From assembly GCA_937916515.1 (NCBI GenBank), contig CALFSX010000306.1, positions 1-64,000 of the forward strand: a DNA stretch of 64,000 bases. Direction: 5' to 3'. The stretch comes from an uncultured Planctomycetaceae bacterium. Its GTDB lineage: Bacteria > Planctomycetota > Planctomycetia > Planctomycetales > Planctomycetaceae. The notes beneath the pieces are model-generated. The model was not told the DNA's origin. It saw only the letters and a list, made by a program, of their open reading frames with translations, and did not search any database. The stretch's first letter is position 1. Each line of letters opens with the position of its first letter. The position numbers and the translations under genes are program-made. Of the stretch, positions 1 through 64,000 are shown in pieces.

Positions 1-25
1 CGGGGTTCGGGGTTCGGGGTTCGGG
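1..25. repeat. Short tandem heptamer repeat (CGGGGTT)n
   Basis: Three complete copies of CGGGGTT followed by a partial CGGG run from the first base of the window, so the array probably extends further left. It lies about 170 bp upstream of the hipB start. It may be a polymorphic microsatellite; no function can be assigned. Confidence 0.8.
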
Positions 26-111
26 AAAACCGCGTATCCCGCCGGCCGATTAACGGCAATACATTTCCGATTAATCATATTTCGCGTCGATTAATGGCAA
101 AATTTCACCTC

Positions 112-180
112 TAAACGGACACAACCCCGTTTACCTTCAGTAAACGGACATACAATACCCATAACCCGACCTAATGGGTA
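112..180 (+). promoter_or_regulatory. hipBA promoter and operator palindromes
   Basis: Three nested inverted repeats precede hipB. At 127-147 there is a perfect palindrome with 8-bp arms, CCGTTTAC and GTAAACGG, around CTTCA. A further AAACGG half-site at 112-118 can pair with the same arm. At 156-180 TACCCAT and ATGGGTA flank an 11-nt spacer. TACAAT at 151-156 is a good -10 candidate and lies between the two palindromes, so a repressor bound to either would block the promoter. Escherichia coli HipB binds TATCC-N8-GGATA sites; the TACCC/GGGTA pair here resembles these with a longer spacer. The inference is HipB/HipA autorepression. Confidence 0.65.
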
Positions 181-193
181 AAAAGGGAAGCTT

Positions 194-541
194 ATGTCCG
201 CTTATGAAGCAATGCCTGATGCGCAGATAGAAGCAATTCTGTGTTCACGGATGGAATCGATTCGATTGAATCGAAACATTACTCAAGCAGATCTCGCCCG
301 AGAAGCAGGCGTGTCCACTCGAACCATTCGCCGCATGGAACAGGGTGAGGGGATTTCGCTGGCGACGTTCATCAGAGTGTTGAAGGCGTTCAAACTATTG
401 GACCGACTGGACCTTCTGCTGCCGCCCGAACAGGTCCAGCCAATCGAACGCGTCCAGAAAGCCGCACGTCGCCGAGAACGCGCATCCGGCAAACGCAAAC
501 GTGATTCCGATAATACCCACTGGACCTGGGGTGACGAATGA
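194..541 (+). CDS. hipB: HipB-like XRE-family antitoxin/repressor
   Basis: A 115-residue DNA-binding protein with an N-terminal helix-turn-helix at about residues 18-60, including NITQADLAREAGVSTRTIRR, which has the recognition-helix pattern of the XRE/Cro family. The C-terminal 30 residues are very basic (KAARRRERASGKRKR). In HipBA modules the antitoxin binds operator DNA as a dimer and holds the HipA kinase inactive. GGGAAG lies 6-8 nt before the ATG and supports the start. The stop codon overlaps the hipA start by 4 nt (ATGA), so the two are translationally coupled. The palindromes just upstream are its likely operators. The basic tail is longer than in E. coli HipB. Confidence 0.85.
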   Translation: MSAYEAMPDAQIEAILCSRMESIRLNRNITQADLAREAGVSTRTIRRMEQGEGISLATFIRVLKAFKLLDRLDLLLPPEQVQPIERVQKAARRRERASGKRKRDSDNTHWTWGDE

Positions 542-1836
542 CGGACGCTCGAGTCATCCTGTGGGGACGCGACATCGCTGCTGTCAGTTGGCTGGAAGAT
601 CGCGGCATCGGCGTGTTTCAGTACGCACCCGAATTCCTGAACAGCGGTATTCAGGTATCACCACTCACCATGCCGTTGCGCGAAGGCACGTTTGAATTTC
701 CTGAACTGTCGCGTGAAACCTTCAAAGGGCTGCCGGGCCTGTTGGCCGAATCTTTGCCGGATAAGTTTGGTAACGCCTTGATCGACACATGGCTTGCTCG
801 CCAGGGGCGAACGCCGGAGTCTTTCAACCCCGTCGAACGCCTTTGCTACATCGGTTCACGCGGCATGGGAGCACTGGAATTTCAACCAACTGTTCTGGGC
901 GCGCCTGAGTCCGAACGGACCATCGACCTGGATGCTCTGGTACGGCTTGCGAATGCCGTGATCAACGAACGGTCCAGTCTCAGCGGGACGTTGTCCGGTG
1001 AAGACGATACTCAGGCCATTCAGGATATTCTGCGAGTCGGAACATCCGCCGGTGGAGCACGAGCAAAAGCCATTCTGGCATGGAATGAAGCGACTGGTGA
1101 ATTCCGATCCGGGCAGGTTCCGCTACTGGATGGCTTCACGCCGTGGCTGGTGAAATTTGATGGCGTTGCCGGCAATCAAGACAAAGAACTGGCGGACCCA
1201 CTGGGCTACGGGCGAATTGAATTCGCGTATTCGCAGATGGCTGTCGCCGCCGGAATCACGATGATGCCTTGCCGGTTGCACGAAGAAAACGGGCGAGCTC
1301 ATTTTATGACTCGACGATTTGATCGAACGCCGGAAGGCAGGAAGCTGCACATGCAGTCGCTGGGATCGATGATGCATTACGACTTCAATCAGCCGACCGC
1401 GTATTCGTACGAACAGGCGATTCAGGCCTGTCTGCGACTTGATTTGCCCATGGAAGATCGAGAACAACAATTTCGTCGAGCCGTCTTTAACGTGCTCGCC
1501 CGCAATCAGGACGATCACGTAAAGAACATCGCTTTCCTGATGAATCGCAAAGGCACGTGGCGACTATCCCCGGCTTTTGATGTCACCTATGCGTACAACC
1601 CAACCGGCGACTGGACCGGTAAACATCAAATGAGTATCAACGGCAAACGGGACCACTTTGACACCGCTGATCTGATCGCTCTAGCGGCCATTGCTGGCAT
1701 CAAAAAGCGAAAGGCCGTAGCTATCAAACTGGAAATTGAAGACGCCCTCGCCCAATGGCCAAAATTTGCTGACAACGCGGACATTGCTCCCGGCCTTCAG
1801 GCACAGATTCAGAAAGCGTTTCGCAGGTTGTCGTGA
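538..1836 (+). CDS. hipA: HipA-family serine/threonine kinase toxin
   Basis: A 432-residue protein with the HipA layout: an N-terminal 'couple_hipA' region, the family motif GSRGMGALEF at about residue 105, a flexible loop GTSAGGARAKA near residue 165, then the kinase core. The catalytic loop RNQDDHVKN (about residues 321-329) and the metal-binding DVTY of SPAFDVTY (about 348) are intact, so the kinase should be active. The best studied HipA phosphorylates glutamyl-tRNA synthetase and halts translation; the target here is unknown. The loop Ser in GTSAGG is the counterpart of the autophosphorylated serine. It overlaps hipB by 4 nt and is presumably neutralised and repressed by it. Confidence 0.9.
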   Translation: MTDARVILWGRDIAAVSWLEDRGIGVFQYAPEFLNSGIQVSPLTMPLREGTFEFPELSRETFKGLPGLLAESLPDKFGNALIDTWLARQGRTPESFNPVERLCYIGSRGMGALEFQPTVLGAPESERTIDLDALVRLANAVINERSSLSGTLSGEDDTQAIQDILRVGTSAGGARAKAILAWNEATGEFRSGQVPLLDGFTPWLVKFDGVAGNQDKELADPLGYGRIEFAYSQMAVAAGITMMPCRLHEENGRAHFMTRRFDRTPEGRKLHMQSLGSMMHYDFNQPTAYSYEQAIQACLRLDLPMEDREQQFRRAVFNVLARNQDDHVKNIAFLMNRKGTWRLSPAFDVTYAYNPTGDWTGKHQMSINGKRDHFDTADLIALAAIAGIKKRKAVAIKLEIEDALAQWPKFADNADIAPGLQAQIQKAFRRLS

Positions 1837-1896
1837 TGAGGCCTGGCACCGACTATTGGATGTTCCGAAGTCCTAACAGAACTGGAAAGAACTCAC

Positions 1897-2391
1897 ATGC
1901 CCGAATCAAATGAACCCAATGCAGTAAGCCTTCCAGAAGTCATGGATGCATTCGACATGCTGGGCGACGAAATAAGTGGCTACGTCAATCGCAAAACTGG
2001 TGAAGTGTTCATATTGCACCATGATGCCTTTGCCGGGCTTCAAGAGCTGGAATCTGGCAGCTATGGATACCCTGACGAGGCCATGGTTGCCCTTGCAAAA
2101 GAAATTGATATCTGCGACAGCTACAAAGTCTTACCCGATAAATTCGAAATCCATGAATGGCAAATCATGAAAGACTTTTGCGAAACGGTGGATGACGAAT
2201 CCGAACGTGATCAGCTACTTGACGCGATCTCCGGGAAAGGTGCATTCGGCCGCTTCAAGTCTGCCGCTTATCGCCTCGATCGGCAAGACGATTGGTTTGC
2301 ATTTCGACACACGACATTGGAAAACATGGCCATTCAATGGCTCGACACTCATCAATTCAACTGGACACGAAGTCCCCGTCCTACGACTTAG
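1897..2391 (+). CDS. UPF0158 family protein
   Basis: A 164-residue cytoplasmic protein matching UPF0158: an early segment SGYVNRKTGEVFIL, a central acidic helical part, then the family signature KGAFGRFKSAAYR with a downstream WFAFRHTTLENMAIQWL. Biochemical function is unknown for the family. It starts 60 nt after hipA on the same strand with no terminator visible, so it may be cotranscribed with the toxin-antitoxin pair. UPF0158 genes occur near other small accessory modules, but a role in the HipBA system is only an inference from position. Confidence 0.8.
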   Translation: MPESNEPNAVSLPEVMDAFDMLGDEISGYVNRKTGEVFILHHDAFAGLQELESGSYGYPDEAMVALAKEIDICDSYKVLPDKFEIHEWQIMKDFCETVDDESERDQLLDAISGKGAFGRFKSAAYRLDRQDDWFAFRHTTLENMAIQWLDTHQFNWTRSPRPTT

Positions 2392-2426
2392 TTAAAACAA
2401 ATTCAGCAGGCAGAGGCGCTCTCGGC

Positions 2427-3356
2427 CTAAGGAGCCAGCAACTTGTCGAACAGGAAGGCGTTGGAACTGTCGTACTGTTCAGACTTGGAAACTCCGCCAA
2501 TCAGCAGGTGGCATTCCTGTCCAACGCTCTCGCACTTTTCTTTCATCTTCACTCCGTAAACGGGATGATGAATTCCATGTCCGGCGTTCTTTGATGGCAG
2601 AGTCATGTCGTTGCTGTAAGTCATCAACAACGGCGGATCATCAGACGTGACGTGGTTGTAGGCTGAGAATTCGACAAACAAATCTTTGTGTTGTTCGTAG
2701 TTCTTCAATGCGCCTTCAATCGTTTCTTCGCCAACCGCCATGTTGATCATCTTATGCTGCAACACCATCGGTCCCAGCCAGGGCTCGATCTGTTTGGGAT
2801 CGATCGACGTCTGACCGCCGGCAACCGCCGCCGCCGTGACGCGAGTGGATTCTCGTCGAACAGGATCGTCAGACTTTGGATCTGCCAGATCATCATGAGT
2901 CAGCAACCACATCGAAGTACACGCTCCGGCACTACCGCCGGTCAAAACGATCCTGTCTTTGCGGATATTCCATTCCGCGGCCTTTGAACGAATGAACTGG
3001 ATCGCTAGAGCAGCATCGTGAACCGGAGCTGGCAACGACGCCTGGCCGGTCAGACGATAGTTGACTGAGGCGTAAGAGATGCCTTTGTCCAGAAACGGCT
3101 GAACGTCTCGCTGAGACCGCTTTTTGTCACCACCAATCCAGCCGCCACCATGAATGTAAACCAGCAACGGCCGAGGCCCCTCACCTTCAGCCTGCCAGAA
3201 GTCGACCACATTCATCTTGTCCGGCCCATAAGAAACATCCGCGTGAGTCGACTCGAACGCCACAGGCTTTGGCTTTGCCGCCTGCTGTTTCTTTTCATCC
3301 GCCGTCACAGAAACACACACAGCCAACAGCGCGACACAAATCGTCAATGATTTCAT
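2427..3356 (-). CDS. Secreted alpha/beta hydrolase (esterase/lipase, BD-FAE/HSL-like)
   Basis: A 309-residue protein with a clear signal peptide (cleavage after about residue 19, SVTA-DEK). The oxyanion motif YIHGGGW (about residues 67-73) and the nucleophile elbow GGSAGA (about 140-145) identify an alpha/beta hydrolase of the hormone-sensitive-lipase/carboxylesterase type. His-containing GHGIHH near residue 268 may supply the catalytic His. Such proteins cleave acyl or acetyl esters, often on polysaccharides. GAGG lies 7 nt before the ATG. The gene converges on the UPF0158 gene with 35 nt between them. The substrate cannot be told. Confidence 0.85.
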   Translation of the reverse strand: MKSLTICVALLAVCVSVTADEKKQQAAKPKPVAFESTHADVSYGPDKMNVVDFWQAEGEGPRPLLVYIHGGGWIGGDKKRSQRDVQPFLDKGISYASVNYRLTGQASLPAPVHDAALAIQFIRSKAAEWNIRKDRIVLTGGSAGACTSMWLLTHDDLADPKSDDPVRRESTRVTAAAVAGGQTSIDPKQIEPWLGPMVLQHKMINMAVGEETIEGALKNYEQHKDLFVEFSAYNHVTSDDPPLLMTYSNDMTLPSKNAGHGIHHPVYGVKMKEKCESVGQECHLLIGGVSKSEQYDSSNAFLFDKLLAP

Positions 3357-3627
3357 TTTGAAGCCTCAACAGCAGGGAACAGAAACGATGAATTCAGCTG
3401 CCCATCATAGCCAATCAGATTCTGCCGTCATCTCTACGTGGTCTTGCATCTGCAGGTGAGTCGAACCCACGGAAGGGACGGCCACAAATCAAGCAGTGAG
3501 TGGCTGTGGGGAGCTGAACTTGCAAAGGAAACCACGAGAACGATCTTTTAAGCTGGCCACCATTTTGGACAATCGTTCCGCGGTCTGGCTTGCCCCTCGC
3601 TCCAACCACCGCCCCCTGTCGAGCTGT

Positions 3628-5895
3628 TCACTCTGATTTGTGCCTCACAACACCACGGTTACACGGGCTCAAAGTTCCGCCGCCGTATCCGCCTTCATCA
3701 GGTTCCAGGGACACTGGATCTGGCCTGAGATAACAGTCTTCCATGTCTGGGGCGATTCGCGTTGAGTAAGCCAATGCGGCTGTTTCGGCAGTTTTCATGA
3801 ATTGCTGGTCGTCGATAACCTCTGCTCGAATTGTTGATTCAATGTTTTTCTTCGCATCTCGGTCACACCACAATTCGCGATATTGATCCCAGGCGAGCGA
3901 GTTGTCGATCGCTGAAGAAGTGGAGGCGAAACCAATGCTGCATAATATTAAACCAGACGCCAGAGCGGGCCGCTGGAATGCAGCACAACAGGCCCCACAG
4001 AAGTACTTGAGGCTCAACAACAGCGAAGCGCGCGTCTTCTTTTTCCATCGCCAGCTTAGCAAGCTGACGAATGCAATCGTGAGTATCGTGCCTGTCACAA
4101 GAGAGATCCCCAGGACATGGTTATGTTCACAATAGACAATGGCTTTCGCCCATTCTGGCAGCGATCGGTTTGTCGGGATCGTAAGCGTGGCAAAGCCTGA
4201 TTCCTGTGGCTTGAATTGATCATCGATCCAGAGCTTGATGCTCCAGAGTACTGCCTGCAGAAACAGAACAAAAAACGCAACAAAGGGCAGCAGGAAACGC
4301 AGACGAACAGTGGAAGGCAACTCGGGCACCTTGCGGCGACGCAAAAACCAACGGGCTAACCAAATCAGACCACCGACCAGCAACATTTCTGTATCAATAA
4401 TAAAGGCTGATCCCGGGATTCCGCCCTTTACAAGTCCTGATGGAAGAATGGCAAGGCCAACAGTCCAGGCAACAAGACTGATCAGGAAGCAGGCGCTTGT
4501 TAAACGGCCGATTTTGTTGGGGGTTTGGTCGTTTCGGATTCGTCGTTGTAGCAAAAAGGTGCCCACGGAAATGAACAGCAGAAATGTGCCGTAGATGATC
4601 GGACGGACTGCATTCGCTATAGCCAATCCATCATTTTTTTTCGCAGCGTCGATGTTGAATCTTTTCAGAAGTCGCAGCGAAGTTTCTGTTTCGACCTGGC
4701 GATCTCGTTCAAATGTATAATTTAATCGCTCCCGAGTTGTCAGCGAACGATCGGCAACAAGTTCCGGGTAAGCAATCTCCACTTGTCGAAAAGTTGCTTC
4801 GGCTTGAGCGGTTAGAACTCTTAGGTGAACGGACACTGAGGCCTGGTCGCCTGCTTCAAGTTGTTCGCTAAGAGTTCGTTGTTGAAGTCCGACTGCCGTC
4901 AAGTGTTCCGGGTCACTGATCAACCGAGCGGCATCTGCTTGAGCGTTCAGTTCGCGACTTAGGCTTCTCAACAAAGCCGATGATTCCAGCTCAAATCCTG
5001 AACAGCACGCTATTCTCGACGCCTCACGTTGTAACCCAACTCGCTTGCAGAATTGCAACACCAGTTGCATTTCTGAATCAGGAAATCGAAGCATCCGGCA
5101 CGCCAGTCCCGCATGGAAATGCCTGGCGGCAAGTTCATGCAGTTCCGGGTCGTTCACAACTTCGCAGGACATAAAGGGATCGTTTTTGAAGGCGATGTCC
5201 GTCGATTGACTCCAGGCGTGTGCTGCGATCAGGTAGTCATACAGAGCGTTATCAGGATCGTGTGATCTCGCCGACTTCAGAATGTTCAACCAGTTTGGAT
5301 TTTCGCAGTGATTCGTTTTTGTAGATCCGTACGAGTACGGAAACAACAACATCGCTTGTATCCGCGAAAGTTCTGGATTGCCGGGGGCATCACGAACGGC
5401 CTTTGCTGCGAATTCGGAACTGCGACCATTCAGTTGCCTTCGATATTCAACGGCGGCTACTTCCATAACATCAAACAGGTTGCCGTTGTGAAGCAGTTGT
5501 GCTGCCGTCCATTGAGAAGCGTACCCAAATGCCGGTTCGCTCAGCACAATCGCGGCCGCCATAAGTTCCTCAGCGTTGAAGTTGGCATTCGCGGAGTCGG
5601 AGGTTTTTTGCTTCCAGAACAAGCTCTGCTGGGATGGTGGCAATCGTGAAATGTCAGCGGAGGCACCAAGCAGTATGGAGGGTGTTTCACATCGGAATTC
5701 GGCCCACAGGCGGTTGCGTTTCGCGACCGTCCATTTTGTGCCTGCCAGACACCAGCAAACTGACGCAACGAATGAACTGACAAGTAAGAACCAGAAGCAT
5801 CTGATGCAGAAGCCACCAAGTAGCTGCGGCACAGTTGGTAATACATCTGCAGTTAGTCCGGTCAGAAATACACGACGAATAAATGACCTGAACAT
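3628..5895 (-). CDS. Large multi-pass membrane protein of unknown function
   Basis: A 755-residue protein that I do not recognise. An N-terminal membrane segment (about residues 28-52, CIRCFWFLLVSSFVASVCW) is followed by roughly 370 soluble, helix-rich residues with many Leu/Ala/Arg and aspects of TPR-like packing. A cluster of about five hydrophobic segments follows from about 430 to 620 (YGTFLLFISVGTFLL, CFLISLVAWTVGLAIL, FLLPFVAFFVLFLQAVLW, VLGISLVTGTILTIAFVSLL), and the C-terminal region has one more hydrophobic stretch. Its size and consistent coding character support a real gene. No catalytic motif is evident. It stands alone, flanked by a 270-bp gap and the GxxExxY element. Confidence 0.7.
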   Translation of the reverse strand: MFRSFIRRVFLTGLTADVLPTVPQLLGGFCIRCFWFLLVSSFVASVCWCLAGTKWTVAKRNRLWAEFRCETPSILLGASADISRLPPSQQSLFWKQKTSDSANANFNAEELMAAAIVLSEPAFGYASQWTAAQLLHNGNLFDVMEVAAVEYRRQLNGRSSEFAAKAVRDAPGNPELSRIQAMLLFPYSYGSTKTNHCENPNWLNILKSARSHDPDNALYDYLIAAHAWSQSTDIAFKNDPFMSCEVVNDPELHELAARHFHAGLACRMLRFPDSEMQLVLQFCKRVGLQREASRIACCSGFELESSALLRSLSRELNAQADAARLISDPEHLTAVGLQQRTLSEQLEAGDQASVSVHLRVLTAQAEATFRQVEIAYPELVADRSLTTRERLNYTFERDRQVETETSLRLLKRFNIDAAKKNDGLAIANAVRPIIYGTFLLFISVGTFLLQRRIRNDQTPNKIGRLTSACFLISLVAWTVGLAILPSGLVKGGIPGSAFIIDTEMLLVGGLIWLARWFLRRRKVPELPSTVRLRFLLPFVAFFVLFLQAVLWSIKLWIDDQFKPQESGFATLTIPTNRSLPEWAKAIVYCEHNHVLGISLVTGTILTIAFVSLLSWRWKKKTRASLLLSLKYFCGACCAAFQRPALASGLILCSIGFASTSSAIDNSLAWDQYRELWCDRDAKKNIESTIRAEVIDDQQFMKTAETAALAYSTRIAPDMEDCYLRPDPVSLEPDEGGYGGGTLSPCNRGVVRHKSE

Positions 5896-6020
5896 GGCGA
5901 AAGTACCGATCTTTGAAGACCTGTTCGAGCAGCGAGTCCTGGTACAACGCAGCTCGATGGTTCAGGATCAATTATTGATCCAACTTTCTGCTTTGCTGAT
6001 CGCGAACGAAAACAAAGGGA

Positions 6021-6100
6021 CAACCATGAATGGAACGAATGCTACGAATGACATGCTGACTGATGTTTTTCATTCGTGTCATTCGTGAAATTCGTGGTTG
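6021..6100. repeat. Palindromic repeat with ACGAAT periodicity, left copy
   Basis: The left arm 6021-6053 starts CAACCATGAATGGAACGAAT. The right arm at 6068-6100 ends ATTCGTGAAATTCGTGGTTG. They pair at 26 of 33 positions around a 15-nt loop. Each arm holds three GAAT/ATTC blocks about 9 nt apart. A related palindrome lies at 6523-6614. Confidence 0.8.
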
Positions 6101-6111
6101 TTAAGCCTCAG

Positions 6112-6488
6112 TCATCGCACGATGCGTTCCCATTCGAGTCTCGGATGGTGGCCGAAGTTGACCAGCAAGCCAAGGCGATGGCCGGTTGCTTTCAGGTAGT
6201 TGTGAACCTGTGCTCGATGCTCATCGTTGAGCTTGGAGACGGCCTTAATCTCCACGATGATCTTTTCGAAGCAGACAAAGTCCGGCTTTTATGATTGAGT
6301 CAGCTTGTGCCCCTTGTAGCGCAGTTCCAACTCCTGCTGCGCAGTGAACGGGACGGATTGGAGAGCGAGCTCGAGTTTAAGACATTCTTGATACACCGGC
6401 TCCACGAAACCGCTACCTTTTCGTTGTGTACCTCAAAGCATGCACCGATGATTTTGAACGACTCTTCATTGAACAGAATTTCGGTCAT
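6112..6488 (-). pseudogene. GxxExxY / PDDEXK_3-type nuclease-like protein, broken
   Basis: The intact start MTEILFNEESFKIIGACFEV matches the beginning of GxxExxY proteins. A frameshift near 6417-6424 (probably one lost A in an A-run) moves the next part, GSGFVEPVYQECLKLEL, to another frame; this holds the G-x-x-E-x-x-Y signature (GFVEPVY). In that frame a TAA at 6289-6291 stands where a Tyr codon would be expected, between HKLTQS and KPDFV. After the stop the frame continues through KPDFVCFEKIIVEIKAV, which keeps the D...ExK nuclease pattern, to LVNFG and the natural end at 6112. Two lesions make it non-functional unless recoded. The parent family is about 125 residues, as here. Confidence 0.8.
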
Positions 6489-6522
6489 TGGAAACCTCGA
6501 AAAAAATTGCTCGGACGGGAGA

Positions 6523-6614
6523 CAACCACAAATGACACGAATTTAACGAATGGTGCTCGGGCGGAGGTGAATGCCATTGGGTTTTATTCGTGTGATTCGT
6601 TTCATTCGTGGTTG
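6523..6614. repeat. Palindromic repeat with ACGAAT periodicity, right copy
   Basis: The left arm begins CAACCACAAATGACACGAAT (6523 on) and pairs at about 24 of 29 positions with the right arm ending ATTCGTTTCATTCGTGGTTG at 6614, around a G-rich loop of about 33 nt. Termini and internal ACGAAT spacing match the copy at 6021-6100, while the loop is unrelated. Confidence 0.8.
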
Positions 6615-6628
6615 TAAATATCGGCGCA

Positions 6629-6669
6629 ACGAAAAGGGCAAGGTTTGCACCTTGCCCTTTTCTGTTTTT
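6629..6669 (-). terminator. Rho-independent terminator downstream of ppdK
   Basis: The 12-bp stem AAAAGGGCAAGG/CCTTGCCCTTTT closes a short loop about 80 nt after the ppdK stop. Read on the minus strand the stem ends CCCTTTT; on the plus strand it is followed by CTGTTTTTC, so it may work in both directions. Confidence 0.75.
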
Positions 6670-6747
6670 CATTCATCTTCCTCGGCGATTCGGCGTGCTA
6701 CGAAGTCTCGCGTCGCACCAGGCCATCGCCTGCCGGGGCGTCCCGGC

Positions 6748-9480
6748 TTAGCCAGCTTCGACGGCTGCCTGGGCCGCTGCCAATCGGGCGATTGGGATTC
6801 GGCGTGGGGAGCAACTGACGTAGTTCAGGCCGATTTCGTGGCAGAAGTAGACGGACTTTGGATCGCCGCCGTGTTCCCCACAAATACCGATCTTCAGGTC
6901 TTTGCGAGTTCCGCGACCATCCGTCACGGCTGTCTTCATCAGACGGCCAATACCGACCTGGTCGATCGTTTGGAACGGGTCGGCTGGCATGATGTCGTGC
7001 TCTGTGTAGTAACCGATGAAGCCTTTGTAGTCGTCTCGGCTGATTCCCAGACCCGTTTGAGTCAGGTCGTTGGTGCCGAAGCTGAAGAACTCAGCGGTTT
7101 CTGCAATCTCACCAGCTGTCATGGCAGCTCGTGGGATTTCGATCATGGTGCCGGTCATGTATTCAACAGTAACGCCTTGCTCTTCGAACACCTTGGCGGC
7201 TGTTTCTTTGATGACAGCGGTCTGATTGTCGACTTCTGATTTGTAGCCAGCCAGCGGAATCATAATTTCAGGCAGAACTTCGATGCCTTCCTTCTTGCAC
7301 GCAACAGCAGCTTCAAGGATCGCTCGAGCCTGCATGGCGGTGATTTCCGGATACACGATTCCAAGACGACAACCACGGTGACCAAGCATTGGGTTGGATT
7401 CAACCAGCTCAGCAACACGTCGCTTCACGTCTTCTTCTGTCACGCCGAAAGTCTTTGCCAGCTTGCCGGCCAGAGTTGGATCTTCGTGCATGTGGTGTTC
7501 TGAAAGGAACTCATGCAGAGGTGGGTCCAACAGACGAATGGTGACAGCTTTGCCAGCCATAACCTTGAACAGGTGAGTAAAGTCTTCTCGCTGGAACTTG
7601 ATCAGCTTGGCTAGTGCCTTTTCGCGATCTGCCTTGGTCGTTGAGAAGATCATTTCACGCATTTCATCGAGGTGATCGAAGAACATGTGCTCTGTTCGAC
7701 ACAGCCCCACACCTTCGGCCCCCAGCTGAATGCTGATTTCAGCATCGTGAGATTCGGTGTTGGCTCGAACCTTCAGAGTTCGGTGCTCATCGGCCCATGC
7801 CATCAGCTGAGCGTATCGTTGATACACTTCTGATTCTTCAGGCTTCAGGTTGCCGGTCATGACTTCCATGACTTCTGAAGGACTGGTTTCGATCTTGCCA
7901 GCGAAGACTTCGCCAGTGAAACCGTCGACAGAAATCCAGTCACCGCCTTTAAGTACCTGACCAGCAACAGTTACTGTGCCAGCTTCGTAGTCGATGTTCA
8001 GCTTGTCGCAACCGCAAACGCAGGTCTTGCCCATCTGACGAGACACCAACGCGGCGTGAGAAGATGCTCCACCGAAGGCTGTCAGAATGCCGTTGGCAAC
8101 CTTCATGCCTCGCAGGTCTTCCGGGCTCGTTTCTTTGCGAACCAGGATCTGCTGCTTGCTGTTGTCAGCGTTGTACATTTCTTCTGCGTCAGACGCGTGG
8201 AAAACGATTTGTCCGGTGGCAGCACCTGGACCGGCGTTGATGCCCTTGGCCAGCAGTCGGTTGTCTTTTTCAGCCTGAGCCTTAGCAGCTGGGTTGAAAA
8301 TTGGCTGCAGCAGTTGGTTCAGGTCGTCGGCAGGAATACGTCGTTTCTGCAGAGCCGTTTTGACGTCGATCAGACCTTCGTTAACCAGGTCAACAGCGAT
8401 TCGCACAGCGGCGAAACCTGTTCGCTTGGCGTTACGAGTCTGAAGCATCCAGACTTTACCGCGTTCAACAGTGAATTCGATGTCCTGAACTTCTTTGTAG
8501 TGTTGTTCCAGAGTCTTGCCGATGTTGGTCAGCTGCTCGAATGCTTCCGGCTTGTCAACCTGCAGAGTTTCTTCGATACGCTTTGGAGTTCGCGTACCGG
8601 CAACAACATCTTCGCCCTGAGCGTTGATCAGGTAGTCGCCGCAGAAGCCGGGAATACCGACTGAACAGTTGCGAGTCAGGCCCACGCCGGTCGCACAGTC
8701 GTCGCCGAGGTTACCGAAGACCATCGCCTGAACGTTGGTGGCTGTGCCCCATGAGTGAGGAATTCCGTACTGACGACGGTAAACCTGAGCTCGGTCGTTG
8801 CCCCAGCTGTTGAATACGGCGCCAATGCAGCCCCACAGCTGTTCCATCGGATCTTCCGGAAATTCGATGCCAGCGTGCTTTTTGATAACAGCCTTGAAGT
8901 CGACAACGATCTGCCGAATCGCTTCGATGCTAAGATCCTTTTCGTGTTCAGCGCCTTCTTTTTCGCGAGCGTGATCAAGGATGTCTTCGAAGTGGTCAGG
9001 ATCGTTCTTTGATTCCGGCTTCAGGCCCAGAACAACGTCGCCGTACATCTGAATCAGACGTCGGTAGCTGTCCCACGCAAAGTGTTCGTTGCCCGATTGT
9101 TCAATCAGTGCCTGAACGACGGCTTCGTTGATACCGATATTCAGAACGGTGTCCATCATGCCGGGCATAGATTCGCGAGCACCAGATCGGCAGCTTAACA
9201 GCAGTGGATTAGCTGGATCGCCGTATTTTTTGCCCATGCAGGCTTCAGCTGCAGCGATAGCGGCCAGAACCTGATCTTTCAGTTCTGGTGGATAGGTGCG
9301 ATCGTTGGCGTAGTAGTATGTACAGACTTCGGTGGTGATGGTGAACCCAGCAGGAACGGGCAATCCAATGCGGCTCATTTCCGCCAGGTTAGCGCCTTTT
9401 CCGCCAAGCAAAGCTTTCTGAGTTGTGTTTCCGTCTGCTTTGCCATCGCCGAACGTGTAAACGTATTTAGTGTCTGCCAT
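6748..9480 (-). CDS. ppdK: Pyruvate, phosphate dikinase
   Basis: A 910-residue cytoplasmic enzyme that interconverts pyruvate + ATP + phosphate with PEP + AMP + pyrophosphate. All three domains are present: the N-terminal nucleotide-binding domain starting at GGKGANLAEM (about residue 27), the central phosphohistidine domain with the catalytic His in FGGASSHAALVSRQMGK (about 465-480), and the C-terminal PEP/pyruvate TIM barrel with SFGTNDLTQTGLG and CGEHGGDP. The length is typical for bacterial PPDK. GAGG lies about 11 nt before the ATG. It is monocistronic: a terminator lies downstream and aroH is divergent upstream. No PPDK regulatory protein gene is in the window. Confidence 0.98.
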   Translation of the reverse strand: MADTKYVYTFGDGKADGNTTQKALLGGKGANLAEMSRIGLPVPAGFTITTEVCTYYYANDRTYPPELKDQVLAAIAAAEACMGKKYGDPANPLLLSCRSGARESMPGMMDTVLNIGINEAVVQALIEQSGNEHFAWDSYRRLIQMYGDVVLGLKPESKNDPDHFEDILDHAREKEGAEHEKDLSIEAIRQIVVDFKAVIKKHAGIEFPEDPMEQLWGCIGAVFNSWGNDRAQVYRRQYGIPHSWGTATNVQAMVFGNLGDDCATGVGLTRNCSVGIPGFCGDYLINAQGEDVVAGTRTPKRIEETLQVDKPEAFEQLTNIGKTLEQHYKEVQDIEFTVERGKVWMLQTRNAKRTGFAAVRIAVDLVNEGLIDVKTALQKRRIPADDLNQLLQPIFNPAAKAQAEKDNRLLAKGINAGPGAATGQIVFHASDAEEMYNADNSKQQILVRKETSPEDLRGMKVANGILTAFGGASSHAALVSRQMGKTCVCGCDKLNIDYEAGTVTVAGQVLKGGDWISVDGFTGEVFAGKIETSPSEVMEVMTGNLKPEESEVYQRYAQLMAWADEHRTLKVRANTESHDAEISIQLGAEGVGLCRTEHMFFDHLDEMREMIFSTTKADREKALAKLIKFQREDFTHLFKVMAGKAVTIRLLDPPLHEFLSEHHMHEDPTLAGKLAKTFGVTEEDVKRRVAELVESNPMLGHRGCRLGIVYPEITAMQARAILEAAVACKKEGIEVLPEIMIPLAGYKSEVDNQTAVIKETAAKVFEEQGVTVEYMTGTMIEIPRAAMTAGEIAETAEFFSFGTNDLTQTGLGISRDDYKGFIGYYTEHDIMPADPFQTIDQVGIGRLMKTAVTDGRGTRKDLKIGICGEHGGDPKSVYFCHEIGLNYVSCSPRRIPIARLAAAQAAVEAG

Positions 9481-9902
9481 TTTGGGTTAGACCTCGTAAG
9501 GATAAGTGTTGTGGTGATCACAACAAACGTGTGGCGCTCATAAGAACGCTCTGGAAGCCCCAATTGACAGGAATCTGGAAACCGGGGAGTCGAAATACAG
9601 GGAACGGCCTTCGGCGCGCACCGCAATTGGCACCTGAACGGCGTTCAATCGAGCGGGCACGGTAACAACCGATCGACCAAACTTCAAGCACTTCGAAAAC
9701 TGGTCAGAAACGAGAGAAACCGCTTACTGCGCCGGGATTTTTGAATGCTCTGCGAAAACTCACTTGTCAGCCGACCCGAGTTCGGCGAAATTGAGTCTCC
9801 GCAAGGGTTTAGGTAATATCCGTGCCCCCGTCAGATTGGCGTTCTTATCGGTCGGTCGCGATCCGGTACTGAGTTGTTTCCGAGGATTGGGAGTGTTTTT
9901 AG
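9481..9902. other. Divergent intergenic region ppdK / aroH
   Basis: A 422-bp gap between the divergent ppdK and aroH starts must hold both promoters. I see no convincing -35/-10 pair, hairpin or small gene in it. Confidence 0.5.
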
Positions 9903-10274
9903 ATGGCAGTTCGGGGAATCCGTGGAGCAATCTCTGTCGAAGCTGACGATCCAGCTCAGATTCGAGAGGCCACTCGTGAATTAATGGAAGAAGTGCTGAA
10001 ACGTAATGAAATCTCGGATTTCGACGAAATCATTTCAGCGGTATTCACCACAACCAACGATCTGGTGTCCGCATTTCCCGCAGAAGCCGCCCGACACATC
10101 GGCATGACCACCGTCCCTTTGCTTTGCGCCCTGGAAATCCCGGTGCCCGGATCAATGCCGCGATGTATTCGCATTTTGCTGCACGTAAATTCAGACCGGA
10201 AACCGTCCGAAATCGAACACGTCTACCTCAAAGATGCCGCTAAACTACGCCCCGACATGAAGAGTGCTCAGTAG
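9903..10274 (+). CDS. aroH: Chorismate mutase, AroH class
   Basis: A 123-residue enzyme converting chorismate to prephenate, the branch step to Phe and Tyr. It aligns along its length with the Bacillus AroH trimer type: N-terminal [11 protein letters not shown], with the Arg of the active site, [15 protein letters not shown] in the middle, the [19 protein letters not shown] strand containing the substrate-contacting Glu and Arg (CIR), and [13 protein letters not shown] with the conserved Tyr. GGGAG lies about 9 nt before the ATG. It ends 30 nt from the convergent membrane-protein gene, with no clear terminator between. Confidence 0.95.
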
Positions 10275-10304
10275 CGGATGTTGATGGCCCGCGAATATCA
10301 GTGG

Positions 10305-11963
10305 TCAAAATGAAAAGCCGCTGACGAAACTGACGGTGGCGATTGACGCTGCAAGTTGCAGCAGCAGCAGGGCTCGCCACGCCCCGGGGTTAAGTCCGAC
10401 GCGATTCATAAGCAACAATCGACCACAACTGACGACAATCCAGGGAGTCAGAAAGCACCACAGTCGAGCAGCTTCGCCCTGGTTTTTACCGGACAGCCAC
10501 AATGCCATCAGCACCAGCGTTGTCGCCAGCAAAAATGCGGCGTGGTTTCGTTCAGTCGATGAAGAATCGGCTCGTTTGCGAAAATCGCAAACCGCCTGCC
10601 GTACCCCAAACATCGCAAGAACAAAAACGGGCAGGCCAACAGCCAGCATCAGTTCCACGGGATTGACCAGTAACCACTTGTACCACGTCCTTTGAAACTG
10701 TTCATAGAACCCGGCGTGGTTGGTCAGATTAAGACGCCAGACATTGAAAATGTTACAGTCTGTTGAAACGTTCCACGCGAAACAGCACGCAACAATAGTT
10801 GCCACACAGACGATACCGGCGACTGCATCGCGTCTTAAAGTCTTATTGAGAATGAAGCGCGCACCGTGCTCGCACGCTGCCCGTAGCGACAACGGAGCGT
10901 CTCGGCGATTCGAACGTTCCACTTCTTTCACTTTGCCACGCCATTGGGTCAAGGGCGAAGCCCTTGTTAAGGTTTCTCCGTTCGAAATTACCGCTCGAAT
11001 TAGCGCGTACACGACCAAAACGACCGGGATTGGCAGATGCGCTAAACTCAGCATCATCCCGAACCATAGGATGGCCCCTGCTGGAATCGCCCAAAGAACT
11101 TTCCGTCCACCAGACATTGCCAACACTGCCAATGCCAAACTTGCAGTGCAGGTCAACGGAAACAGAACATCAGACTTCGGCAAAAATACGGCAAGACAAG
11201 GCAGGGTCGGCCACAGGCAACAAATCTTCCAGGTGGTCTCGATATCAAAATACTGACGACACAACAGCACCAGGGGTAGAATCGTCAAAACGACGGCGAT
11301 GCTGCTTAACATCGATAGCAGGTGCAATGCAGCCAACTGGTTTTCCTTAAGACGCGGAGCATAGTTGGCTTCTGCTTCGACAACTCGAAAGGCCTGTCGC
11401 GTTGCCGAATTTTCCAGTCCATTCAGTATTGAAACCAAACGAGGATAAGACTCACAGACATTCAGGCACGCTTTGCTAAGCAAAAACAGGCCCGGTGGGT
11501 GAGTTCCCACATGCAGAACCTCTCCCTGTTTCATCCGACTTTCATAGCCGCGCAGAAACTCACGGGTATCTTTGATTTCGTTGACGGCTTCAAAAAAGTA
11601 TCCAGACGACGACGGATCATAAAGAACCCAATATGGCTTCAGGTCACGATGCCCGGATGGCGCTGCCTGCTGTACGCTGTTCAGCCAGAAAGCACTACCA
11701 ATCAACAAGATGCCAAAAGAGCAAAAAGCTCGAAATCGAGTTGCGTTGGCCGAAGGCTTGGCAAGAACGGCCACTGCGAAGAAAACCGCACCACCAATAA
11801 TGGGGATCAGCAGTCGATCAAGGGCTTCAACGGGATTCGCATTCCACGTGTGGCGTTCCCATACCCATTCACCACTCACGCCCAAAGGCACGACATCAAA
11901 TGTCAAAAACGCTGCCGACAGGGCAGTGGCGATTGAAAGGATTGTAATCTGACGGCGGTTCAC
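10305..11963 (-). CDS. Multi-pass membrane protein, GT-C glycosyltransferase-like, with in-frame repeat
   Basis: A 552-residue integral membrane protein with about 10-12 hydrophobic segments. A large first loop after TM3 (residues about 105-200) includes YDPSSSGYFFEAVNEI and THPPGLFLL; the HPPG motif is typical of GT-C membrane glycosyltransferases (PMT/ArnT-like), so transfer from a lipid-linked sugar is a reasonable guess. Residues about 331-378, between TMs ending VYALIRAVIS and starting AVAGIVCVATIVACC, are very basic and are encoded by a dispersed repeat (10831-10970) found elsewhere in the window as non-coding DNA. The frame remains open through it. The exact donor and acceptor are unknown. 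Confidence 0.75.
   Translation of the reverse strand: MNRRQITILSIATALSAAFLTFDVVPLGVSGEWVWERHTWNANPVEALDRLLIPIIGGAVFFAVAVLAKPSANATRFRAFCSFGILLIGSAFWLNSVQQAAPSGHRDLKPYWVLYDPSSSGYFFEAVNEIKDTREFLRGYESRMKQGEVLHVGTHPPGLFLLSKACLNVCESYPRLVSILNGLENSATRQAFRVVEAEANYAPRLKENQLAALHLLSMLSSIAVVLTILPLVLLCRQYFDIETTWKICCLWPTLPCLAVFLPKSDVLFPLTCTASLALAVLAMSGGRKVLWAIPAGAILWFGMMLSLAHLPIPVVLVVYALIRAVISNGETLTRASPLTQWRGKVKEVERSNRRDAPLSLRAACEHGARFILNKTLRRDAVAGIVCVATIVACCFAWNVSTDCNIFNVWRLNLTNHAGFYEQFQRTWYKWLLVNPVELMLAVGLPVFVLAMFGVRQAVCDFRKRADSSSTERNHAAFLLATTLVLMALWLSGKNQGEAARLWCFLTPWIVVSCGRLLLMNRVGLNPGAWRALLLLQLAASIATVSFVSGFSF
10831..10970 (-). repeat. Dispersed palindromic repeat, copy A, inside a coding gene
   Basis: On the minus strand the copy begins with TTAACAAGGGCTTCGCCCTTG-like sequence at 10970-10951, where CAAGGGC and GCCCTTG form a hairpin. 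It then contains CGCTCCGTTGTCGCTACGG (minus strand, about 10873-10897) and ends with AATAAGACTTTAAGACG near 10831. The same landmarks, in order, appear at 19321-19460 and 33741-33874. It lies in the same sense as the host gene and stays open in the host frame. Confidence 0.85.
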
Positions 11964-12025
11964 GTGTTCGAATCAGAAAAAGGAGTGAGCTGCAGTGAAC
12001 TACGCTGGAATATTTGCGTGCCAGA

Positions 12026-12066
12026 ACAAAAAAGCCCTTCAAGAGCAATATCTCCTGAAGGGCTTC
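12026..12066 (-). terminator. Rho-independent terminator of the metalloprotease gene
   Basis: On the minus strand AGCCCTTCA and TGAAGGGCT arms (12033-12041 and 12056-12064) enclose a 14-nt loop, and the stem is followed directly by TTTTTTG. It lies 27 nt after the stop codon at 12093. Confidence 0.9.
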
Positions 12067-12092
12067 GAACTCAAACCAATTGACCGGAAGAA

Positions 12093-15008
12093 TTACTGAT
12101 TACGACCGGTTTCTTGTCCGAAAATCATGAAAGAGCCACCTCCGCCGCCACCGCTGGACGGATTCAGAATGTAATCTGCCTCCAACGCTTTCTGGATGCG
12201 AGACTTCGCCTGAGCCAGGTGAGCGGCTGTGTACGGATCGTGTCGATCGGCACCACCAGCTTCCGCACCTTCAATTGCTTTCACAATCTGCTTCAGGTTA
12301 TCCGCTGCCAACATGGAAATAGCCTTTGAAGCCGCACTTGAACCGCCGCCTGGCAGAGCCAGATCAATCAGTCGTTCAACGTGTTCTCGCTGCAGGTTAC
12401 GTCGCAGGCTGGAAATCATCGGCTTGCGAGAAGTGAACTTGCCCTTGGATTTGTCTTCCAGTTCCGACCAGATTTTCTTAGACACGTCGCCAAGCAGTTC
12501 TGGCAGAGTCAACGTATCCTGATCTTCAGGCACTCGGAATTCGTTATCGTAGACTCGTTTCAAAGTCGTCGGATTCATCAACATGGTCAGCGCTGAGGTT
12601 TGAATTCCCATAATCCGATCATGAATTGGCCATGTAGATTCGGAACCGAACGATCGATTATCCATCCACTTGTCCAGGCCCATCGCATTCACAAGTTCCG
12701 GCGTCAGACCGAAGGCTTTGTCGTCGAAAGTATTGTCCAGAACGAACCTGATCGCTTTTCGCTGTTGTTCGGCAGGCACAACTTCAACGGGCATTTTACC
12801 GTTGGGATCGCCCTTCTTGTGACGATAAATAAATGCACCACCAACCCAGTTGGCCATCATCGACACAGCTCGGGTCTGCATTGATAAAGTCAGCTCATAA
12901 CCGTACCGAATTCGGTCCCAGCTGTCGCCATCTTTGATGAACTCTGAAAGCAACTTGCCACGATGGTGGTTAGACAAACGCACCTGAGTTTCAGCGTAGT
13001 CCAATGGATCTTTGCTGAAGTCATAACGTCGAGCAAATGGGTCCGGGCCACTCGTGTCTTCGTCAGTTCCGAACGCCAATTCTGGTTCAGCACAACGAGC
13101 CAACACTTTTTTCGGGTCGTCGAACGTGTAACCGTATTCAATTGCCCACATATCATACGGGCCAATTCCAGTCATGCACCAGTCGCCCTGAACCTCACCA
13201 GCGCCCATGTTTACATTGGCAGCCATATAGTCCATAACGGTGGCACCCAGCTGTTTTTTCCCTTTGAAGTCCTCGCTGTTGATCTCAGCCATCGTGTACA
13301 GACCGGACCCCTTAAAGTTATGACGCAGACCCAATGTATGCCCAACTTCGTGAGCGACAAGGTGAGCAACCAGTGGACCAACGAATGATTCCGGCATGCC
13401 ATCCAGCATCTGCTCTTTAGGAGCGTCGTCTTTTTTCTTCTCTTCCTTTTTCTCGTCGTCTTTCTTTTCGTCCGTATCGCCGTCCTTCTTTTCGTCTTCC
13501 TTCTTCTCTTCGTCCTTCTTCTCTTCCTTGGCAGATTCGTCAAGCAAGGCAAAGCTCATCTTCATAAGAGCAAGGTCGAATGACATTCCCTGCGACGCCA
13601 TGCACATGCCATTTGTCTGGCTTGTACGTCCTACAAGCCCATCGAATTCATCATCGCCCATCAGCGTTGGATCAGCGTTGCCCATGGCGTAGCCAGCCAT
13701 CGGCAGACGACTTTCCAACGCGATTTGCTGAGCGATCAGCTTTCGATCTGATGGAGCCGCCAGTCGCATGCGAGGATCCCAATCAGGATGATCTGCCAGC
13801 CACGCCAGCGTTTCCGGCCCGAAACCTTCCATTGCAACTTTCGGTAACAGTTCGTTGAACTGACTTTGGTAATGTCGAATCCAACCATCCGTCAACACGA
13901 TGTCTGCATCAAGAATCTGACCTGTTAGAGGATTGACTCGGCTTGGACCAATGGCGGTTCCAATATCGTTGTTCAACCAACGTACAAAGTTGTAGTTCAC
14001 ATCTTCAGGGTCTTTGTCCATGTGAGCACCGGACGCTTCATCCTGGTAGTAAACCTCAATTGCATCAGAGATACCAATATTTTCGAAAGCCTTGTTCCAG
14101 GACAGAATTCCGTCCTTCACCCAGCGTCGATACCGAATCGGAGTTGTGTGCTCAATGTAGAAGACCAGAGGTTGTTTAGGAGGACTAAGCTTTAACTTCG
14201 GATCTGCCTTCTCAATGTTCCATCGATTGACGTATCGGATTCTGGTTTCGCGATCGTTGTATTTAGCCAGATCCGAGTAACTGGTTGTGAAGTAACCAAC
14301 TCGCTGGTCAGCTACGCGAGGCTTGTAGCCCGATGATGCCGGAATTTCGCTCACGGAATAGTGAAGCCGCTTCATATTTCCACTAATGGATGGCACCTCA
14401 AATGCAACTTCGACATTTTCCTTGAATGCCTTGGCTGTGGCAATGGAATACACACCAAACATTGCAGACTTCGCGGTGCGACCTTCATTTCCAAAGAATG
14501 TTGTCGCGTTCCCCACAAACAATGCATCCAGGTCAATGACAGGACCTCCACCTGGGCCGATGGTTACGATAGGAACATCCAGCAACATTTGATCGGTGAA
14601 AAGTCTTTTCACTGAAGATGAGGCTTCTTTGTCACCTTCCGCTCGAATGTCAATTTCCGGCAGCATAAGTGCCAAGCGCTTATCATACTTTCGCCAGTAA
14701 ACATACATGTCGTTGCCCTGTAGCCCGGCATACGTGTCGCCGCTGGCCAGGGTTAGAGCAATGTAATACTTCTTCGCAGCGAATGTGCGAGGAAGTTCGG
14801 CATACATCTGGCCGTCTTTTTCTCGCGTGTACAAGGTGTACATCGGAACGATGTTTGCCTTCGTGACGACCTTTTCGTAGCCCTCAAGAATTTTTGCGTG
14901 GGGTGGAAAGTCATCCTTGGCATCAGTTTGAGCATTCACCACAGCCGTGGTGTTTGCGAAGGTCATTGTCAACAGCACAAAAGCTGCCGACTTTCGGACA
15001 AATTGCAT
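12093..15008 (-). CDS. Secreted zinc metalloprotease (DUF5117/DUF4953, metzincin-like)
   Basis: A 971-residue exported protein. The signal peptide covers about residues 1-26 (ends VVNA-QTD). A DUF5117-like N-terminal half is followed by the metzincin zinc site HEVGHTLGLRH (HExxHxxGxxH, about residues 552-562). A C-terminal DUF4953-like part includes TVMDYMAANV, a Met-turn candidate. Just before the zinc helix, residues about 490-535 form a Lys/Glu/Asp-only stretch encoded at about 13410-13535. The C-terminus has a Gly run (SSGGGGGGSF). Homologues in Planctomycetes and Bacteroidetes are predicted proteases of unknown substrate. GGGAGA precedes the ATG at good spacing and a terminator follows. 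Confidence 0.9.
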   Translation of the reverse strand: MQFVRKSAAFVLLTMTFANTTAVVNAQTDAKDDFPPHAKILEGYEKVVTKANIVPMYTLYTREKDGQMYAELPRTFAAKKYYIALTLASGDTYAGLQGNDMYVYWRKYDKRLALMLPEIDIRAEGDKEASSSVKRLFTDQMLLDVPIVTIGPGGGPVIDLDALFVGNATTFFGNEGRTAKSAMFGVYSIATAKAFKENVEVAFEVPSISGNMKRLHYSVSEIPASSGYKPRVADQRVGYFTTSYSDLAKYNDRETRIRYVNRWNIEKADPKLKLSPPKQPLVFYIEHTTPIRYRRWVKDGILSWNKAFENIGISDAIEVYYQDEASGAHMDKDPEDVNYNFVRWLNNDIGTAIGPSRVNPLTGQILDADIVLTDGWIRHYQSQFNELLPKVAMEGFGPETLAWLADHPDWDPRMRLAAPSDRKLIAQQIALESRLPMAGYAMGNADPTLMGDDEFDGLVGRTSQTNGMCMASQGMSFDLALMKMSFALLDESAKEEKKDEEKKEDEKKDGDTDEKKDDEKKEEKKKDDAPKEQMLDGMPESFVGPLVAHLVAHEVGHTLGLRHNFKGSGLYTMAEINSEDFKGKKQLGATVMDYMAANVNMGAGEVQGDWCMTGIGPYDMWAIEYGYTFDDPKKVLARCAEPELAFGTDEDTSGPDPFARRYDFSKDPLDYAETQVRLSNHHRGKLLSEFIKDGDSWDRIRYGYELTLSMQTRAVSMMANWVGGAFIYRHKKGDPNGKMPVEVVPAEQQRKAIRFVLDNTFDDKAFGLTPELVNAMGLDKWMDNRSFGSESTWPIHDRIMGIQTSALTMLMNPTTLKRVYDNEFRVPEDQDTLTLPELLGDVSKKIWSELEDKSKGKFTSRKPMISSLRRNLQREHVERLIDLALPGGGSSAASKAISMLAADNLKQIVKAIEGAEAGGADRHDPYTAAHLAQAKSRIQKALEADYILNPSSGGGGGGSFMIFGQETGRNQ

Positions 15009-15355
15009 TCTTGAACTCTCCCAGGTACAGGGCGGATGAAATTTAATCGAACAGACTCGGCTGAGCTTTGATGGATGAAGAATCAGAAGGCAGCCGATCG
15101 CAGTTCGTCAGGGCAGGAATCTCCACGCTTGAGCATACCCCCCAGCGTGCCAAAGTTGAAGTTAGGTGATACAGAAAGGCCAGCTAGTCCACAAAGAAAG
15201 GGTTCTGCGTCGGCTAACAAGATTTATCGCTGCCGAGCCCCCATTCAGAAGGTTCTATGCCGACCGAAGTACTTTTCGTAGTACAAAAATGCGGCAAACT
15301 CATCCAGAATCTCAAAATCCGATTCTTCCGGAGCTATGGCATTCCAGAAGCCACC
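15009..15355. other. Intergenic region without recognised gene
   Basis: About 350 bp between the peroxiredoxin terminator and the start of the metalloprotease gene. It should contain the metalloprotease promoter. No coding or structured element beyond the neighbouring terminator is recognisable. Confidence 0.5.
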
Positions 15356-15393
15356 AACGAAAACAGGCGACACCGAAGTGCCGCCTGTTTCAA
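15356..15393 (-). terminator. UUCG-tetraloop terminator of the peroxiredoxin gene
   Basis: On the minus strand AAACAGGCG-G-CAC pairs with GTG-T-CGCCTGTTT around a TTCG loop closed by C-G, the classic very stable tetraloop. The stem (13 pairs counting one G-U) is followed by TCGTT. It lies about 30 nt after the stop at 15419. Confidence 0.85.
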
Positions 15394-15418
15394 ATTTTCT
15401 TTGCGATGACTCTGAAAT

Positions 15419-15967
15419 TTAGTTCAAAGTCTCGCTGCCTGGTTTCCAGTTGCATGGGCAAAGCTTGTCAGTTTGCAGAGCGTCCAAAACTCGCAAAACT
15501 TCGTCGACATTGCGGCCTACGCCCAGGTCATGTACGGCCAACCACCTAAGCGAACCATTTGGGTCAATCAGGTAGACGCCTCGATAGGCGATGCCCTTCT
15601 CTTCGTCCAGAACGTCGTATGCCTTCGACAATTCGTGATTCACATCGCCAATCATCAGATACTTCAATTCGCCAAGATCGTCGTGAGAATCGCACCAGCC
15701 TTTGTGCGAGTAGACGCTGTCTGTGCTGGCTGTCAAGACAACGGTTTCTCGATCGTCAAATTCGCCCAGTGCCTTATTGAAGGCCACAAGTTCCGTTGGA
15801 CAGACAAAGGTGAAGTCCAGCGGATAGAAGAATAGACAAACCCATTTGCCGCTGTAATCCGACAACTTCAGATCTTTGAACTGATTGTCACCACCATCTT
15901 TGGTGCGGTCGTATGCCTGCAGGGCAAGATCCAAACCTGGGGCCGCATGGCCGACTTTGATACCCAT
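15419..15967 (-). CDS. Typical 2-Cys peroxiredoxin (AhpC/Prx1 type)
   Basis: The preferred start is the ATG at 15967, giving 182 residues beginning MGIKVGHAAP; GAGGA lies 7 nt upstream, while a 22-residue longer form lacks such support. The peroxidatic Cys is in FYPLDFTFVCPTE (about residue 52) and the resolving Cys in LCPCNWKPG near the C-terminus, the arrangement of typical 2-Cys peroxiredoxins that reduce H2O2 and organic peroxides. An extra Cys makes the C-terminal site CPC rather than the usual CPA. The electron donor (thioredoxin or AhpF) is not encoded nearby. It has its own terminator. Confidence 0.95.
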   Translation of the reverse strand: MGIKVGHAAPGLDLALQAYDRTKDGGDNQFKDLKLSDYSGKWVCLFFYPLDFTFVCPTELVAFNKALGEFDDRETVVLTASTDSVYSHKGWCDSHDDLGELKYLMIGDVNHELSKAYDVLDEEKGIAYRGVYLIDPNGSLRWLAVHDLGVGRNVDEVLRVLDALQTDKLCPCNWKPGSETLN

Positions 15968-16122
15968 TATCGTTTCCTCAAGAAAAAGCAGTTCTGCTTC
16001 AAAGTAAATCAAAGGAGAGCGACGACGTTTCACCCAGACGTCCGTTCCGGCGCCGGTCGCTACATCCGTGTGGCGAGTATAGAATCGCGATGTTGCAGTT
16101 CAAGGGATGCACTCACCGATTA

Positions 16123-17400
16123 TCAAACAGCAATCACATCTTTCCCAACCCACGGACGAAGAACCTCAGGAACCACAACGCTTCCGTCGGCCTGTTGATA
16201 GTTCTCCAGAATCGCAATGATGGCTCGGGCACAGGAAATGGCCGTCCCGTTCAAAGTGTGAACGTACTGAGTTCCCTTTTTATCAGGCGACTTGCAGCGA
16301 ATGTTCAGGCGTCTGGCCTGATAATCGGTGCAGTTCGAAGCGGACGTCACTTCGCCGTAGCTTCCGCCGTCTCCGCGCCCGGGCATCCAGGCTTCCAGAT
16401 CGTATTTTCGGTAGGCGGGGCCTCCCAGATCTCCAGTTGCCGTATCGATCAGACGATAGTGCAGTCCCAAGGCCTGAAAGATCTCTTCTTCAATACGAAC
16501 AATTTCCTGGTGCACCGCATCAGACTGTCCGCTATCCGGGCTTGTAAATGCGAACATTTCCACCTTGGTGAACTGATGTACGCGATAGATACCGCGTGTA
16601 CTTCTGCCGTGCGATCCAGCTTCTGTGCGGAAACAATGCGACAAACCGGCAAACTTTAACGGCAATTCGCTGATGTTCAGAGTCTGATCTTTCAGAGCAC
16701 CGCCAAGCGTAATTTCTGCGGTCGCGACAAGGCTTAAGTCTGTGTTGGCGATCGAATAAATCTGAGTCTCATCGCCGCGTGGATTAAACCCAATACCTTC
16801 CAACACGGAATCTCGAGCGACGTCGGGAGTCGTGTACAACGTGAAGCCTTCGCTGCGAAGCTTTGACAGCGCAAATTGCACTAACGCCATTTCCAGCATG
16901 ACGGCATCGTTCTTCAGGTAATAGAAACCGTGGCCTGCCACGCGAGACCCTGCTTCGAAATCAATCAGGTCCAGCTTCGCGGCAATTTCCACGTGGTCCA
17001 ACGGCTTGAAATCGAATTCCGGCTTCTTGCCACCGAAGCGAACTTCCGCCGCATCATCTTCGCCACCCACAGGAACGTCTGGGTGAGTCATGTTTGGAAT
17101 CTGCGCTTGCTCACTGCGCAGCTCTTCTTCGACGGCTTTTTGCTGCGATTCAACTTCAGAAATCTGTTCGCGAAGTTGCTTGCCAAGTTCGATCAGCTGG
17201 GGGCGTTCTTCTGCGCTGGCTTTCGGAATCTTGCCTGACGCTTCCTTCTGTTGGCGACGCAGTTCGTCGCCAGCGACGATTAGTTTATTACGTTCGTCTC
17301 GAAGACGCACGACTGCTTCCACATTGACGGTCACGCCACGTGCTTTGCAGTTTTGCTCAACTTCTTCACGATGGTCGCAGATGAACTGCAGATCCAACAT
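16123..17400 (-). CDS. serS: Seryl-tRNA synthetase
   Basis: A 425-residue class II aminoacyl-tRNA synthetase that charges tRNA-Ser. The N-terminal coiled-coil arm that grips the tRNA long variable arm spans about residues 25-105 (Arg/Glu/Gln-rich, RDERNKLIVAGDELRRQQKE). Motif 2 is RGIYRVHQFTKVEMF (about 265-280); the serine/ATP site includes GDLGGPAYRKYDLEAWMPG; motif 3 is TLNGTAISCARAIIAILE. AGGA lies 8 nt before the ATG. The gene is followed by peroxiredoxin on the same strand 155 nt away, without a visible terminator between. Confidence 0.98.
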   Translation of the reverse strand: MLDLQFICDHREEVEQNCKARGVTVNVEAVVRLRDERNKLIVAGDELRRQQKEASGKIPKASAEERPQLIELGKQLREQISEVESQQKAVEEELRSEQAQIPNMTHPDVPVGGEDDAAEVRFGGKKPEFDFKPLDHVEIAAKLDLIDFEAGSRVAGHGFYYLKNDAVMLEMALVQFALSKLRSEGFTLYTTPDVARDSVLEGIGFNPRGDETQIYSIANTDLSLVATAEITLGGALKDQTLNISELPLKFAGLSHCFRTEAGSHGRSTRGIYRVHQFTKVEMFAFTSPDSGQSDAVHQEIVRIEEEIFQALGLHYRLIDTATGDLGGPAYRKYDLEAWMPGRGDGGSYGEVTSASNCTDYQARRLNIRCKSPDKKGTQYVHTLNGTAISCARAIIAILENYQQADGSVVVPEVLRPWVGKDVIAV

Positions 17401-17524
17401 ATCTGTATCCTTTAAGGTGTATCTGTTCGATTAGTGATTAATTGAATTTTCGACGGGCCGCCGATTAGCCGCCCCCCTTGGCACAACTTTTGTCCGCCGT
17501 AGACCAACACTAGAGCGTTGATTT

Positions 17525-18895
17525 TCAGCGTGACACCTCCGACAGCTTCTGCCAAAGGTGAGCACTTGCCAGAATCCCGTTATGAAAATCGGCAACGTGA
17601 ATATGTTCATCAGGGCTATGAAGATTGTCCGTGTTCCGTCCCCAGCCCAGCAGCAATGTATCGATTCCCAAAATCTGCTGAAAGCTGGAAACAACGGGGA
17701 TTGATCCGCCTTCACGAATGAAAACAGGCGGTTTCCCAAATGCCGACTCAACAGCCGCACTCGCCGCAGTAATCCAGACACTATTGGGATCGAAGACGAA
17801 CGCTGAGCATCCGTGGAAGCTGGTAAATTTGAACTTCAATCCGGCAGGACACTGCGACTCAACGAAGGTTTCCAGAGAACTCAAAATTTTCTCCGGTTGC
17901 TGCCCGGGAACAAGTCGGCACGTAATCTTGGCGGTCGCCGTTGACGGCACAATCGTTTTGGGACCTTCGCCCGTGTAGCCGCTGAACATTCCATTGATGT
18001 CGCAGGTTGGTCGAGCCCAGCGACGCTCCAGAGTGCTGAAGCCGGCTTCTCCAAAAGCAGCCCCGCTGCCAATTTCCGCCAGAAACGAATCTTCAGAAAA
18101 CGGCAACTCGGCAAACTGCTCTCGTTCTTTCGCCGACAGTTCCAGCACATCGTCATAGAAGCCCGGAATCTGAACCTTCCCGTCTGCCCCCACAAGGCTG
18201 CCGCAGATTCGAGCCAACGCGTTGGCTGGATTAGCAATACTGCCGCCGTAAATTCCGCTGTGAAGATCTTTCTTCGGCCCAGTCAGTTTTACCTCAGCCG
18301 CAACGATACCTCGCAAGCCGTAAGTGATTGCCGGAATTCCATCGCCGTACTGGCTGGTGTCGCTAATGACGGCAACGTCAGCTTTCAGTCGCTCTTTGCT
18401 GCTTTCCAGAAAGCAATCAAGGTTATCGCTGCCGACTTCTTCTTCGCCTTCGATCAGGAACTTCACATTCACGGGAAGCTTGCCAGTGGAAGTCACCCAC
18501 GCCTCAATCGCCTTCAGGTGCGTAAACACCTGTCCTTTATCGTCCGTTGCTCCGCGAGCAAAGATTTTCCCGTCGCGAATCTGAGGTTCGAAGGCAGGTG
18601 TTGTCCACAGGTTCAACGGATCGGGCGGCTGAACATCGTAATGCCCATAAACCAGCACGGTAGGCAACGATGGGTCTTCAATACGTTCTCCATAAACGAT
18701 TGGGTGGCCCTTTGTGGAAATAATTTCCGCCTGCAATCCGGCTGCAACCATTGCCTTTTGAACAAACTCTGCACAGACCTGCATTTGAGGCTTGAAAGCA
18801 GAATCGGCACTTACGCTGGGAATGCGCAGAAATTCAAACAACTGATCCATTGCCAACTGCTGATTGTCATGCAGTGATTTCAGAACGGCTTCCAT
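17525..18895 (-). CDS. M20-family dipeptidase
   Basis: I start at ATG 18895 (456 residues, MEAVLKSLHDNQQ); upstream in-frame sequence codes for an implausible Cys-rich leader. Metal-site motifs of M20 di-zinc peptidases are present: GHYDVQPPDPLNLW (His, Asp), RGATDDKGQ (bridging Asp), IEGEEEVGS (general base Glu and ligand Glu) and the C-terminal DEHIHVADF His. The DPLNLW and EEEVGS forms match the PepV/CNDP-like dipeptidase branch that cleaves dipeptides in the cytoplasm. A lid/dimerisation domain lies at about residues 205-330. It precedes serS by about 125 nt on the same strand. Confidence 0.93.
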   Translation of the reverse strand: MEAVLKSLHDNQQLAMDQLFEFLRIPSVSADSAFKPQMQVCAEFVQKAMVAAGLQAEIISTKGHPIVYGERIEDPSLPTVLVYGHYDVQPPDPLNLWTTPAFEPQIRDGKIFARGATDDKGQVFTHLKAIEAWVTSTGKLPVNVKFLIEGEEEVGSDNLDCFLESSKERLKADVAVISDTSQYGDGIPAITYGLRGIVAAEVKLTGPKKDLHSGIYGGSIANPANALARICGSLVGADGKVQIPGFYDDVLELSAKEREQFAELPFSEDSFLAEIGSGAAFGEAGFSTLERRWARPTCDINGMFSGYTGEGPKTIVPSTATAKITCRLVPGQQPEKILSSLETFVESQCPAGLKFKFTSFHGCSAFVFDPNSVWITAASAAVESAFGKPPVFIREGGSIPVVSSFQQILGIDTLLLGWGRNTDNLHSPDEHIHVADFHNGILASAHLWQKLSEVSR

Positions 18896-19104
18896 GGAAT
18901 TACATTTCGTCGTTAATGTCAAAAATGAATGATCAGGTGGGAGTTGACCAGGACACTGAGCCTTGATGTGCAAACCCGCATGAAAAGCAAAATTCCAGCT
19001 AAGCTTAATCAGCGGTGCTGACAGCAACGCAACGCGGCATATTCCCACCAAACAGGAACGCACCAAGCAAAAACAATTTAAATGGATAGCGCCATGTCTC
19101 AATG

Positions 19105-19170
19105 AGCCGCAGGGCGTTAGCCCCGGTTTTCTCCGTGATCCGCACTAACCGGGGCTAACGCCCTGCGGCT
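19105..19170. repeat. Long perfect inverted repeat (AGCCGCAGGGCGTTAGCCCC type)
   Basis: Two perfect 22-nt arms, 19105-19126 and 19149-19170, beginning AGCCGCAGGGCGTTAGCCCC and its complement, surround a 22-nt spacer. The transcript would fold into a very stable hairpin. Similar sequences are, from memory, abundant between genes in planctomycete genomes. It lies between two genes on the same strand, beside another repeat. Confidence 0.95.
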
Positions 19171-19233
19171 GATGTGGGTGACAGAAATACTGACCTTTCA
19201 TTGAAACGGGCGATGTCCAGTTAGAGTACTTAT

Positions 19234-19460
19234 TGCAGGGAACATGTTCACGTTGAGTCAAGTTTTCTGGGCGACTTAGTCGCGTTTCCGAGCGATAGCT
19301 CGAATGGTCTGACACGGCCTCGTTAGAATCGTACCTCAAATGACGCACGCAAGGTGCACACATCTTTTTCCGTAGCGACAACGGAGCGGCTCGGCTATTA
19401 AAACGGCCTACCCGCTTCACCTTACCCACGCCACCCGGGCAAGGGCGAAGCCCTTGTTAA
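19234..19460 (-). repeat. Dispersed palindromic repeat, copy B (both modules)
   Basis: On the minus strand it reads TAACAAGGGCTTCGCCCTTG at 19460-19440, CGCTCCGTTGTCGCTACGG, then a tail GATTCTAACGAGGC, then a second module with TCGAGCTATCGCTCGGAAAC, GCGACTAAGTCGC and TTGACTCAACGTGAAC. The first module is shared with 10831-10970 and 33741-33874, and the second with 45759-45933. It is the most complete copy. Its first bases supply the stop codon of the neighbouring PQQ-propeller gene (TAA at 19459-19457). Confidence 0.85.
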
Positions 19461-20680
19461 TTTTGGATGTCATAGCAAACAATGATTTCCTGATCGCGGA
19501 GATACAACCGGCCATTTGCGATGACCGGATGAGTCCAGACCTTGCCCCTGGTCGATCGTTGTTCAGTTTGAGGAGCCAGCACAAATCGACCGTGCTCTTT
19601 CCAGCCTTCCGAAGTGACTTCTGCCAGCACACATGTTCCGCTTTGCTCATCAAGGCAGTACATCATTCCATCCGCAATAGCGATCGCACCTTTGCCGAGT
19701 TTACTTTTTTCATTCCAGATCATTTCGCCCGACACCATGTTTTGACAAATCCAACCAGGGCCTTCACTGTGCCCATAGATGAATTCACCAACACGAATGA
19801 CTCCGCCATGATGATTCTTCATCACTTTGTTGTCGTAGAGTTTCTCAACGTTATTTTCAGCATCGACTTTCAGACACATACAACCAGCGCCATAACCAGA
19901 CGTGACATACACGTAACCGTCGTGATAAATCGGAGTTGGAATGACGGCCGTCCGACCAAGTGGCCATTCAGCGTCCCAGAGTTTCTGACCATCATTATCC
20001 AGACCAAAAACTTTATTTTGAGTCAGCTGAATGTACTGGTGCTTACCGAAATGATCGACCGCGATGATTGACGAATAATGAGCACCTTCCGTGACGCCAG
20101 CAGATTGCCACTTCTTTTCCCCCGACTTCAGATCAAACGCAACAACGGTGCCCTGATCTCCACCTGGAGTACACAGCACCAGATCTCCGTCAACCAACGG
20201 TGATTCGGAATAGCCCCATTTGGGTACGCTGCCACCCAGTTCAGTCATCTCTGCAGACCACTTGATGTCACCTTGCAATGTCGCGCACACCAGTCGGCCG
20301 TTTCCACCCAATCCGACAACAAGATCACCGGCAACCGTCGGCGTTCCTCGAGGTCCGTCGCCCCAACCGTTTTCCAATCGCTGACCAATTTCTGTCTTCC
20401 ACAATCTCTTCCCCGATGTTGCATCAAATGCCATCAGGAATTCCTGCTGACCGTCTGCTCCCATCGTATAAAAACGGTCTGCCACAACAGCGAAACCGGA
20501 ATACCCGAGTCCCGCTTCTTTCGATACCCAAACCGCAGCAGGGCCATCGGCAGGCCATTCTTTTACCAGGCCCGTTTCAGAACTCAGACCATCACGATGA
20601 ACGCCTCGCCACGTTGGCCAGTCGGCAGCGTGCGCGGAATCCAGAACGACAAGGCAAACAGCAAGCAAACAGTATTTCAT
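19457..20680 (-). CDS. Secreted PQQ-like beta-propeller protein
   Basis: The ATG at 20680 gives 407 residues with a signal peptide (MKYCLLAVCLVVLDSAHA-ADW). WPTWRGVHRDG directly after the signal is the usual opening of planctomycete PQQ-propeller proteins. The blades contain repeated Trp motifs such as GKRLWKTEIG, GDIKWSAEM, GEKKWQSAG, GQKLWDAEW. No catalytic residues of a PQQ dehydrogenase are visible, so a binding or scaffold role in the periplasm is more likely than an enzyme. The stop codon lies at the edge of a dispersed repeat, so the original C-terminus may have been altered. Confidence 0.88.
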   Translation of the reverse strand: MKYCLLAVCLVVLDSAHAADWPTWRGVHRDGLSSETGLVKEWPADGPAAVWVSKEAGLGYSGFAVVADRFYTMGADGQQEFLMAFDATSGKRLWKTEIGQRLENGWGDGPRGTPTVAGDLVVGLGGNGRLVCATLQGDIKWSAEMTELGGSVPKWGYSESPLVDGDLVLCTPGGDQGTVVAFDLKSGEKKWQSAGVTEGAHYSSIIAVDHFGKHQYIQLTQNKVFGLDNDGQKLWDAEWPLGRTAVIPTPIYHDGYVYVTSGYGAGCMCLKVDAENNVEKLYDNKVMKNHHGGVIRVGEFIYGHSEGPGWICQNMVSGEMIWNEKSKLGKGAIAIADGMMYCLDEQSGTCVLAEVTSEGWKEHGRFVLAPQTEQRSTRGKVWTHPVIANGRLYLRDQEIIVCYDIQN

Positions 20681-21145
20681 AGGTAACTCAAATGATTGAA
20701 TCTTGAGGCAACACGTGCTGAACAAACGACGGCAGAATCAAAGACGTTTAAGACTTGTTCAAAATTATCTGCGTTGACGATGCACGCAACTTTCCCGAAC
20801 GACCGCTCGGTTCTGAGCCGCCAACATGAACTTCATCAGGTGGCAGGAAACGCCAACTGTAAGCTTCTGATGAACGAATCAAACCGCAAACTGCCCGCCT
20901 GCCAGTCTTGCGGCGAGAGTCCCGGAAAGTCTAACAATTCTGCTGAAACGTGTCACCGAGGCCAACCGGGTTCCACGGAATTCCTCATTTGTCGCACCGT
21001 TGGCAGTATTTGAGCCAGGAATTTCAGGTTTCGTTGAGCCAGCGTTTGCCATTAAGGCGTCAACTGCGGGTAGAATGAGGCTACAGCTAAGAAGACTGCA
21101 TCGCCCTGAATTCGGCAATGATCAAACACAGGGAGCTTCGCTTCG
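20681..21145. other. Divergent intergenic region
   Basis: A 465-bp gap between the divergent PQQ-propeller and STAS genes. It presumably contains both promoters. I see no repeat, structured RNA or persuasive small gene. Confidence 0.5.
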
Positions 21146-21493
21146 ATGATTGACTTCAAATCCTACCAGCCTGAAAACAACGCGGATGTTCTGGTTGTTG
21201 AATTATCCGGCAGACTGGATTCAGAATCAGCCGAAACGTTCTTTGAACGGCTTGAACAGGAATTGAAAGCCGGGCACAACAAGTTGATTTTCGACTGCAA
21301 ATTGCTCACGAATATCTCCAGCCTTGGTTTTGGCATGATGATGCGAGCACACTCACGGCTGAAACAGGCGGGTGGTGCGGTTCGATTTTCTCGGCTGGAA
21401 GGCTTCATTGAAGAAGCCTTCCAGATCGTGGGATTCAACAAGCTGTTCGAGAATTTTCGCAGCATCGAAGACGCCGCCGCTTCGTTCGACTGA
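21146..21493 (+). CDS. STAS-domain anti-anti-sigma factor-like protein
   Basis: A 115-residue single-domain protein with the STAS fold. Motifs are VVELSGRLDSESAETF at the start, the central LIFDCKLLTNISSLGFGMMMRAH, where the Ser pair in ISSLG corresponds to the phosphorylated Ser of SpoIIAA/RsbV, and a C-terminal helix FNKLFENFRSIEDAAASF. In known systems the unphosphorylated form binds a serine-kinase anti-sigma factor and frees a sigma factor. No partner kinase or PP2C phosphatase is adjacent, so the partner is encoded elsewhere. GGGAG lies about 10 nt upstream of the ATG. Confidence 0.92.
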   Translation: MIDFKSYQPENNADVLVVELSGRLDSESAETFFERLEQELKAGHNKLIFDCKLLTNISSLGFGMMMRAHSRLKQAGGAVRFSRLEGFIEEAFQIVGFNKLFENFRSIEDAAASFD

Positions 21494-21785
21494 TAGCGCT
21501 CGGCGCCGCTGGATGCCTGCAAAAACCAATGACCGTTCGATGAAACAGGTACGGTACTTCCGTCGCGCGTTCGCAGTGAATGACGCACGTCCACGCCAGT
21601 TCGCCGGCAAAAGCGTGGTTACCACGGTCGCATGGCTGTTTCACGCGGCGCTTCCTGAAGCAGATGGGATATTTGCCTGGCAATCTACAATTTCCGATTT
21701 CGCCTGGTTGCTGCGCGCCTTATCATCGATGCCCTCGAAAAGTTAACAACAACCGCTCACATTCCACTTCATCAAGTATCTCGCC

Positions 21786-24700
21786 ATGCGTACTGCACTC
21801 CCCGTTTTTCTGGCCGCGTGCTTGCTGACTTCCGCAGTCGCTGCAGATCAAAAAGTTCAGCTTGCAGCCGACCCCAATCTTTCACCGGACGGCAAGTCGC
21901 TGTTGTACGCCCACAACGGCGATATTTTCAAAGTCGCCACAAAGGGCGGGCGAGCGGTCAAACTGACTTCGCACTTCGCAAACGACAGCCAGCCCCATTA
22001 TTCGCCAGATGGAAAGTCGATTGCATTCATCAGCAATCGCACCGGCAGCCAGCAGGTATTCGTGATGAATGCCGCCGGCGGCGAACCGACTCAGCTTACG
22101 TTTCACACCGAAGGGTTCTCACTGCACGATTGGTATCCCGACGGCAAGCACCTGCTTGTGTCTGGCAATCGAGATCACTTCTGGAAATCGTCGTCGCGAT
22201 TTATGAAGATCAGCGCAACGGAGCGCTCCACAGAAAAAGTACTATTCAACGACTACGGAGACGAAGGCAAAGTCAGCCCCGACGGCAATCGCATTCTGTT
22301 TGTTCGTGAGGGAGAACGCTGGTGGAGAAAAGGATACACGGGATCACGGTCGGCTCAAATCTGGCTGTTCGACACCACCGACAACAGCTTCACAAAAGTC
22401 GTGGACACTCCCGCCGGAGATCGCTCGCCCGTATGGGCTGCCGATGGCGAACACTTTTTTTACTGCAGCTCTGATGGTGCAAAAAATGGGGCTCGCAATT
22501 TGTGGCAGTTCGACCTTCAATCAAAAACACCGAAACAGATCACTCACTTCGAAGACGACCTTGTAGCCACACCCACAATTTCGGCAGACGGCAAAACGAT
22601 CGTCTTCGCGCACCTGTTCGACCTGTACCACCTTTCATTGAACAAGAAGTCCACGCCAACAGAAATCAAAATCCGAACCAGAACAGACGACCTGCAGTCG
22701 GACGAACATCGCCGCACCCTGACAACAGCAAGCGACGCAGCATTCAGCAGCGACGGGCTGGAAGTCGCCCTTATCGCGGGCGGCGATCTGTGGGTGATGG
22801 AAACGGTGCTGAAAGAGCCCGTGCAAATCACTTCGACTTCAGAATTCGAAAGTGATCCGCTATTCATCCATGATGACAATGCCATTGTATTTGTGGGCTG
22901 GAAAGATGGTCAGGCAGATATCTGGAAGGCAGAACGAACCAATCCGGACAAGTACTGGTGGCAGAATTCAGAATTCCAGCTGACTCAACTCACAGACGAC
23001 GCAGAACTTGAATCCAACCTGCAACTCAGCCCAAACGGGCAGGACCTCGCGTATGTTCGAGGACGCGGAGATCTTTGGATTCGAAACTTCAAAACCAGCG
23101 TGGCAACGCAATTGGTCGATTCATTTTCATCGCCGAGCTTTGACTTTTCCCCCGACGGAAAGTGGCTGGTCTATTCTAACCAGGACGACAACTTCAACTA
23201 CGACATCTGGATTGCTCCGATTGATAAGTCATCCGCTGCAGTCAACGTTTCACGCCACCCAGACAACGAATACGGCCCAAAATGGTCGTCAGACGGCAAA
23301 ATCATTGCCTTCAGCGGGCGACGCAATGAAGACGAAACCGACATTCACTATTTGTATCTGGCGGAAGCAGATGACGACACCGGCAGCCGCGACCTGAGCT
23401 TAAAGAAGACGATCGAAGCATTTGAGAAAGCTCGCAAGAAGCCGGCCCGTCCAGCCGTTGACCCCAAAGCCGCCGCAAAGTCGGCAAATGATCAACCCGC
23501 TGGAACGAAGGAACCTGAAACAAAGGCCTCCGCACAAAATAGCGTCGCCGACAAAGACGCCGCTGAAGAAAAATCCGAAAAGGACAAGGCGAACGACACC
23601 AGTCCAAAACTTCCCGAAGTCCACATCGATTTTCACGACATTCATCGTCGGCTAAGAACCATTTCCAATTCCAATAGCTCAGAACGAGTACTCGGTTGGA
23701 CTCCGGATGGCAAAACGCTTTTGTTCACAGGGACGGTCAAATCTGAATCGGGCACTTATTCAGTAACTTTCCCTTCAAGCCTGACTCCCAAAAAGATCAC
23801 AACAAGCTCCGGCTCTATCAAGGGCTGGCTGAAGTCTCCTGATCGAATTTTGTGGCTGGTGAACGGAATCCCATCTGTGCAGGCACTTTCCGGTGCAGGA
23901 ACCGGCTACACATTCAACGCGTATCAGCAGCTTAGCAAGTCAGATCGTTTTCGAGCTGGCTTTGAAACGGCGTGGCGGGTGATGCGAGATTCATGGTACG
24001 ACGAAAACTTTGGAAATCACAACTGGGATAAAGTTCGCCGCAAATACGTAGGCGCGGCTGCGACGGCGATCGACGAATCGTCATTCTCAACCGTCATCAG
24101 CCTGATGTTGGGCGAACTTAACGGCTCACACCTGGGATTCTATCCGCGCAGCAGCCTCTCGCCAAAAACAGAAGGCTTAGACGACTGGACGCCCACAACA
24201 GTTCATCTGGGTGTTCGCTTTGATGACAACTTCAAAGGCCCTGGCCTGAAAGTAAAAGACGTCATTCCCGATGGCCCCGCTGAAGACGAAGACAGTATCA
24301 TCAAGCCAGACGAAATCATCCTTAGCATCGACGGAACCCCCGTTGATCCAGACTTCGATTTGACCAAAGTGCTAAACGGAAACAGCCGCAGAGACGTCAT
24401 ATTGCAGGTCAAAGCAATTGATGAAGCAGGCACGGAACGCAAGGTTACCATTCGCCCAACCAGCTATGCTGCCGTGCGGTCCGCTCTGTATCAAAAGTGG
24501 CAGGACGACAACCGAGCATTGGTATCAGCAACTGCCTCAAACATTGGCTATCTGCATATTCAGGGAATGAACCAGGCCAGCTTTCTGGAATTCGAACGCG
24601 AACTCTATGACGTTGGCTACGGTAAAGATGCTCTGATTATTGACGTGCGAGACAATGGTGGCGGTTCCACAGCCGATCATCTGCTAACCGCGCTCACTCA

Positions 24701-25151
24701 GCCAGACCACGCCATCACCGTGCCTCGTGGCGGTGGCCCGGGATATCCGCATGACCGTCGAGTGTACGCGACTTGGAACAAGCCGATCCTGGTGATGTGT
24801 AATCAGAACAGTTACAGCAATGCAGAAATCTTCAGCCACGCCATCAAGAATCTGGGGCGCGGCAAACTGGTGGGAGTCGCGACGGCAGGTGGAGTCATCA
24901 GCACCGGATCAGCAACCGTGATGGACGTGGGAACCGTGCGCCTTCCGTTTCGAGGCTGGTTTGTGAAAGACACGGGCGAAGACATGGAACTGAATGGAGC
25001 CGTCCCCGATTTCATCGTCTGGCCCGAACCCAACGAACTGCCCAACGGCACCGACCGACAACTGTCAAAGGCAATTGAGGTGCTGAAAGAAGAAATCGAA
25101 GCCTGGAAGGCGATCCCGAAACCGGAACTACGCAAAGCCACGGAACGCTAA
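21786..25151 (+). CDS. Tricorn-like secreted protease (TolB propeller, PDZ, S41)
   Basis: A 1121-residue exported protein; signal peptide MRTALPVFLAACLLTSAVA. Residues about 25-520 form TolB/PD40 propeller blades (LSPDGKSLLYAHNGDIF, YSPDGKSIAFISNRTG, FSPDGKWLVYSN, WSSDGKIIAFSGR). A charged linker (about 545-610, rich in Lys, Ala, Glu) precedes further blades. A tricorn core follows at about 710-780, PDZ at about 800-890 (PDGPAEDEDSIIKPDEIILSIDG), and an S41 domain at about 910-1085, with the nucleophile Ser in NSYSNAEIF. The family degrades peptides into short products. The signal peptide places it outside the cytoplasm, unlike archaeal tricorn. Confidence 0.93.
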   Translation: MRTALPVFLAACLLTSAVAADQKVQLAADPNLSPDGKSLLYAHNGDIFKVATKGGRAVKLTSHFANDSQPHYSPDGKSIAFISNRTGSQQVFVMNAAGGEPTQLTFHTEGFSLHDWYPDGKHLLVSGNRDHFWKSSSRFMKISATERSTEKVLFNDYGDEGKVSPDGNRILFVREGERWWRKGYTGSRSAQIWLFDTTDNSFTKVVDTPAGDRSPVWAADGEHFFYCSSDGAKNGARNLWQFDLQSKTPKQITHFEDDLVATPTISADGKTIVFAHLFDLYHLSLNKKSTPTEIKIRTRTDDLQSDEHRRTLTTASDAAFSSDGLEVALIAGGDLWVMETVLKEPVQITSTSEFESDPLFIHDDNAIVFVGWKDGQADIWKAERTNPDKYWWQNSEFQLTQLTDDAELESNLQLSPNGQDLAYVRGRGDLWIRNFKTSVATQLVDSFSSPSFDFSPDGKWLVYSNQDDNFNYDIWIAPIDKSSAAVNVSRHPDNEYGPKWSSDGKIIAFSGRRNEDETDIHYLYLAEADDDTGSRDLSLKKTIEAFEKARKKPARPAVDPKAAAKSANDQPAGTKEPETKASAQNSVADKDAAEEKSEKDKANDTSPKLPEVHIDFHDIHRRLRTISNSNSSERVLGWTPDGKTLLFTGTVKSESGTYSVTFPSSLTPKKITTSSGSIKGWLKSPDRILWLVNGIPSVQALSGAGTGYTFNAYQQLSKSDRFRAGFETAWRVMRDSWYDENFGNHNWDKVRRKYVGAAATAIDESSFSTVISLMLGELNGSHLGFYPRSSLSPKTEGLDDWTPTTVHLGVRFDDNFKGPGLKVKDVIPDGPAEDEDSIIKPDEIILSIDGTPVDPDFDLTKVLNGNSRRDVILQVKAIDEAGTERKVTIRPTSYAAVRSALYQKWQDDNRALVSATASNIGYLHIQGMNQASFLEFERELYDVGYGKDALIIDVRDNGGGSTADHLLTALTQPDHAITVPRGGGPGYPHDRRVYATWNKPILVMCNQNSYSNAEIFSHAIKNLGRGKLVGVATAGGVISTGSATVMDVGTVRLPFRGWFVKDTGEDMELNGAVPDFIVWPEPNELPNGTDRQLSKAIEVLKEEIEAWKAIPKPELRKATER

Positions 25152-25489
25152 TTCACCTGCATCCAACGCGTTATGCCACGTCGCTCAGTCTGCTCAACCA
25201 CGTGGAAGACGCTGTTATTTCGGAAGCGTTGAGGACGATTGTAGAACGGAAAGGGTGGCCGTTGTTGCAGCGAGGCACGGCGAAACTACGGAGTTTCCTT
25301 CGCAAGTTCAGCCCAACCCCGACCACCCCAGATGCGTAAAACCTACACGGCGAACCCGCCCGTCATGTTGCAATCTGTCTGCCGCTATTGAGAAATCTCC
25401 GACGTCGCATACGATGCTGCTAATCCTCCCGGAAGTGAAGGATAGAACTTTCGCAAGGAATGTAGCTTGCTAATTCGCGTTTGGAACCA
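25152..25489. other. Intergenic region upstream of the lysine-degradation pair
   Basis: A 338-bp gap between the tricorn-like gene and the DUF1338 gene on the same strand. No terminator hairpin or conserved element is apparent. It probably holds the promoter for the next two genes. Confidence 0.45.
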
Positions 25490-26410
25490 ATGGCCATGAC
25501 GACAGAAAACCTGAATGACGTTCTTAACGGACTGATGCAGCGCTATCGCGAACGAGTACCGGACGTCGGCAAAGTTCTGTCGTTGATGTTAAGCCACAAT
25601 CTCATAAACGACTTTGCCGACATTGAAAATGACCACATCGCGTTTCGAACAATGGGTGTTCCGCAATTGGGCATTCAATCGTTCGAAAAGATTTTTCTGC
25701 ACCTGGGCTACGAACGCAAAGACGCCTACCACTTCGAAGGGAAGAAGCTGGACGCGTTTTGGTACTCGCCCCCCGGACCTCAATTTCCCAGAATCTTCGT
25801 GAGCGAATTGCGAGTCCACGATTTGTCCGACGAAGCTCAGCGGATCATTCTGTCGTACACCAACGAAGTGGCCAGCGATCCGGTCGATCAACTGGACCTC
25901 AACGATCCCACTGCAATTGATACTTTCCTGCACACTCCCTTATGGCGAACACCAACGCTGGCAGACTATCAACGACTCGCCGAAGAAAGCGAATACGCGT
26001 CATGGGTGATCTTCAATCGATACTACTTGAATCATTTCACAATCAGCATCCACAACCTGCCTGCTCCCTATGACACAGTCAGCAAATTCAATGAACTGCT
26101 GGAATCCAATGGTGTGCGGCTAAACAGTGCGGGCGGGAAAATTAAAACCAGCGGTGATGGCTTGCTGATTCAAAGTTCAACGGTTGCCGAAATGGTGAAT
26201 GCTCAGTTCGACAACGGCAACGGCGGCACGGTGCAACATTCTATTTCGGGTTCTTATGTTGAATTCGCTGAACGTCGAATCCTTCCGGAATTTTCCAACC
26301 TTCCCGCCGATCAGAGAACTCGCCATCACCGCCGTGATGGCTTCGAAACCAGCAATGCAGATAAGATCTTCGAAAGCACCTACAGCGAACAAACTCACAG
26401 TCAATCGTGA
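25490..26410 (+). CDS. DUF1338 protein, probable 2-oxoadipate dioxygenase/decarboxylase (HglS type)
   Basis: A protein of about 306 residues in family DUF1338. HglS members are Fe(II) enzymes that convert 2-oxoadipate to D-2-hydroxyglutarate in lysine catabolism. Early NDHIAFRTMG carries the first metal-ligand His; further conserved parts are YHFEGKKLDAFWYSPPG, PRIFVSELRV (Glu ligand region), NHFTISIHNL and the C-terminal GFETSNADKIFESTY. Three starts compete: TTG 25481, ATG 25490, ATG 25496; GGAA at 25483 suits the last best. The ALDH7 gene follows 31 nt later, which supports the lysine role. Enzymatic assignment is by family and context. Confidence 0.82.
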   Translation: MAMTTENLNDVLNGLMQRYRERVPDVGKVLSLMLSHNLINDFADIENDHIAFRTMGVPQLGIQSFEKIFLHLGYERKDAYHFEGKKLDAFWYSPPGPQFPRIFVSELRVHDLSDEAQRIILSYTNEVASDPVDQLDLNDPTAIDTFLHTPLWRTPTLADYQRLAEESEYASWVIFNRYYLNHFTISIHNLPAPYDTVSKFNELLESNGVRLNSAGGKIKTSGDGLLIQSSTVAEMVNAQFDNGNGGTVQHSISGSYVEFAERRILPEFSNLPADQRTRHHRRDGFETSNADKIFESTYSEQTHSQS

Positions 26411-26441
26411 ACGCGCTCATCAAAACGAAACACATCAAGCC

Positions 26442-27962
26442 ATGAAGTCACTTCTGGACAAGCTGAACATTGCCGCCGTCAACGCAGGAGCGTGTACAGG
26501 GCAGGGCCAATGGATAAACGATCCACACGGAGAAAAGCTAACGTCATTCAACCCAACAACCGGGGAACCAATTGCCGACGTCGTGATGGCGACGACAGAA
26601 ACGTACAACAAAGTTGCTAACGAAGCTGTTTACAACTTCAAATCGTGGCGTTCTGTGCCGGCTCCCGTGCGAGGCCAGGTGATTCGCGATCTGGGCGAAC
26701 GACTGCGAGAACTTCGCGAACCGCTGGGAGAAATGGTCTCTCTGGAAATGGGGAAGATTCGAGCGGAGGGCATCGGCGAAGTTCAGGAGATGATCGATGT
26801 CTGCGATTTCGCCGTTGGCCTTTCCCGACAACTGTGCGGACAAACGATGCATTCCGAACGCCCGGGACACCGTATGTATGAACAATGGCATCCGTTGGGC
26901 CCCGTTGGAATCATCAGTGCTTTCAACTTTCCGGTGGCGGTCTGGGCATGGAACGCAGCGTTAGCCGCCGTTTGTGGAGACACATTGATCTGGAAACCAT
27001 CGCTGCAAACTCCGCTCGTTTCCATCGCCGTTCTACACATCTGTAATCAGGTCATGGTCGATCATCAGCTAAGCGGAATCTTCAACCTGATCATCGGCGA
27101 CAACGCAAATGTCGCCACCACAATGGTTAACGATCCGCGACTTCCATTGATCAGCTTTACCGGATCATGTGCCGTCGGCAAACAGGTCGCTCAAGCTGTG
27201 GCCAGCCGCATGGGCAAATCACTATTGGAACTCGGCGGCAACAACGCGATCATCGTGGCGGCCGACGCCGACATGGATCTTGCTGTGCGAGCAATCGTGT
27301 TTGGAGCAGTCGGCACAGCCGGACAACGCTGCACCAGCACTCGACGCGTATTTGCACAAAAAGCGATTGCCGCTGATCTGGCTGAACGGCTTGTCAAAGC
27401 ATACTCGCAAATCTCAATCGGCGATCCACTATCCACCTCAACGCTGATGGGACCACTTATCACTGAATCTGCCGTTAACACTTATCACGACGCCATCAAA
27501 GCTGCCGTGGCTGAAGGCGGAAAAGTCATTTGCGGAGCAGCCAACGCGAATCTGCCCGCCGGTAACTTTATCGAACCAACAATCATCCGCATGCCAGCGC
27601 AGACGGCTCAGGTGAAACAAGAAACATTTGCTCCGATCCTGTATCTCATGGAATTTGAAACACTGGAAGAAGCCATGAATCTTCAAAACGACGTACCGCA
27701 GGGATTGTCCAGTGCGATCTTCACCACAAGCCTGCAAACGTCAGAAACGTTCCTGTCTTCGGTGGGCAGCGATTGTGGAATTGCCAACGTGAATATCGGC
27801 ACTAGTGGAGCAGAAATCGGCGGCGCGTTCGGCGGTGAAAAAGACACCGGAGGCGGCCGCGAATCCGGTTCCGACTCATGGAAGGTCTACATGCGTCGCC
27901 AGACCAACACCATCAACTACAGCAACAACTTACCACTCGCACAAGGCATCGAATTCGGATAA
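26442..27962 (+). CDS. ALDH7-family aldehyde dehydrogenase (probable 2-aminoadipate semialdehyde dehydrogenase)
   Basis: With the ATG at 26442 the protein has 506 residues (MKSLLDKLNIAAVN). A longer frame open from 26199 overlaps DUF1338 and is unlikely to be used. It fits the ALDH7A1/AmaB (antiquitin) branch: GPVGIISAFNFPVAVWAWNA, FTGSCAVGKQVAQAVA around the NAD site, general base Glu in LLELGGNNAII, catalytic Cys in GQRCTSTRR, and ETFAPILYLMEF. ALDH7 enzymes oxidise alpha-aminoadipate semialdehyde to aminoadipate, two steps before 2-oxoadipate, the substrate of the upstream gene. The two probably form a lysine-degradation operon. Confidence 0.92.
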   Translation: MKSLLDKLNIAAVNAGACTGQGQWINDPHGEKLTSFNPTTGEPIADVVMATTETYNKVANEAVYNFKSWRSVPAPVRGQVIRDLGERLRELREPLGEMVSLEMGKIRAEGIGEVQEMIDVCDFAVGLSRQLCGQTMHSERPGHRMYEQWHPLGPVGIISAFNFPVAVWAWNAALAAVCGDTLIWKPSLQTPLVSIAVLHICNQVMVDHQLSGIFNLIIGDNANVATTMVNDPRLPLISFTGSCAVGKQVAQAVASRMGKSLLELGGNNAIIVAADADMDLAVRAIVFGAVGTAGQRCTSTRRVFAQKAIAADLAERLVKAYSQISIGDPLSTSTLMGPLITESAVNTYHDAIKAAVAEGGKVICGAANANLPAGNFIEPTIIRMPAQTAQVKQETFAPILYLMEFETLEEAMNLQNDVPQGLSSAIFTTSLQTSETFLSSVGSDCGIANVNIGTSGAEIGGAFGGEKDTGGGRESGSDSWKVYMRRQTNTINYSNNLPLAQGIEFG

Positions 27963-27969
27963 CTACAGT

Positions 27970-28031
27970 AGGGTGGGCACTGCCCACCAGCCACAGAGGG
28001 CCGAGACATTGGTGAGCGATGCCCACCCTAT
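27970..28031. repeat. Inverted repeat, TAGGGTGGGCA type
   Basis: TAGGGTGGGCA at 27970-27980 and TGCCCACCCTA at 28021-28031 form perfect 11-nt outer arms, and internal CTGCCCACC and GGTGAGCGA pair further imperfectly. It lies 8 nt after the ALDH stop, between convergent genes, where it may also stop transcription. The sequence style is that of dispersed repeats known in planctomycete genomes. Confidence 0.8.
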
Positions 28032-28067
28032 TGCTACTAATCTTTTCAGCCACTGTCCAACGCAGCA

Positions 28068-28742
28068 TCAATCATTGCCGAATGGGTCATCAGTAGCGTC
28101 GGCTTGTGGTGCCGCCAATCCCCTGGGGCGCTCCGGTGTGTTCGGTGCTTTTCCCTCACCAGTATTAATGGCTTCGACGGATCGGCTTTGCTGAGCTGCC
28201 GCGCGTCGGGCTGCCAAAGCGGTTGCGTAACGTTTCAGTTCTTCTGAACCAAGGCCGCCATCTTTGTCCGCATCAAACGTCAAGGCGAAGCGAAGAATTT
28301 GAGCGGCATCCAGAGGGCTTCCCTGCACACCATCGCCAGTGCGACGACCACCAGCAGGCCTGTTTGCCCCGGGTCTGTTCTGACCGGGGCCGCCGCCAGA
28401 TCTTCCGGCTCGTCCACCATGACCGGCGGGCGATTGAGCTTCGGCTGGGGACTCCGCCATTCTGGATTGTTGAGCCAATGCTTCCACAGCAGAAAGTTCG
28501 CCAGTGTCCAGCTTGCCGTCAGAGTTCGCATCATGCTTAGACAGCAATTCCGCAAGTTTTCCCGGCAGTTCCTTCGAATCCAAAAAGCCATCGCCATCAC
28601 GATCCAGCGACATCATTCGAGTTACATAGGCCGAATCCGAGCTCACAGTACCCGAACTCACCAACTGCCCGGATGCAGCCTGAGCGGGCAACAGGAAAGT
28701 TAGCAACGTTATCAGGACGCTTAACGCAGGCTGAAACTTCAT
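28068..28742 (-). CDS. Secreted EF-hand calcium-binding protein
   Basis: About 224 residues with a signal peptide (MKFQPALSVLITLLTFLLPAQA-ASG); an alternative ATG lies two codons upstream at 28748. Three EF-hand loops are seen: DRDGDGFLDSKE (about 48), DANSDGKLDTGE (about 73) and DADKDGGLGSEE (about 154). Between the second and third is a Gly/Arg/Pro-rich linker (GHGGRAGRSGGGPGQNRPG). The spacing of DxDxDG loops fits calcium binding outside the cytoplasm. Short, disordered EF-hand proteins of this kind are frequent in Planctomycetes; their partners are unknown. Confidence 0.88.
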   Translation of the reverse strand: MKFQPALSVLITLLTFLLPAQAASGQLVSSGTVSSDSAYVTRMMSLDRDGDGFLDSKELPGKLAELLSKHDANSDGKLDTGELSAVEALAQQSRMAESPAEAQSPAGHGGRAGRSGGGPGQNRPGANRPAGGRRTGDGVQGSPLDAAQILRFALTFDADKDGGLGSEELKRYATALAARRAAAQQSRSVEAINTGEGKAPNTPERPRGLAAPQADATDDPFGND

Positions 28743-28953
28743 GATCATTGTCCAATGGCATTTTTGGCTAAATATACCGGTTTGTTTGGATTCTATACCA
28801 ATTCCCCCGGTCGTCTATGCCTGCCTGAACCTGTTGCTTTGCTGGCTGCCGAATTCAGCGTCGTTGCGGCCAGCCGTCGCACTGATAGAATACAAACCAG
28901 CACGTCCAGGCGTGAAACTCGAAACAGAACACTAATGCAGGGCGTCTTATTTC

Positions 28954-29595
28954 ATGCTGCAGGTTATTGGAATCGGCTATCCTCGCACAGGCACGATGTC
29001 TCAGAAGCATGCGCTGGAAAAACTGGCTCTGGGTCCCTGCTATCACATGATCGAAGTCTTTCGGCATCCTCAACATGCTCAGTTTTGGATGTCCGCTATC
29101 GACAACCATGGCACGTCCACAGATTGGCACAGCGTCTTTAATGGTTTCCTGTCAACCGCTGATGCTCCTGCGTGTCACTTCTGGAAGCAACTGGCAGAAT
29201 ACTACCCAAACGCCAAATTCATTCTCACAACTCGAGAAGCCGACAGTTGGTACGACAGTTTTGTGACAACCGTTTACCAGGCCATGACTCACCCGGAACG
29301 TTCTCCAGATGAAGAACACAGACACGTGCAGCAAATGGCTAAGCGCCTGATTCTGGACACAATGTTTGAAGGCCGGTTTGAAGATCGAGAATTCGCCATT
29401 CGCCGTTTTCACCAACACAACGCAGCGGTGACGGCAGCCTTCAGCAAAGACAAGCTATTGGTCTTTGACGTAGCAGATGGCTGGGACCCATTGTGCAAAT
29501 TTCTAAACGTGCCAATTCCCAATGAAGCGTTTCCACAATCGAATACTCGTGAGGAATTTCAGCAACGCTTTGCGGTTCCGCCGACGCAACATTAA
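28954..29595 (+). CDS. Sulfotransferase family protein
   Basis: A 213-residue cytoplasmic protein. GYPRTGTMS at residues 8-16 is the 5'-phosphosulfate-binding loop that binds PAPS, and LTTREADSWYDSF at about 90-102 is the 3'-phosphate-binding strand with Arg and Ser. It matches the short sulfotransferase_4 family, which also occurs in metazoa and Planctomycetes. The acceptor is unknown. It ends 4 nt from the stop of a convergent arylsulfotransferase-like gene, so both handle sulfate transfer by family, although by different chemistry and on opposite strands. The N-terminus is short but complete. Confidence 0.88.
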   Translation: MLQVIGIGYPRTGTMSQKHALEKLALGPCYHMIEVFRHPQHAQFWMSAIDNHGTSTDWHSVFNGFLSTADAPACHFWKQLAEYYPNAKFILTTREADSWYDSFVTTVYQAMTHPERSPDEEHRHVQQMAKRLILDTMFEGRFEDREFAIRRFHQHNAAVTAAFSKDKLLVFDVADGWDPLCKFLNVPIPNEAFPQSNTREEFQQRFAVPPTQH

Positions 29596-29599
29596 ATGC

Positions 29600-30991
29600 C
29601 TACTTATCGCCAGCAACCAATCGTTTCAGCCCGGGGTAGTCTGGTGCGTAACGGTTCGCTCGAAACATGGCCACGCCGCCTAACGATGAGCGACTGGCGG
29701 CACCGCTGTTGGATGAATCAACAGAATCAGCCTGTTCTGCGGCCCCAAGGTAATTCCAGAAATCCCAAACGGTTTTTCCCTGCGAATCCACTTCGATAAC
29801 GTGCCCCGTTTCTCCAGAACAAATCAACGTATTTCCATTGGGCAAACGCTGAGCGCCGGAAACTCGTGGGGAGAACAGATTCTGCGGATCTTTGTACGTC
29901 CAGACCAGGTTTTTCGGACCAAAGGGCTCACCGCTGGCTCGAACGTAGGTGCCATCCTCTGCAAGGGGCGGTTTCAACTCATCCACGGAAGAAAACGGAC
30001 GCCCATCGCGTTCGCTGCCATTGTTGAAGATCAGAATATTGCCCGCACCAGGCAGACCAGCTGGAATCCAATGAGGATCGTGTTGGCCAAACAGGACCTG
30101 ATCCAAAGGGGAACCGGCAAAGTAAGTAAACGGATTTCCCCAACGGTACAGCAAATCACCGCCTGCGTCATATCGTCCTCCCTGGCTACCCGCAGCTTGT
30201 TCCGTTGTTGTACCGTGATCGATAATCCAGATTTCATCAAACGTGCGGCCGCACAGAATAATCTGATCAAGCTTCGGATCGTAATCAATGGAATTCATGT
30301 GAATCCAATCGGCGTTGGGGCGTTCGACATAGTTCAAATCGATTCGTCCATGATGGTCGCTGGGCTGCCCAAAATTGGGTTTCGCAGCGTCAAACGACTG
30401 AATCAGGTGATCCCAGACGTGCCATTCCCACACAATTTTGCCGCCGTTCAAGCCTTGTGGTTGAATTTCCAATACGACTTCGGGCCATAATGAATCGCCT
30501 TCGATCTTTGCAGGATCTCTACCGGCAGCTATCGCTTCGTCCTTCGTTTTATGTTCCCACGCCACAACCAGCACGTTACCATTGGGCAAGGGTTCAATGT
30601 CGTGATGAGACAGACGCATTGAATCAGAAATGACGTAGTCCCAGACTAAACGCCCTTCCCAGTCAAACTTCTGAACCGCCCCGGCAGGTCCGCCGGGCAC
30701 GTTGAAGACTTCGTTGGGAACCTTAGCTGTTCTAAGCAGGCTGCCATCTTCCAACAGGTACGCCGCCTGGCTGGGCTTGCGTTCTGTTGTCCACGAATGC
30801 ACGGGCTTTCCGTCCAGATCGATCAAATACGTCGACTGACCTCCAAACGGAGCAATCAGAGTGTAGCCCAAACTTGCCTCTGGGGTGTTCAGCACGACTC
30901 CACGATCTTCAGGCTGAGCATTAGCGTCGCTGATGATTGAACCAAAGACTACGACCAACAGAAGGCGAGACATAGTTGAGACGTTCATCAA
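29600..30991 (-). CDS. Arylsulfotransferase (ASST)-family secreted beta-propeller protein
   Basis: 463 residues with an N-terminal signal peptide (SRLLLVVVFGSIISDANA). ASST-type features are LSHHDIEPLPNGNVLVV, WIHMNSIDYDPKLDQII, FGQHDPHWIP and LPNGNTLICSGETGHVIEV. These are the blade motifs with the His residues that form the active site in periplasmic aryl-sulfate sulfotransferases. The catalytic His of E. coli AssT cannot be located with certainty by eye, so the enzyme may be a structural relative rather than an active one. A second ATG at 30973 (MSRLLL) is an equally good start. Convergent with the sulfotransferase gene, 4 nt apart. Confidence 0.8.
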   Translation of the reverse strand: MMNVSTMSRLLLVVVFGSIISDANAQPEDRGVVLNTPEASLGYTLIAPFGGQSTYLIDLDGKPVHSWTTERKPSQAAYLLEDGSLLRTAKVPNEVFNVPGGPAGAVQKFDWEGRLVWDYVISDSMRLSHHDIEPLPNGNVLVVAWEHKTKDEAIAAGRDPAKIEGDSLWPEVVLEIQPQGLNGGKIVWEWHVWDHLIQSFDAAKPNFGQPSDHHGRIDLNYVERPNADWIHMNSIDYDPKLDQIILCGRTFDEIWIIDHGTTTEQAAGSQGGRYDAGGDLLYRWGNPFTYFAGSPLDQVLFGQHDPHWIPAGLPGAGNILIFNNGSERDGRPFSSVDELKPPLAEDGTYVRASGEPFGPKNLVWTYKDPQNLFSPRVSGAQRLPNGNTLICSGETGHVIEVDSQGKTVWDFWNYLGAAEQADSVDSSNSGAASRSSLGGVAMFRANRYAPDYPGLKRLVAGDK

Positions 30992-31108
30992 ATTCCTGAC
31001 GGCTGCAGACTCACGAAGAGACCATAAACACGATTAAAAGAAACATAGCTGGCACGCAATACAATAACGCAACCGCCAATCAATTTCGATCGATCGCTGA
31101 CGAAGTCA

Positions 31109-33394
31109 TTATTCAGAATCCAGTTCGGACAACATCGTCTGAATATCGCTCGACGGTATCGCAAAGGTTTTCACTCGACCAGCTCTGGACACGTTAATGC
31201 CGATGCATCGACCGTTCAAATCCAATAAAGGACCACCACAATCGGATGGCAACAATGGAATGTCGTGTTGCAGGGCTTCCGGAAAACCACCATCACGATC
31301 CGACAACGGTCCAGACATTTCGTTCATTCTTCTGGCACGAACACTTCCGCCGCCACCGACAGACCTTGCTCCCAACGTGACCTTAACGGCAACCTCCTGG
31401 CCATCTCGGCGATAGCTGATTTCAACGTCATCACCGGCTCTGAACTTTTGAATCAGGTAGCTGAATTCGACCGGAGAGTCGACCAACTTACCATTCAGGC
31501 GTTTGATAACATCACGGCTTTTCAACCCAGCGTTCTCCGCGGCGCTACCATTCACAACATCACCCACCAACACTCCACCACCATCAACAAACCCTGTCGC
31601 GATGCCGAGATAGCCTACCTTTGATAACGTTCGAGGCAGAACGCTCACGAGGCCAACTCCCAATGGTTCACCGTCTTTGTCAACAGCCGTCAGCAGTGAA
31701 CCCAGTCGAGTCGGTTGTTCCGCGACGGCCCATTCGATCGGCACCAGGCCGTTGCGATCAACCTTGAATACTGCCAGATCACGATCAGCCGACCGAGCAA
31801 TCAATTTTGCGTCCACAATGTCTTTACCAAAACGCACGCTGATCGCTCCGGATTTCGTTTCGGTGTCTTTGGTGACAACAATCCCGTCTGCGGAAACAAC
31901 GGTCCCCAGCGATACGGGCTCACCGTCCACAAGAATCTCTACTGTCGCGTCATCGGCCCTTGTCGTTACCGGCTCCAAAGCGTCAAGACACGATTGAAAA
32001 AACTCATCGTCAACGGTTTGATTTCGGGATGTGCGTCGCTGAGTCGAACGTTCCCGGGGTACTGCAATTCGATCTCGAACCCGTTCCTTCAGGCGACCCA
32101 GAATCCGCTGCATGCTGCCGAATCGCTTAACCGCTTCACTATCGATTTTCGATTTACCGCCATTCAGCACATCGTCAAGAAACTTATCCAAAGCGGCATC
32201 ACTGCCATCAATTTCAGGTTCCGGCGCTTGATTCAGCACGAATACCATTCCCGCGACGTCATCGACACAATCGTCTTTAGAATCAGCTTCAGGTTCAGAA
32301 CGCTCTGGTTTCTCATCGTCCAACGGAGGACGGCGGGGACTTTGTTCCTGCGGCCTGGCCAGATCGCTCAGCTTTCCGAGAGTGACTTCAATGGTTTGCT
32401 TGTCGTTCTTTCGGTCGAAGGTCACTTTAATGTTGTCGCCGGCCTTAAATCGGCCAACCACATCAATCAATTCATCACGTGACTTTACGACAACATCGTT
32501 GATTGAAATGATTGCGTCACCAACTCGTAGCCCAGCCTTCTCCGCCGCCGAGCCCTCAAAGATTCCAACAATCGTGACTCCGTTGCCATCGCCTCGATCG
32601 TCTGCCAGTTGAGTTCCCAGAATGGGACGATTGGGATCGACACCGCCGTTCGCTGCGAAACGTCTGCCTCGTCGCTGGCCGTCTTTCATCTCATCCCAGT
32701 AATCATGAAACGCACTGACTGGCACATGTCGATTCTGACTCAGCGAAGCGCCGATATTTGAATGAATTCCGATCACGCGTCCTTTGGTGTCGAACAAAGG
32801 GCCACCCGAATCGCCTCCCACAATTGCGCAATCTGTATTTACGAATCTGTCCACACTAAGAATTCGACCAAGCCGCAACGGTGCAGTTCTTGTGGGATCG
32901 AATCCCCCCGGATGCCCAATCGAGACGCACCACGCATTTTTTGTAGTCAGGTCACTGTCTGCCACATCCACATATGGAACTGTTTCTCCGGGCTTCACTT
33001 CCATTTGAATCATGGCCGCGTCGCGATCGAAGTCCGCGCCAAGACATTTTCCTTTGCGACGAGAGCCATCGTTAAACACAATGAACACATCGTCGCCGGT
33101 TGCCGCAACCACATGAGCAGCCGTCAGAATCAACCCTTTGTCATTGACGATAACTCCGCTACCGGCACCGGCTGCGTTGGCGGATATGACGGCAACAGTA
33201 GCTTGAACACAGTTTTCCGCAATCGAAACGATTTGGTCGCTCAAGTGATGAAGGTCGTCAAGACTCTGTACCTTGTTTGGCTGTTCAGCAAGGACTGTCG
33301 TTGTCGGCAACGTCCCAAACAGCAACATCGCCAGCAACAGCACACGAATTCCAATGGGACTGACAACGCGAAAACCAATTGTCGAAATCTTCAT
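31109..33394 (-). CDS. Tandem HtrA-like serine protease with degenerate second protease domain
   Basis: Starting at ATG 33394 (MKISTIGF) the protein has 761 residues and a signal peptide. Domain 1 is an intact trypsin-like protease: His94 in LTAAHVV, Asp125 in DFDRDAA, Ser196 in GGDSGGPL. PDZ1 follows at about 250-340. After an acidic linker (about 345-385) comes a second protease-like half (GTVVSADGIVVTK, where the His is lost, and RSADRDLAVFKV), then PDZ2 (VVNGSAAENAGLKSRDVIKRLNG), and only after it the Ser-strand equivalent, LLPSDCGGPLLDL, with Cys in place of Ser. The first half should act in periplasmic protein quality control; the second is probably non-catalytic or a binding module. 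Confidence 0.9.
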   Translation of the reverse strand: MKISTIGFRVVSPIGIRVLLLAMLLFGTLPTTTVLAEQPNKVQSLDDLHHLSDQIVSIAENCVQATVAVISANAAGAGSGVIVNDKGLILTAAHVVAATGDDVFIVFNDGSRRKGKCLGADFDRDAAMIQMEVKPGETVPYVDVADSDLTTKNAWCVSIGHPGGFDPTRTAPLRLGRILSVDRFVNTDCAIVGGDSGGPLFDTKGRVIGIHSNIGASLSQNRHVPVSAFHDYWDEMKDGQRRGRRFAANGGVDPNRPILGTQLADDRGDGNGVTIVGIFEGSAAEKAGLRVGDAIISINDVVVKSRDELIDVVGRFKAGDNIKVTFDRKNDKQTIEVTLGKLSDLARPQEQSPRRPPLDDEKPERSEPEADSKDDCVDDVAGMVFVLNQAPEPEIDGSDAALDKFLDDVLNGGKSKIDSEAVKRFGSMQRILGRLKERVRDRIAVPRERSTQRRTSRNQTVDDEFFQSCLDALEPVTTRADDATVEILVDGEPVSLGTVVSADGIVVTKDTETKSGAISVRFGKDIVDAKLIARSADRDLAVFKVDRNGLVPIEWAVAEQPTRLGSLLTAVDKDGEPLGVGLVSVLPRTLSKVGYLGIATGFVDGGGVLVGDVVNGSAAENAGLKSRDVIKRLNGKLVDSPVEFSYLIQKFRAGDDVEISYRRDGQEVAVKVTLGARSVGGGGSVRARRMNEMSGPLSDRDGGFPEALQHDIPLLPSDCGGPLLDLNGRCIGINVSRAGRVKTFAIPSSDIQTMLSELDSE

Positions 33395-34158
33395 TTTGAA
33401 TCGCCTTAAAGCCATCTACGATTTACATTGAAACGTCGCTTAAGAGCGGAACCGCCTGACAAGGGACGCGGTCACTGGCTGAGCTCCAGCGTTATTCTTA
33501 TACGCTGAAACAACGACAGAGTGTCGGTAAATCCCTGGCAGTTTCGATGCTGCATGAAACATCAGCGGAAAGCAAAGTTCAAGCAAGCCGTGTTAACGCA
33601 TTACCTAAAGTTCGTCTATTCGTGAGTTCGGTCCCCACAAAACGTCCGCTGCCTCCCCCCAGTGTTTGCCGCGGCAAGAGCGGGCCGATCAAATTGGCCA
33701 GTGTCGGGAAAAGTTCGCCATTCAAGTGCTAAATCAAGCCTAACAAGGGCTTCGCCCTTGCCCCGATGGCGTGGCAATGGCTACGGCGTGGGACGTTCGA
33801 ACGCCGAGCCGCTCCGTTGTCGCTACGGCCAACATGCACGCATCATTTCAAGTAAGACTCTAAGCGATAACACACGGTAAAGCCAAACGGCACGCAGTTG
33901 TTCAACTTCCTCAGCCACAGGCCAAAACGCTCCGAACGCACGCTTGATTCGGGCCTGATTGTTTTTCGCAACGTTGCATTCGGGCAACATAGCCTGGTAA
34001 TCGACAATTTCGCCTGCTGAGTGACCGCGTTGACGTCATTCTTGTTGAATCCGATTTGGGAAAATCAAAGCAGCGGGAATACTCAGTTCATTGCAACCAA
34101 CGGCGTCACACAACACGCCACTTCACTAAAAGAGATTCGCTGTTCAGGAGATCATCAC
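33395..34158. other. Intergenic region with a dispersed repeat
   Basis: A 764-bp gap between the divergent tandem-HtrA and Cys-rich genes. The only recognisable element is dispersed repeat copy C (33741-33874). The remainder shows no protein-like reading frame; the promoter of the Cys-rich gene should lie in 33900-34140. Confidence 0.55.
33741..33874 (+). repeat. Dispersed palindromic repeat, copy C (first module)
   Basis: It begins TAACAAGGGCTTCGCCCTTG at 33741, continues GATGGCGTGG, GGGACGTTCGAACGCCGAG, CGCTCCGTTGTCGCTACGG, and ends with AGTAAGACTCTAAGCG. It matches copies A and B in the same order, and here lies in intergenic DNA without the second module. Confidence 0.85.
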
Positions 34159-34572
34159 ATGAAGAGTATTCTTTCCGCTTTGGCCATTGCCTGTGTTGTT
34201 ACCGCTGCATCTTTCAGCTCAGCCGACGCCGGACTTTTTTGCCACGCAAGAACCACATGCTGCGAACCTGCTCCCGTTTGCTGTGCACCAGCACCAGTGT
34301 GTTGCCCACAGCAAATGCCATGCTGTGCACCTGAACCGGTTTGCTGCCCGGATCCATGCATCATTCCTCGACGCGGACTTCTGCGACGCCTGCTGCACTG
34401 CAGCGAACCATGCTGCCCGCCAGCAGTTGCCGATCCGTGCTGTGCACCTGCTCCATGCTATACACCAGCTCCAGCACCTTGCTGTGCACCTGTTGCTCCA
34501 TGCTGCGGATCAGCAAACTACGGTCCCGCTTATGGCTACGGCATTGCCACCAACCGTCCTCACTGGTTCTAA
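34159..34572 (+). CDS. Secreted Cys/Pro-repeat protein
   Basis: The ATG at 34159, with AGGAG 8-12 nt upstream, gives 137 residues. A signal peptide ([24 protein letters not shown]) is followed by about 113 mature residues with 22 Cys, mostly as CC pairs in repeats such as [10 protein letters not shown] and [11 protein letters not shown] basic centre [14 protein letters not shown] and a Gly/Tyr-rich tail [16 protein letters not shown] complete it. The pattern suggests either dense disulfide cross-linking in the envelope or metal binding. No family function is known to me; similar Cys-rich exported proteins are widespread in Planctomycetes. It has its own terminator. Confidence 0.88.
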
Positions 34573-34715
34573 AGCCGACAGCGGCGTAGTCAAACTCAAA
34601 CGCTTTCCCAGGACACTGCCCCAAAATCAAAAAAGCGGCGTCTGAGTACGACACCTTGCTGACGATGAAACAGTCGAAACTGCGAATCCCCCCTGCGTTT
34701 TGACTCCCCCCAAAT

Positions 34716-34745
34716 GCCGAGCCTCACTTGAGACTCGGCTTTTTT
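34716..34745 (+). terminator. Rho-independent terminator after the Cys-rich gene
   Basis: GCCGAG-CCTCACTTGAGA-CTCGGC-type stem (34716-34739), with further pairing inside, followed by TTTTTT at 34740-34745. It lies about 140 nt after the Cys-rich stop and also insulates prfB. Confidence 0.9.
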
Positions 34746-34952
34746 CATGCACCACACAAGGCCCAGGCTCGTGGCAACCAGCCGTATTTTCAGCAAGACT
34801 GACCATTGTCAAATGAGGCATCCGTATGCGTTGCAACAGACATGTCTGTCTGTTGAAATTCGCGTTCAATTGGAAAACTTCATCACAGTTTTTGCCAGAT
34901 TCATAGCTGTGACGTTAGCTCACAGCAGTACCAAGAACAGAAATCAGGGATC

Positions 34953-36063
34953 ATGGAAGCCGAACTCCGAGACAAGTGCGAAGAACTAACGCAGCGAATC
35001 ATTCACCTCCGAGGTTGTCTTTGACCTGGACAAAAAGAAAATCCTGCTAAGTGAAATCAACGCACGCATGACGGCTCCCGATTTCTGGGACCATCAGGAA
35101 TCGGCTCAAAAGACCGTCGCAGATATGCAACGGCTTAACGGTATTGTTGGCCCAATGAATGGATTGGTGGCCGCCAGTGATGACATGCAGGTTCTTATGG
35201 AATTTGCAGAAGAAGATCCTGCCAGTGCTCAGGAACTGAAGTCGCTGACAGAAAAAGTGGAAGCAGATATCGACCGAGTCGAATTGCAGGCCACGATGTC
35301 TCAGCCAGAGGACATCTGTGCTGCCTATGTGCAGGTGCAGGCGGGTGAAGGCGGGACAGATTCCGCCGACTGGGCCGAGATGCTGTTGCGCATGTACGCT
35401 CGGTGGGCAGAACGCAACGATTTCAAGATCGAGGAAATTGATATTTCCCCCGGTGAAGAAGCGGGCATTCGCAATGCCACTATCGCTATTCGAGGCGACT
35501 ATGTGTTCGGATATCTAAAGGGCGAAACTGGCAACCACAGGTTGATTAGAATCAGCCCGTTCGATTCCGCCGGTCGACGGCATACAGCGTTTGCCGCCGT
35601 CGATATCAGCCCTGAACTGGATGACCATTTCGAAGTGGAAATCAACTGGGACGCCGATGTCCGCGAAGACACCTTTCGTGCCAGCGGAGCAGGTGGGCAG
35701 CATATCAATAAAACAGATTCCGCAATCCGCTTAACTCACGGGCCATCCGGCGTTGTCGTGCAGTGCCAAAACGAACGTAGTCAGCACAAAAATCGAGCCA
35801 CCGCTCGCAAAATGTTGCAGGCCAAACTGTATCAACTGGAAATGGAAAAACGCGACGCCGAATTAGCGGCCAAGCGAGGTTCCAAATCCAAAATCGGCTT
35901 TGGCGGTCAAACGGTCCGCAACTATGTGCTGCATCCCGATCAATATGTGAAGGATGCTCGCACAGGAACAAAGGTTGGCAACCCGCAACCTATTCTGGAC
36001 GGAGACCTTGACGTATTTCTGGAAGCCTACCTTCGCTGGAGCCTTTCAGAACAAAGCAAGTAG
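34953..36063 (+). CDS. prfB: Peptide chain release factor 2, with programmed +1 frameshift
   Basis: Encodes RF2, which recognises UAA and UGA. Translation starts at ATG 34953, runs 23 codons to CTT at 35019-35021, meets an in-frame TGA at 35022-35024 and must slip +1 (resuming at GAC 35023), giving about 369 residues. The downstream frame alone begins too late. Typical parts are the acidic N-terminal domain, [21 protein letters not shown], the SPF tripeptide in [13 protein letters not shown] that reads the stop codon, and [15 protein letters not shown], with the GGQ that triggers hydrolysis. Low RF2 favours frameshifting, so the gene is autoregulated. Confidence 0.97.
35011..35025 (+). promoter_or_regulatory. 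RF2 programmed frameshift site
   Basis: The slippery CTT followed by TGA and C (CTTTGAC at 35019-35025) is the canonical prfB recoding site. A Shine-Dalgarno-like GAGGT at 35011-35015 lies 3 nt upstream of CTT, as in other species, where it stimulates the shift by pairing with 16S rRNA. TGA-C is a weak stop context. Confidence 0.95.
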
Positions 36064-36076
36064 CTGACAACAGTTT

Positions 36077-36110
36077 ACGGGCGGCTGAATCTATTATTTC
36101 TGCCGCCCGT
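36077..36110 (+). terminator. Probable terminator hairpin after prfB
   Basis: ACGGGCGGC and GCCGCCCGT form a 9-bp GC-rich stem around a 16-nt AT-rich loop, 13 nt after the prfB stop. No T-run follows (CAACGTG), so it may be Rho-linked or only stabilise the 3' end. Confidence 0.6.
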
Positions 36111-36225
36111 CAACGTGCCACGCAACTGCAACGAAATCTGCGCGACTCGATTTCATTCAGAAACATCGCCATCTAATCCGACGAATCCTGGAACATTCAA
36201 CACGGCACGTAAGCACGGAAAAATC

Positions 36226-37569
36226 ATGATCAACAGGCTCTCAATTTTCAGCAAACTGGTGATCACAGGTTGTCTTACAGCATCCGTTGTCGGTTGCCCG
36301 GCAGACAGCGACTCCAATCAGGACTCTGCCAGTCAGCCGCCGGTCGAGCAAACTTCGGTTGATAAAGTTGATTCACCAGTGGAAACAACGCCAGTTTCAG
36401 CCGCTGACATTGAAATCAACGAATTTGAATTCATCAAGCCGGAATTAACCGAAGCAGAATTGAAAGCGGGCTGGATCAGCCTGTTCGACGGCAGCACGTT
36501 GTTCGGCTGGGAGATTCCTGAAGGCACCAACTGGCACGTGGAAGACCACTGCATTGTTGCCGATAGTGGTGACATCAGTTTGTTGACGACTCCATTTGCA
36601 TTCGGGAACTTTGAATTCCGCTGCGATTTTCATCTGGCGAAAGGTGGCAACAGCGGCGTGTTTCTAAGATCCGCGGACGACGTTAAGAACCCCGCAACAG
36701 ACACGTATGAACTGAACATCTGCGACAGCCACGCAACTCACAAAACAGGTTCATTTGTTGGAAGACACATCGCAGAAAATGTGCCTGCTGTTGAAGACGA
36801 GTGGCACACGTTTCATGTGATCTGCAATCAGGCGAACATCAACGTCACTCTGGACGGCAAGCAGATTGTCGACTTCACGGACGAAACACAACACGCTCGC
36901 TCTCACGGCACGATCGGCCTGCAGATGAACAAAGGTCGCGTTGCCTTTCGAAACGTTTATCTTAAGCCCATCGAAACGCAGGAATTATTCAACGAAAAAG
37001 ACCTGACAGGCTTTAGAGATGTTCCGGGCAGCAAAGGCACGTTTGCAGTCAAAGACGGGCTGATTCATGCAGAAGGCGGCCCCGGTTTTCTGGAAACAGA
37101 AGCAACGTTTCAGGACTTCATTCTTCACGTAGAAGCCAACATTCACGACGAGAAGACCATTGCAGATGGCCGCCCGGCAAACAGTGGCGTGTTCTTTCGA
37201 GCACTCACTGGAACTGAGGTAGCTCCGTCGTTCGGCTATGAACTTCAAATTCAAAACGACTTCAAGAACGGCGATCGAACCAAGGCCCTGGATTTCGGCA
37301 GCGGCGGCATCTATCGCAGAGAACCCGCTCGCTATATCGTCGCTAACAACAACGAATGGTTTACTGAGACTCTGATAGCTCAAGGAAATCGGTTTGCGAC
37401 GTTCGTCAACGGCTACCAGGTTCTTTATTGGGTCGATGATCGCAAGCCGGACGAAAATCCACGAAAGGGACAACGTCTGGACGCTGGGCACTTCAGCCTT
37501 CAAGGGCACGATCCAACAACCAACCTGGATTTCCGGTCACTGCGGGTGCACGATTTGAAAACCCGATAG
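36226..37569 (+). CDS. DUF1080 (3-keto-disaccharide hydrolase-like) lipoprotein with two domains
   Basis: From ATG 36226 (GGAAAA upstream) the protein has 447 residues. The signal peptide ends in a lipobox, TASVVGC, so it should be lipid-anchored. Two concanavalin-like DUF1080 domains follow: the first at about residues 80-245 (GWISLFDGSTLFGWEIPEG, NSGVFLRSADD, YELNICDSHATHKTG), the second at about 250-445 (FNEKDLTGFRDVPG, NSGVFFRALTG, FGYELQIQND). Members act on glycosidic or oxidised disaccharide linkages; many are annotated as 3-keto-disaccharide hydrolases. Its substrate is unknown. An acidic, Ser/Thr-rich linker of about 50 residues follows the lipidated Cys. Confidence 0.9.
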   Translation: MINRLSIFSKLVITGCLTASVVGCPADSDSNQDSASQPPVEQTSVDKVDSPVETTPVSAADIEINEFEFIKPELTEAELKAGWISLFDGSTLFGWEIPEGTNWHVEDHCIVADSGDISLLTTPFAFGNFEFRCDFHLAKGGNSGVFLRSADDVKNPATDTYELNICDSHATHKTGSFVGRHIAENVPAVEDEWHTFHVICNQANINVTLDGKQIVDFTDETQHARSHGTIGLQMNKGRVAFRNVYLKPIETQELFNEKDLTGFRDVPGSKGTFAVKDGLIHAEGGPGFLETEATFQDFILHVEANIHDEKTIADGRPANSGVFFRALTGTEVAPSFGYELQIQNDFKNGDRTKALDFGSGGIYRREPARYIVANNNEWFTETLIAQGNRFATFVNGYQVLYWVDDRKPDENPRKGQRLDAGHFSLQGHDPTTNLDFRSLRVHDLKTR

Positions 37570-37667
37570 CGCTATCGACTGCGGGTGAAGTAAAAGAGAA
37601 CTTCAGACGTGGAACCTGCTACAGGTCTGTCTGGCGGATCACTTTGCGGTAGACTTCAAACGTCGCG

Positions 37668-38336
37668 CTATTGTCTCGCAAAGGCCGTGGCCTGCAGAAT
37701 GAATGCCAGGAACATCAGGGCAAAGTTCAGTAACAAGTCTTTGCGGCGCACGTGAAGTTTCAATAAGTCGCGTGGCTGACCAAGCCGGTGCCATACATAA
37801 AAGCCCGCGACGGCTGCGACACACCCGACAGCCCACAAAGTCCAATGGGGGCTACCAAGTTTCAATAAGTCTCCGGCGTCTCCGACCCGGTCAATACTGC
37901 CCACCGACAGGTAAGCTCCATTCGCCAATAAACAGAACCCGGCGAAAAAATGAAGCTGTCCAACAATGGACGAGGTCACGCATTGCGATAGAGCTGCGTC
38001 TTCTATCAAAATTTCATTCGCAGCACTCGCGTCCGTTCTGGAAGTACAACCAGCCGCACAAGCAGCAAGGCAGGGCAGCAGACATCCCGCAATTGGACCA
38101 GACCAGCAAACGAACAATGGATGCGGATTTGGCATGACATCGGTTCTGGAAATGCTGGCGATGTGCCAGACCAGACACGTCACGTGGCCACCAGAAAGCC
38201 ATGCTGCCACAACATGACCAATTTCGTGAACCGCCTGCATCCAAGTCCAGGCGTTGAATCCCACGACCGTCACAAATGTGATCTGGACGAACACGGACGA
38301 CACGGGCCTGTTTTCAATGGCTGACTTCAAAGACAC
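37668..38336 (-). CDS. M50-like membrane zinc metalloprotease
   Basis: A 222-residue multi-pass membrane protein. HEIGHVVAAWLSGG at about residues 37-50 carries the HExxH zinc site at the start of a transmembrane helix, as in site-2 proteases, and PNPHPLFVCWSGPIAGCLLP follows with a conserved Gly-Pro. Hydrophobic segments also lie at about 110-130, 150-172 and 200-220. It has no PDZ or CBS domain, so it is a minimal M50-type protein; the usual second motif (NxxPxxxLDGG) is not obvious, and it could be a non-canonical or inactive member. It converges on the DUF1080 gene. Confidence 0.72.
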   Translation of the reverse strand: MSLKSAIENRPVSSVFVQITFVTVVGFNAWTWMQAVHEIGHVVAAWLSGGHVTCLVWHIASISRTDVMPNPHPLFVCWSGPIAGCLLPCLAACAAGCTSRTDASAANEILIEDAALSQCVTSSIVGQLHFFAGFCLLANGAYLSVGSIDRVGDAGDLLKLGSPHWTLWAVGCVAAVAGFYVWHRLGQPRDLLKLHVRRKDLLLNFALMFLAFILQATAFARQ

Positions 38337-38400
38337 CCCACGTACGGACGTTCCACCTTAGCCGAAACTTCAATCTGTAGCTGTACGTTGCGACGCAGGA

Positions 38401-39501
38401 TTAACGTGGTCGCACATTGGCAAATCGCGTTTTGAATGCCTTGTATTCATCATCTGTGGTGACCCACAAGAAGATCGTACCGGCTTCATCTGTCCTCAGA
38501 TCCATGCCGATCTTGTGAGTTTGATTCAGGATTCTCATCAAAGAATATGGTGATAGCTTGCCGGGTTTTCGAGTGTACTTAATGGTCGAAACATCCCTGC
38601 CTGCCGCCTTCAGCTCAGCCGCAGAATACAACAGCCTTAGTTCCAGCTTATTGGCGATCAGCTGAATCAGTCCATCCAACTCAGCATCAACAAGGTCCAC
38701 TTCGACAGACTTCGATAACGCCGGAACAGCAACTGTAATCGGAGTTTGATTCACCCAACCAATCGGGTACAGGTTGGCCCCCTCTCCGCCAACCTCAATT
38801 TCAATGAAGTATCCTCCCGCCGGATTCGCCAGAGGGCGAAACCCAAGGCCGAACTGCGACAACGCGATTGCCAGTGAAGTGCCCTTGCTTAGGCCGCTAA
38901 AGTCCGGTGGGTGACTTCCAATCCGAGCTGGCTTCAAGAAAGCTCGCTTCTTTGCCTGATCCGTAAACTGGTACCGAAACGATGCCGGCAACTTCAAGCT
39001 GTCAATGGCCTGCATGGGGCTTGCCATATTGACAGGCTCATCAACCGTTTTGCTTAGCAGTTTCAACACTTCGGTATATTGCGACACGTTCAGTCCCCAG
39101 GTTGGGCTCTCGCTGGGAGGACCATCGGCTCCAAATTCTTCGAGCCTTTGAAGCCACACTTTCATGGGCTCCAGATCCGTCACAAAAAACTTGTGACCAC
39201 GAAACGAAATTGATCCATCGCGGTTAAGAATCCCCACAACTTTAACAACGGTGTCACGGCCGACTTCAACATTTTCAATTGTTGTCTTGTCGCCATTACG
39301 TCCCTGACGAAACGTGGCCAACTGTTCCAGTTGTTGCAGAGCTTCCCCCCACGACCTGGCGTGCAATTGAAACGACGGCTGAGGTTCAGTCAAAACGTCA
39401 ATCTGCAACGTATACTTTGTGCTTTGAGCGACTACGTCCGCAGTCAGAAGCATCAACGCCAGTAACGTGACAAACGCATAAGAGAAAGAAAGCCGTTTCA
39501 T
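38401..39501 (-). CDS. Secreted protein of unknown function, STN/secretin-like segments
   Basis: The ATG at 39501 gives 366 residues with a signal peptide (MKRLSFSYAFVTLLALMLLTADVVA-QST). I do not recognise the family. The last third (VEVDLVDAELDGLIQLIANKLELRLLYSAAELKAAG...YSLMRILNQTHKIGMDL) has the beta-alpha pattern of short secretin/TonB N-terminal (STN) domains, and an earlier part (SWGEALQQLEQLA) may be another copy. The longer reading frame that starts at 39672 adds a basic, non-signal-like leader and is unlikely. It is probably periplasmic. Upstream on the same strand is an ABC exporter. Confidence 0.75.
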   Translation of the reverse strand: MKRLSFSYAFVTLLALMLLTADVVAQSTKYTLQIDVLTEPQPSFQLHARSWGEALQQLEQLATFRQGRNGDKTTIENVEVGRDTVVKVVGILNRDGSISFRGHKFFVTDLEPMKVWLQRLEEFGADGPPSESPTWGLNVSQYTEVLKLLSKTVDEPVNMASPMQAIDSLKLPASFRYQFTDQAKKRAFLKPARIGSHPPDFSGLSKGTSLAIALSQFGLGFRPLANPAGGYFIEIEVGGEGANLYPIGWVNQTPITVAVPALSKSVEVDLVDAELDGLIQLIANKLELRLLYSAAELKAAGRDVSTIKYTRKPGKLSPYSLMRILNQTHKIGMDLRTDEAGTIFLWVTTDDEYKAFKTRFANVRPR

Positions 39502-39729
39502 GGCGACAGGGTCCCGTTGGTGCAACTCAAATACGCGATTCACGGCAAATCGCGGTGCAGCAACAGTATCTTGCGACTTATGCGCCACAAAAGCCAGACG
39601 ACTTTTGCTGATCACCATTACCCGCGACCGCAGCCATACACCGAAATAGCAAGCCAGCCCCCGCCAAAGCACTTCGCTTTCGCTAAGGAAGCTTTAGTTT
39701 TCGATCACTGGGGATTGAGATTTGGCCAA

Positions 39730-41091
39730 TTATCCATTCAGAGCATCGGCAACATTGGTGCGATAGGCCGTTAAAGCTGGCAAGAAACCAACCAACGCTC
39801 CCAACACCAGCAGCACGGGAAAAAGCACGAATTCTGACTTATCTATGACCCACGGGTTCAACAGCAATCCCGTCATGGCGCTTACTTGAGGTGCAGCCAC
39901 AATCGCCAAAGTATGTCCCAACAGCCAGCCCATCAGCCCGCCGCCAATACACAACACGGCTGATTCCGCCAAGACAATGGCGAAGACACTGCCGCGTCTG
40001 GCGCCCAATGCTCGCATGATGCCGATCTCCCGTTTTCGATCGGACATACTGTTGTAGATACTTACAAAGATACTGATGCCGGAAACCACAATGATCATCG
40101 CCGTCAAAGCAATCAGCGCCTTTTGAATATTGCCGACGATGTTGGTCATCAATCGCTGAATCGGCCGAATCGGATTCACCGCAACGGCTTTAGACGTGTT
40201 CTTTAGTTCCGACTGAAACCTGACGGCATCAAAGGCAGAACGAGTCTTAACGTAGACAGCCGTGATCTCTTTCATGGCGTCGGGGGTGTCCATTCCATAA
40301 CCCATTTCCGCGTCACCAAGTTCTTGGCCCTTAGCACGTTTTTCACGCAACTGTTTCAGCTGTCCCATCGCCAAAGCAAGACGTTCTGCGTCGTTGCCGT
40401 AAAAATCCTGCAGCCGAGTTTCAACTTCCTCAACGGATTTTTGATGACCTTCCAGCGTGTACACGGCTTCCAGATTCAGAAAAACGCTTCTGTCGTTGGG
40501 CGTTCCCGTTTGTCGAAGAACGGCAACAACTTCAAACAATTCGTCGTGCATCGTTTCGCTGTCAGCACTGCCGTGAACGATGCTGAATTTGTCGCCCACT
40601 TTCCAATCATTCTGGTAAGCCACCTGAGAGCCAATCACGGCATCATAGTGACCATTCAGTTGACGCGTGCCGGGCTGGTTTTCCACCTCGTACATTTTTC
40701 CGGGAGTATACTCATTCAGAAAATACTCCGTCGTCGTTCCAACGATCGGAAACGCACCGTGTTCGGGTTTCGTAAAATCGCCGAATGCGAGCGGTATCGC
40801 AGTTTCAATTCGAGGATCGTTCTTTAGCTGATCCAGATACATCAGCGGCAAATTGGCAATCGGTGGCTGAATTCGAAAAACGGAACTCAGCACTAACTGT
40901 AAATCACTTCCTTTGGCTCCAACGATCAGGTCGTAGGCAATTGTTCGCTGATTGAAAACGCCGTCAACCGCTCCGGAAATGACGATCACAACCACCATCA
41001 ACATCACGCCTAATGCAACGCTGAGTGCTGTCAATGCAGAAGCCAGACGTCGCTGCTTAACACTTTTCCAGGCAATAGAAAACAGGTTCAT
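39730..41091 (-). CDS. ABC transporter permease, FtsX/LolCE/MacB type
   Basis: 453 residues. TM1 is at about residues 17-40 (LASALTALSVALGVMLMVVVIVISG), followed by a large periplasmic MacB-type domain to about 305, then three TMs, including ALTAMIIVVSGISIFVSIYNSM, AVLCIGGGLMGWLLGHTLAIV and VLFPVLLVLGALVGFLPALTAY. SDRKREIGIMRALGARRGSVF is the coupling segment of FtsX-like permeases. It starts one nt before the end of the ATPase gene (TAATG overlap), so the two form one transporter. Likely roles are lipoprotein release or mechanotransmission of an envelope substrate; the substrate is not evident. Confidence 0.92.
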   Translation of the reverse strand: MNLFSIAWKSVKQRRLASALTALSVALGVMLMVVVIVISGAVDGVFNQRTIAYDLIVGAKGSDLQLVLSSVFRIQPPIANLPLMYLDQLKNDPRIETAIPLAFGDFTKPEHGAFPIVGTTTEYFLNEYTPGKMYEVENQPGTRQLNGHYDAVIGSQVAYQNDWKVGDKFSIVHGSADSETMHDELFEVVAVLRQTGTPNDRSVFLNLEAVYTLEGHQKSVEEVETRLQDFYGNDAERLALAMGQLKQLREKRAKGQELGDAEMGYGMDTPDAMKEITAVYVKTRSAFDAVRFQSELKNTSKAVAVNPIRPIQRLMTNIVGNIQKALIALTAMIIVVSGISIFVSIYNSMSDRKREIGIMRALGARRGSVFAIVLAESAVLCIGGGLMGWLLGHTLAIVAAPQVSAMTGLLLNPWVIDKSEFVLFPVLLVLGALVGFLPALTAYRTNVADALNG

Positions 41092-41777
41092 TACGACACC
41101 TCACTGGACGCAAGCAGCGGCTTGTTAAAGTCGGCAAGACGATCGATTCTTGTGAACGTGTTTGCCACTTCCATCGCGTGAGTCACCATCAGTAACGTTA
41201 CGTTGTGTTCTTTGCACGTGTCTTTGATCAGATTCAAAATGAGTTCCTGATTCGCCGGATCCACGTTAGCTGTGGGTTCGTCGGCCAGTAACAAGGCGGG
41301 CTTGTTGGCCATCGATCGAGCCACAGACACTCGCTGCTGTTCACCGACAGACATTCGTCCGGGCACATGATTCAAACGCGAGCCTAAACCGACGCGTTCC
41401 AGCAAAGAAATCGCAAACGGCCGATCCACGCCTCGCCCGGAAAACGACATTCCCAACAACACGTTTTCCAGTGCCGTAAATGCAGGCAGCAGATTAAACG
41501 TCTGAAAGACAAAGCCAATTTTCGCAGCTCGAAAGCGATCACGTGAAACCTCGTGCAGCCCCGCGATGTCTCTGCCGTCAACAATTACCTGCCCGCTATC
41601 CGGCGTTAGAATTCCGGAAATCACGTTCAGCAAGGTCGTCTTACCGCCACCGCTGGAACCAACCAATGCGGCCTGTTCGCCCTGTTGCAGTTCGTAACGA
41701 TCGATCCCCAGAACAGGCAAGCGGTTGCCGTTGGGTTCTTTGTAGGATTTTTTTACGTGATCAAGAATCAGCGACAT
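41091..41777 (-). CDS. ABC transporter ATP-binding protein, LolD/MacB type
   Basis: The ATG at 41777 (MSLILDHVKKSYKEPNG) gives 228 residues; an earlier in-frame start at 41819 would add an unsupported leader. Walker A is GSSGGGKTT, the signature is MSVGEQQRVSVARSM, Walker B is ALLLADEP, and the H-loop is VTHAME. The family drives conformational change of FtsX-type permeases rather than transport through a channel. The stop overlaps the permease start by one nt. Upstream is a hairpin at 41797-41824. Confidence 0.95.
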   Translation of the reverse strand: MSLILDHVKKSYKEPNGNRLPVLGIDRYELQQGEQAALVGSSGGGKTTLLNVISGILTPDSGQVIVDGRDIAGLHEVSRDRFRAAKIGFVFQTFNLLPAFTALENVLLGMSFSGRGVDRPFAISLLERVGLGSRLNHVPGRMSVGEQQRVSVARSMANKPALLLADEPTANVDPANQELILNLIKDTCKEHNVTLLMVTHAMEVANTFTRIDRLADFNKPLLASSEVS

Positions 41778-41796
41778 GTTTAATTCTACTGAAATC

Positions 41797-41824
41797 GCCC
41801 GGTGCCGTTTGTGCGGCACCGGGC
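41797..41824. terminator. GC-rich hairpin between sugar dehydrogenase and ABC genes
   Basis: GCCCGGTGCCG and CGGCACCGGGC make a perfect 11-bp stem around TTTGTG. It begins 16 nt after the stop of the upstream minus-strand gene. There is no T-run on the minus strand, so it could be a Rho-independent terminator of weak form or an mRNA stabiliser. Confidence 0.6.
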
Positions 41825-41839
41825 AGAAAACAATTCGTT

Positions 41840-43048
41840 CTATTCAGCCTGAAACTTGTACAGCTGGCCAAAAGTTGTGGTGAAGTAGACTTCACCGTTT
41901 TGGTCTTCACCAAAACTCATCACAGGCAACTTGTCGCCGGTCAAAGTGTAGTTGGCGACTGTCCTGGTTCCGTCGTGTTCCAGAGCCCAAAGCAATCCGG
42001 TGACGTAGTCTGCATACACATACTTGCCAACCAAAGCCGGCACTTCTTTGCCACGATAGACGCCTCCACCGGTGATTGACTTGCCAACAGAGTGGTTGTA
42101 TTCCCAAACGGGATCAATCAGCTTATCGGTTTTTTCGTCGTTGCCGTCCGGCCGAAACCAGTGCTTCGCTTCTCTGATGTTCCAACCGTAGTTGCCGCCT
42201 TTTTCAATGATGTTAATTTCTTCCCACAGGTTCTGGCCCACATCACCAACCCAAAGCTTGCCTGTTTCTCGATCGAACGACATGCGCCAGATGTTGCGAA
42301 GTCCGTAAGCATAGATTTCTGGCATGGCCTTGGCTGTTTTGCCGCGTCGGTCGATGACAATTTCCAGATCAACAAACGGATTGTCTTTCGGAATCCCGTA
42401 ACTTTTGCCGTCACTCTTTGAATCAACATCGATTCTTAGAATTGACCCCAAAAGAGTTCGCAGGTTTTGGCCGTTGCCTTCAGGATCGTTGCCGCTGCCG
42501 CCGTCTCCCAGTCCAATGTATAGAAATCCATCCGGGCCGAAGGCGATTGTGCCGCCGTTGTGATTCCAGAACGGTTGAGGAATCTTCATGATCACTTCTT
42601 CCGATTCAGGATCGACCGTCTTTGCATCTTTGGCAAGAGTAAAACGCGAAACAAAAGATGTATGGTCCTCGGAAGCTGTGGTGTAATACACAAACAACTG
42701 GCCGTTTTCTTTGAACTTCGGGTGGAAGGCGAATCCCAGCAGGCCCTCTTCGTTTTGATTGTCTTTGTAGCGGCAGCGTTCGTCGATATCCAGAAACACA
42801 GTCGCTTCTTCAACGTCTGCGTCGTTCGGGAACACTTTAATGATTCCATCCTGCTCAGCCACAAACACTCGGTCGCTTCCATCGGCGGCGTGTGTCACAA
42901 CAATGGGGCGTTCAAAAACCAGATTTTCAAAGGCACGAACAGCTTTCACCGCCAGAGGACCTTCTTTCACGGCCTCTTCCGCTGCAACTGCATTTAGACA
43001 CGCAGACAGACCAGAAATCGCGAACACGACTGCCAACATTTTCTTCAC
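41840..43048 (-). CDS. Secreted PQQ-dependent sugar dehydrogenase-like protein (YliI/Asd family)
   Basis: A protein of about 402 residues from GTG 43048, chosen because GGAG lies 6 nt upstream and VKKMLAVVFAISGLSACLNAVA then forms a normal signal peptide. Glucose/sorbosone dehydrogenase propeller motifs include FHPKFKENGQLFVYYT, HNGGTIAFGPDGFLYIGLGDGG, EIYAYGLRNIWRMSFD and WVGDVGQNLWEEI. Members oxidise aldose sugars with PQQ and calcium in the periplasm. All expected blades are present. No PQQ biosynthesis gene is in the window, so PQQ would be made from elsewhere in the genome or taken up. Confidence 0.9.
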   Translation of the reverse strand: MKKMLAVVFAISGLSACLNAVAAEEAVKEGPLAVKAVRAFENLVFERPIVVTHAADGSDRVFVAEQDGIIKVFPNDADVEEATVFLDIDERCRYKDNQNEEGLLGFAFHPKFKENGQLFVYYTTASEDHTSFVSRFTLAKDAKTVDPESEEVIMKIPQPFWNHNGGTIAFGPDGFLYIGLGDGGSGNDPEGNGQNLRTLLGSILRIDVDSKSDGKSYGIPKDNPFVDLEIVIDRRGKTAKAMPEIYAYGLRNIWRMSFDRETGKLWVGDVGQNLWEEINIIEKGGNYGWNIREAKHWFRPDGNDEKTDKLIDPVWEYNHSVGKSITGGGVYRGKEVPALVGKYVYADYVTGLLWALEHDGTRTVANYTLTGDKLPVMSFGEDQNGEVYFTTTFGQLYKFQAE

Positions 43049-43397
43049 AATTTTCTCCACGAGAAGGTAGACCTGAGGAAATTCCGGCACGTCTTTACAA
43101 CGTGCTTACGACATCAATTAAACAACATGGGAAAGAAAAAACCGGCTTCGGAGTAGTTTCCAAACAAACCCAAGCCTGCTGATTCAGAAGCCAGCACAAT
43201 ACCCCAGAGTAGTTGCCGGAAGTCCGAAATTCAATTGGCTCGCGATGCACCTGCAAATTACAGACGGCTGCAGGCGGTTATCCGTGCTGTATGGCGGAAA
43301 CCGTGGCCAGCCCCCCCTTCAGTCAGCAGCATACAAGCGTAGCCGCTGACGCCAAATTAAGTTGGCCTCAATCCCAGCGACTTGCTGCACGCCAGTA
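43049..43397. other. Intergenic region
   Basis: About 350 bp between two minus-strand genes. No hairpin, repeat or convincing reading frame was found; it should hold the promoter of the sugar dehydrogenase-like gene. Confidence 0.45.
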
Positions 43398-44183
43398 TTA
43401 GTCGGATTCAGCAAGTTCCGACACGTCGATCTGCAGATCACCAAGGTCGATGCCAGATGGTTCTACCTTAAGCTTAACAGCCCCTCGCAGCAGTTCGACC
43501 TGCTGCGCGCCGGTCAGCTTTGTTAAATAGCCGGGGCGTTCGTGCCAGAAACGGAACTCCCACTCCCCAACCGGCAAATTCTTGATCTCAAACTTTCCGT
43601 CTTTGTCAGTGACTGCAGAATACGGATGTTCGCTGATGATAAGGTAACCTCGCATCCACGAGTGGATTGAACAGTCCACTCGAATCGGTACCAACTCTTC
43701 CCTCGCAAACTTACTTTCCAGTGGCTTGTCTTCAGGAATCACAATGCTGAAAGGCTGGTTTCGGCGAGCATAAACGGCGACGTTGTGAGCCACTGAATCT
43801 GAATTACTGGATTGCAGTATCTGATTTGTCCGCAAGCGAACAACTCGTGGCACAAACATGCAATTCCTGTTATCTAACTTTGCAGGTTCAGGCACGTCCT
43901 GCATGGAAGAATGGACGGGCACTGGTGTTTTGGAAGACAACCAGATAATCACGTTTTGAACTCCGCGATTGTCCTTATTCACAAGCAGAGATTCGTCCAG
44001 CAATCCCACCCTGCCGCACACTTCTTCGTCTCGCGTTACTTCAATTTCTTTCGCGACGGGCAATTCGCCAGTCAATACGATGCGGCCTTTAAGATTACCC
44101 CATTCATCCGCAGGCAACGTTTTCGCAGAACACAGGACGCTAAGTGTTCCAATCAACAGCACCAATAAAACCCGGCTTAACAT
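43398..44183 (-). CDS. Secreted cupredoxin-like protein with carboxypeptidase-regulatory-like tail
   Basis: ATG 44183 gives 261 residues with a signal peptide (MLSRVLLVLLIGTLSVLCSAKTLPA). The first part, GNLKGRIVLTGELP, resembles the planctomycete methylamine-utilisation-like proteins. A cupredoxin-like core has His in SVAHNVAVY (about 140) and CSIHSWM (about 183-189, Cys-x2-His-x2-Met), all four type-1 copper ligand types. A tail with AVTDKDGKFEIKNLPVGEWEFRFWHE is the carboxypeptidase regulatory-like beta-sandwich. It is likely a periplasmic copper or electron-transfer protein. The upstream in-frame extension (to 44639) would overlap the ftsW-like gene and is not used. Confidence 0.85.
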   Translation of the reverse strand: MLSRVLLVLLIGTLSVLCSAKTLPADEWGNLKGRIVLTGELPVAKEIEVTRDEEVCGRVGLLDESLLVNKDNRGVQNVIIWLSSKTPVPVHSSMQDVPEPAKLDNRNCMFVPRVVRLRTNQILQSSNSDSVAHNVAVYARRNQPFSIVIPEDKPLESKFAREELVPIRVDCSIHSWMRGYLIISEHPYSAVTDKDGKFEIKNLPVGEWEFRFWHERPGYLTKLTGAQQVELLRGAVKLKVEPSGIDLGDLQIDVSELAESD

Positions 44184-44537
44184 TGCCACACCTTCTACTT
44201 GCCTGAACCAACCGCATGACGCAACACCTGCCGCCACTACGAACGTTACGAAAATCAACTTGGAAAACTCATTGGTCGATATAATCCCAATGGGTCGTGC
44301 GCGAATCGTCAGACTTAAAACCTGCCTGGACGAACTCGTGTCGCAATGGGAATTCCTGCCCAAAGCTTGACGACAAAATTTCATTCTGAACAGCAGGTCT
44401 GGTGAATAAACCCACAGCAACTGGAGTGTAGTGTACCAAAACAGGCCGCCAATCACCGCCCCCAACCCTCCAGCGGTTCGCTTGAACAAAGAGGATAGAA
44501 AGCACACCGCAAGGTCCGTTATTTTTCCTGAATTACA
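44184..44537. other. Divergent intergenic region
   Basis: About 350 bp between the divergent cupredoxin-like and FtsW/RodA genes, presumably with both promoters. Nothing structured is visible. Confidence 0.45.
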
Positions 44538-45770
44538 GTGTCCGTTCAGTTCTATCATTCGCACGCCAAAGTTTCCGTGAGCACCATTTCCCCCCAACCA
44601 GTCGTCTCCTCGCTGAACTCGCCGATTACCCGCGAGCACGACGATATGCGCCGTTTGTTTGTGGGGTTAATTTGTGTCCTGCTGGGTGTCGGCGTGCAAA
44701 TGGTGCATAGTGCCAGCCTGACATTGTTACCCGGACAATCCGAAACCGTGTTTCTGGGTCGCCACCTGGTCTTTCTGGTAATCAGCGTTGCCTGCGGCTA
44801 CGCCGCGTCGTTTGTTCCAGCACGAATCCTGAAGGCGAATGCGGGTAACTTCTGCCTTGTGCTGATCCTGTTACTTGTCGCCGTGTTAATCCCTGGAGTC
44901 GGCACTCGAGTCAATGGAGCTCAACGATGGCTGCGACTGGGAGGAATGTCTCTGCAACCTTCAGAACTCGGACGGATTCTGCTGCCAATCATGGCGGCAA
45001 AAACGTTAACGGAAATTCGTGATACAACGGGGTTTTCACTAAAAAGCATCCCGCGAACATTTTTACCGCTGATCTTTATTCTGCCATTAGTCGCCAAAGA
45101 ACCAGACCTGGGAGCCACCGTATTTCTGGCACTTGGTTTCGTCATCGCGCTGTTCATTGGAGGCTGGCCGATGCGATACTTTATTGGAATTGCTCTTCTG
45201 GCGTTGCCCGCGGCCGTATCTTTGCTCGCGTTGAAGTCGTATCAGATGAAACGAATCTCCGGATTCATGGCAGCATGGCAGGATCTATCTCAGGCACCCT
45301 GGCAGATTCGCCAATCACTGTTGTCGCTTGGATCGGGCGGGTTACAGGGCACTGGTGTTGGCGGCGGCTGGCAGAAGTTAAGCTACCTGCCGGAAGCCAA
45401 CACAGACTTTGTGTTCGCAGTCATTGGCGAAGAACTGGGACTGGCTGGCACTCTGGGATTGATCTTCGTTTGGATCGGCGTTTTTCTTACCGGACGAGCC
45501 GTTATGCGCCCAATGCAGCGAGGTTCGTTCGAGTGGATTCTGGGCTCGACTCTGGTAATTCAGATTGTGTTGCAGGCGCTTGCCAACGTCGCTGTCGTCA
45601 CCTCAATGGTTCCCCCTAAAGGCGTGCCACATCCGTTTGTCAGCTATGGTGGAACAAACCTGTTAGTGAACACTGTCGCTGTCGGTTTGATCGTCGGACT
45701 CAGCCGCTCCGGCACGCAACGCACACTACAGATGTCGAACGTGGGCGGGCCCGCAACTCATTCGAACTGA
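44538..45770 (+). CDS. FtsW/RodA/SpoVE-family peptidoglycan polymerase (SEDS)
   Basis: Up to 410 residues; candidate starts are GTG 44538, GTG 44577 and ATG 44646, the last placing TM1 (LFVGLICVLLGVGVQMVHSAS) at the very N-terminus. About ten TM segments follow. SEDS hallmarks are GTRVNGAQRWLRLGGMSLQPSELGRI, EPDLGATVFLALGFV, PWQIRQSLLSLGSGGLQGTG, LPEANTDFVFAVIGEELGL, and PPKGVPHPFVSYGGTNLL. SEDS proteins polymerise glycan strands from lipid II with a partner PBP. Planctomycetes lack FtsZ but make peptidoglycan, so the role may be elongation or division. The last codons and stop overlap a dispersed repeat. Confidence 0.93.
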   Translation: MSVQFYHSHAKVSVSTISPQPVVSSLNSPITREHDDMRRLFVGLICVLLGVGVQMVHSASLTLLPGQSETVFLGRHLVFLVISVACGYAASFVPARILKANAGNFCLVLILLLVAVLIPGVGTRVNGAQRWLRLGGMSLQPSELGRILLPIMAAKTLTEIRDTTGFSLKSIPRTFLPLIFILPLVAKEPDLGATVFLALGFVIALFIGGWPMRYFIGIALLALPAAVSLLALKSYQMKRISGFMAAWQDLSQAPWQIRQSLLSLGSGGLQGTGVGGGWQKLSYLPEANTDFVFAVIGEELGLAGTLGLIFVWIGVFLTGRAVMRPMQRGSFEWILGSTLVIQIVLQALANVAVVTSMVPPKGVPHPFVSYGGTNLLVNTVAVGLIVGLSRSGTQRTLQMSNVGGPATHSN

Positions 45771-45933
45771 TGATCGGAAACACGACTACGTCGCTCAGAA
45801 AAGATGCGCATAGTGCGTCCATAATTTCCAGTAAGACTCTAACGAGACTGTGCCTCAGACCAGTCGAGCTATCGCTCGGAAACGCGACTACGTCGCTCTG
45901 AAAACTTGACTCAACTTGAACAAGTTCGCTGCT
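45759..45933 (+). repeat. Dispersed palindromic repeat, copy D (duplicated second module)
   Basis: The second module occurs twice: first CATTCGAACTGATGATCGGA through AACACGACTACGTCGCTCAG, then, after GTGCGTCC and AGTAAGACTCTAACGAG (the first module's tail), again as TCGAGCTATCGCTCGGAAAC, GCGACTACGTCGCTC and TTGACTCAACTTGAACAAG. GCGAC/GTCGC and CGAGC/GCTCG form small hairpins. The unit matches the minus strand of 19234-19335. The first half overlaps the last four codons and the TGA of the ftsW-like gene. Confidence 0.85.
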
Positions 45934-46520
45934 TTAAGACGTCTAACAGTAAAATCGCTTAGCAGCAGGACGGGAATTCACAGTCAACCACTTCGCCCCG
46001 CGTTTTCTTGAACACTTGATAAAGCGAGTTGACCCTCAGTTTGGATATCGAGGCAGCTCGTGGCCGGCAGTGACAATCACCAGTACGATGCGACTGGACC
46101 ACAATTTTCAGGAATGTTTGAGCAAGCTTGATAGCGGTTTCCGATCGCTGCGCAACACGCCTTCTGCGAAAACGTGCCAACCGTTTTGCATCAAACGCAT
46201 GAGGTGGCACATGCTGGCGTCAGCCTGCTTGTGTGATGCAACCAGCTTGCGTGGCGCAGCCATCGGAAACCGCTCTGACGGTGAAGCCCCCCGGTTTCCC
46301 CCAAGCCTGCTCAATTTAAACTTACGAGTATTGCGTGGCGGAAGTCGCAAGACTTTCGACCGTTCAGCAGCAATCTGGAAACTCTCTGCACGTTTCGGTA
46401 CGAGGAAACACAACGCTGGCACCGACGTCCACATTTCAGCATTGATTGTGGCAAAGCCTTACATTTCAGATCGATGCGACAGGCAGCCAAAAAAAATGCG
46501 ATTACATTTACCATCGGCGC
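45934..46520. other. Intergenic region without a supported gene
   Basis: About 590 bp between convergent genes. Open frames exist on both strands, but their translations are Arg/Ser-rich without domain character. No repeat or RNA structure beyond the flanking elements is visible. Confidence 0.45.
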
Positions 46521-46555
46521 AAAAAGAAGACCCAGCATCAAAACTGATGCTGGGT
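46521..46555 (-). terminator. Rho-independent terminator of the DUF1571 gene
   Basis: On the minus strand ACCCAGCATCA and TGATGCTGGGT form a perfect 11-bp stem around GTTT, followed by CTTCTTTTT. It lies 34 nt after the stop at 46589. Confidence 0.93.
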
Positions 46556-46588
46556 TTCATGTACTTCACTTAACACATTGTGAATGGT

Positions 46589-47620
46589 CTACATTCGGTA
46601 GCTGGGATTTTCCCGATCGAATTCTTTGCTGGCAAGTTCTCGTTCCAGATCCAAATCTGTAAATGAGTAGTTTTCAATCAGAGTGGCGGCATCAAGTTCC
46701 GCCTCAGTCAGACCTTCAGATTCGGCCGCCCAGGTGTAGTTACGAATCATCAATGGTAGGTGCCGTTCTGTGTCAATCATCAGCAGGCTCTTGCGGTATG
46801 TTTCTGAAATTGCCGGGCTGTCGTACTTCAGCTGGAAACAGTAGCAATTACGGCCATCGAATTCCTGATCTTTCATTCGCACGCAGCTTACGCCGTGGCC
46901 ACGCTTCAGGTCAGATTCGCGAAACTTTGCGATCAGGCGAATCATCCCATGAATACCCGCTTCTGTTACAGGGTAGCGAGATTCAGCCATTGCAAGACTG
47001 CTGGCTGGGTCAATTCGAAGTGCTGGAAGCAGTCTTCTGAAGCCACCAAACTTCACAACCATGCAACCGTCCTCATGCGTGTCGCTGTAGAGTACCTGCT
47101 GGCCTTTTTCTCCGGAAAGCCATTTCATGTACACAGCAAAATGCGGCGAATGCTGCACCTTCATGCTGATACTCTGCGGCACTTTCATGTCGCCGTTAAT
47201 TCGCTCTTCTCTATGAAAATTCACTGTGTAACAGTTAAGATTTTCAATGTACCGTCCGCCGTCCTGCAACAACAACAGACAAAACTTAAGAGCGTCCTGA
47301 TTGTTTAACGTGCCACCTTCAGCCACGACTGTCCGTGGATCAGCTGCCACAACAGAATCACTGGCAGTCGCAGGTTGTTCACCAGCGATAGCTGCTTCAA
47401 CGTTGGACGCAGCAACCACCAGATCCTTGGCTTCGGGAGGAACGGGAACATCAGCAGATTCAAAGACAGGCACCACAGGTGCAGTCTTCACCAGCAGTGG
47501 CTCTTCGCCCGCAGGTACCGGATCGAAGCTGGAATACAGAACTCCAACGCTTACGACCGTAATAAAGGCAGCGACAAAGTTTCTTCGTCCCGATGAATTC
47601 CTGAAGTTGGATCTCGGCAT
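46589..47620 (-). CDS. DUF1571 domain secreted protein
   Basis: 343 residues with an N-terminal signal or anchor (RRNFVAAFITVVSVGVLYSSF), a Pro/Val/Ala-rich linker of about 80 residues, then a DUF1571 domain from about residue 105 (YIENLNCYTVNFHREERINGDM, PQSISMKVQHSPHFAVYMKW, GQQVLYSDTHEDGCMVV, YRKSLLMIDTERHLPLMIRNYTW). The domain is typical of Planctomycetes and, by fold, resembles LolA/LolB-like outer-membrane sorting proteins; that comparison is tentative and its function is unknown. A strong terminator lies downstream. Confidence 0.85.
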   Translation of the reverse strand: MPRSNFRNSSGRRNFVAAFITVVSVGVLYSSFDPVPAGEEPLLVKTAPVVPVFESADVPVPPEAKDLVVAASNVEAAIAGEQPATASDSVVAADPRTVVAEGGTLNNQDALKFCLLLLQDGGRYIENLNCYTVNFHREERINGDMKVPQSISMKVQHSPHFAVYMKWLSGEKGQQVLYSDTHEDGCMVVKFGGFRRLLPALRIDPASSLAMAESRYPVTEAGIHGMIRLIAKFRESDLKRGHGVSCVRMKDQEFDGRNCYCFQLKYDSPAISETYRKSLLMIDTERHLPLMIRNYTWAAESEGLTEAELDAATLIENYSFTDLDLERELASKEFDRENPSYRM

Positions 47621-48121
47621 TAACAGGTAACCTCTGCGGAATGGGCATTGGGCGTTGAAGAAAGGATGTGGCCAAGGCCAACGCGCGTTTTGCCAAATGG
47701 GATCTGAGGATAAAGGAACCGATGGACAACGCTCCGTCGTGGTCCCAAAGTCCCCGGAATCCTTTCCGGAAAGAGCTCGTTAAGAAAACAATTGTGAGGG
47801 AAGTGGAATTTGTGTTCGAAAAGTGCCTTCATCCCAAAGACTTACGATTCGTGCATAGGTCATCGTTACTCAGACACGAACGTGCCCGAATAGCGAAGTT
47901 CCATAGAGACCCTGCAGATGTACAGATAGGGATTCCACGTCTCAGCTAGGTTTTGATCGTCAGAAAATCAATCAGTCAAGTCGCACTTTGGCAGAGACTG
48001 CCGAACTTTACAGGAACCGATTCTTCGAAAGCGGCAGACATTCGCCAGGACAACTTATTTGCGCCAAAGTCGAAGCCCGAACTATTGGACCAGGTTGCCT
48101 AACCGGAACAGAAGGCGATTC
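47621..48121. other. Intergenic region
   Basis: About 500 bp between the kinase and DUF1571 genes, both on the minus strand. It should hold the DUF1571 promoter. A 93-codon plus-strand frame is present but has no protein character, and no repeat or hairpin is seen. Confidence 0.45.
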
Positions 48122-49606
48122 CTATTGGCGTGCTTCACCGATTTGCTGAATCAATCGCTCTCGATATTCGCGAAGCAATGCTGGAGCCCCCGAGACCTCC
48201 AACTCCCCCTGCTGAAGTTTTTCAGGAAACTCCGGCGATAGCTGCTCGTAAACGATCTTGTGCCATCGCTCAGTATCTGACTTTTGTTCAGCCACGTAGG
48301 CTTGACCAAGCAGCCCAAGAAACATGAGGTCTCGATGAGTCGACCGATCCAGAACAACCGCCTTGCAGAGGTCAACAAACGCAGCATTTGCCTGATCCAG
48401 ATCGGGAGTCTGTCTGTTTAGAAGACTCACCCCCAATTGCACGTGTGCCCAAAGTGCTTCGTCGGTCCGAGGATAATGCTTTAGGACAGCTTTCCACGCT
48501 GCAACGTTGGATGGGTCCACAATCGCTTTCGCAAACTGCATGGCGGCAGTTTCCTGGCGAGGAAAACCGGGCTCTTCCACAACGATTTTGGGAACATCAA
48601 AGACACGGCGACCAAAACCCATTCCAAGAATGCAGCAAACCAGCACCCCAATCAACATAAATGGAATTGACGGCAAAGAAGCTCGAAACCAACTCCACGC
48701 CGAATCACCGATATAAAGTGCCGGATCCAGAACTCCATCTTCCAGAGCATCCAACGCTGCCAGAAGATCTTCGTTTGTCTGGAACCGATCTTCCGGCTTC
48801 TTCTCCATCATGCGATGAATAATGCGGCACAGAGAGTCCGGTAGATCACGCCTGTGTTCTCGCAACGGTTTTGGATTGTCCTTTAAGTGCTGCACGGCAA
48901 CGCTTACGGAATTCTTTCCCGGAAACGGTGGCTGCCCGGCAAACATATGATAGCACGTGACGCCGAAGGAATATTGATCGGTGCGATGATCCAATTGCTC
49001 GCCTTGAATCTGCTCCGGGCTCATATACCATGGCGTGCCCATGGTTGTTCCAGCCTGCGTCAAATTCAGCTTTTCGTTTTTCTCGTTCAATTGGGCAAGC
49101 CCAAAGTCGGTGACTTTGGCGTCTTCCGACCGGGTCAGCATGATGTTTTCCGGCTTAATATCCCGGTGAACAATTCCAGCGTCTGATGCGGCTTTTAACG
49201 CGACAGCCACCTGCTTCATCCATTTCAGCCCCAACCGATAGTCCGGCGGGCCATTGCGTTTAAACCATTGGCTAAGGTTTTGCCCCTGCACATATTCCTG
49301 AACGATATAGTGCAAATCGTTCTGATGGCCAATCATGTAGACCTGCACAATGTTGGGATGGCTCAAGCCCCCCGCAGCACGTGCTTCCTGTTCAAATCGC
49401 CTTAACAACACACTGTTGCTGCCCGTGACCGTGTCATCACGCAAAATCTTCACAGCAACCATACGCCCCAGTGAAATCTGCTCGGCAAGATACACTTCGG
49501 CCATACCGCCCACGCCCAACTGTCGCAGCAGCAGAAAATCGCCAAGCTGAATCGCAGACAGATCGGCAGATTTATCTGAAGGGGAATTAGAAGACGGTGT
49601 AGCCAT
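48122..49606 (-). CDS. Hanks-type serine/threonine protein kinase, membrane-anchored
   Basis: 494 residues. The kinase domain spans about 20-285: LGVGGMAEVYLAEQ (Gly loop), VAVKIL (Lys), HRDIKPENIM (catalytic loop), DFGLAQL (DFG), GTPWYMSPEQ (activation segment/APE equivalent). All catalytic residues are present, so it should be active. One TM (SIPFMLIGVLVCCILGMGFG, about 312-331) anchors it, leaving a C-terminal region of about 160 helical residues on the far side with weak TPR-like repeats (WAHVQLGVSLLNRQ, DLMFLGLLGQAYVAE), probably a sensing or binding domain. Planctomycetes carry many such kinases. No phosphatase is next to it. Confidence 0.95.
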   Translation of the reverse strand: MATPSSNSPSDKSADLSAIQLGDFLLLRQLGVGGMAEVYLAEQISLGRMVAVKILRDDTVTGSNSVLLRRFEQEARAAGGLSHPNIVQVYMIGHQNDLHYIVQEYVQGQNLSQWFKRNGPPDYRLGLKWMKQVAVALKAASDAGIVHRDIKPENIMLTRSEDAKVTDFGLAQLNEKNEKLNLTQAGTTMGTPWYMSPEQIQGEQLDHRTDQYSFGVTCYHMFAGQPPFPGKNSVSVAVQHLKDNPKPLREHRRDLPDSLCRIIHRMMEKKPEDRFQTNEDLLAALDALEDGVLDPALYIGDSAWSWFRASLPSIPFMLIGVLVCCILGMGFGRRVFDVPKIVVEEPGFPRQETAAMQFAKAIVDPSNVAAWKAVLKHYPRTDEALWAHVQLGVSLLNRQTPDLDQANAAFVDLCKAVVLDRSTHRDLMFLGLLGQAYVAEQKSDTERWHKIVYEQLSPEFPEKLQQGELEVSGAPALLREYRERLIQQIGEARQ

Positions 49607-49754
49607 GTGAGTTAAAATCAGCAGGAACGATGCGACAACGGCGGCAGGCTTTTGATCGACGTACCTATAACGTGATTCGCATTATAGCTGACCGCCGCCC
49701 ACTGGCCAACGACCAGAACCCTGGGGAGTCGTCAACGAGCAAAGTTTAAGCAGA

Positions 49755-49777
49755 CATCTGGCAGGCAATGCCAGATG
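49755..49777. other. Perfect hairpin downstream of the M24-like gene
   Basis: CATCTGGCA and TGCCAGATG form a 9-bp stem around GGCAA, about 100 nt beyond the M24-like stop. No T-run follows on the minus strand, so a terminator role is uncertain. Confidence 0.6.
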
Positions 49778-49880
49778 GCAGCACGCAAATCGACTGCAGT
49801 CAGATGCAGATGCAACTGCAGCCCGCCAACATCGTTGCTACCAAATAACACAGGCCAGAATCGGCCTTAACAAGCATTTA

Positions 49881-51281
49881 CTATTCCAGCACAGATTCTT
49901 CGGGGTAGGGCGAATCGTCTTCTTCCCAAACAGCACGCGCTGGTGGCAATTCCAGTTCCCAAACAGAATCCAATCGCTGCGGAAGAGCCTCTTCCGGATG
50001 ATCGGGGCATGCAACAGAAACATCGCCAGAAGCAGATCCCCGCAGATCCCCATGTTCACCGCCAACCATGGCATCGACGTCTTCCGGTGACGTTGCATCA
50101 GCTGGTGTACTTTCAAGACTTGTGCGCGAAGTACGCCGCAGCAGAATTCCCGGACACATTACGTCGTGTCCTTTTACCTGAACGGGAAGTTCCGGCCATG
50201 ATTCAGAACGAGTCAACGTTTCGTTAACACCGTCTCGACACAAAATGCTGTCGCCAATCATGGCAGGACCAACAGACGAATGCCAAAACAGGGGGACCGG
50301 GCCATCCAACAGGAAGTCCGACTCTGGAACCAATCGTCGTTCTGACGGCCGGTATCCAAGTACATCCGCCTGATCAGCCTGCTGCCATTCAAAGGGGATG
50401 CCGAATTTTTCATAGATCCGATGCACCTTCTTCCAGACTCCACCCAGCGTTTCGTTGTGTCTGGAAAAATACAATCCTGTGGCATGCAGCAACAAACATC
50501 GTTGATAAGCCTTCCAAAGCTCACCCGGCACTGTGTCGAAACACACGGTGCGAGTCACACCCACATGCAGTCCCCATCTGCGTGCCACACACGTGATTGT
50601 TACATAGTTCTGGATGAGATGTTCGCCAAACGCCCAGTGACGATAACGCTCGTTACGACCATCGGCGCACACCTGCAGACGCACGGCAGCAACTGTACGT
50701 TTAACAAGCCTGTGGGAAACTTCACCGGCAACTTCTGATTCAGTCACTCCCGGTTTTAATCCATGAGCCGTCGCTTCCACGGCATGAACGGCGACCTTGC
50801 TAAGCAGCCTCAATCGTTCAACTTCCAGTTCTGAAAGCGGAAGTCGAATCGCACGAAGCTTTTCCTTTACCAACTTGGTTCCGATCGCCCCTAAATCACT
50901 GACAACCTTTCTGCCCCGACAAAGATCGGCGACAAGTTCTTCATGCGGCTGAAACCACTCACGCTGTTTCAACTGAAAACCCAACCCAAACACTTCCCGG
51001 TCAAAAATCTGAGCAGAGTCCACAGAACTGGTCGCAAACAACCGAGCATCTGCGGTCACAAAAACACTTGTTGTGACGTCTTCCCCGGCGAAGCGAAACA
51101 GATCCGCCCCAGCAGTAAACCAGGCAATGTTTGCGGGATCCTGCAGCAACAAAGCGTCGGCACCAGAACCAGCCAGTAGCTCACGCACCTTCTGATGTTT
51201 CTCTTCAACGTCTCTAAGTCGAGATTCGTCCTGAACCAGCAAACGTCGAGGCCGCTGATCTTCCTTGAAGTCGCTGGACAT
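49881..51281 (-). CDS. M24 (creatinase/aminopeptidase P-like) pseudo-peptidase
   Basis: 466 residues. The N-terminal creatinase-like domain (about 30-160; RELLAGSGADALLLQDPANIAWFTAG) and a pita-bread C-terminal half (AVHAVEATAHGLKPGVTESEVAGEV) place it in M24. The metal ligands are missing: the D-x-x-R region reads WGLHVGVTRTVCF, where family members have an Asp in the strand, and there is no HGxGH motif near ADQADVLGYRPSERRL. An N-terminal acidic start and a C-terminal acidic, Pro-containing tail (about 385-466) are not part of the M24 core. It probably binds peptide without cleaving it, or has a different reaction. Confidence 0.8.
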   Translation of the reverse strand: MSSDFKEDQRPRRLLVQDESRLRDVEEKHQKVRELLAGSGADALLLQDPANIAWFTAGADLFRFAGEDVTTSVFVTADARLFATSSVDSAQIFDREVFGLGFQLKQREWFQPHEELVADLCRGRKVVSDLGAIGTKLVKEKLRAIRLPLSELEVERLRLLSKVAVHAVEATAHGLKPGVTESEVAGEVSHRLVKRTVAAVRLQVCADGRNERYRHWAFGEHLIQNYVTITCVARRWGLHVGVTRTVCFDTVPGELWKAYQRCLLLHATGLYFSRHNETLGGVWKKVHRIYEKFGIPFEWQQADQADVLGYRPSERRLVPESDFLLDGPVPLFWHSSVGPAMIGDSILCRDGVNETLTRSESWPELPVQVKGHDVMCPGILLRRTSRTSLESTPADATSPEDVDAMVGGEHGDLRGSASGDVSVACPDHPEEALPQRLDSVWELELPPARAVWEEDDSPYPEESVLE

Positions 51282-51370
51282 AGAAGATTTTCTCCGTCAA
51301 CGTTTGGCAGCAATTTGAAGATTGACCGAACCGCCACCAACGCAGTCTGTGAAAGTTAATTTCGCTCTAC

Positions 51371-51586
51371 CTACGCGGCAAACACGTATCGTTGGCAACA
51401 GTCGCACGTAATCCAACAAAAGTCACCACCACTGGAAACAAAAGCCATGTGCGAAAATTCAGTACCGCAATGGCAGCATTCACCCGTCACCTGAACAACC
51501 GAATTCGATGTATAAAAATTCAGCCCAACAATAAGCCCAGCAAATCGCTGGTTTTGCACCGTTAAGATATTAACGCGAAGATTCAC
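51371..51586 (-). CDS. Possible small zinc-ribbon protein
   Basis: A frame of up to 71 residues starting at GTG. It contains ECCHCGTEF and TCDCCQRYV, two CxxC pairs about 19 residues apart, the arrangement of a zinc ribbon; the Cys content and spacing are unlikely by chance. The start codon is uncertain and there is no strong Shine-Dalgarno sequence. It lies in the 520-bp gap between the M24-like gene and a plus-strand gene. The rest of that gap shows only a CGGGGT hairpin at about 51593-51608. No homologue is recognised. Confidence 0.4.
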   Translation of the reverse strand: MNLRVNILTVQNQRFAGLIVGLNFYTSNSVVQVTGECCHCGTEFSHMAFVSSGGDFCWITCDCCQRYVFAA

Positions 51587-51803
51587 GTGCTGCGGGGTCG
51601 AAACCCCGATTCAAGCCGTTTTTTCCGCGAAGCGTGTTCAGAATCATTTCCGTAATGCGCAACTTGCGAAATACACAACGGTTTCTACGTTCGCAGCGGT
51701 TGTAACGCCTTCAGGCTTAAGTAAATAAATACGGAAAATCAAACGCAGAAGCTGGGTTTCATAGCCATTCTGACTTCAGCCACTATGCTCCCAGGCCGCT
51801 GCG

Positions 51804-52355
51804 GTGAATCAGCAACCTCCATTGGGAAAACGAAACCAGAACACAATGGCTCGCCAAGAAACCGACAAAGAAGATCTTATCACAGAAGCCACAGCGCTGG
51901 TGGACCGTGCCGAATACACGTCCGCAGTTCCAACCGACGACTGTAACACGTGGTCGCTGGTGACCATTGGGTTTCGCAAGGATGGTTGTTTCAGTATTTA
52001 TTTCGACCAGGACCCATTTTACCAGTTCGACGCCAGCGGACATCTGCGGCGAGCCTGCATTGGCCCGTACCTGTTTCGCAGCCAGGGAACAACTCTTGCC
52101 AGACTAAACAGAGAACGCTCCGACCAACAGACAACTCTGCAACGTATGGATTTAGATGACAAACAATTGAGCGAATTCCAAAGTCAAATGCTGAAACATC
52201 TGCAATCGTTTCAGCATGCAATCCGTACCGGCACGATGAAGCGAGGTCGATACGTGACGACGTGCGAAGACATCGATAGCCAAACTCTGGACTTCATCGA
52301 ATCGATACTGAAGAAGACCTCTACATTCTTGTCGACAACAATTAATATGCGATAG
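51804..52355 (+). CDS. Conserved hypothetical cytoplasmic protein
   Basis: 183 residues; a second ATG at 51846 (MARQETDKED) may be the true start. No transmembrane or signal segment. A beta-rich middle, WSLVTIGFRKDGCFSIYFDQDPFYQFDASGHLRRACI, is followed by a helical, Gln/Arg-rich part (DKQLSEFQSQMLKHLQSFQHAI) and a C-terminal helix. I do not know the family, but the coding pattern is good. It lies 24 nt upstream of sixA on the same strand, so cotranscription is likely. Confidence 0.75.
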   Translation: MNQQPPLGKRNQNTMARQETDKEDLITEATALVDRAEYTSAVPTDDCNTWSLVTIGFRKDGCFSIYFDQDPFYQFDASGHLRRACIGPYLFRSQGTTLARLNRERSDQQTTLQRMDLDDKQLSEFQSQMLKHLQSFQHAIRTGTMKRGRYVTTCEDIDSQTLDFIESILKKTSTFLSTTINMR

Positions 52356-52379
52356 CCGCAACTGAAACCCACACTTACC

Positions 52380-52892
52380 ATGAAGACTTTGATCTTAATG
52401 CGACATTCGCACGCGATGTCCGACAACCCGGCGTTTTCAGATCACGAACGTCCGCTGACGCAACAGGGCTGTCAGCTTGCAGAAAAAACAGCCGCATTGC
52501 TGGCCAACCTCGCAATTGATCAGATTGTGTGCTCATCAGCTGCTCGCACAATCGAAACCGCGAAGATAGTGGTGGCGACGTGTCGCCCGGAAGTCGCCAT
52601 CAACGTACGCAGCGACCTGTATCTTGCACCGTCAAAAACGTACCTCACCGCAGCCTCGCAAATGGGAACCGACAAAGACAGCACGATACTTCTTGTCGGG
52701 CACAACCCAGGGCTCGCATTGTTAATTTGCAAGTTGGCGGGAAATTCGTATTCCATCCCTCCGTCGTCCGTCGCCGTCTTCGAAGCTGACATCGAAAGTT
52801 GGAGCGAACTTGCCGGCCCCGCTGATTTCACAGTCAACCTCAAGGAACTGATTTCTGATGGGATTCGCTGCGGGGCAAGCGAATTGCTATAA
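52380..52892 (+). CDS. sixA: Phosphohistidine phosphatase SixA
   Basis: 170 residues of the histidine-phosphatase superfamily. MKTLILMRHSHAMSD at the N-terminus carries the catalytic His in RHS (RHG in most relatives); HERPLTQQGCQLAEKTA follows as in SixA, with the second Arg in SSAARTIETAK and the second His in ILLVGHNPGLA. E. coli SixA removes phosphate from His residues of phosphotransfer (HPt) and PTS proteins. It shares the strand with an unknown gene upstream and dprA downstream (110-nt gap). Confidence 0.92.
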   Translation: MKTLILMRHSHAMSDNPAFSDHERPLTQQGCQLAEKTAALLANLAIDQIVCSSAARTIETAKIVVATCRPEVAINVRSDLYLAPSKTYLTAASQMGTDKDSTILLVGHNPGLALLICKLAGNSYSIPPSSVAVFEADIESWSELAGPADFTVNLKELISDGIRCGASELL

Positions 52893-53001
52893 TGTCTGGT
52901 CATCAACAAAACACGATTCACAATGTAAGTACCGGTTGCCACAATACCGAATCGTTCCAATGATTTCGTGACCTGCCCCCACTTGCGTCGATCACACAAA
53001 A

Positions 53002-54138
53002 ATGGATCCAATTGATTCAAACAACTCGCTGAATGATGAAGCACTGCTGGCATCGCTGGCACTGACCCTCGTCACCGGCGTTGGACCGCATCTTCAAGCC
53101 AACCTGCTGAATGCTTTTGGAGACGCCGCCAGTGTCTTTAAACAGTCGGTTGAATCACTGCTAAGCGTTGATGGGGTTGGCCCCAAAGTCGCCAGCCAGA
53201 TAATTTCCGGCAAGCACCAATCGACGGCTGTCGAAATGCGAAACCGATGCACGGAATTGAACGTTGGCCTGCTTCAAAAAGGGATTGCCCCGTACCCATC
53301 AATTTTAAGTGACGTCAACGACTCACCAGCGATTCTGTATGTTCGAGGACAACTGTTACCTCAGGACGAACTTGCCATCGCAATCGTTGGATCTCGCCGG
53401 TGCACAGCGTACGGTCGACGTCAGGCGGAACGACTGGCCAGCTCTCTTGCTCGAGCAGGCTTCACTATAGTTAGCGGACTTGCGCGAGGAATAGATGCCG
53501 CGGCTCACAGAGGCGCACTTAATGCAGGCGGACGCACCATTGCCGTGATGGCAACGGGAGTACGCGAAATCTATCCGCCAGAACACGCAGAACTGGCAGT
53601 AAACGTCACCGAAAGCGGTGCGCTGGTCAGCGAATTTCCATTGGACCAGAAACCACGCCCCGGGCTGTTCCCACAACGCAACAGAATTATCAGCGGACTG
53701 AGTCTGGGAGTAATCGTTGTCGAAGCCACTCGCAATTCCGGCTCACTGTACACCGCCCGGCACGCGATGGAACAAGGCAGGGAAGTATTCGCACTGCCCG
53801 GAAACGTAGACAGTCTGGCCAGCGAAGGATCTCACGATTTGATTCGCGACGGCGTCACGCTGATTAGAAACGTAGACGACGTGTTAAGCGAACTCGGCCC
53901 ATTAGCGAAACCCGCGACATCAAGAGATGAAATGCCGGTTCACGACCCTCGCGAACTGAACCTGAACCCGCAGGAAAAGGAAATCCTGAATCACATCAGT
54001 TCGTCGCCAATCCACGTGGAAGACATACTTCGATCCACCCAGTTGGAACTGTCGCGCGTGCTTTCCACTTTAACCGTGTTGGAAATGAAACGCTTCATCC
54101 GCCGGCTGCCCGGAAACCTGATGGTTCGCAATCACTGA
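53002..54138 (+). CDS. dprA: DNA processing protein DprA
   Basis: 378 residues. DprA loads RecA onto incoming single-stranded DNA during natural transformation. An N-terminal helix-hairpin-helix-like region (LLSVDGVGPKVASQIISG, about 52-69) precedes the Rossmann-like core (about 105-300) with AIVGSRRCTAYGRRQAERLASSL, GFTIVSGLARGIDAAAHRGAL, GGRTIAVMATGV, FPQRNRIISGLSLGVIVVEA and GREVFALPGNVDS. The C-terminal 60 residues form a winged helix (LNPQEKEILNHI...RVLSTLTVLEMKRFIRRLPG). Full length. It converges on the AI-2E gene with 56 nt between. Confidence 0.97.
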   Translation: MDPIDSNNSLNDEALLASLALTLVTGVGPHLQANLLNAFGDAASVFKQSVESLLSVDGVGPKVASQIISGKHQSTAVEMRNRCTELNVGLLQKGIAPYPSILSDVNDSPAILYVRGQLLPQDELAIAIVGSRRCTAYGRRQAERLASSLARAGFTIVSGLARGIDAAAHRGALNAGGRTIAVMATGVREIYPPEHAELAVNVTESGALVSEFPLDQKPRPGLFPQRNRIISGLSLGVIVVEATRNSGSLYTARHAMEQGREVFALPGNVDSLASEGSHDLIRDGVTLIRNVDDVLSELGPLAKPATSRDEMPVHDPRELNLNPQEKEILNHISSSPIHVEDILRSTQLELSRVLSTLTVLEMKRFIRRLPGNLMVRNH

Positions 54139-54194
54139 TGGTGAAGCTCAGGAGCACCGCCCAAAACATTGGCGATGCTGAATTGCAAGCTGCC

Positions 54195-55652
54195 TCATTC
54201 CACGTTCCCAAGCAACGTCGCAATCCACTTGGTGTCTTCAAAACCATCCATAACAATCCGCGCTGTCATTGTCAGCGGTACGGACAACAGCATCCCCACA
54301 GGGCCCAACACCCATCCCCAGAACAACATAGAACAGAACACAACCAACGCTGACAGCCCCAGTCCTTTCCCCATGACTCGCGGCTCAACAAAATTGCCGA
54401 TGACTCCATTCACCAGCACAAATCCAATCGCACAAGCAAACGCAGGCTGCATGCCAAGTTCAAGCCAGGCAACCAACACTGCGGGAATCGCAGCCAGAAT
54501 TGACCCAACGTTGGGGATAAAGTTAAACAGAAATACCAACAATCCCCACAACGATGCGTGAGAGACCCCAAAGAAGTTCAGCCACAGTGCAACTAAAATT
54601 CCAGTTGCCAGGCTGATCCAGGTCTTAATCACAATGTAATGCTGCAGACTTTTCACAATTTCATCAGCACGACTGGCTGCTTCACCGGTGCTGACAAACG
54701 CCAGCTTCATTTTCCGATTAAAGCTACCTGCTTCCAGCAGAATGAAGATCACCATCAACAAAATCAAAAACGCATTGCTCAGCAACTGACCAACGCTTCC
54801 CGCAACACTTGCGGCCAGTGAAATCGCATTACCAGGATTGAACTGCTCCGACATATATTCCTGCCAACCTTGTTCGTTGCTTGGCATTGGTCTTTGTGAT
54901 GGCAGATTCAGCCAATCCGATCCTGCCAATGGGATATTTTTCTGGCCGGAAACATGAAACACACTGGATGGAAATTGAGAATCATCTGACTCGACGCCCT
55001 CATTGGCCTCCATGTCAGGCTGACCAGCAATTAACCCACCAGTGCCATCCACTTCTCTTGTTGAATTCAGATCACCTTCACTTCCAACACGGGTTGCAGC
55101 ATCATCCGCAACTATGTCTGGTGCCCCCGGCAAACCAGCACCTTCCTGGGGAATCGCCGCCTCACCAGAATCGCTCTGACCAGAATCACCATCAACAGAA
55201 TCAACTTCGTCTTGTGCCCCAGACTCCTGCTGCTTCCGATCGTCCTGGCGTTTCGCCCAGGCTGGCATCCACCCTTCAACTCGGTGAGTCAGCTTAACTT
55301 TCTCTTCTCTCAGGCGTTCCTGATAGTGTTCCTGTTCTGCCATGAAGCCAGCAATTGACTTCGTAACAACAAACACAACACTAAAAAGCACCAGCCCCAA
55401 AACACCAATCACGGTCAACAAGGCCAGCCACTCAGAGACCTTACGATTCAGCAATCCGAAGTAAGCAGGAGCACTAACAACTGACAGAAAAATGGCCAAC
55501 AGCAGAGGATTCAGAATTGACTCAGCAGCTCGCATTCCAGCAACGACAATCACAAATGCTGCTGCCATATACAGGTAAGAAACCCCGCGAGCCTGCTGAA
55601 AAACCGGTTGAGTGACAGCGGGCGGCGTACTGGAGTCAGGTTGAATCGTCAT
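54195..55652 (-). CDS. AI-2E family transporter (PerM/TqsA type) with acidic insertion
   Basis: ATG 55652 (MTIQPDSSTPP) gives 485 residues. TMs at about 30-85 and 330-480 match AI-2E exporters (LLSNAFLILLMVIFILLEAGS, IKTWISLATGILVALWLNFF, LLVFLFNFIPNVGSILAAIPAVLVAWLELG). FIPNVGSILAAIP and the final VPLTMTARIVMDGF are typical. Between the first TM block and the coiled part lies a 120-residue acidic low-complexity stretch (about 130-265; GAQDEVDSVDGDSGQSDSGE, GSEGDLNSTREVDGTGG), not found in usual members of 340-370 residues. The family transports small signals or ions; the substrate is unknown. Confidence 0.88.
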   Translation of the reverse strand: MTIQPDSSTPPAVTQPVFQQARGVSYLYMAAAFVIVVAGMRAAESILNPLLLAIFLSVVSAPAYFGLLNRKVSEWLALLTVIGVLGLVLFSVVFVVTKSIAGFMAEQEHYQERLREEKVKLTHRVEGWMPAWAKRQDDRKQQESGAQDEVDSVDGDSGQSDSGEAAIPQEGAGLPGAPDIVADDAATRVGSEGDLNSTREVDGTGGLIAGQPDMEANEGVESDDSQFPSSVFHVSGQKNIPLAGSDWLNLPSQRPMPSNEQGWQEYMSEQFNPGNAISLAASVAGSVGQLLSNAFLILLMVIFILLEAGSFNRKMKLAFVSTGEAASRADEIVKSLQHYIVIKTWISLATGILVALWLNFFGVSHASLWGLLVFLFNFIPNVGSILAAIPAVLVAWLELGMQPAFACAIGFVLVNGVIGNFVEPRVMGKGLGLSALVVFCSMLFWGWVLGPVGMLLSVPLTMTARIVMDGFEDTKWIATLLGNVE

Positions 55653-55757
55653 AACATTCCACTCAAATCCGAGGAACAAAATGCATCACGTTGCAGGAGA
55701 CGGTGTCCCACTGCAACTGTCCGCCAAAAGCCAGTTTCCAGAATAAGAATCACTAAA

Positions 55758-56573
55758 CTAGAGTTCGCTTTCAGCGGCTGTAGTAAACTCTCGAACCTGT
55801 ACAGTAACCAACGCGACACTTAAAAAGACAGCTGTCAGTGCCGCCAACCAAACAAGCTGCAATAGCATAGTCTCATTCGACGCAATCAGATCAATAACGT
55901 TTGCCGGAATCGTGTTATCGTCAACGGTGATCCATCGGAACAATAACGACCGCAATCGAAACTGAATTGTCATCCGATTTACAACAGCAGGAAACATCCC
56001 CAGAAACAGTTCAACGGCGGCAGTGTAAGCAACACAAAACACCATGGCTTTGGCATGGAACAGTGTTCCGATCATCAGATACAAGGCTGCGTAAGCAAAG
56101 GATGAAAGAACGGCCAGACCAGTTAAGGCGAACAGAGCTTCCCATTTGTAATGAATCTGCGAAATCGGAATCGCCAAAGCAATGCCCAGAATTGCGGCCG
56201 AAGCAGTCCACACGACGGCGACCAGATACTTTCCCATCAGCAAATGAAACAGACCATTGGGCCGCGTTGCCAGATAGACCCAACTGTGCTGTTCCAGTTC
56301 TGTGGCAACAATCGGAGCCGACGTCAACAAAACACCCAGCATACAGCTCAACGATGGCCCCAGAACGTACAACGCAAACGTAAACATCATGCCAATTTCC
56401 TGAATCGATTCAGGCTGCTGTGGCACGGACGCTCTTCTTTCTGGAATCAGATAAGTGGACATCAACAACGTGATCACCACAGGAAACGCGGCCACAACCA
56501 ACCACCAAAACGCCCTCCCGGGAGTCATGATCCGCTTGAATTCGAATATGGCAACAGCCAACAAACTGTTCAT
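55758..56573 (-). CDS. ABC-2 type transporter permease (module 2)
   Basis: 271 residues with about six TMs: WLVVAAFPVVITLLMSTYL, FALYVLGPSLSCMLGVLL, LVAVVWTASAAILGIALAI, LTGLAVLSSFAYAALYLMIG, FCVAYTAAVELFLGMF and LVWLAALTAVFLSVALV. Together with the upstream ATPase gene (start overlaps its stop by 4 nt, ATGA) it forms one ABC-2 exporter. Architecture, NALVATELEQ-type coupling region (APIVATELEQHSWVYLATRP) and length fit permeases that pair with ABC_tran proteins. The substrate is unknown. Confidence 0.9.
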   Translation of the reverse strand: MNSLLAVAIFEFKRIMTPGRAFWWLVVAAFPVVITLLMSTYLIPERRASVPQQPESIQEIGMMFTFALYVLGPSLSCMLGVLLTSAPIVATELEQHSWVYLATRPNGLFHLLMGKYLVAVVWTASAAILGIALAIPISQIHYKWEALFALTGLAVLSSFAYAALYLMIGTLFHAKAMVFCVAYTAAVELFLGMFPAVVNRMTIQFRLRSLLFRWITVDDNTIPANVIDLIASNETMLLQLVWLAALTAVFLSVALVTVQVREFTTAAESEL

Positions 56574-57526
56574 GACTCACCTCGATGAATTCTGAGCAGA
56601 GAATTAAACAAGGCCTGCAACGAATCGTCTGCCGACTTCATTCGCGTTATTTTCAGACCATTCTGCGAAGCAAGGTCTGGCAGTTGTGAACATAATGTGC
56701 CTGCCCGTTGAGTCTTCAACCGAACTCGATCATTACCATGTGTGCGTGGTTCAACAACCACCGAACAGGCAAGTTCGTGCTGCATCAACAGGCCCGCCAG
56801 TTGATTGGGCTGAGCACAGTCAATTTCGATTTCTGTCGGAGTATCAAACAGCAATTCGTTCACTTCAGCAGCCGTTCCGGACGCCAACAAACGTCCTCCA
56901 CAAATCAACAAAAATGAATCTGTTAATGCTTCAATTTCGTGCAGGACATGACTGGCGATGATCAAGCTGTTACCTTCAGAAATCCACTGCTTCATCACGT
57001 CAGTCAATTCGGCTCGCCCAACCGGATCCAGACCGCTGAATGGTTCATCCAGAATCAGCAATTGAGGCTTGTGAGCAATTGCCTGTGCAAGCTTGGTTCG
57101 CTGCCTCATCCCCCGCGAATATGTCGCGATTGGGCGGTGCATGCTGTCTCCCATGCCAACCAGATTCAAACATTCAATGGCTCGCACCCGTGCAGGACCA
57201 GATCGCACTCCCTGTAACTGCAACAGCAGGGTCACCCAGTCAAGTCCGGTGGTGGTCGAATACAGACCTTCAAACCCCGGACAAAATCCGATCTTCTTCA
57301 TCAACTGCATGTTGTTGCGAGGATTTTGCCCTAAAACCCGGACGTCACCGCGCGTGGGCACAAGCTGCCCGATCAGCAGATTCAGCAGCGTGCTTTTGCC
57401 AGCACCATTAGGGCCCAGCAAACCGTATGCACCTGGCTTTAGCTGCATGGTGAAGTCGTTAACGCCAATCACCGTGCCGTAAAGCTTAGTCACCTGATTT
57501 AGTTCAATCAGAAATTCCGAAGTCAT
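56570..57526 (-). CDS. ABC transporter ATP-binding protein (module 2)
   Basis: 318 residues. Walker A LLGPNGAGKSTLLN, signature YSRGMRQRTKLAQAIAHKP, Walker B LLILDEPFSGLDP and H-loop ASHVLHEIE are intact. The Gly at the start of the signature is conserved, and the LSGGQ position reads YSRGM. A C-terminal domain of about 100 residues follows the ATPase core. It lies 15 nt after the stop of the module-1 permease and overlaps its own permease by 4 nt, so four genes (59432 to 55758) form an operon. Confidence 0.94.
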   Translation of the reverse strand: MTSEFLIELNQVTKLYGTVIGVNDFTMQLKPGAYGLLGPNGAGKSTLLNLLIGQLVPTRGDVRVLGQNPRNNMQLMKKIGFCPGFEGLYSTTTGLDWVTLLLQLQGVRSGPARVRAIECLNLVGMGDSMHRPIATYSRGMRQRTKLAQAIAHKPQLLILDEPFSGLDPVGRAELTDVMKQWISEGNSLIIASHVLHEIEALTDSFLLICGGRLLASGTAAEVNELLFDTPTEIEIDCAQPNQLAGLLMQHELACSVVVEPRTHGNDRVRLKTQRAGTLCSQLPDLASQNGLKITRMKSADDSLQALFNSLLRIHRGES

Positions 57527-57541
57527 ATATGTCTCACGTCA

Positions 57542-58513
57542 TCATGCACGCAATGGTGCCGAGACCCTTCTGAAGATCACCGTGAAACAAACCATGGAAA
57601 GAACGGCAGCAAACACAAACTGCGTTTCCACGTGAGAAACCGTTGTCGGAATTCCCAGAATCGCTGTGGACATGTCACTGAAGAGCAGAAACAAAAACGA
57701 CAGCCGCAGGACAAGTTCCGAAGTATCGCCATCCAATCGACGCATCATCAAAAAGGCAGCCAGCCCAAAGATCCAGATAAAGAACCAGCCAAAGGTCGCA
57801 AATCGACTTTCAATTGTGAGAGACGACAACATTAATGCCAACAGCGTGGTCGGTACAATCATCGCCGTGGAGGCAACCAAAACACGTAATGGCAGGTCCC
57901 ACGTGTAGGCAATCACCGATGCATCCGGCGAGAGCAAAACGGCAAACAAGTACAACAGTAACTGAGGCAGCGTGCCGGTCAGAAACAGGAAAAAACCAAT
58001 CGTCATGCACTTGCCAATGATGTACTGCAGACGCGTCATTGGCCTCGAAAAGTACAACAGAAAGGCACGTGATCGAACATCCTGAGAAATCAGTGCAGGC
58101 GCAACCAGCCCTACGACAATTACCATGCCGATCGCCTGAGATCGCTGCAATTGCAGCAACACCGCCTTCCACACCAGCGGGCGAGCCACAGTCAGTAGCT
58201 CCTGCTGAGTGGCCGTATCCAGGTTTTCAAACACCAGCAGGACAGCCTGAACAGATTCTGCAGGAAGAAACATGTTTACGATCTCTCGAAACATGCGCGG
58301 GTTCATCGAAGCGTTACCCGTAAGAACCTGCTCAAACAGAAAAATCACAATGCCATAAACAAGCGGGGGCCCCCAAACAACGAACGCGATTCTTCTCAGC
58401 CAGGAACTCTGCCACGCACGTCGGATGCCAATCCCTGCAATCACAGACCAACGACTGTTGCCGGATTCTCGTTCGCCATCCCATTCTCTATAGCCCAGAT
58501 TATGAATCGGCAT
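57542..58513 (-). CDS. ABC-2 type transporter permease (module 1)
   Basis: ATG 58513 (MPIHNLGYREWDGE) gives 323 residues; the start overlaps the end of its ATPase gene by 14 nt. About six TMs appear: WLRRIAFVVWGPPLVYGIVIFLF, GMVIVVGLVAPALI, CMTIGFFLFLTGTLPQLLLYLF, VASTAMIVPTTLLALMLSSL, FFIWIFGLAAFLMM and VFAAVLSMVCFTVIF. PMTRLQYIIGK is the coupling segment. An early Tyr/Trp-rich cytoplasmic segment precedes TM1. The pair with the ATPase is a complete exporter with unknown substrate. Confidence 0.9.
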   Translation of the reverse strand: MPIHNLGYREWDGERESGNSRWSVIAGIGIRRAWQSSWLRRIAFVVWGPPLVYGIVIFLFEQVLTGNASMNPRMFREIVNMFLPAESVQAVLLVFENLDTATQQELLTVARPLVWKAVLLQLQRSQAIGMVIVVGLVAPALISQDVRSRAFLLYFSRPMTRLQYIIGKCMTIGFFLFLTGTLPQLLLYLFAVLLSPDASVIAYTWDLPLRVLVASTAMIVPTTLLALMLSSLTIESRFATFGWFFIWIFGLAAFLMMRRLDGDTSELVLRLSFLFLLFSDMSTAILGIPTTVSHVETQFVFAAVLSMVCFTVIFRRVSAPLRA

Positions 58514-59432
58514 GGCGTTTCTCCCGAACGGTTTGCAGAAAGACTTCCTCAAGCGATGACTGCGAAGGAATCTGATTCAAAATCGCCACCTTTTCTTCAT
58601 CCGCAATCTTCCAGATCGAATCTGCAACTTCAGTTGAATCGCCAAAAACTCTAAGGCGGTTGTTTCCGATAACTTCGCACTGCAATCCACGGCGAACCAA
58701 AGCTTCACAAAAGGATTCAGCATCATCCGCAACGTCCAGCCGAACTTCCGGGTTCGGAGACTTCAGCAGATCTTCCAACGGAGCCATCAGTCGCACTTTG
58801 CCTCCCGCCAGAATCGCCACGGAATCGCAAACCATGCGAACATCCGGCAAGATGTGGGTACAAAGAATGACCGCCTTGCCAAACTTTTTTGATAGAACAC
58901 CAATCCGACTTAACATCGATTCACGTTCTTCGGGATCCAGTCCGGAAGTCGGTTCGTCCAGAATCAGCAGTTCCGGATCGTGTACGATGGCCATGGCAAA
59001 TCGAAGCTTTTGCCGCATACCGGTCGAATACGTTTCCACGTTCCGATAGCGTTCCTGACCGATGCCGCAAAAGTCCAGAATTTCGTGTCCTCGCCGCAAC
59101 GCTTCTGTGGTGGGAAGGCAGGAAAGCCTGGCTGCAACCTGAACGGATTCAATACCGGACAGACCGTACATATAACAGTCATCTTCCGGCATATAGCCAA
59201 CCTTCGCCCGAATGGCGGCGGCTTCTTTCTGAACATCGTGTCCCAGTACACGCCCTTCGCCCGAGGTAACTCGAACAAGACCAAGCAGCACTTTAATCAG
59301 CGTACTTTTGCCAGCCCCGTTGGGCCCCAGCAATCCCGTAATTCCTTCTCCTATGGTCAGATCAACTCCATTCAGAGCACGAAATTTACCGTAGTCCTTG
59401 ATGATCTGTGTGAGTTCAATCAAAGCAGGCAT
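58500..59432 (-). CDS. ABC transporter ATP-binding protein (module 1)
   Basis: 310 residues. Walker A LLGPNGAGKSTLIKV, signature YSTGMRQKLRFAMAIVHDP, Walker B LLILDEPTSGLDPEE and H-loop THILPDVRMV. It is the first gene of the four-gene ABC operon. Its 3' end overlaps its permease by 14 nt. It is of the same CcmA/NatA-like ATPase group as the second ATPase (about 30-40% similar by eye), which suggests a duplication of the exporter. Confidence 0.94.
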   Translation of the reverse strand: MPALIELTQIIKDYGKFRALNGVDLTIGEGITGLLGPNGAGKSTLIKVLLGLVRVTSGEGRVLGHDVQKEAAAIRAKVGYMPEDDCYMYGLSGIESVQVAARLSCLPTTEALRRGHEILDFCGIGQERYRNVETYSTGMRQKLRFAMAIVHDPELLILDEPTSGLDPEERESMLSRIGVLSKKFGKAVILCTHILPDVRMVCDSVAILAGGKVRLMAPLEDLLKSPNPEVRLDVADDAESFCEALVRRGLQCEVIGNNRLRVFGDSTEVADSIWKIADEEKVAILNQIPSQSSLEEVFLQTVREKRHADS

Positions 59433-59522
59433 AGTTTAAAAAGCACTTCCATGGCAGCGAATAAATGGCAGAGCGAAGTTCATTAACAGCAGTGATTCGC
59501 CGCCAGCATCCGATTATTTGAA

Positions 59523-60437
59523 TCAGGCAGTGTCGGATTGTGCCAGCATTCTGTTCGCGAGCACAATCGTTTGGAACTGAATGTCAACAATATCAGCAAT
59601 TTCTTCTGCGTACCCGCCTGCCAGCGTAATCACCAGCGGAACATTAAGATCCCGGCAAAACTGAAACACAAGCCGATCGCGCTTTGCCAACCCTGCTTTA
59701 GAAACGGACAGTCCGCCCAACGTGTCCTTTTCAAACGGATCTGCACCCGCCAGATAATAGACAAGATCCGGCTTCACCTGACGTGCTGCCCACGAAAGTC
59801 CGTTGCGTAACTGAGCAATGTACTCATCCGTGCAACACAACGGCTGAAGCTCAATATCAAGATCGCTGCACTGCTTGCGAGCTGGAAATGCCTTCTTAGC
59901 ATGCAATGAAAAAGTCGTAACGGTTGGATCACCGGAAAAAATGTGCGCTGTGCCATCTCCCTGATGAACGTCTCCGTCAATCACCATCGCCTGGCCAATA
60001 CGTTTGTCACGTTGCATTGTCCGAATCGCCACAGCCACATCATTGAAGACACAGTAACCCGCACCGCGATCTGCGAACGCATGATGGGTGCCACCCGCCA
60101 GATTCGCTGACACTCCGTCGGACAACGCACTTTCCGAAGCTGCTACCGTGGCTCCCGTTGATCGGCGACTGCGTTCGGCCATCTGAACACTCCACGGAAA
60201 TCCAATTCGCCGCAGTTCAATGTCTGAAAGTTCGCCCGAGGATACTCGTTCAACCCAATCCGCTGTATGCACCAGCAGCAACTGATCATCGGTCGCCGCA
60301 GGAGGAACGCACATCTGATCTGAGCCGAAAATCCCACTGCGCTCAAGCCGTTCCCGCAGCAGCCTGTATCGTTGCATCGGGAATCGATGCCCGTCGGGCA
60401 ATGGCAACACAAACAAATCGGTGTGAAAGAGTTTCAT
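59523..60437 (-). CDS. Histone deacetylase-family protein (acetyl-lysine/polyamine deacetylase)
   Basis: ATG 60437 (MKLFHTDLFVLPLPDG) gives 304 residues. HDAC-fold metal and catalytic motifs are GGTHHAFADRGAGYCVFND (His pair), IDGDVHQGDGTAHIF (Asp, His zinc ligands) and LAGADPFEKDTLGGL (Asp ligand), with GGY in LAGGYAEEI providing the transition-state Tyr. Bacterial members deacetylate acetylpolyamines or small aminoacyl compounds; histones are absent. It begins just after an upstream small membrane protein, with about 60 nt between. Its class-IV-like shortness fits a non-histone substrate. Confidence 0.93.
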   Translation of the reverse strand: MKLFHTDLFVLPLPDGHRFPMQRYRLLRERLERSGIFGSDQMCVPPAATDDQLLLVHTADWVERVSSGELSDIELRRIGFPWSVQMAERSRRSTGATVAASESALSDGVSANLAGGTHHAFADRGAGYCVFNDVAVAIRTMQRDKRIGQAMVIDGDVHQGDGTAHIFSGDPTVTTFSLHAKKAFPARKQCSDLDIELQPLCCTDEYIAQLRNGLSWAARQVKPDLVYYLAGADPFEKDTLGGLSVSKAGLAKRDRLVFQFCRDLNVPLVITLAGGYAEEIADIVDIQFQTIVLANRMLAQSDTA

Positions 60438-60495
60438 ACTTTGATTCAACGACAACGTCTGCTGTGTCGCTTGAAGACCGTCACTTCAGAATCGA

Positions 60496-60924
60496 CTATC
60501 GCTTGTGTCCAGAATCGTCCCGAATCACTGCTCGCGACGGAACCCAGGTGTTGGAACTTGTGATTCGAATCTCACGAGCCTGATCTGCCGTAATTGGTGT
60601 GTTGTTGCCGTCACTGGCCAGTGATTGCTTGTCACGCACAAGAGCAGGGCGATATTGAGCCGCGATACCGTCGTCGTTGGAATTACGGTGCAGCATGTGC
60701 CAGAAACCAAGCCCACCAGAAGAATTCCGGCTGTAGCGATACCGGACAATCAAACCAATTGCCAGCAGCGATCCGCCCACAACAAGTGCCAACATCCAGT
60801 CGCCGAACGCTGATGTATCCATCAGACACATAAAACTACACAGACCGGCACCGCCAGCAATGACGATCACCGTCGCCAGCATACTGCCAGCGTCGTCTCG
60901 ACTGCGTTTCCACCTGCCTGCCAT
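60496..60924 (-). CDS. Small membrane protein of unknown function
   Basis: 142 residues with two hydrophobic helices, MLATVIVIAGGAGLCSFMCL and WMLALVVGGSLLAIGLIVRY, then a basic, Ser/Asn-rich cytoplasmic tail. GGAGA lies 7 nt before the ATG, which makes the start convincing. No family recognised. It is upstream of the HDAC gene on the same strand and might be cotranscribed. Confidence 0.75.
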   Translation of the reverse strand: MAGRWKRSRDDAGSMLATVIVIAGGAGLCSFMCLMDTSAFGDWMLALVVGGSLLAIGLIVRYRYSRNSSGGLGFWHMLHRNSNDDGIAAQYRPALVRDKQSLASDGNNTPITADQAREIRITSSNTWVPSRAVIRDDSGHKR

Positions 60925-61258
60925 CGACGAATCTCCGGGAACGGCACCAGGAAGCCTGGTACAACGTCAACATCACTTGATGAGCCCACGAAAAACAGCC
61001 GCAAACCAACTTCCTGGATTCATACTGCCTGAAAGCGAAAGAAGCAAAATTTGTCTGCCAACCTGCAGCAAAGTCTAACAGACAGCCTGAGAAACTTTCC
61101 AGTACGTCAAACAATCTGCGATTCACCGATTCGCACTGCAACAATTTCGCAAACCGACAGCATAAGAACTCCGGCAGTTACAGAACAGCCGCCAGCACCC
61201 GCCACAACGCCTGCGAAGCGTGCCAATCGAAAGACGATGCTGTTCGCAAACACATCGA

Positions 61259-62257
61259 TTATTGCCCACGCATCTTTCTGATCGTTAACTTCAAAATATC
61301 GACAACCACATCTTCTTCCGCAATTTCCGGAAATTGACTCTGTTCGATTTGCTGCAGAATCCAAAGATCAAACTTTGCCGGTGACTTTTCCAGAGCGGTC
61401 GCGATCAGAAATGAAAACAGATTTCGTTCCTCTTCCGTCCGATCAAAGAACTCTTCTTTAATCGCTCGCTGAATGTCTCGAACGGTAGGGCCGGTCGGCT
61501 CTTCAATGAACTGGTCGTCGCCTTCGATGACCACCTTCTGAGCTGATTCATGTTGAGCGATTGCTGTCGCACCAAACAAAACGGGCATCACATTTTCCCA
61601 CGCCGCACCGGCCGCAGGCAAACTGTTGCGTCCAACTCTGAAATGTTCGCGAATAAGATTTATCTGATTCAGCAGTGTCGAAATATCCTTTTCGCGGCCT
61701 TCTGCAAAAGAAGCCCCGTTCAGGTAACCAACAATCGCGGAACGACTGCGTTCCCACTTCGGCTGATTCTTTTCATAGGCTAGTAAAGCACGAGCGACAT
61801 CAAGTCTTCGATCGGTTGAATACGCGTTGTCGCCGGAATTCTTGATGATTTGCTGCTTGGCGAATTCAATGCTATGCCGGCCGCCGGGTTGCATGTCATA
61901 AAACTGACGGACAAACATCGCAATGTCACCTTTTTCGGGGTGACACGTTGATGATGGAAACGCTCTGCAGAAAGTGGGATACGTTTCAGCAATTCGTAAC
62001 ACGCCAACGGGCGTGTAATAACCTTCCGTTGCCCGAAAAACGACAACGTTCTCTTGTGGCTTAAGAGTGTGAACATCACCAAGATCGATCAACGCAGACC
62101 CTTCTCGCATCTGCTGAACACGACCAAGGCAATACACCAAACCAGGTCTTTCGACCTCAATCTTACCCCCTTCTTCCTGGCACAACGCAATGCTTGTGGA
62201 ACAGCAGTTCGCTGCAAACAATCCCAGAAAAATGGCCACAGGCAATTTCAAGCACAT
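61259..62257 (-). CDS. Secreted protein of unknown function
   Basis: 332 residues with a signal peptide (MCLKLPVAIFLGLFAANCCSTSIALC-QEE), possibly a lipoprotein with Cys in the AANC or IALC position. The first domain (about 35-130) has a beta-rich LGRVQQMREGSALIDLGDVH, like a small beta-barrel; the rest is helical, with a long C-terminal part (IRRAIKEEFFDRTEEERN, DVVVDILKLTIRKMRGQ). No family recognised. The start codon has no strong Shine-Dalgarno match, but the signal peptide is convincing. Confidence 0.75.
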   Translation of the reverse strand: MCLKLPVAIFLGLFAANCCSTSIALCQEEGGKIEVERPGLVYCLGRVQQMREGSALIDLGDVHTLKPQENVVVFRATEGYYTPVGVLRIAETYPTFCRAFPSSTCHPEKGDIAMFVRQFYDMQPGGRHSIEFAKQQIIKNSGDNAYSTDRRLDVARALLAYEKNQPKWERSRSAIVGYLNGASFAEGREKDISTLLNQINLIREHFRVGRNSLPAAGAAWENVMPVLFGATAIAQHESAQKVVIEGDDQFIEEPTGPTVRDIQRAIKEEFFDRTEEERNLFSFLIATALEKSPAKFDLWILQQIEQSQFPEIAEEDVVVDILKLTIRKMRGQ

Positions 62258-62624
62258 AACGAAGTCTCACAGAAATCCTGGAACAAACTGCAGAACACCG
62301 GAACCGATTCTGAATCATGGCAGATTCACGGCAACAGGGCACGTGAGTTTCGGCAGGCATAAGTCAACAAAATTCGCTGCAGCGGTGGAGGTAGTCTAAA
62401 GCAGAACGACACCTTCCTCCAAAACATTTATGCAATTCATGAGGAATCTGCAATTGTCCTCAATCTGCAGCTCCTCTTTGCATCTGTATTCTCTACGGAG
62501 AAACAGGATTTTCCGGAACAGTCGGTGTGACTGGCACAAAATACGGCTCGGGCCGCGTTCAACTCACCACACACCAACACGTCAACAAAAGCCGTTGCTG
62601 ATTACTTTTCCATGAAAGCGAAAC
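62258..62624. other. Intergenic region
   Basis: About 370 bp between a secreted-protein gene and the large hairpin. It probably holds the promoter of that gene; no coding region or structured motif is recognised. Confidence 0.45.
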
Positions 62625-62687
62625 AAGCACGCTGCGCCCGTCCGTGAATTGTAGTAACAGATTCACGGACGGGCACGGCGTGCTTGA
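62625..62687 (-). terminator. Long composite hairpin downstream of lpxI
   Basis: Inner arms GCCCGTCCGTGAAT and ATTCACGGACGGGC (14 bp, perfect) enclose an 11-nt loop. Outer arms CAAGCACGC and GCGTGCTTG (9 bp) add to the stem across a 3-nt mismatch. On the minus strand TTTCGCTTTC follows. It begins about 26 nt after the lpxI stop and fits a strong terminator, though it is longer than most. Confidence 0.8.
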
Positions 62688-62712
62688 TTGAATGATTCAA
62701 TTCGCTTATGCC

Positions 62713-63645
62713 TTAAGCAGCCGCTCGCATGGCAAGTTCCTCACCATTGACGGCGACAATTGAGATTCCAAACTTGTCTGCCAGGCGAGTTACTTCGTCT
62801 GGTTCCAGAAGAATCGTCATACCGGCCTCAATTGCCAGAATACGACCGCCAGCTTCATGCATCGTCTTAATCGTATCGACACCAATGGTCGGTACGTCAA
62901 ACCGCATATCCTGTTGCGGCTTCGCAACTTTAACCACCGTAAACCCACCGCGCCGACACAGCTCTCCGGCTCTACGAATGCACTTATCGGTTCCTTCAAT
63001 CGCTTCCACGGCAATCACAGCAGTGTCGTTAACCACAACGGTCTGACCAATATCAAGGCGGCCCATTTCACGAGCCATCTCCCAACCGAACTGGATGTCA
63101 CGCCACTGACTGGAAGATGGTTTTTTCGAGGTCAAAAATCCGTGTTTCACAAGTAACTCCGGTGCGTATTTCAATGCTGAATCAAACGTCATTCCGTCGC
63201 GTTCGAATTCTCGAATAATGGCTAACAGAATCGTGTCGTCTTTCTTATTTTCCCTGGCGTAACGCAACCACATGTGGACCGTTCGCCAGTCGGGCATAAG
63301 TCGCAGCCATCGAAACGGATGAAACAAAACCGTCTTTTCAATCTTCCCCGCCATAATGATGCGGTTTACTCCGGCTTTGCGAAACAACCGAATCGCTTTT
63401 CCAATTCGTGCCAAAGGAGCGAACCGGAAGTCATCGCACACCGAGGCCAATTCTTCAGACGCCATACCTGCCACACCCAGCCCGAACACAGTGTGTCCGG
63501 CTTCGTGAGCTGCATGCACAAACTGCATTGGAAACTGCCCGGCTCCAGCCAGCAGACCCAGACGAGTCGGTTCAATGTCACTCACGTTAACACACCTGTC
63601 CCGTGGAAATTGCAGTATCGTTGGATTGTCTGATGAATCAGTCAT
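62713..63645 (-). CDS. lpxI: UDP-2,3-diacylglucosamine pyrophosphatase LpxI (DUF1009)
   Basis: ATG 63645 (MTDSSDNPTILQF) gives 310 residues. LpxI hydrolyses UDP-2,3-diacylglucosamine to lipid X in lipid A synthesis, replacing LpxH in many bacteria. RLGLLAGAGQFPMQFVHAAHEAG at about residue 28 opens the N-terminal domain. GKIEKTVLFHPFRWLRLMPD, NKKDDTILLAIIREFERDG and the C-terminal catalytic domain GQTVVVNDTAVIAVEAIEGTD with QDMRFDVPTIGVDTI follow. All family landmarks are present. It follows lpxD by 61 nt on the same strand, as expected for the lipid A pathway. Confidence 0.95.
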   Translation of the reverse strand: MTDSSDNPTILQFPRDRCVNVSDIEPTRLGLLAGAGQFPMQFVHAAHEAGHTVFGLGVAGMASEELASVCDDFRFAPLARIGKAIRLFRKAGVNRIIMAGKIEKTVLFHPFRWLRLMPDWRTVHMWLRYARENKKDDTILLAIIREFERDGMTFDSALKYAPELLVKHGFLTSKKPSSSQWRDIQFGWEMAREMGRLDIGQTVVVNDTAVIAVEAIEGTDKCIRRAGELCRRGGFTVVKVAKPQQDMRFDVPTIGVDTIKTMHEAGGRILAIEAGMTILLEPDEVTRLADKFGISIVAVNGEELAMRAAA

Positions 63646-63706
63646 AGGTTGCTTTAAGGCAGGACGAAAGACCAAACGATGATGCGTCCATGGCCTTACT
63701 TATATT

Positions 63707-64000
63707 TCAGGCCGCTGTTTTTTGCTGCTCGCTACATTGCGTTTCGTCGGAACATTCAGAGCCACCCAATAAAGCGGCAACCTGTTGTTGAAGCTGTTCA
63801 ATTTGCTTCTGCAGCGACTTAACTGTGGAACGCAGCTCTGGCAGTCGCTTCAAAGACATAACTTCTTTGGCATGTTCAGCAGCCGTGCCAGCCGGACTTC
63901 CCAAATACGCTTTGCCACCGGGCAGGTCTTTGTGAACTCCCGCCTTTGCACCAACAATTGCACCGTCTCCCAGATGAACATGATCGGCGATGCCAGCCTG
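63707..64000 (-). CDS. lpxD: UDP-3-O-acylglucosamine N-acyltransferase LpxD, C-terminal part
   Basis: The window ends inside the gene; 97 C-terminal residues are seen. QAGIADHVHLGDGAIVGAKAG contains hexapeptide beta-helix repeats with I/V-GAxxx periodicity, and YLGSPAGTAAEHAKEVMSLKRLPELRSTVKSLQ is the LpxD C-terminal helical extension. LpxD adds the N-linked acyl chain in the third step of lipid A synthesis. The tail after about residue 60 is a Gln/Leu coiled coil ending in a Cys-containing segment (GGSECSDETQCSEQQ), longer than in E. coli. It continues upstream of the window. Confidence 0.92.
   Translation of the reverse strand, partial: QAGIADHVHLGDGAIVGAKAGVHKDLPGGKAYLGSPAGTAAEHAKEVMSLKRLPELRSTVKSLQKQIEQLQQQVAALLGGSECSDETQCSEQQKTAA

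Follow-up and report, generated by a model that had tools for sequence, protein, structure and literature searches.

What kind of genetic unit consists of one short, decayed gene enclosed by two related palindromes? Such an arrangement is found in a stretch of 64,000 nucleotides, hereafter the window, from the genome (G000) of an uncultured Planctomycetaceae bacterium. An earlier note, made from the sequence alone, had guessed that it represents a class of nuclease-linked palindromic elements. With several corrections, this guess is supported by the comparisons described here and is likely to be right.

A fossil gene between two palindromes

The features of the locus are listed in Table 1. The earlier note had described two hairpins here with CAACCA/TGGTTG ends in common and unrelated loops, and this held in the coordinates, in the folds and in the comparison of the ends. 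As DNA, the left palindrome folds at -22.1 kcal/mol (z -6.63) and the right one at -19.3 kcal/mol (z -4.30), and in neither case was any of 200 shuffled sequences as good. Both palindromes start with CAACC and finish with GGTTG, and over the 37-nt right half they are 84% identical. The further claim that only a decayed GxxExxY gene lies between the hairpins also held. It is the sole gene recognised there, matching TIGR04256 on the minus strand at 6118-6429 with 120.4 bits (the curated cut-off is 35 bits), and it has both a frameshift, the Met at 6488 being out of frame with the block starting at 6417, and an in-frame TAA at 6289-6291 (frame end, 6112-6114). Among the loci compared, its closest intact relative is L047 of genome G004, with 81% identity over 102 columns. 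The window most likely holds a decayed copy of a mobile element, in which the gene is dead and two full palindromes are left around it.

Table 1 Positions of the fossil gene, its palindromes and the adjoining inverted repeat in the window
Feature	Position	Strand	Description
Left palindrome (3' side of fossil gene)	6021-6100		Inverted arms of CACGAAT-type units; ends CAACCA/TGGTTG
GxxExxY (TIGR04256) nuclease-like pseudogene	6112-6488	-	TIGR04256 match, frame reading
Right palindrome (5' side of fossil gene)	6523-6614		Inverted arms of CACGAAT-type units; ends CAACCA/TGGTTG
Perfect terminator-like inverted repeat adjoining ppdK-like gene	6631-6662		14-nt arms, 100%

The perfect inverted repeat lies between the element and a gene that we take, judging from its ORF, to be ppdK-like; it is an outer neighbour, outside the element. 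In genome G005, a palindrome is seen by eye at about the same distance from the corresponding inverted repeat. No Rfam family was matched in the window at gathering thresholds. Elsewhere in the window (194-1836), two neighbouring ORFs of 115 and 432 aa look by eye like a HipB/HipA-type pair.

The genome of the window (8.33 Mb) contains further copies. The pattern ACGAATN{1,4}ACGAAT has 33 matches genome-wide, compared with one for the reversed pattern, and solitary ACGAAT palindromes were inspected at four more places. The loop of the left palindrome, GACATGCTGACTGATGTYTTTCATT, is also present in a half palindrome (L011) at G000:C152:35789. Two additional GxxExxY genes, L001 and L002, both have open frames and are flanked by periodic inverted repeats of the CGCAGAG type and the CACAGAT type, respectively, whose sequences are unlike those of the window. 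A repeat of ∼105 nt (L001:25-127) has dozens of copies in this genome, and its matches in other species of the genus are only weaker.

Periodic arms, unit sequence and nuclease clade

Across 58 related genomes, 101 matches to TIGR04256 were identified, distributed in 34 genomes. We examined 72 of these planctomycete loci (the remaining 29 were mostly weaker or partial), one of which had flanks that were too short, and gave each a score for its best inverted repeat with one arm in each 250-nt flank of the gene. The median flank score was 18 and 60 of 71 loci reached at least 13, whereas only three of 134 local controls from the same loci did so (95% point, 11; maximum, 15). Mismatched pairs of planctomycete flanks (n=4970) reached 13 in 5% and 17 in 1% of cases, compared with 42 of 71 real pairs at 17 or above; high scores among mismatched pairs occur because the loci have unit classes in common.

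In other collections, a flank score of at least 14 was obtained for 56 of 79 loci, with a maximum of 12 in local controls (n=139) and 95% and 99% points of 15 and 20 for mismatched flank pairs. This sample of 81 loci, two of which had flanks that were too short, comprised one IMG/VR viral contig and 80 genome contigs, the latter being the best 80 of at least 583 confirmed relatives. The 80 contigs do not cover the W clade described below because they were drawn with a single-clade query. They are labelled as Methanosarcinales, Methanothrix, Trichlorobacter, Chloroflexi, Spirochaetota, Bacteroidetes, Verrucomicrobia, Acidobacteria, Cyanobacteria, several proteobacterial classes, Gemmatimonadetes, Nitrospinota and others, archaea being included overall. 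It should be noted that many of these contigs are metagenomic and that their organism labels may be wrong. The comparison shows that gene and arms are linked: GxxExxY genes usually sit between periodic inverted arms, and they do so in many phyla. Random placement of the palindromes relative to the genes was not what we found, and the earlier guess that GxxExxY genes elsewhere are likewise bracketed held once flanks were extracted, with both samples above control levels.

The arms consist of tandem units of the form CRCNRAD, that is, C-[AG]-C-N-[AG]-A-[GTA], with start-to-start distances of 8-12 nt (mode, 9), and the arm ends are often AACC/GGTT. Tandem units were present at 136 of 153 GxxExxY loci, compared with 34 of 282 distal windows. 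The motif was derived from the planctomycete loci; the other-collection loci, which played no part in its definition, had tandem units in 75 of 81 cases. ACGAAT, which had been proposed as the periodic unit, holds only for part of one nuclease clade.

After six of the 153 loci were left out, 147 were usable for an analysis of layout. The commonest layout, found at 91 loci, was arm-gene-arm, in which a single large palindrome carries the gene in its loop. A full palindrome was present on one or both sides at 30 loci and on both sides at only seven, the window included; the two-palindrome architecture therefore failed as a general description. No arm above threshold was detected at 26 loci, so that the same gene without palindromes was found only in a minority. 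Hairpins of the layout-threshold score occurred in 10 of 282 distal windows. IMG/VR contained one relative and PLSDB eight records for each of two queries; by eye, two of three plasmid loci have arms, and none are visible at the Prevotella locus L224.

Individual loci showed additional features. At G046:C1:6957447-6957990, a GxxExxY gene lies between CGCAAAAAAGCACAAAAAGCACAAAA arrays, and near-identical arrays are present at several distant places on the same contig. A 265-residue ORF (L053:930-1724, G013:C85) contains two tandem GxxExxY domains, the second of which looks degenerate by eye in the usual catalytic region. At L118, L128 and L225 the reading frame enters the downstream arm, and the last residues (SSRLR...) are therefore encoded by the repeat.

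With regard to the protein, the AlphaFold model of L047 is a confident single domain (pLDDT 96.6) whose best structural match is SSO0001 (Foldseek E 4.8e-4; VIA Z 9.5, rmsd 3.5 over 98 residues), which we take to be a Cas4 protein; the model is also similar to lambda-type exonucleases. L047, L001 and L002 match both TIGR04256 and PDDEXK_3 (PF13366). Conservation of the catalytic residues is shown by the comparison of 153 proteins: the aspartate is present in all 153, the glutamate of ExK in 147 (the other six have aspartate) and the lysine in 151. Strong purifying selection is likewise shown for the Flavobacterium gene, with a median dN/dS of 0.064 (74 usable of 78 pairs). On the basis of the model, the GxxExxY protein is predicted to be a minimal Cas4/RecB-like PD-(D/E)XK nuclease of ∼125 residues; its nuclease activity is inferred. 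No PDB chain matched the family profile in sequence up to an E value of 1, and no PHROG match was obtained for two members. The Holliday junction resolvase Hjc gave a Z of 6.4, below the Cas4 match and in a range where many folds score alike, and we therefore make no claim of a junction resolvase.

The relationship between unit and protein was analyzed on a tree of the 153 proteins, which was built by a quick method from few columns and in which many forks remain open. Unit position 7 required seven changes on this tree, whereas over 500 shuffles the mean was 21.4 and no value fell below 18. Position 5 required 25 (43.8 when shuffled) and position 2, over all loci, 34 (43.4 when shuffled); in planctomycetes alone, no tree signal was observed for position 2 (17 vs 19.8, with 66 of 500 shuffles as good). 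In the other collections position 7 is G in 74 of 75 loci, which leaves too little variation to compare with the tree there. Clade W (25 rows, SH-aLRT 96) was chosen after the tree had been seen. With this post hoc choice, units ending in A or T were found at 20 of 22 W-clade genes among the planctomycete loci and at one of 39 others (Fisher 7e-13). Twelve genomes have both W and non-W genes, and in ten of them all units match the clade (the exceptions are L120 in G008 and L103 in G010); thus, a genome-wide fashion of repeats is not the explanation. The fossil of the window groups with L047 inside the W clade, and its CACGAAT unit is of the W type, as the clade predicts. The unit sequence tracks the nuclease clade and not the genome. 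Co-inheritance of gene and arms would yield this match as well, without physical recognition.

Gene-less copies and orthologous sites

Dispersed copies were measured by counts of a triple-unit pattern minus a reversed-pattern control, not by a de novo census of palindromes. Genomes with a GxxExxY gene (n=34) had a median of 50 arrays and those without (n=24) a median of 2.5 (MWU p 2e-7; 1.7e-4 after subtraction of four hits per gene). The number of arrays correlated with that of GxxExxY genes (Spearman 0.75; 0.69 as a partial coefficient holding the count of four-helix-bundle genes, a family considered below), whereas given GxxExxY the corresponding value for four-helix-bundle genes was 0.05. 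Since the genomes are related and not independent, p values from such genome counts are descriptive. In the genus of the window, five gene-bearing genomes had 12-85 array hits and three without the gene had 2-5 (controls, 0-4). The comparison shows that gene-less palindromes are abundant mainly where the gene is present. Seven gene-bearing genomes had fewer than 10 arrays, and several genomes without a detected gene were array-rich: G027 (77), G048 (43), and G021, G023, G056 and G012 (11-17). For G027 and G048, recent gene loss, a missed gene or another mover are all possible. The G048 arrays are of the CGCGGAT/CACGGAT type. W-type arrays were commoner in genomes with a known W-clade gene (p 0.006; share test, 0.04), which is only modest support; in this test G005 was left out and genes outside the examined set had no clade assignment. 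In G050, eight solo palindromes have arms that are at least 92% identical and left flanks that are at most 40% identical.

We then compared orthologous sites. At the ppdK site, the window species, G005 and G004 each have a GxxExxY gene or a remnant with palindromes near the 3' end of the gene (by eye), and the units are of the CACGAAT, CACGAAA and CGCAGAG types; the remaining five species of the genus showed neither gene nor palindrome, by eye, in the stretch inspected. At the L001 site, the gene is present in G000 and, broken, in G004. Among gene-less genomes at that site, G001 has a clean solo palindrome, G007 and G002 have decaying ones and G003 has nothing. A Flavobacterium intergenic site was surveyed in a subset of loci from 199 genomes searched. 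All 15 loci examined there for the gene-bearing element carry it, and in 13 of them the 125-codon gene is intact; in other species the site is occupied by solo palindromes that belong to different unit classes and are in part decaying (12 + 13 loci, by eye). A scar with 75 nt between the anchors is found at L283, a decayed remnant at L290 and longer intervals with other sequence in L292-L296, L257 and L269; the GxxExxY motif is also present within the intervals of L257, L269 and L295. At the same site, L294 (G069:C21:186711-187381) has a small ORF that by eye is GIY-YIG-like and lies between ATCCTGAACTAGTTTCAGGAT-type palindromes, possibly a third type of nuclease in a palindrome. In Sphingomonas, a 437-nt element lies between fabD and fabG, which are 464 nt apart, whereas the interval in S. 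paeninsulae is 32 nt.

Presence and absence at orthologous sites are shown by these comparisons. Empty sites in relatives, which the earlier note had looked to for the ends of the element, were found in G003 and S. paeninsulae, beside gene-bearing, solo and scar states. The absence of a target duplication is also shown: none was detected at the boundaries of 91 elements, where the mean longest direct repeat was 1.76 (1.81 in shuffled pairs) and none reached 6. One orthologous site can be occupied by differing unit classes in different species, which is not explained by a simple one-time insertion. Such reuse could possibly reflect one palindrome replacing another.

A proposed element, its rivals and known systems

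Taken together, the likely reading is a mobile element in which the nuclease recognises the periodic arms that belong to it and also sustains copies without a gene. All support for it is comparative, and movement, binding and nuclease action are inferred. The typical intact element would be a large palindrome with a gene for a ∼125-residue GxxExxY nuclease in its loop. The nuclease would bind its own arms at their unit arrays and act on the hairpin or cruciform that these arms form, probably in single-stranded DNA at replication forks; the palindrome would be released or copied into new intergenic places, and loss of the gene would leave solo palindromes that may still be moved in trans. RAYTs are thought to act on hairpins in single-stranded DNA at forks. 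By analogy with them, a route of this kind is the one we prefer, but it is inferred and we hold it tentatively, with rather more doubt than belief. A point against the element reading is that the Flavobacterium gene has remained in place and is strongly constrained by purifying selection; a purely selfish element would not usually behave in this way.

A bolder reading would be that a class of palindromic elements in bacterial phyla and archaea has GxxExxY proteins as its dedicated mobilising nucleases, that these proteins read their own arms through a simple code in unit positions 5 and 7 as set by the protein clade, that S23p genes form a parallel 7-nt class, and that a gene in a periodic palindrome is a general, unnamed mode of mobility distinct from the DDE, HUH, serine/tyrosine recombinase and retroelement routes. 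We find ourselves evenly divided on it. If the element reading is true, a widespread protein family of unknown role would gain a function and many unexplained intergenic palindromes an owner; natural matched pairs of protein and unit would form a data set on DNA choice by a very small nuclease. One could then also test whether a nuclease without known transposase chemistry can drive such an element, and why palindromes at the same intergenic position differ between species.

Three other explanations should be considered. The nuclease gene might be cargo, a passenger or domesticated helper, with an unseen other enzyme reading the arms and moving the palindromes. Linkage alone can give covariation of clade and unit, and arrays are many in some genomes without a detected gene (G048 and G027). 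However, the arms detected are no more than 250 nt from the gene, so that there is little space for anything else, the number of arrays follows that of GxxExxY genes (partial rho 0.69) but not that of four-helix-bundle genes (0.05), and the catalytic residues are conserved; we regard this explanation as unlikely.

Even less probable, and in our view very unlikely, are two further possibilities. One is that the arms act as RNA, either as an antitoxin (type III toxin-antitoxin) or as a processing signal like those of 23S intervening sequences cut by RNase III. In its favour, the arms flank the gene and may be transcribed, and in Coxiella the intervening sequence has a similar layout, an ORF with inverted repeats on either side (PMC4990558). 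Against it, solos are dispersed without the gene, the window has no Rfam match at gathering thresholds, and arm mismatches in 115 loci show no G-U excess over the mirror class (89 vs 87); given this even split between RNA-tolerated and mirror mismatches, the arms appear to be maintained as DNA. The other is homing, in which the nuclease gene enters pre-existing, immobile host palindromes (terminators or binding sites, for example). Most gene-less species examined at the Flavobacterium and L001 sites do indeed retain a palindrome or its remains, but the G050 solos are dispersed with near-identical arms and unrelated flanks, solos are scarce in most gene-less genomes, the site is empty in G003 and S. 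paeninsulae and a scar in G246, and the unit class varies by species at one site.

The mobile-element reading can be compared with systems that have been described. GxxExxY genes in palindromes were not described in the open-access literature that we searched (subscription papers and preprints were outside its scope), nor in the relevant parts of PMC8934634, PMC12306157, PMC5177795, PMC3733652 and PMC4990558. Within that literature, this kind of element is likely to be undescribed. A second gene family may be related in organization: in the same genome set, four-helix-bundle genes (TIGR02436, S23p) had a flank inverted-repeat score of at least 14 in 24 of 30 loci (L063-L092; for example, L083, L080 and L076). 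Their arms have a 7-nt period, with an autocorrelation of 0.65 at lags 7 and 14, whereas GxxExxY arms peak at 0.41 at lag 9, and GxxExxY-type units were near four of the 30 genes. They could possibly represent a parallel class of elements. In the intervening sequences of 23S rRNA with an S23p gene, a short ORF is also enclosed by a single inverted repeat, which folds into a long stem (PMC4990558). This is a likeness to the GxxExxY element, which differs in its protein family, its arm period (∼9 nt, not 7 nt) and its units; in addition, the copy in the window is intergenic, between the ppdK-like gene and another ORF, and lies outside rRNA.

With Cas4, RecB and lambda exonuclease, the GxxExxY protein has in common the predicted fold, the D...ExK residues and an AQLLxYL stretch; such a stretch resembles the Q-x-x-x-Y motif. 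It differs from them in being a single domain of ∼125 residues that is linked to palindromes and, from iron-sulphur Cas4, in having no cysteine among its invariant or nearly invariant columns. The solo palindromes are similar to MITEs, that is, short gene-less inverted-repeat elements dispersed in one genome, but the gene-bearing form has no DDE transposase and target duplication is absent.

The closest parallel that the earlier note had drawn was with REP sequences and RAYT transposases. REP/RAYT systems (REPtrons) and TIRtrons, known in several phyla, combine a small gene that has palindromes or inverted repeats on both sides with many gene-less palindromes (PMC3733652), and GxxExxY elements are like them in having a small bracketed gene and many gene-less palindromes in the same genomes. 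REP/RAYT elements are also not known to make a target duplication, a further likeness. In contrast, the GxxExxY gene is PD-(D/E)XK nuclease-like (TIGR04256/PF13366) and not an HUH tyrosine transposase, the palindrome ends in the window lack a GTAG or CGTC tag, and the arms are tandem units of ∼9 nt that follow the nuclease clade. The proposed resemblance therefore held in function only, and the GxxExxY element is likely to be a functional analogue of REP/RAYT rather than a member of that group.
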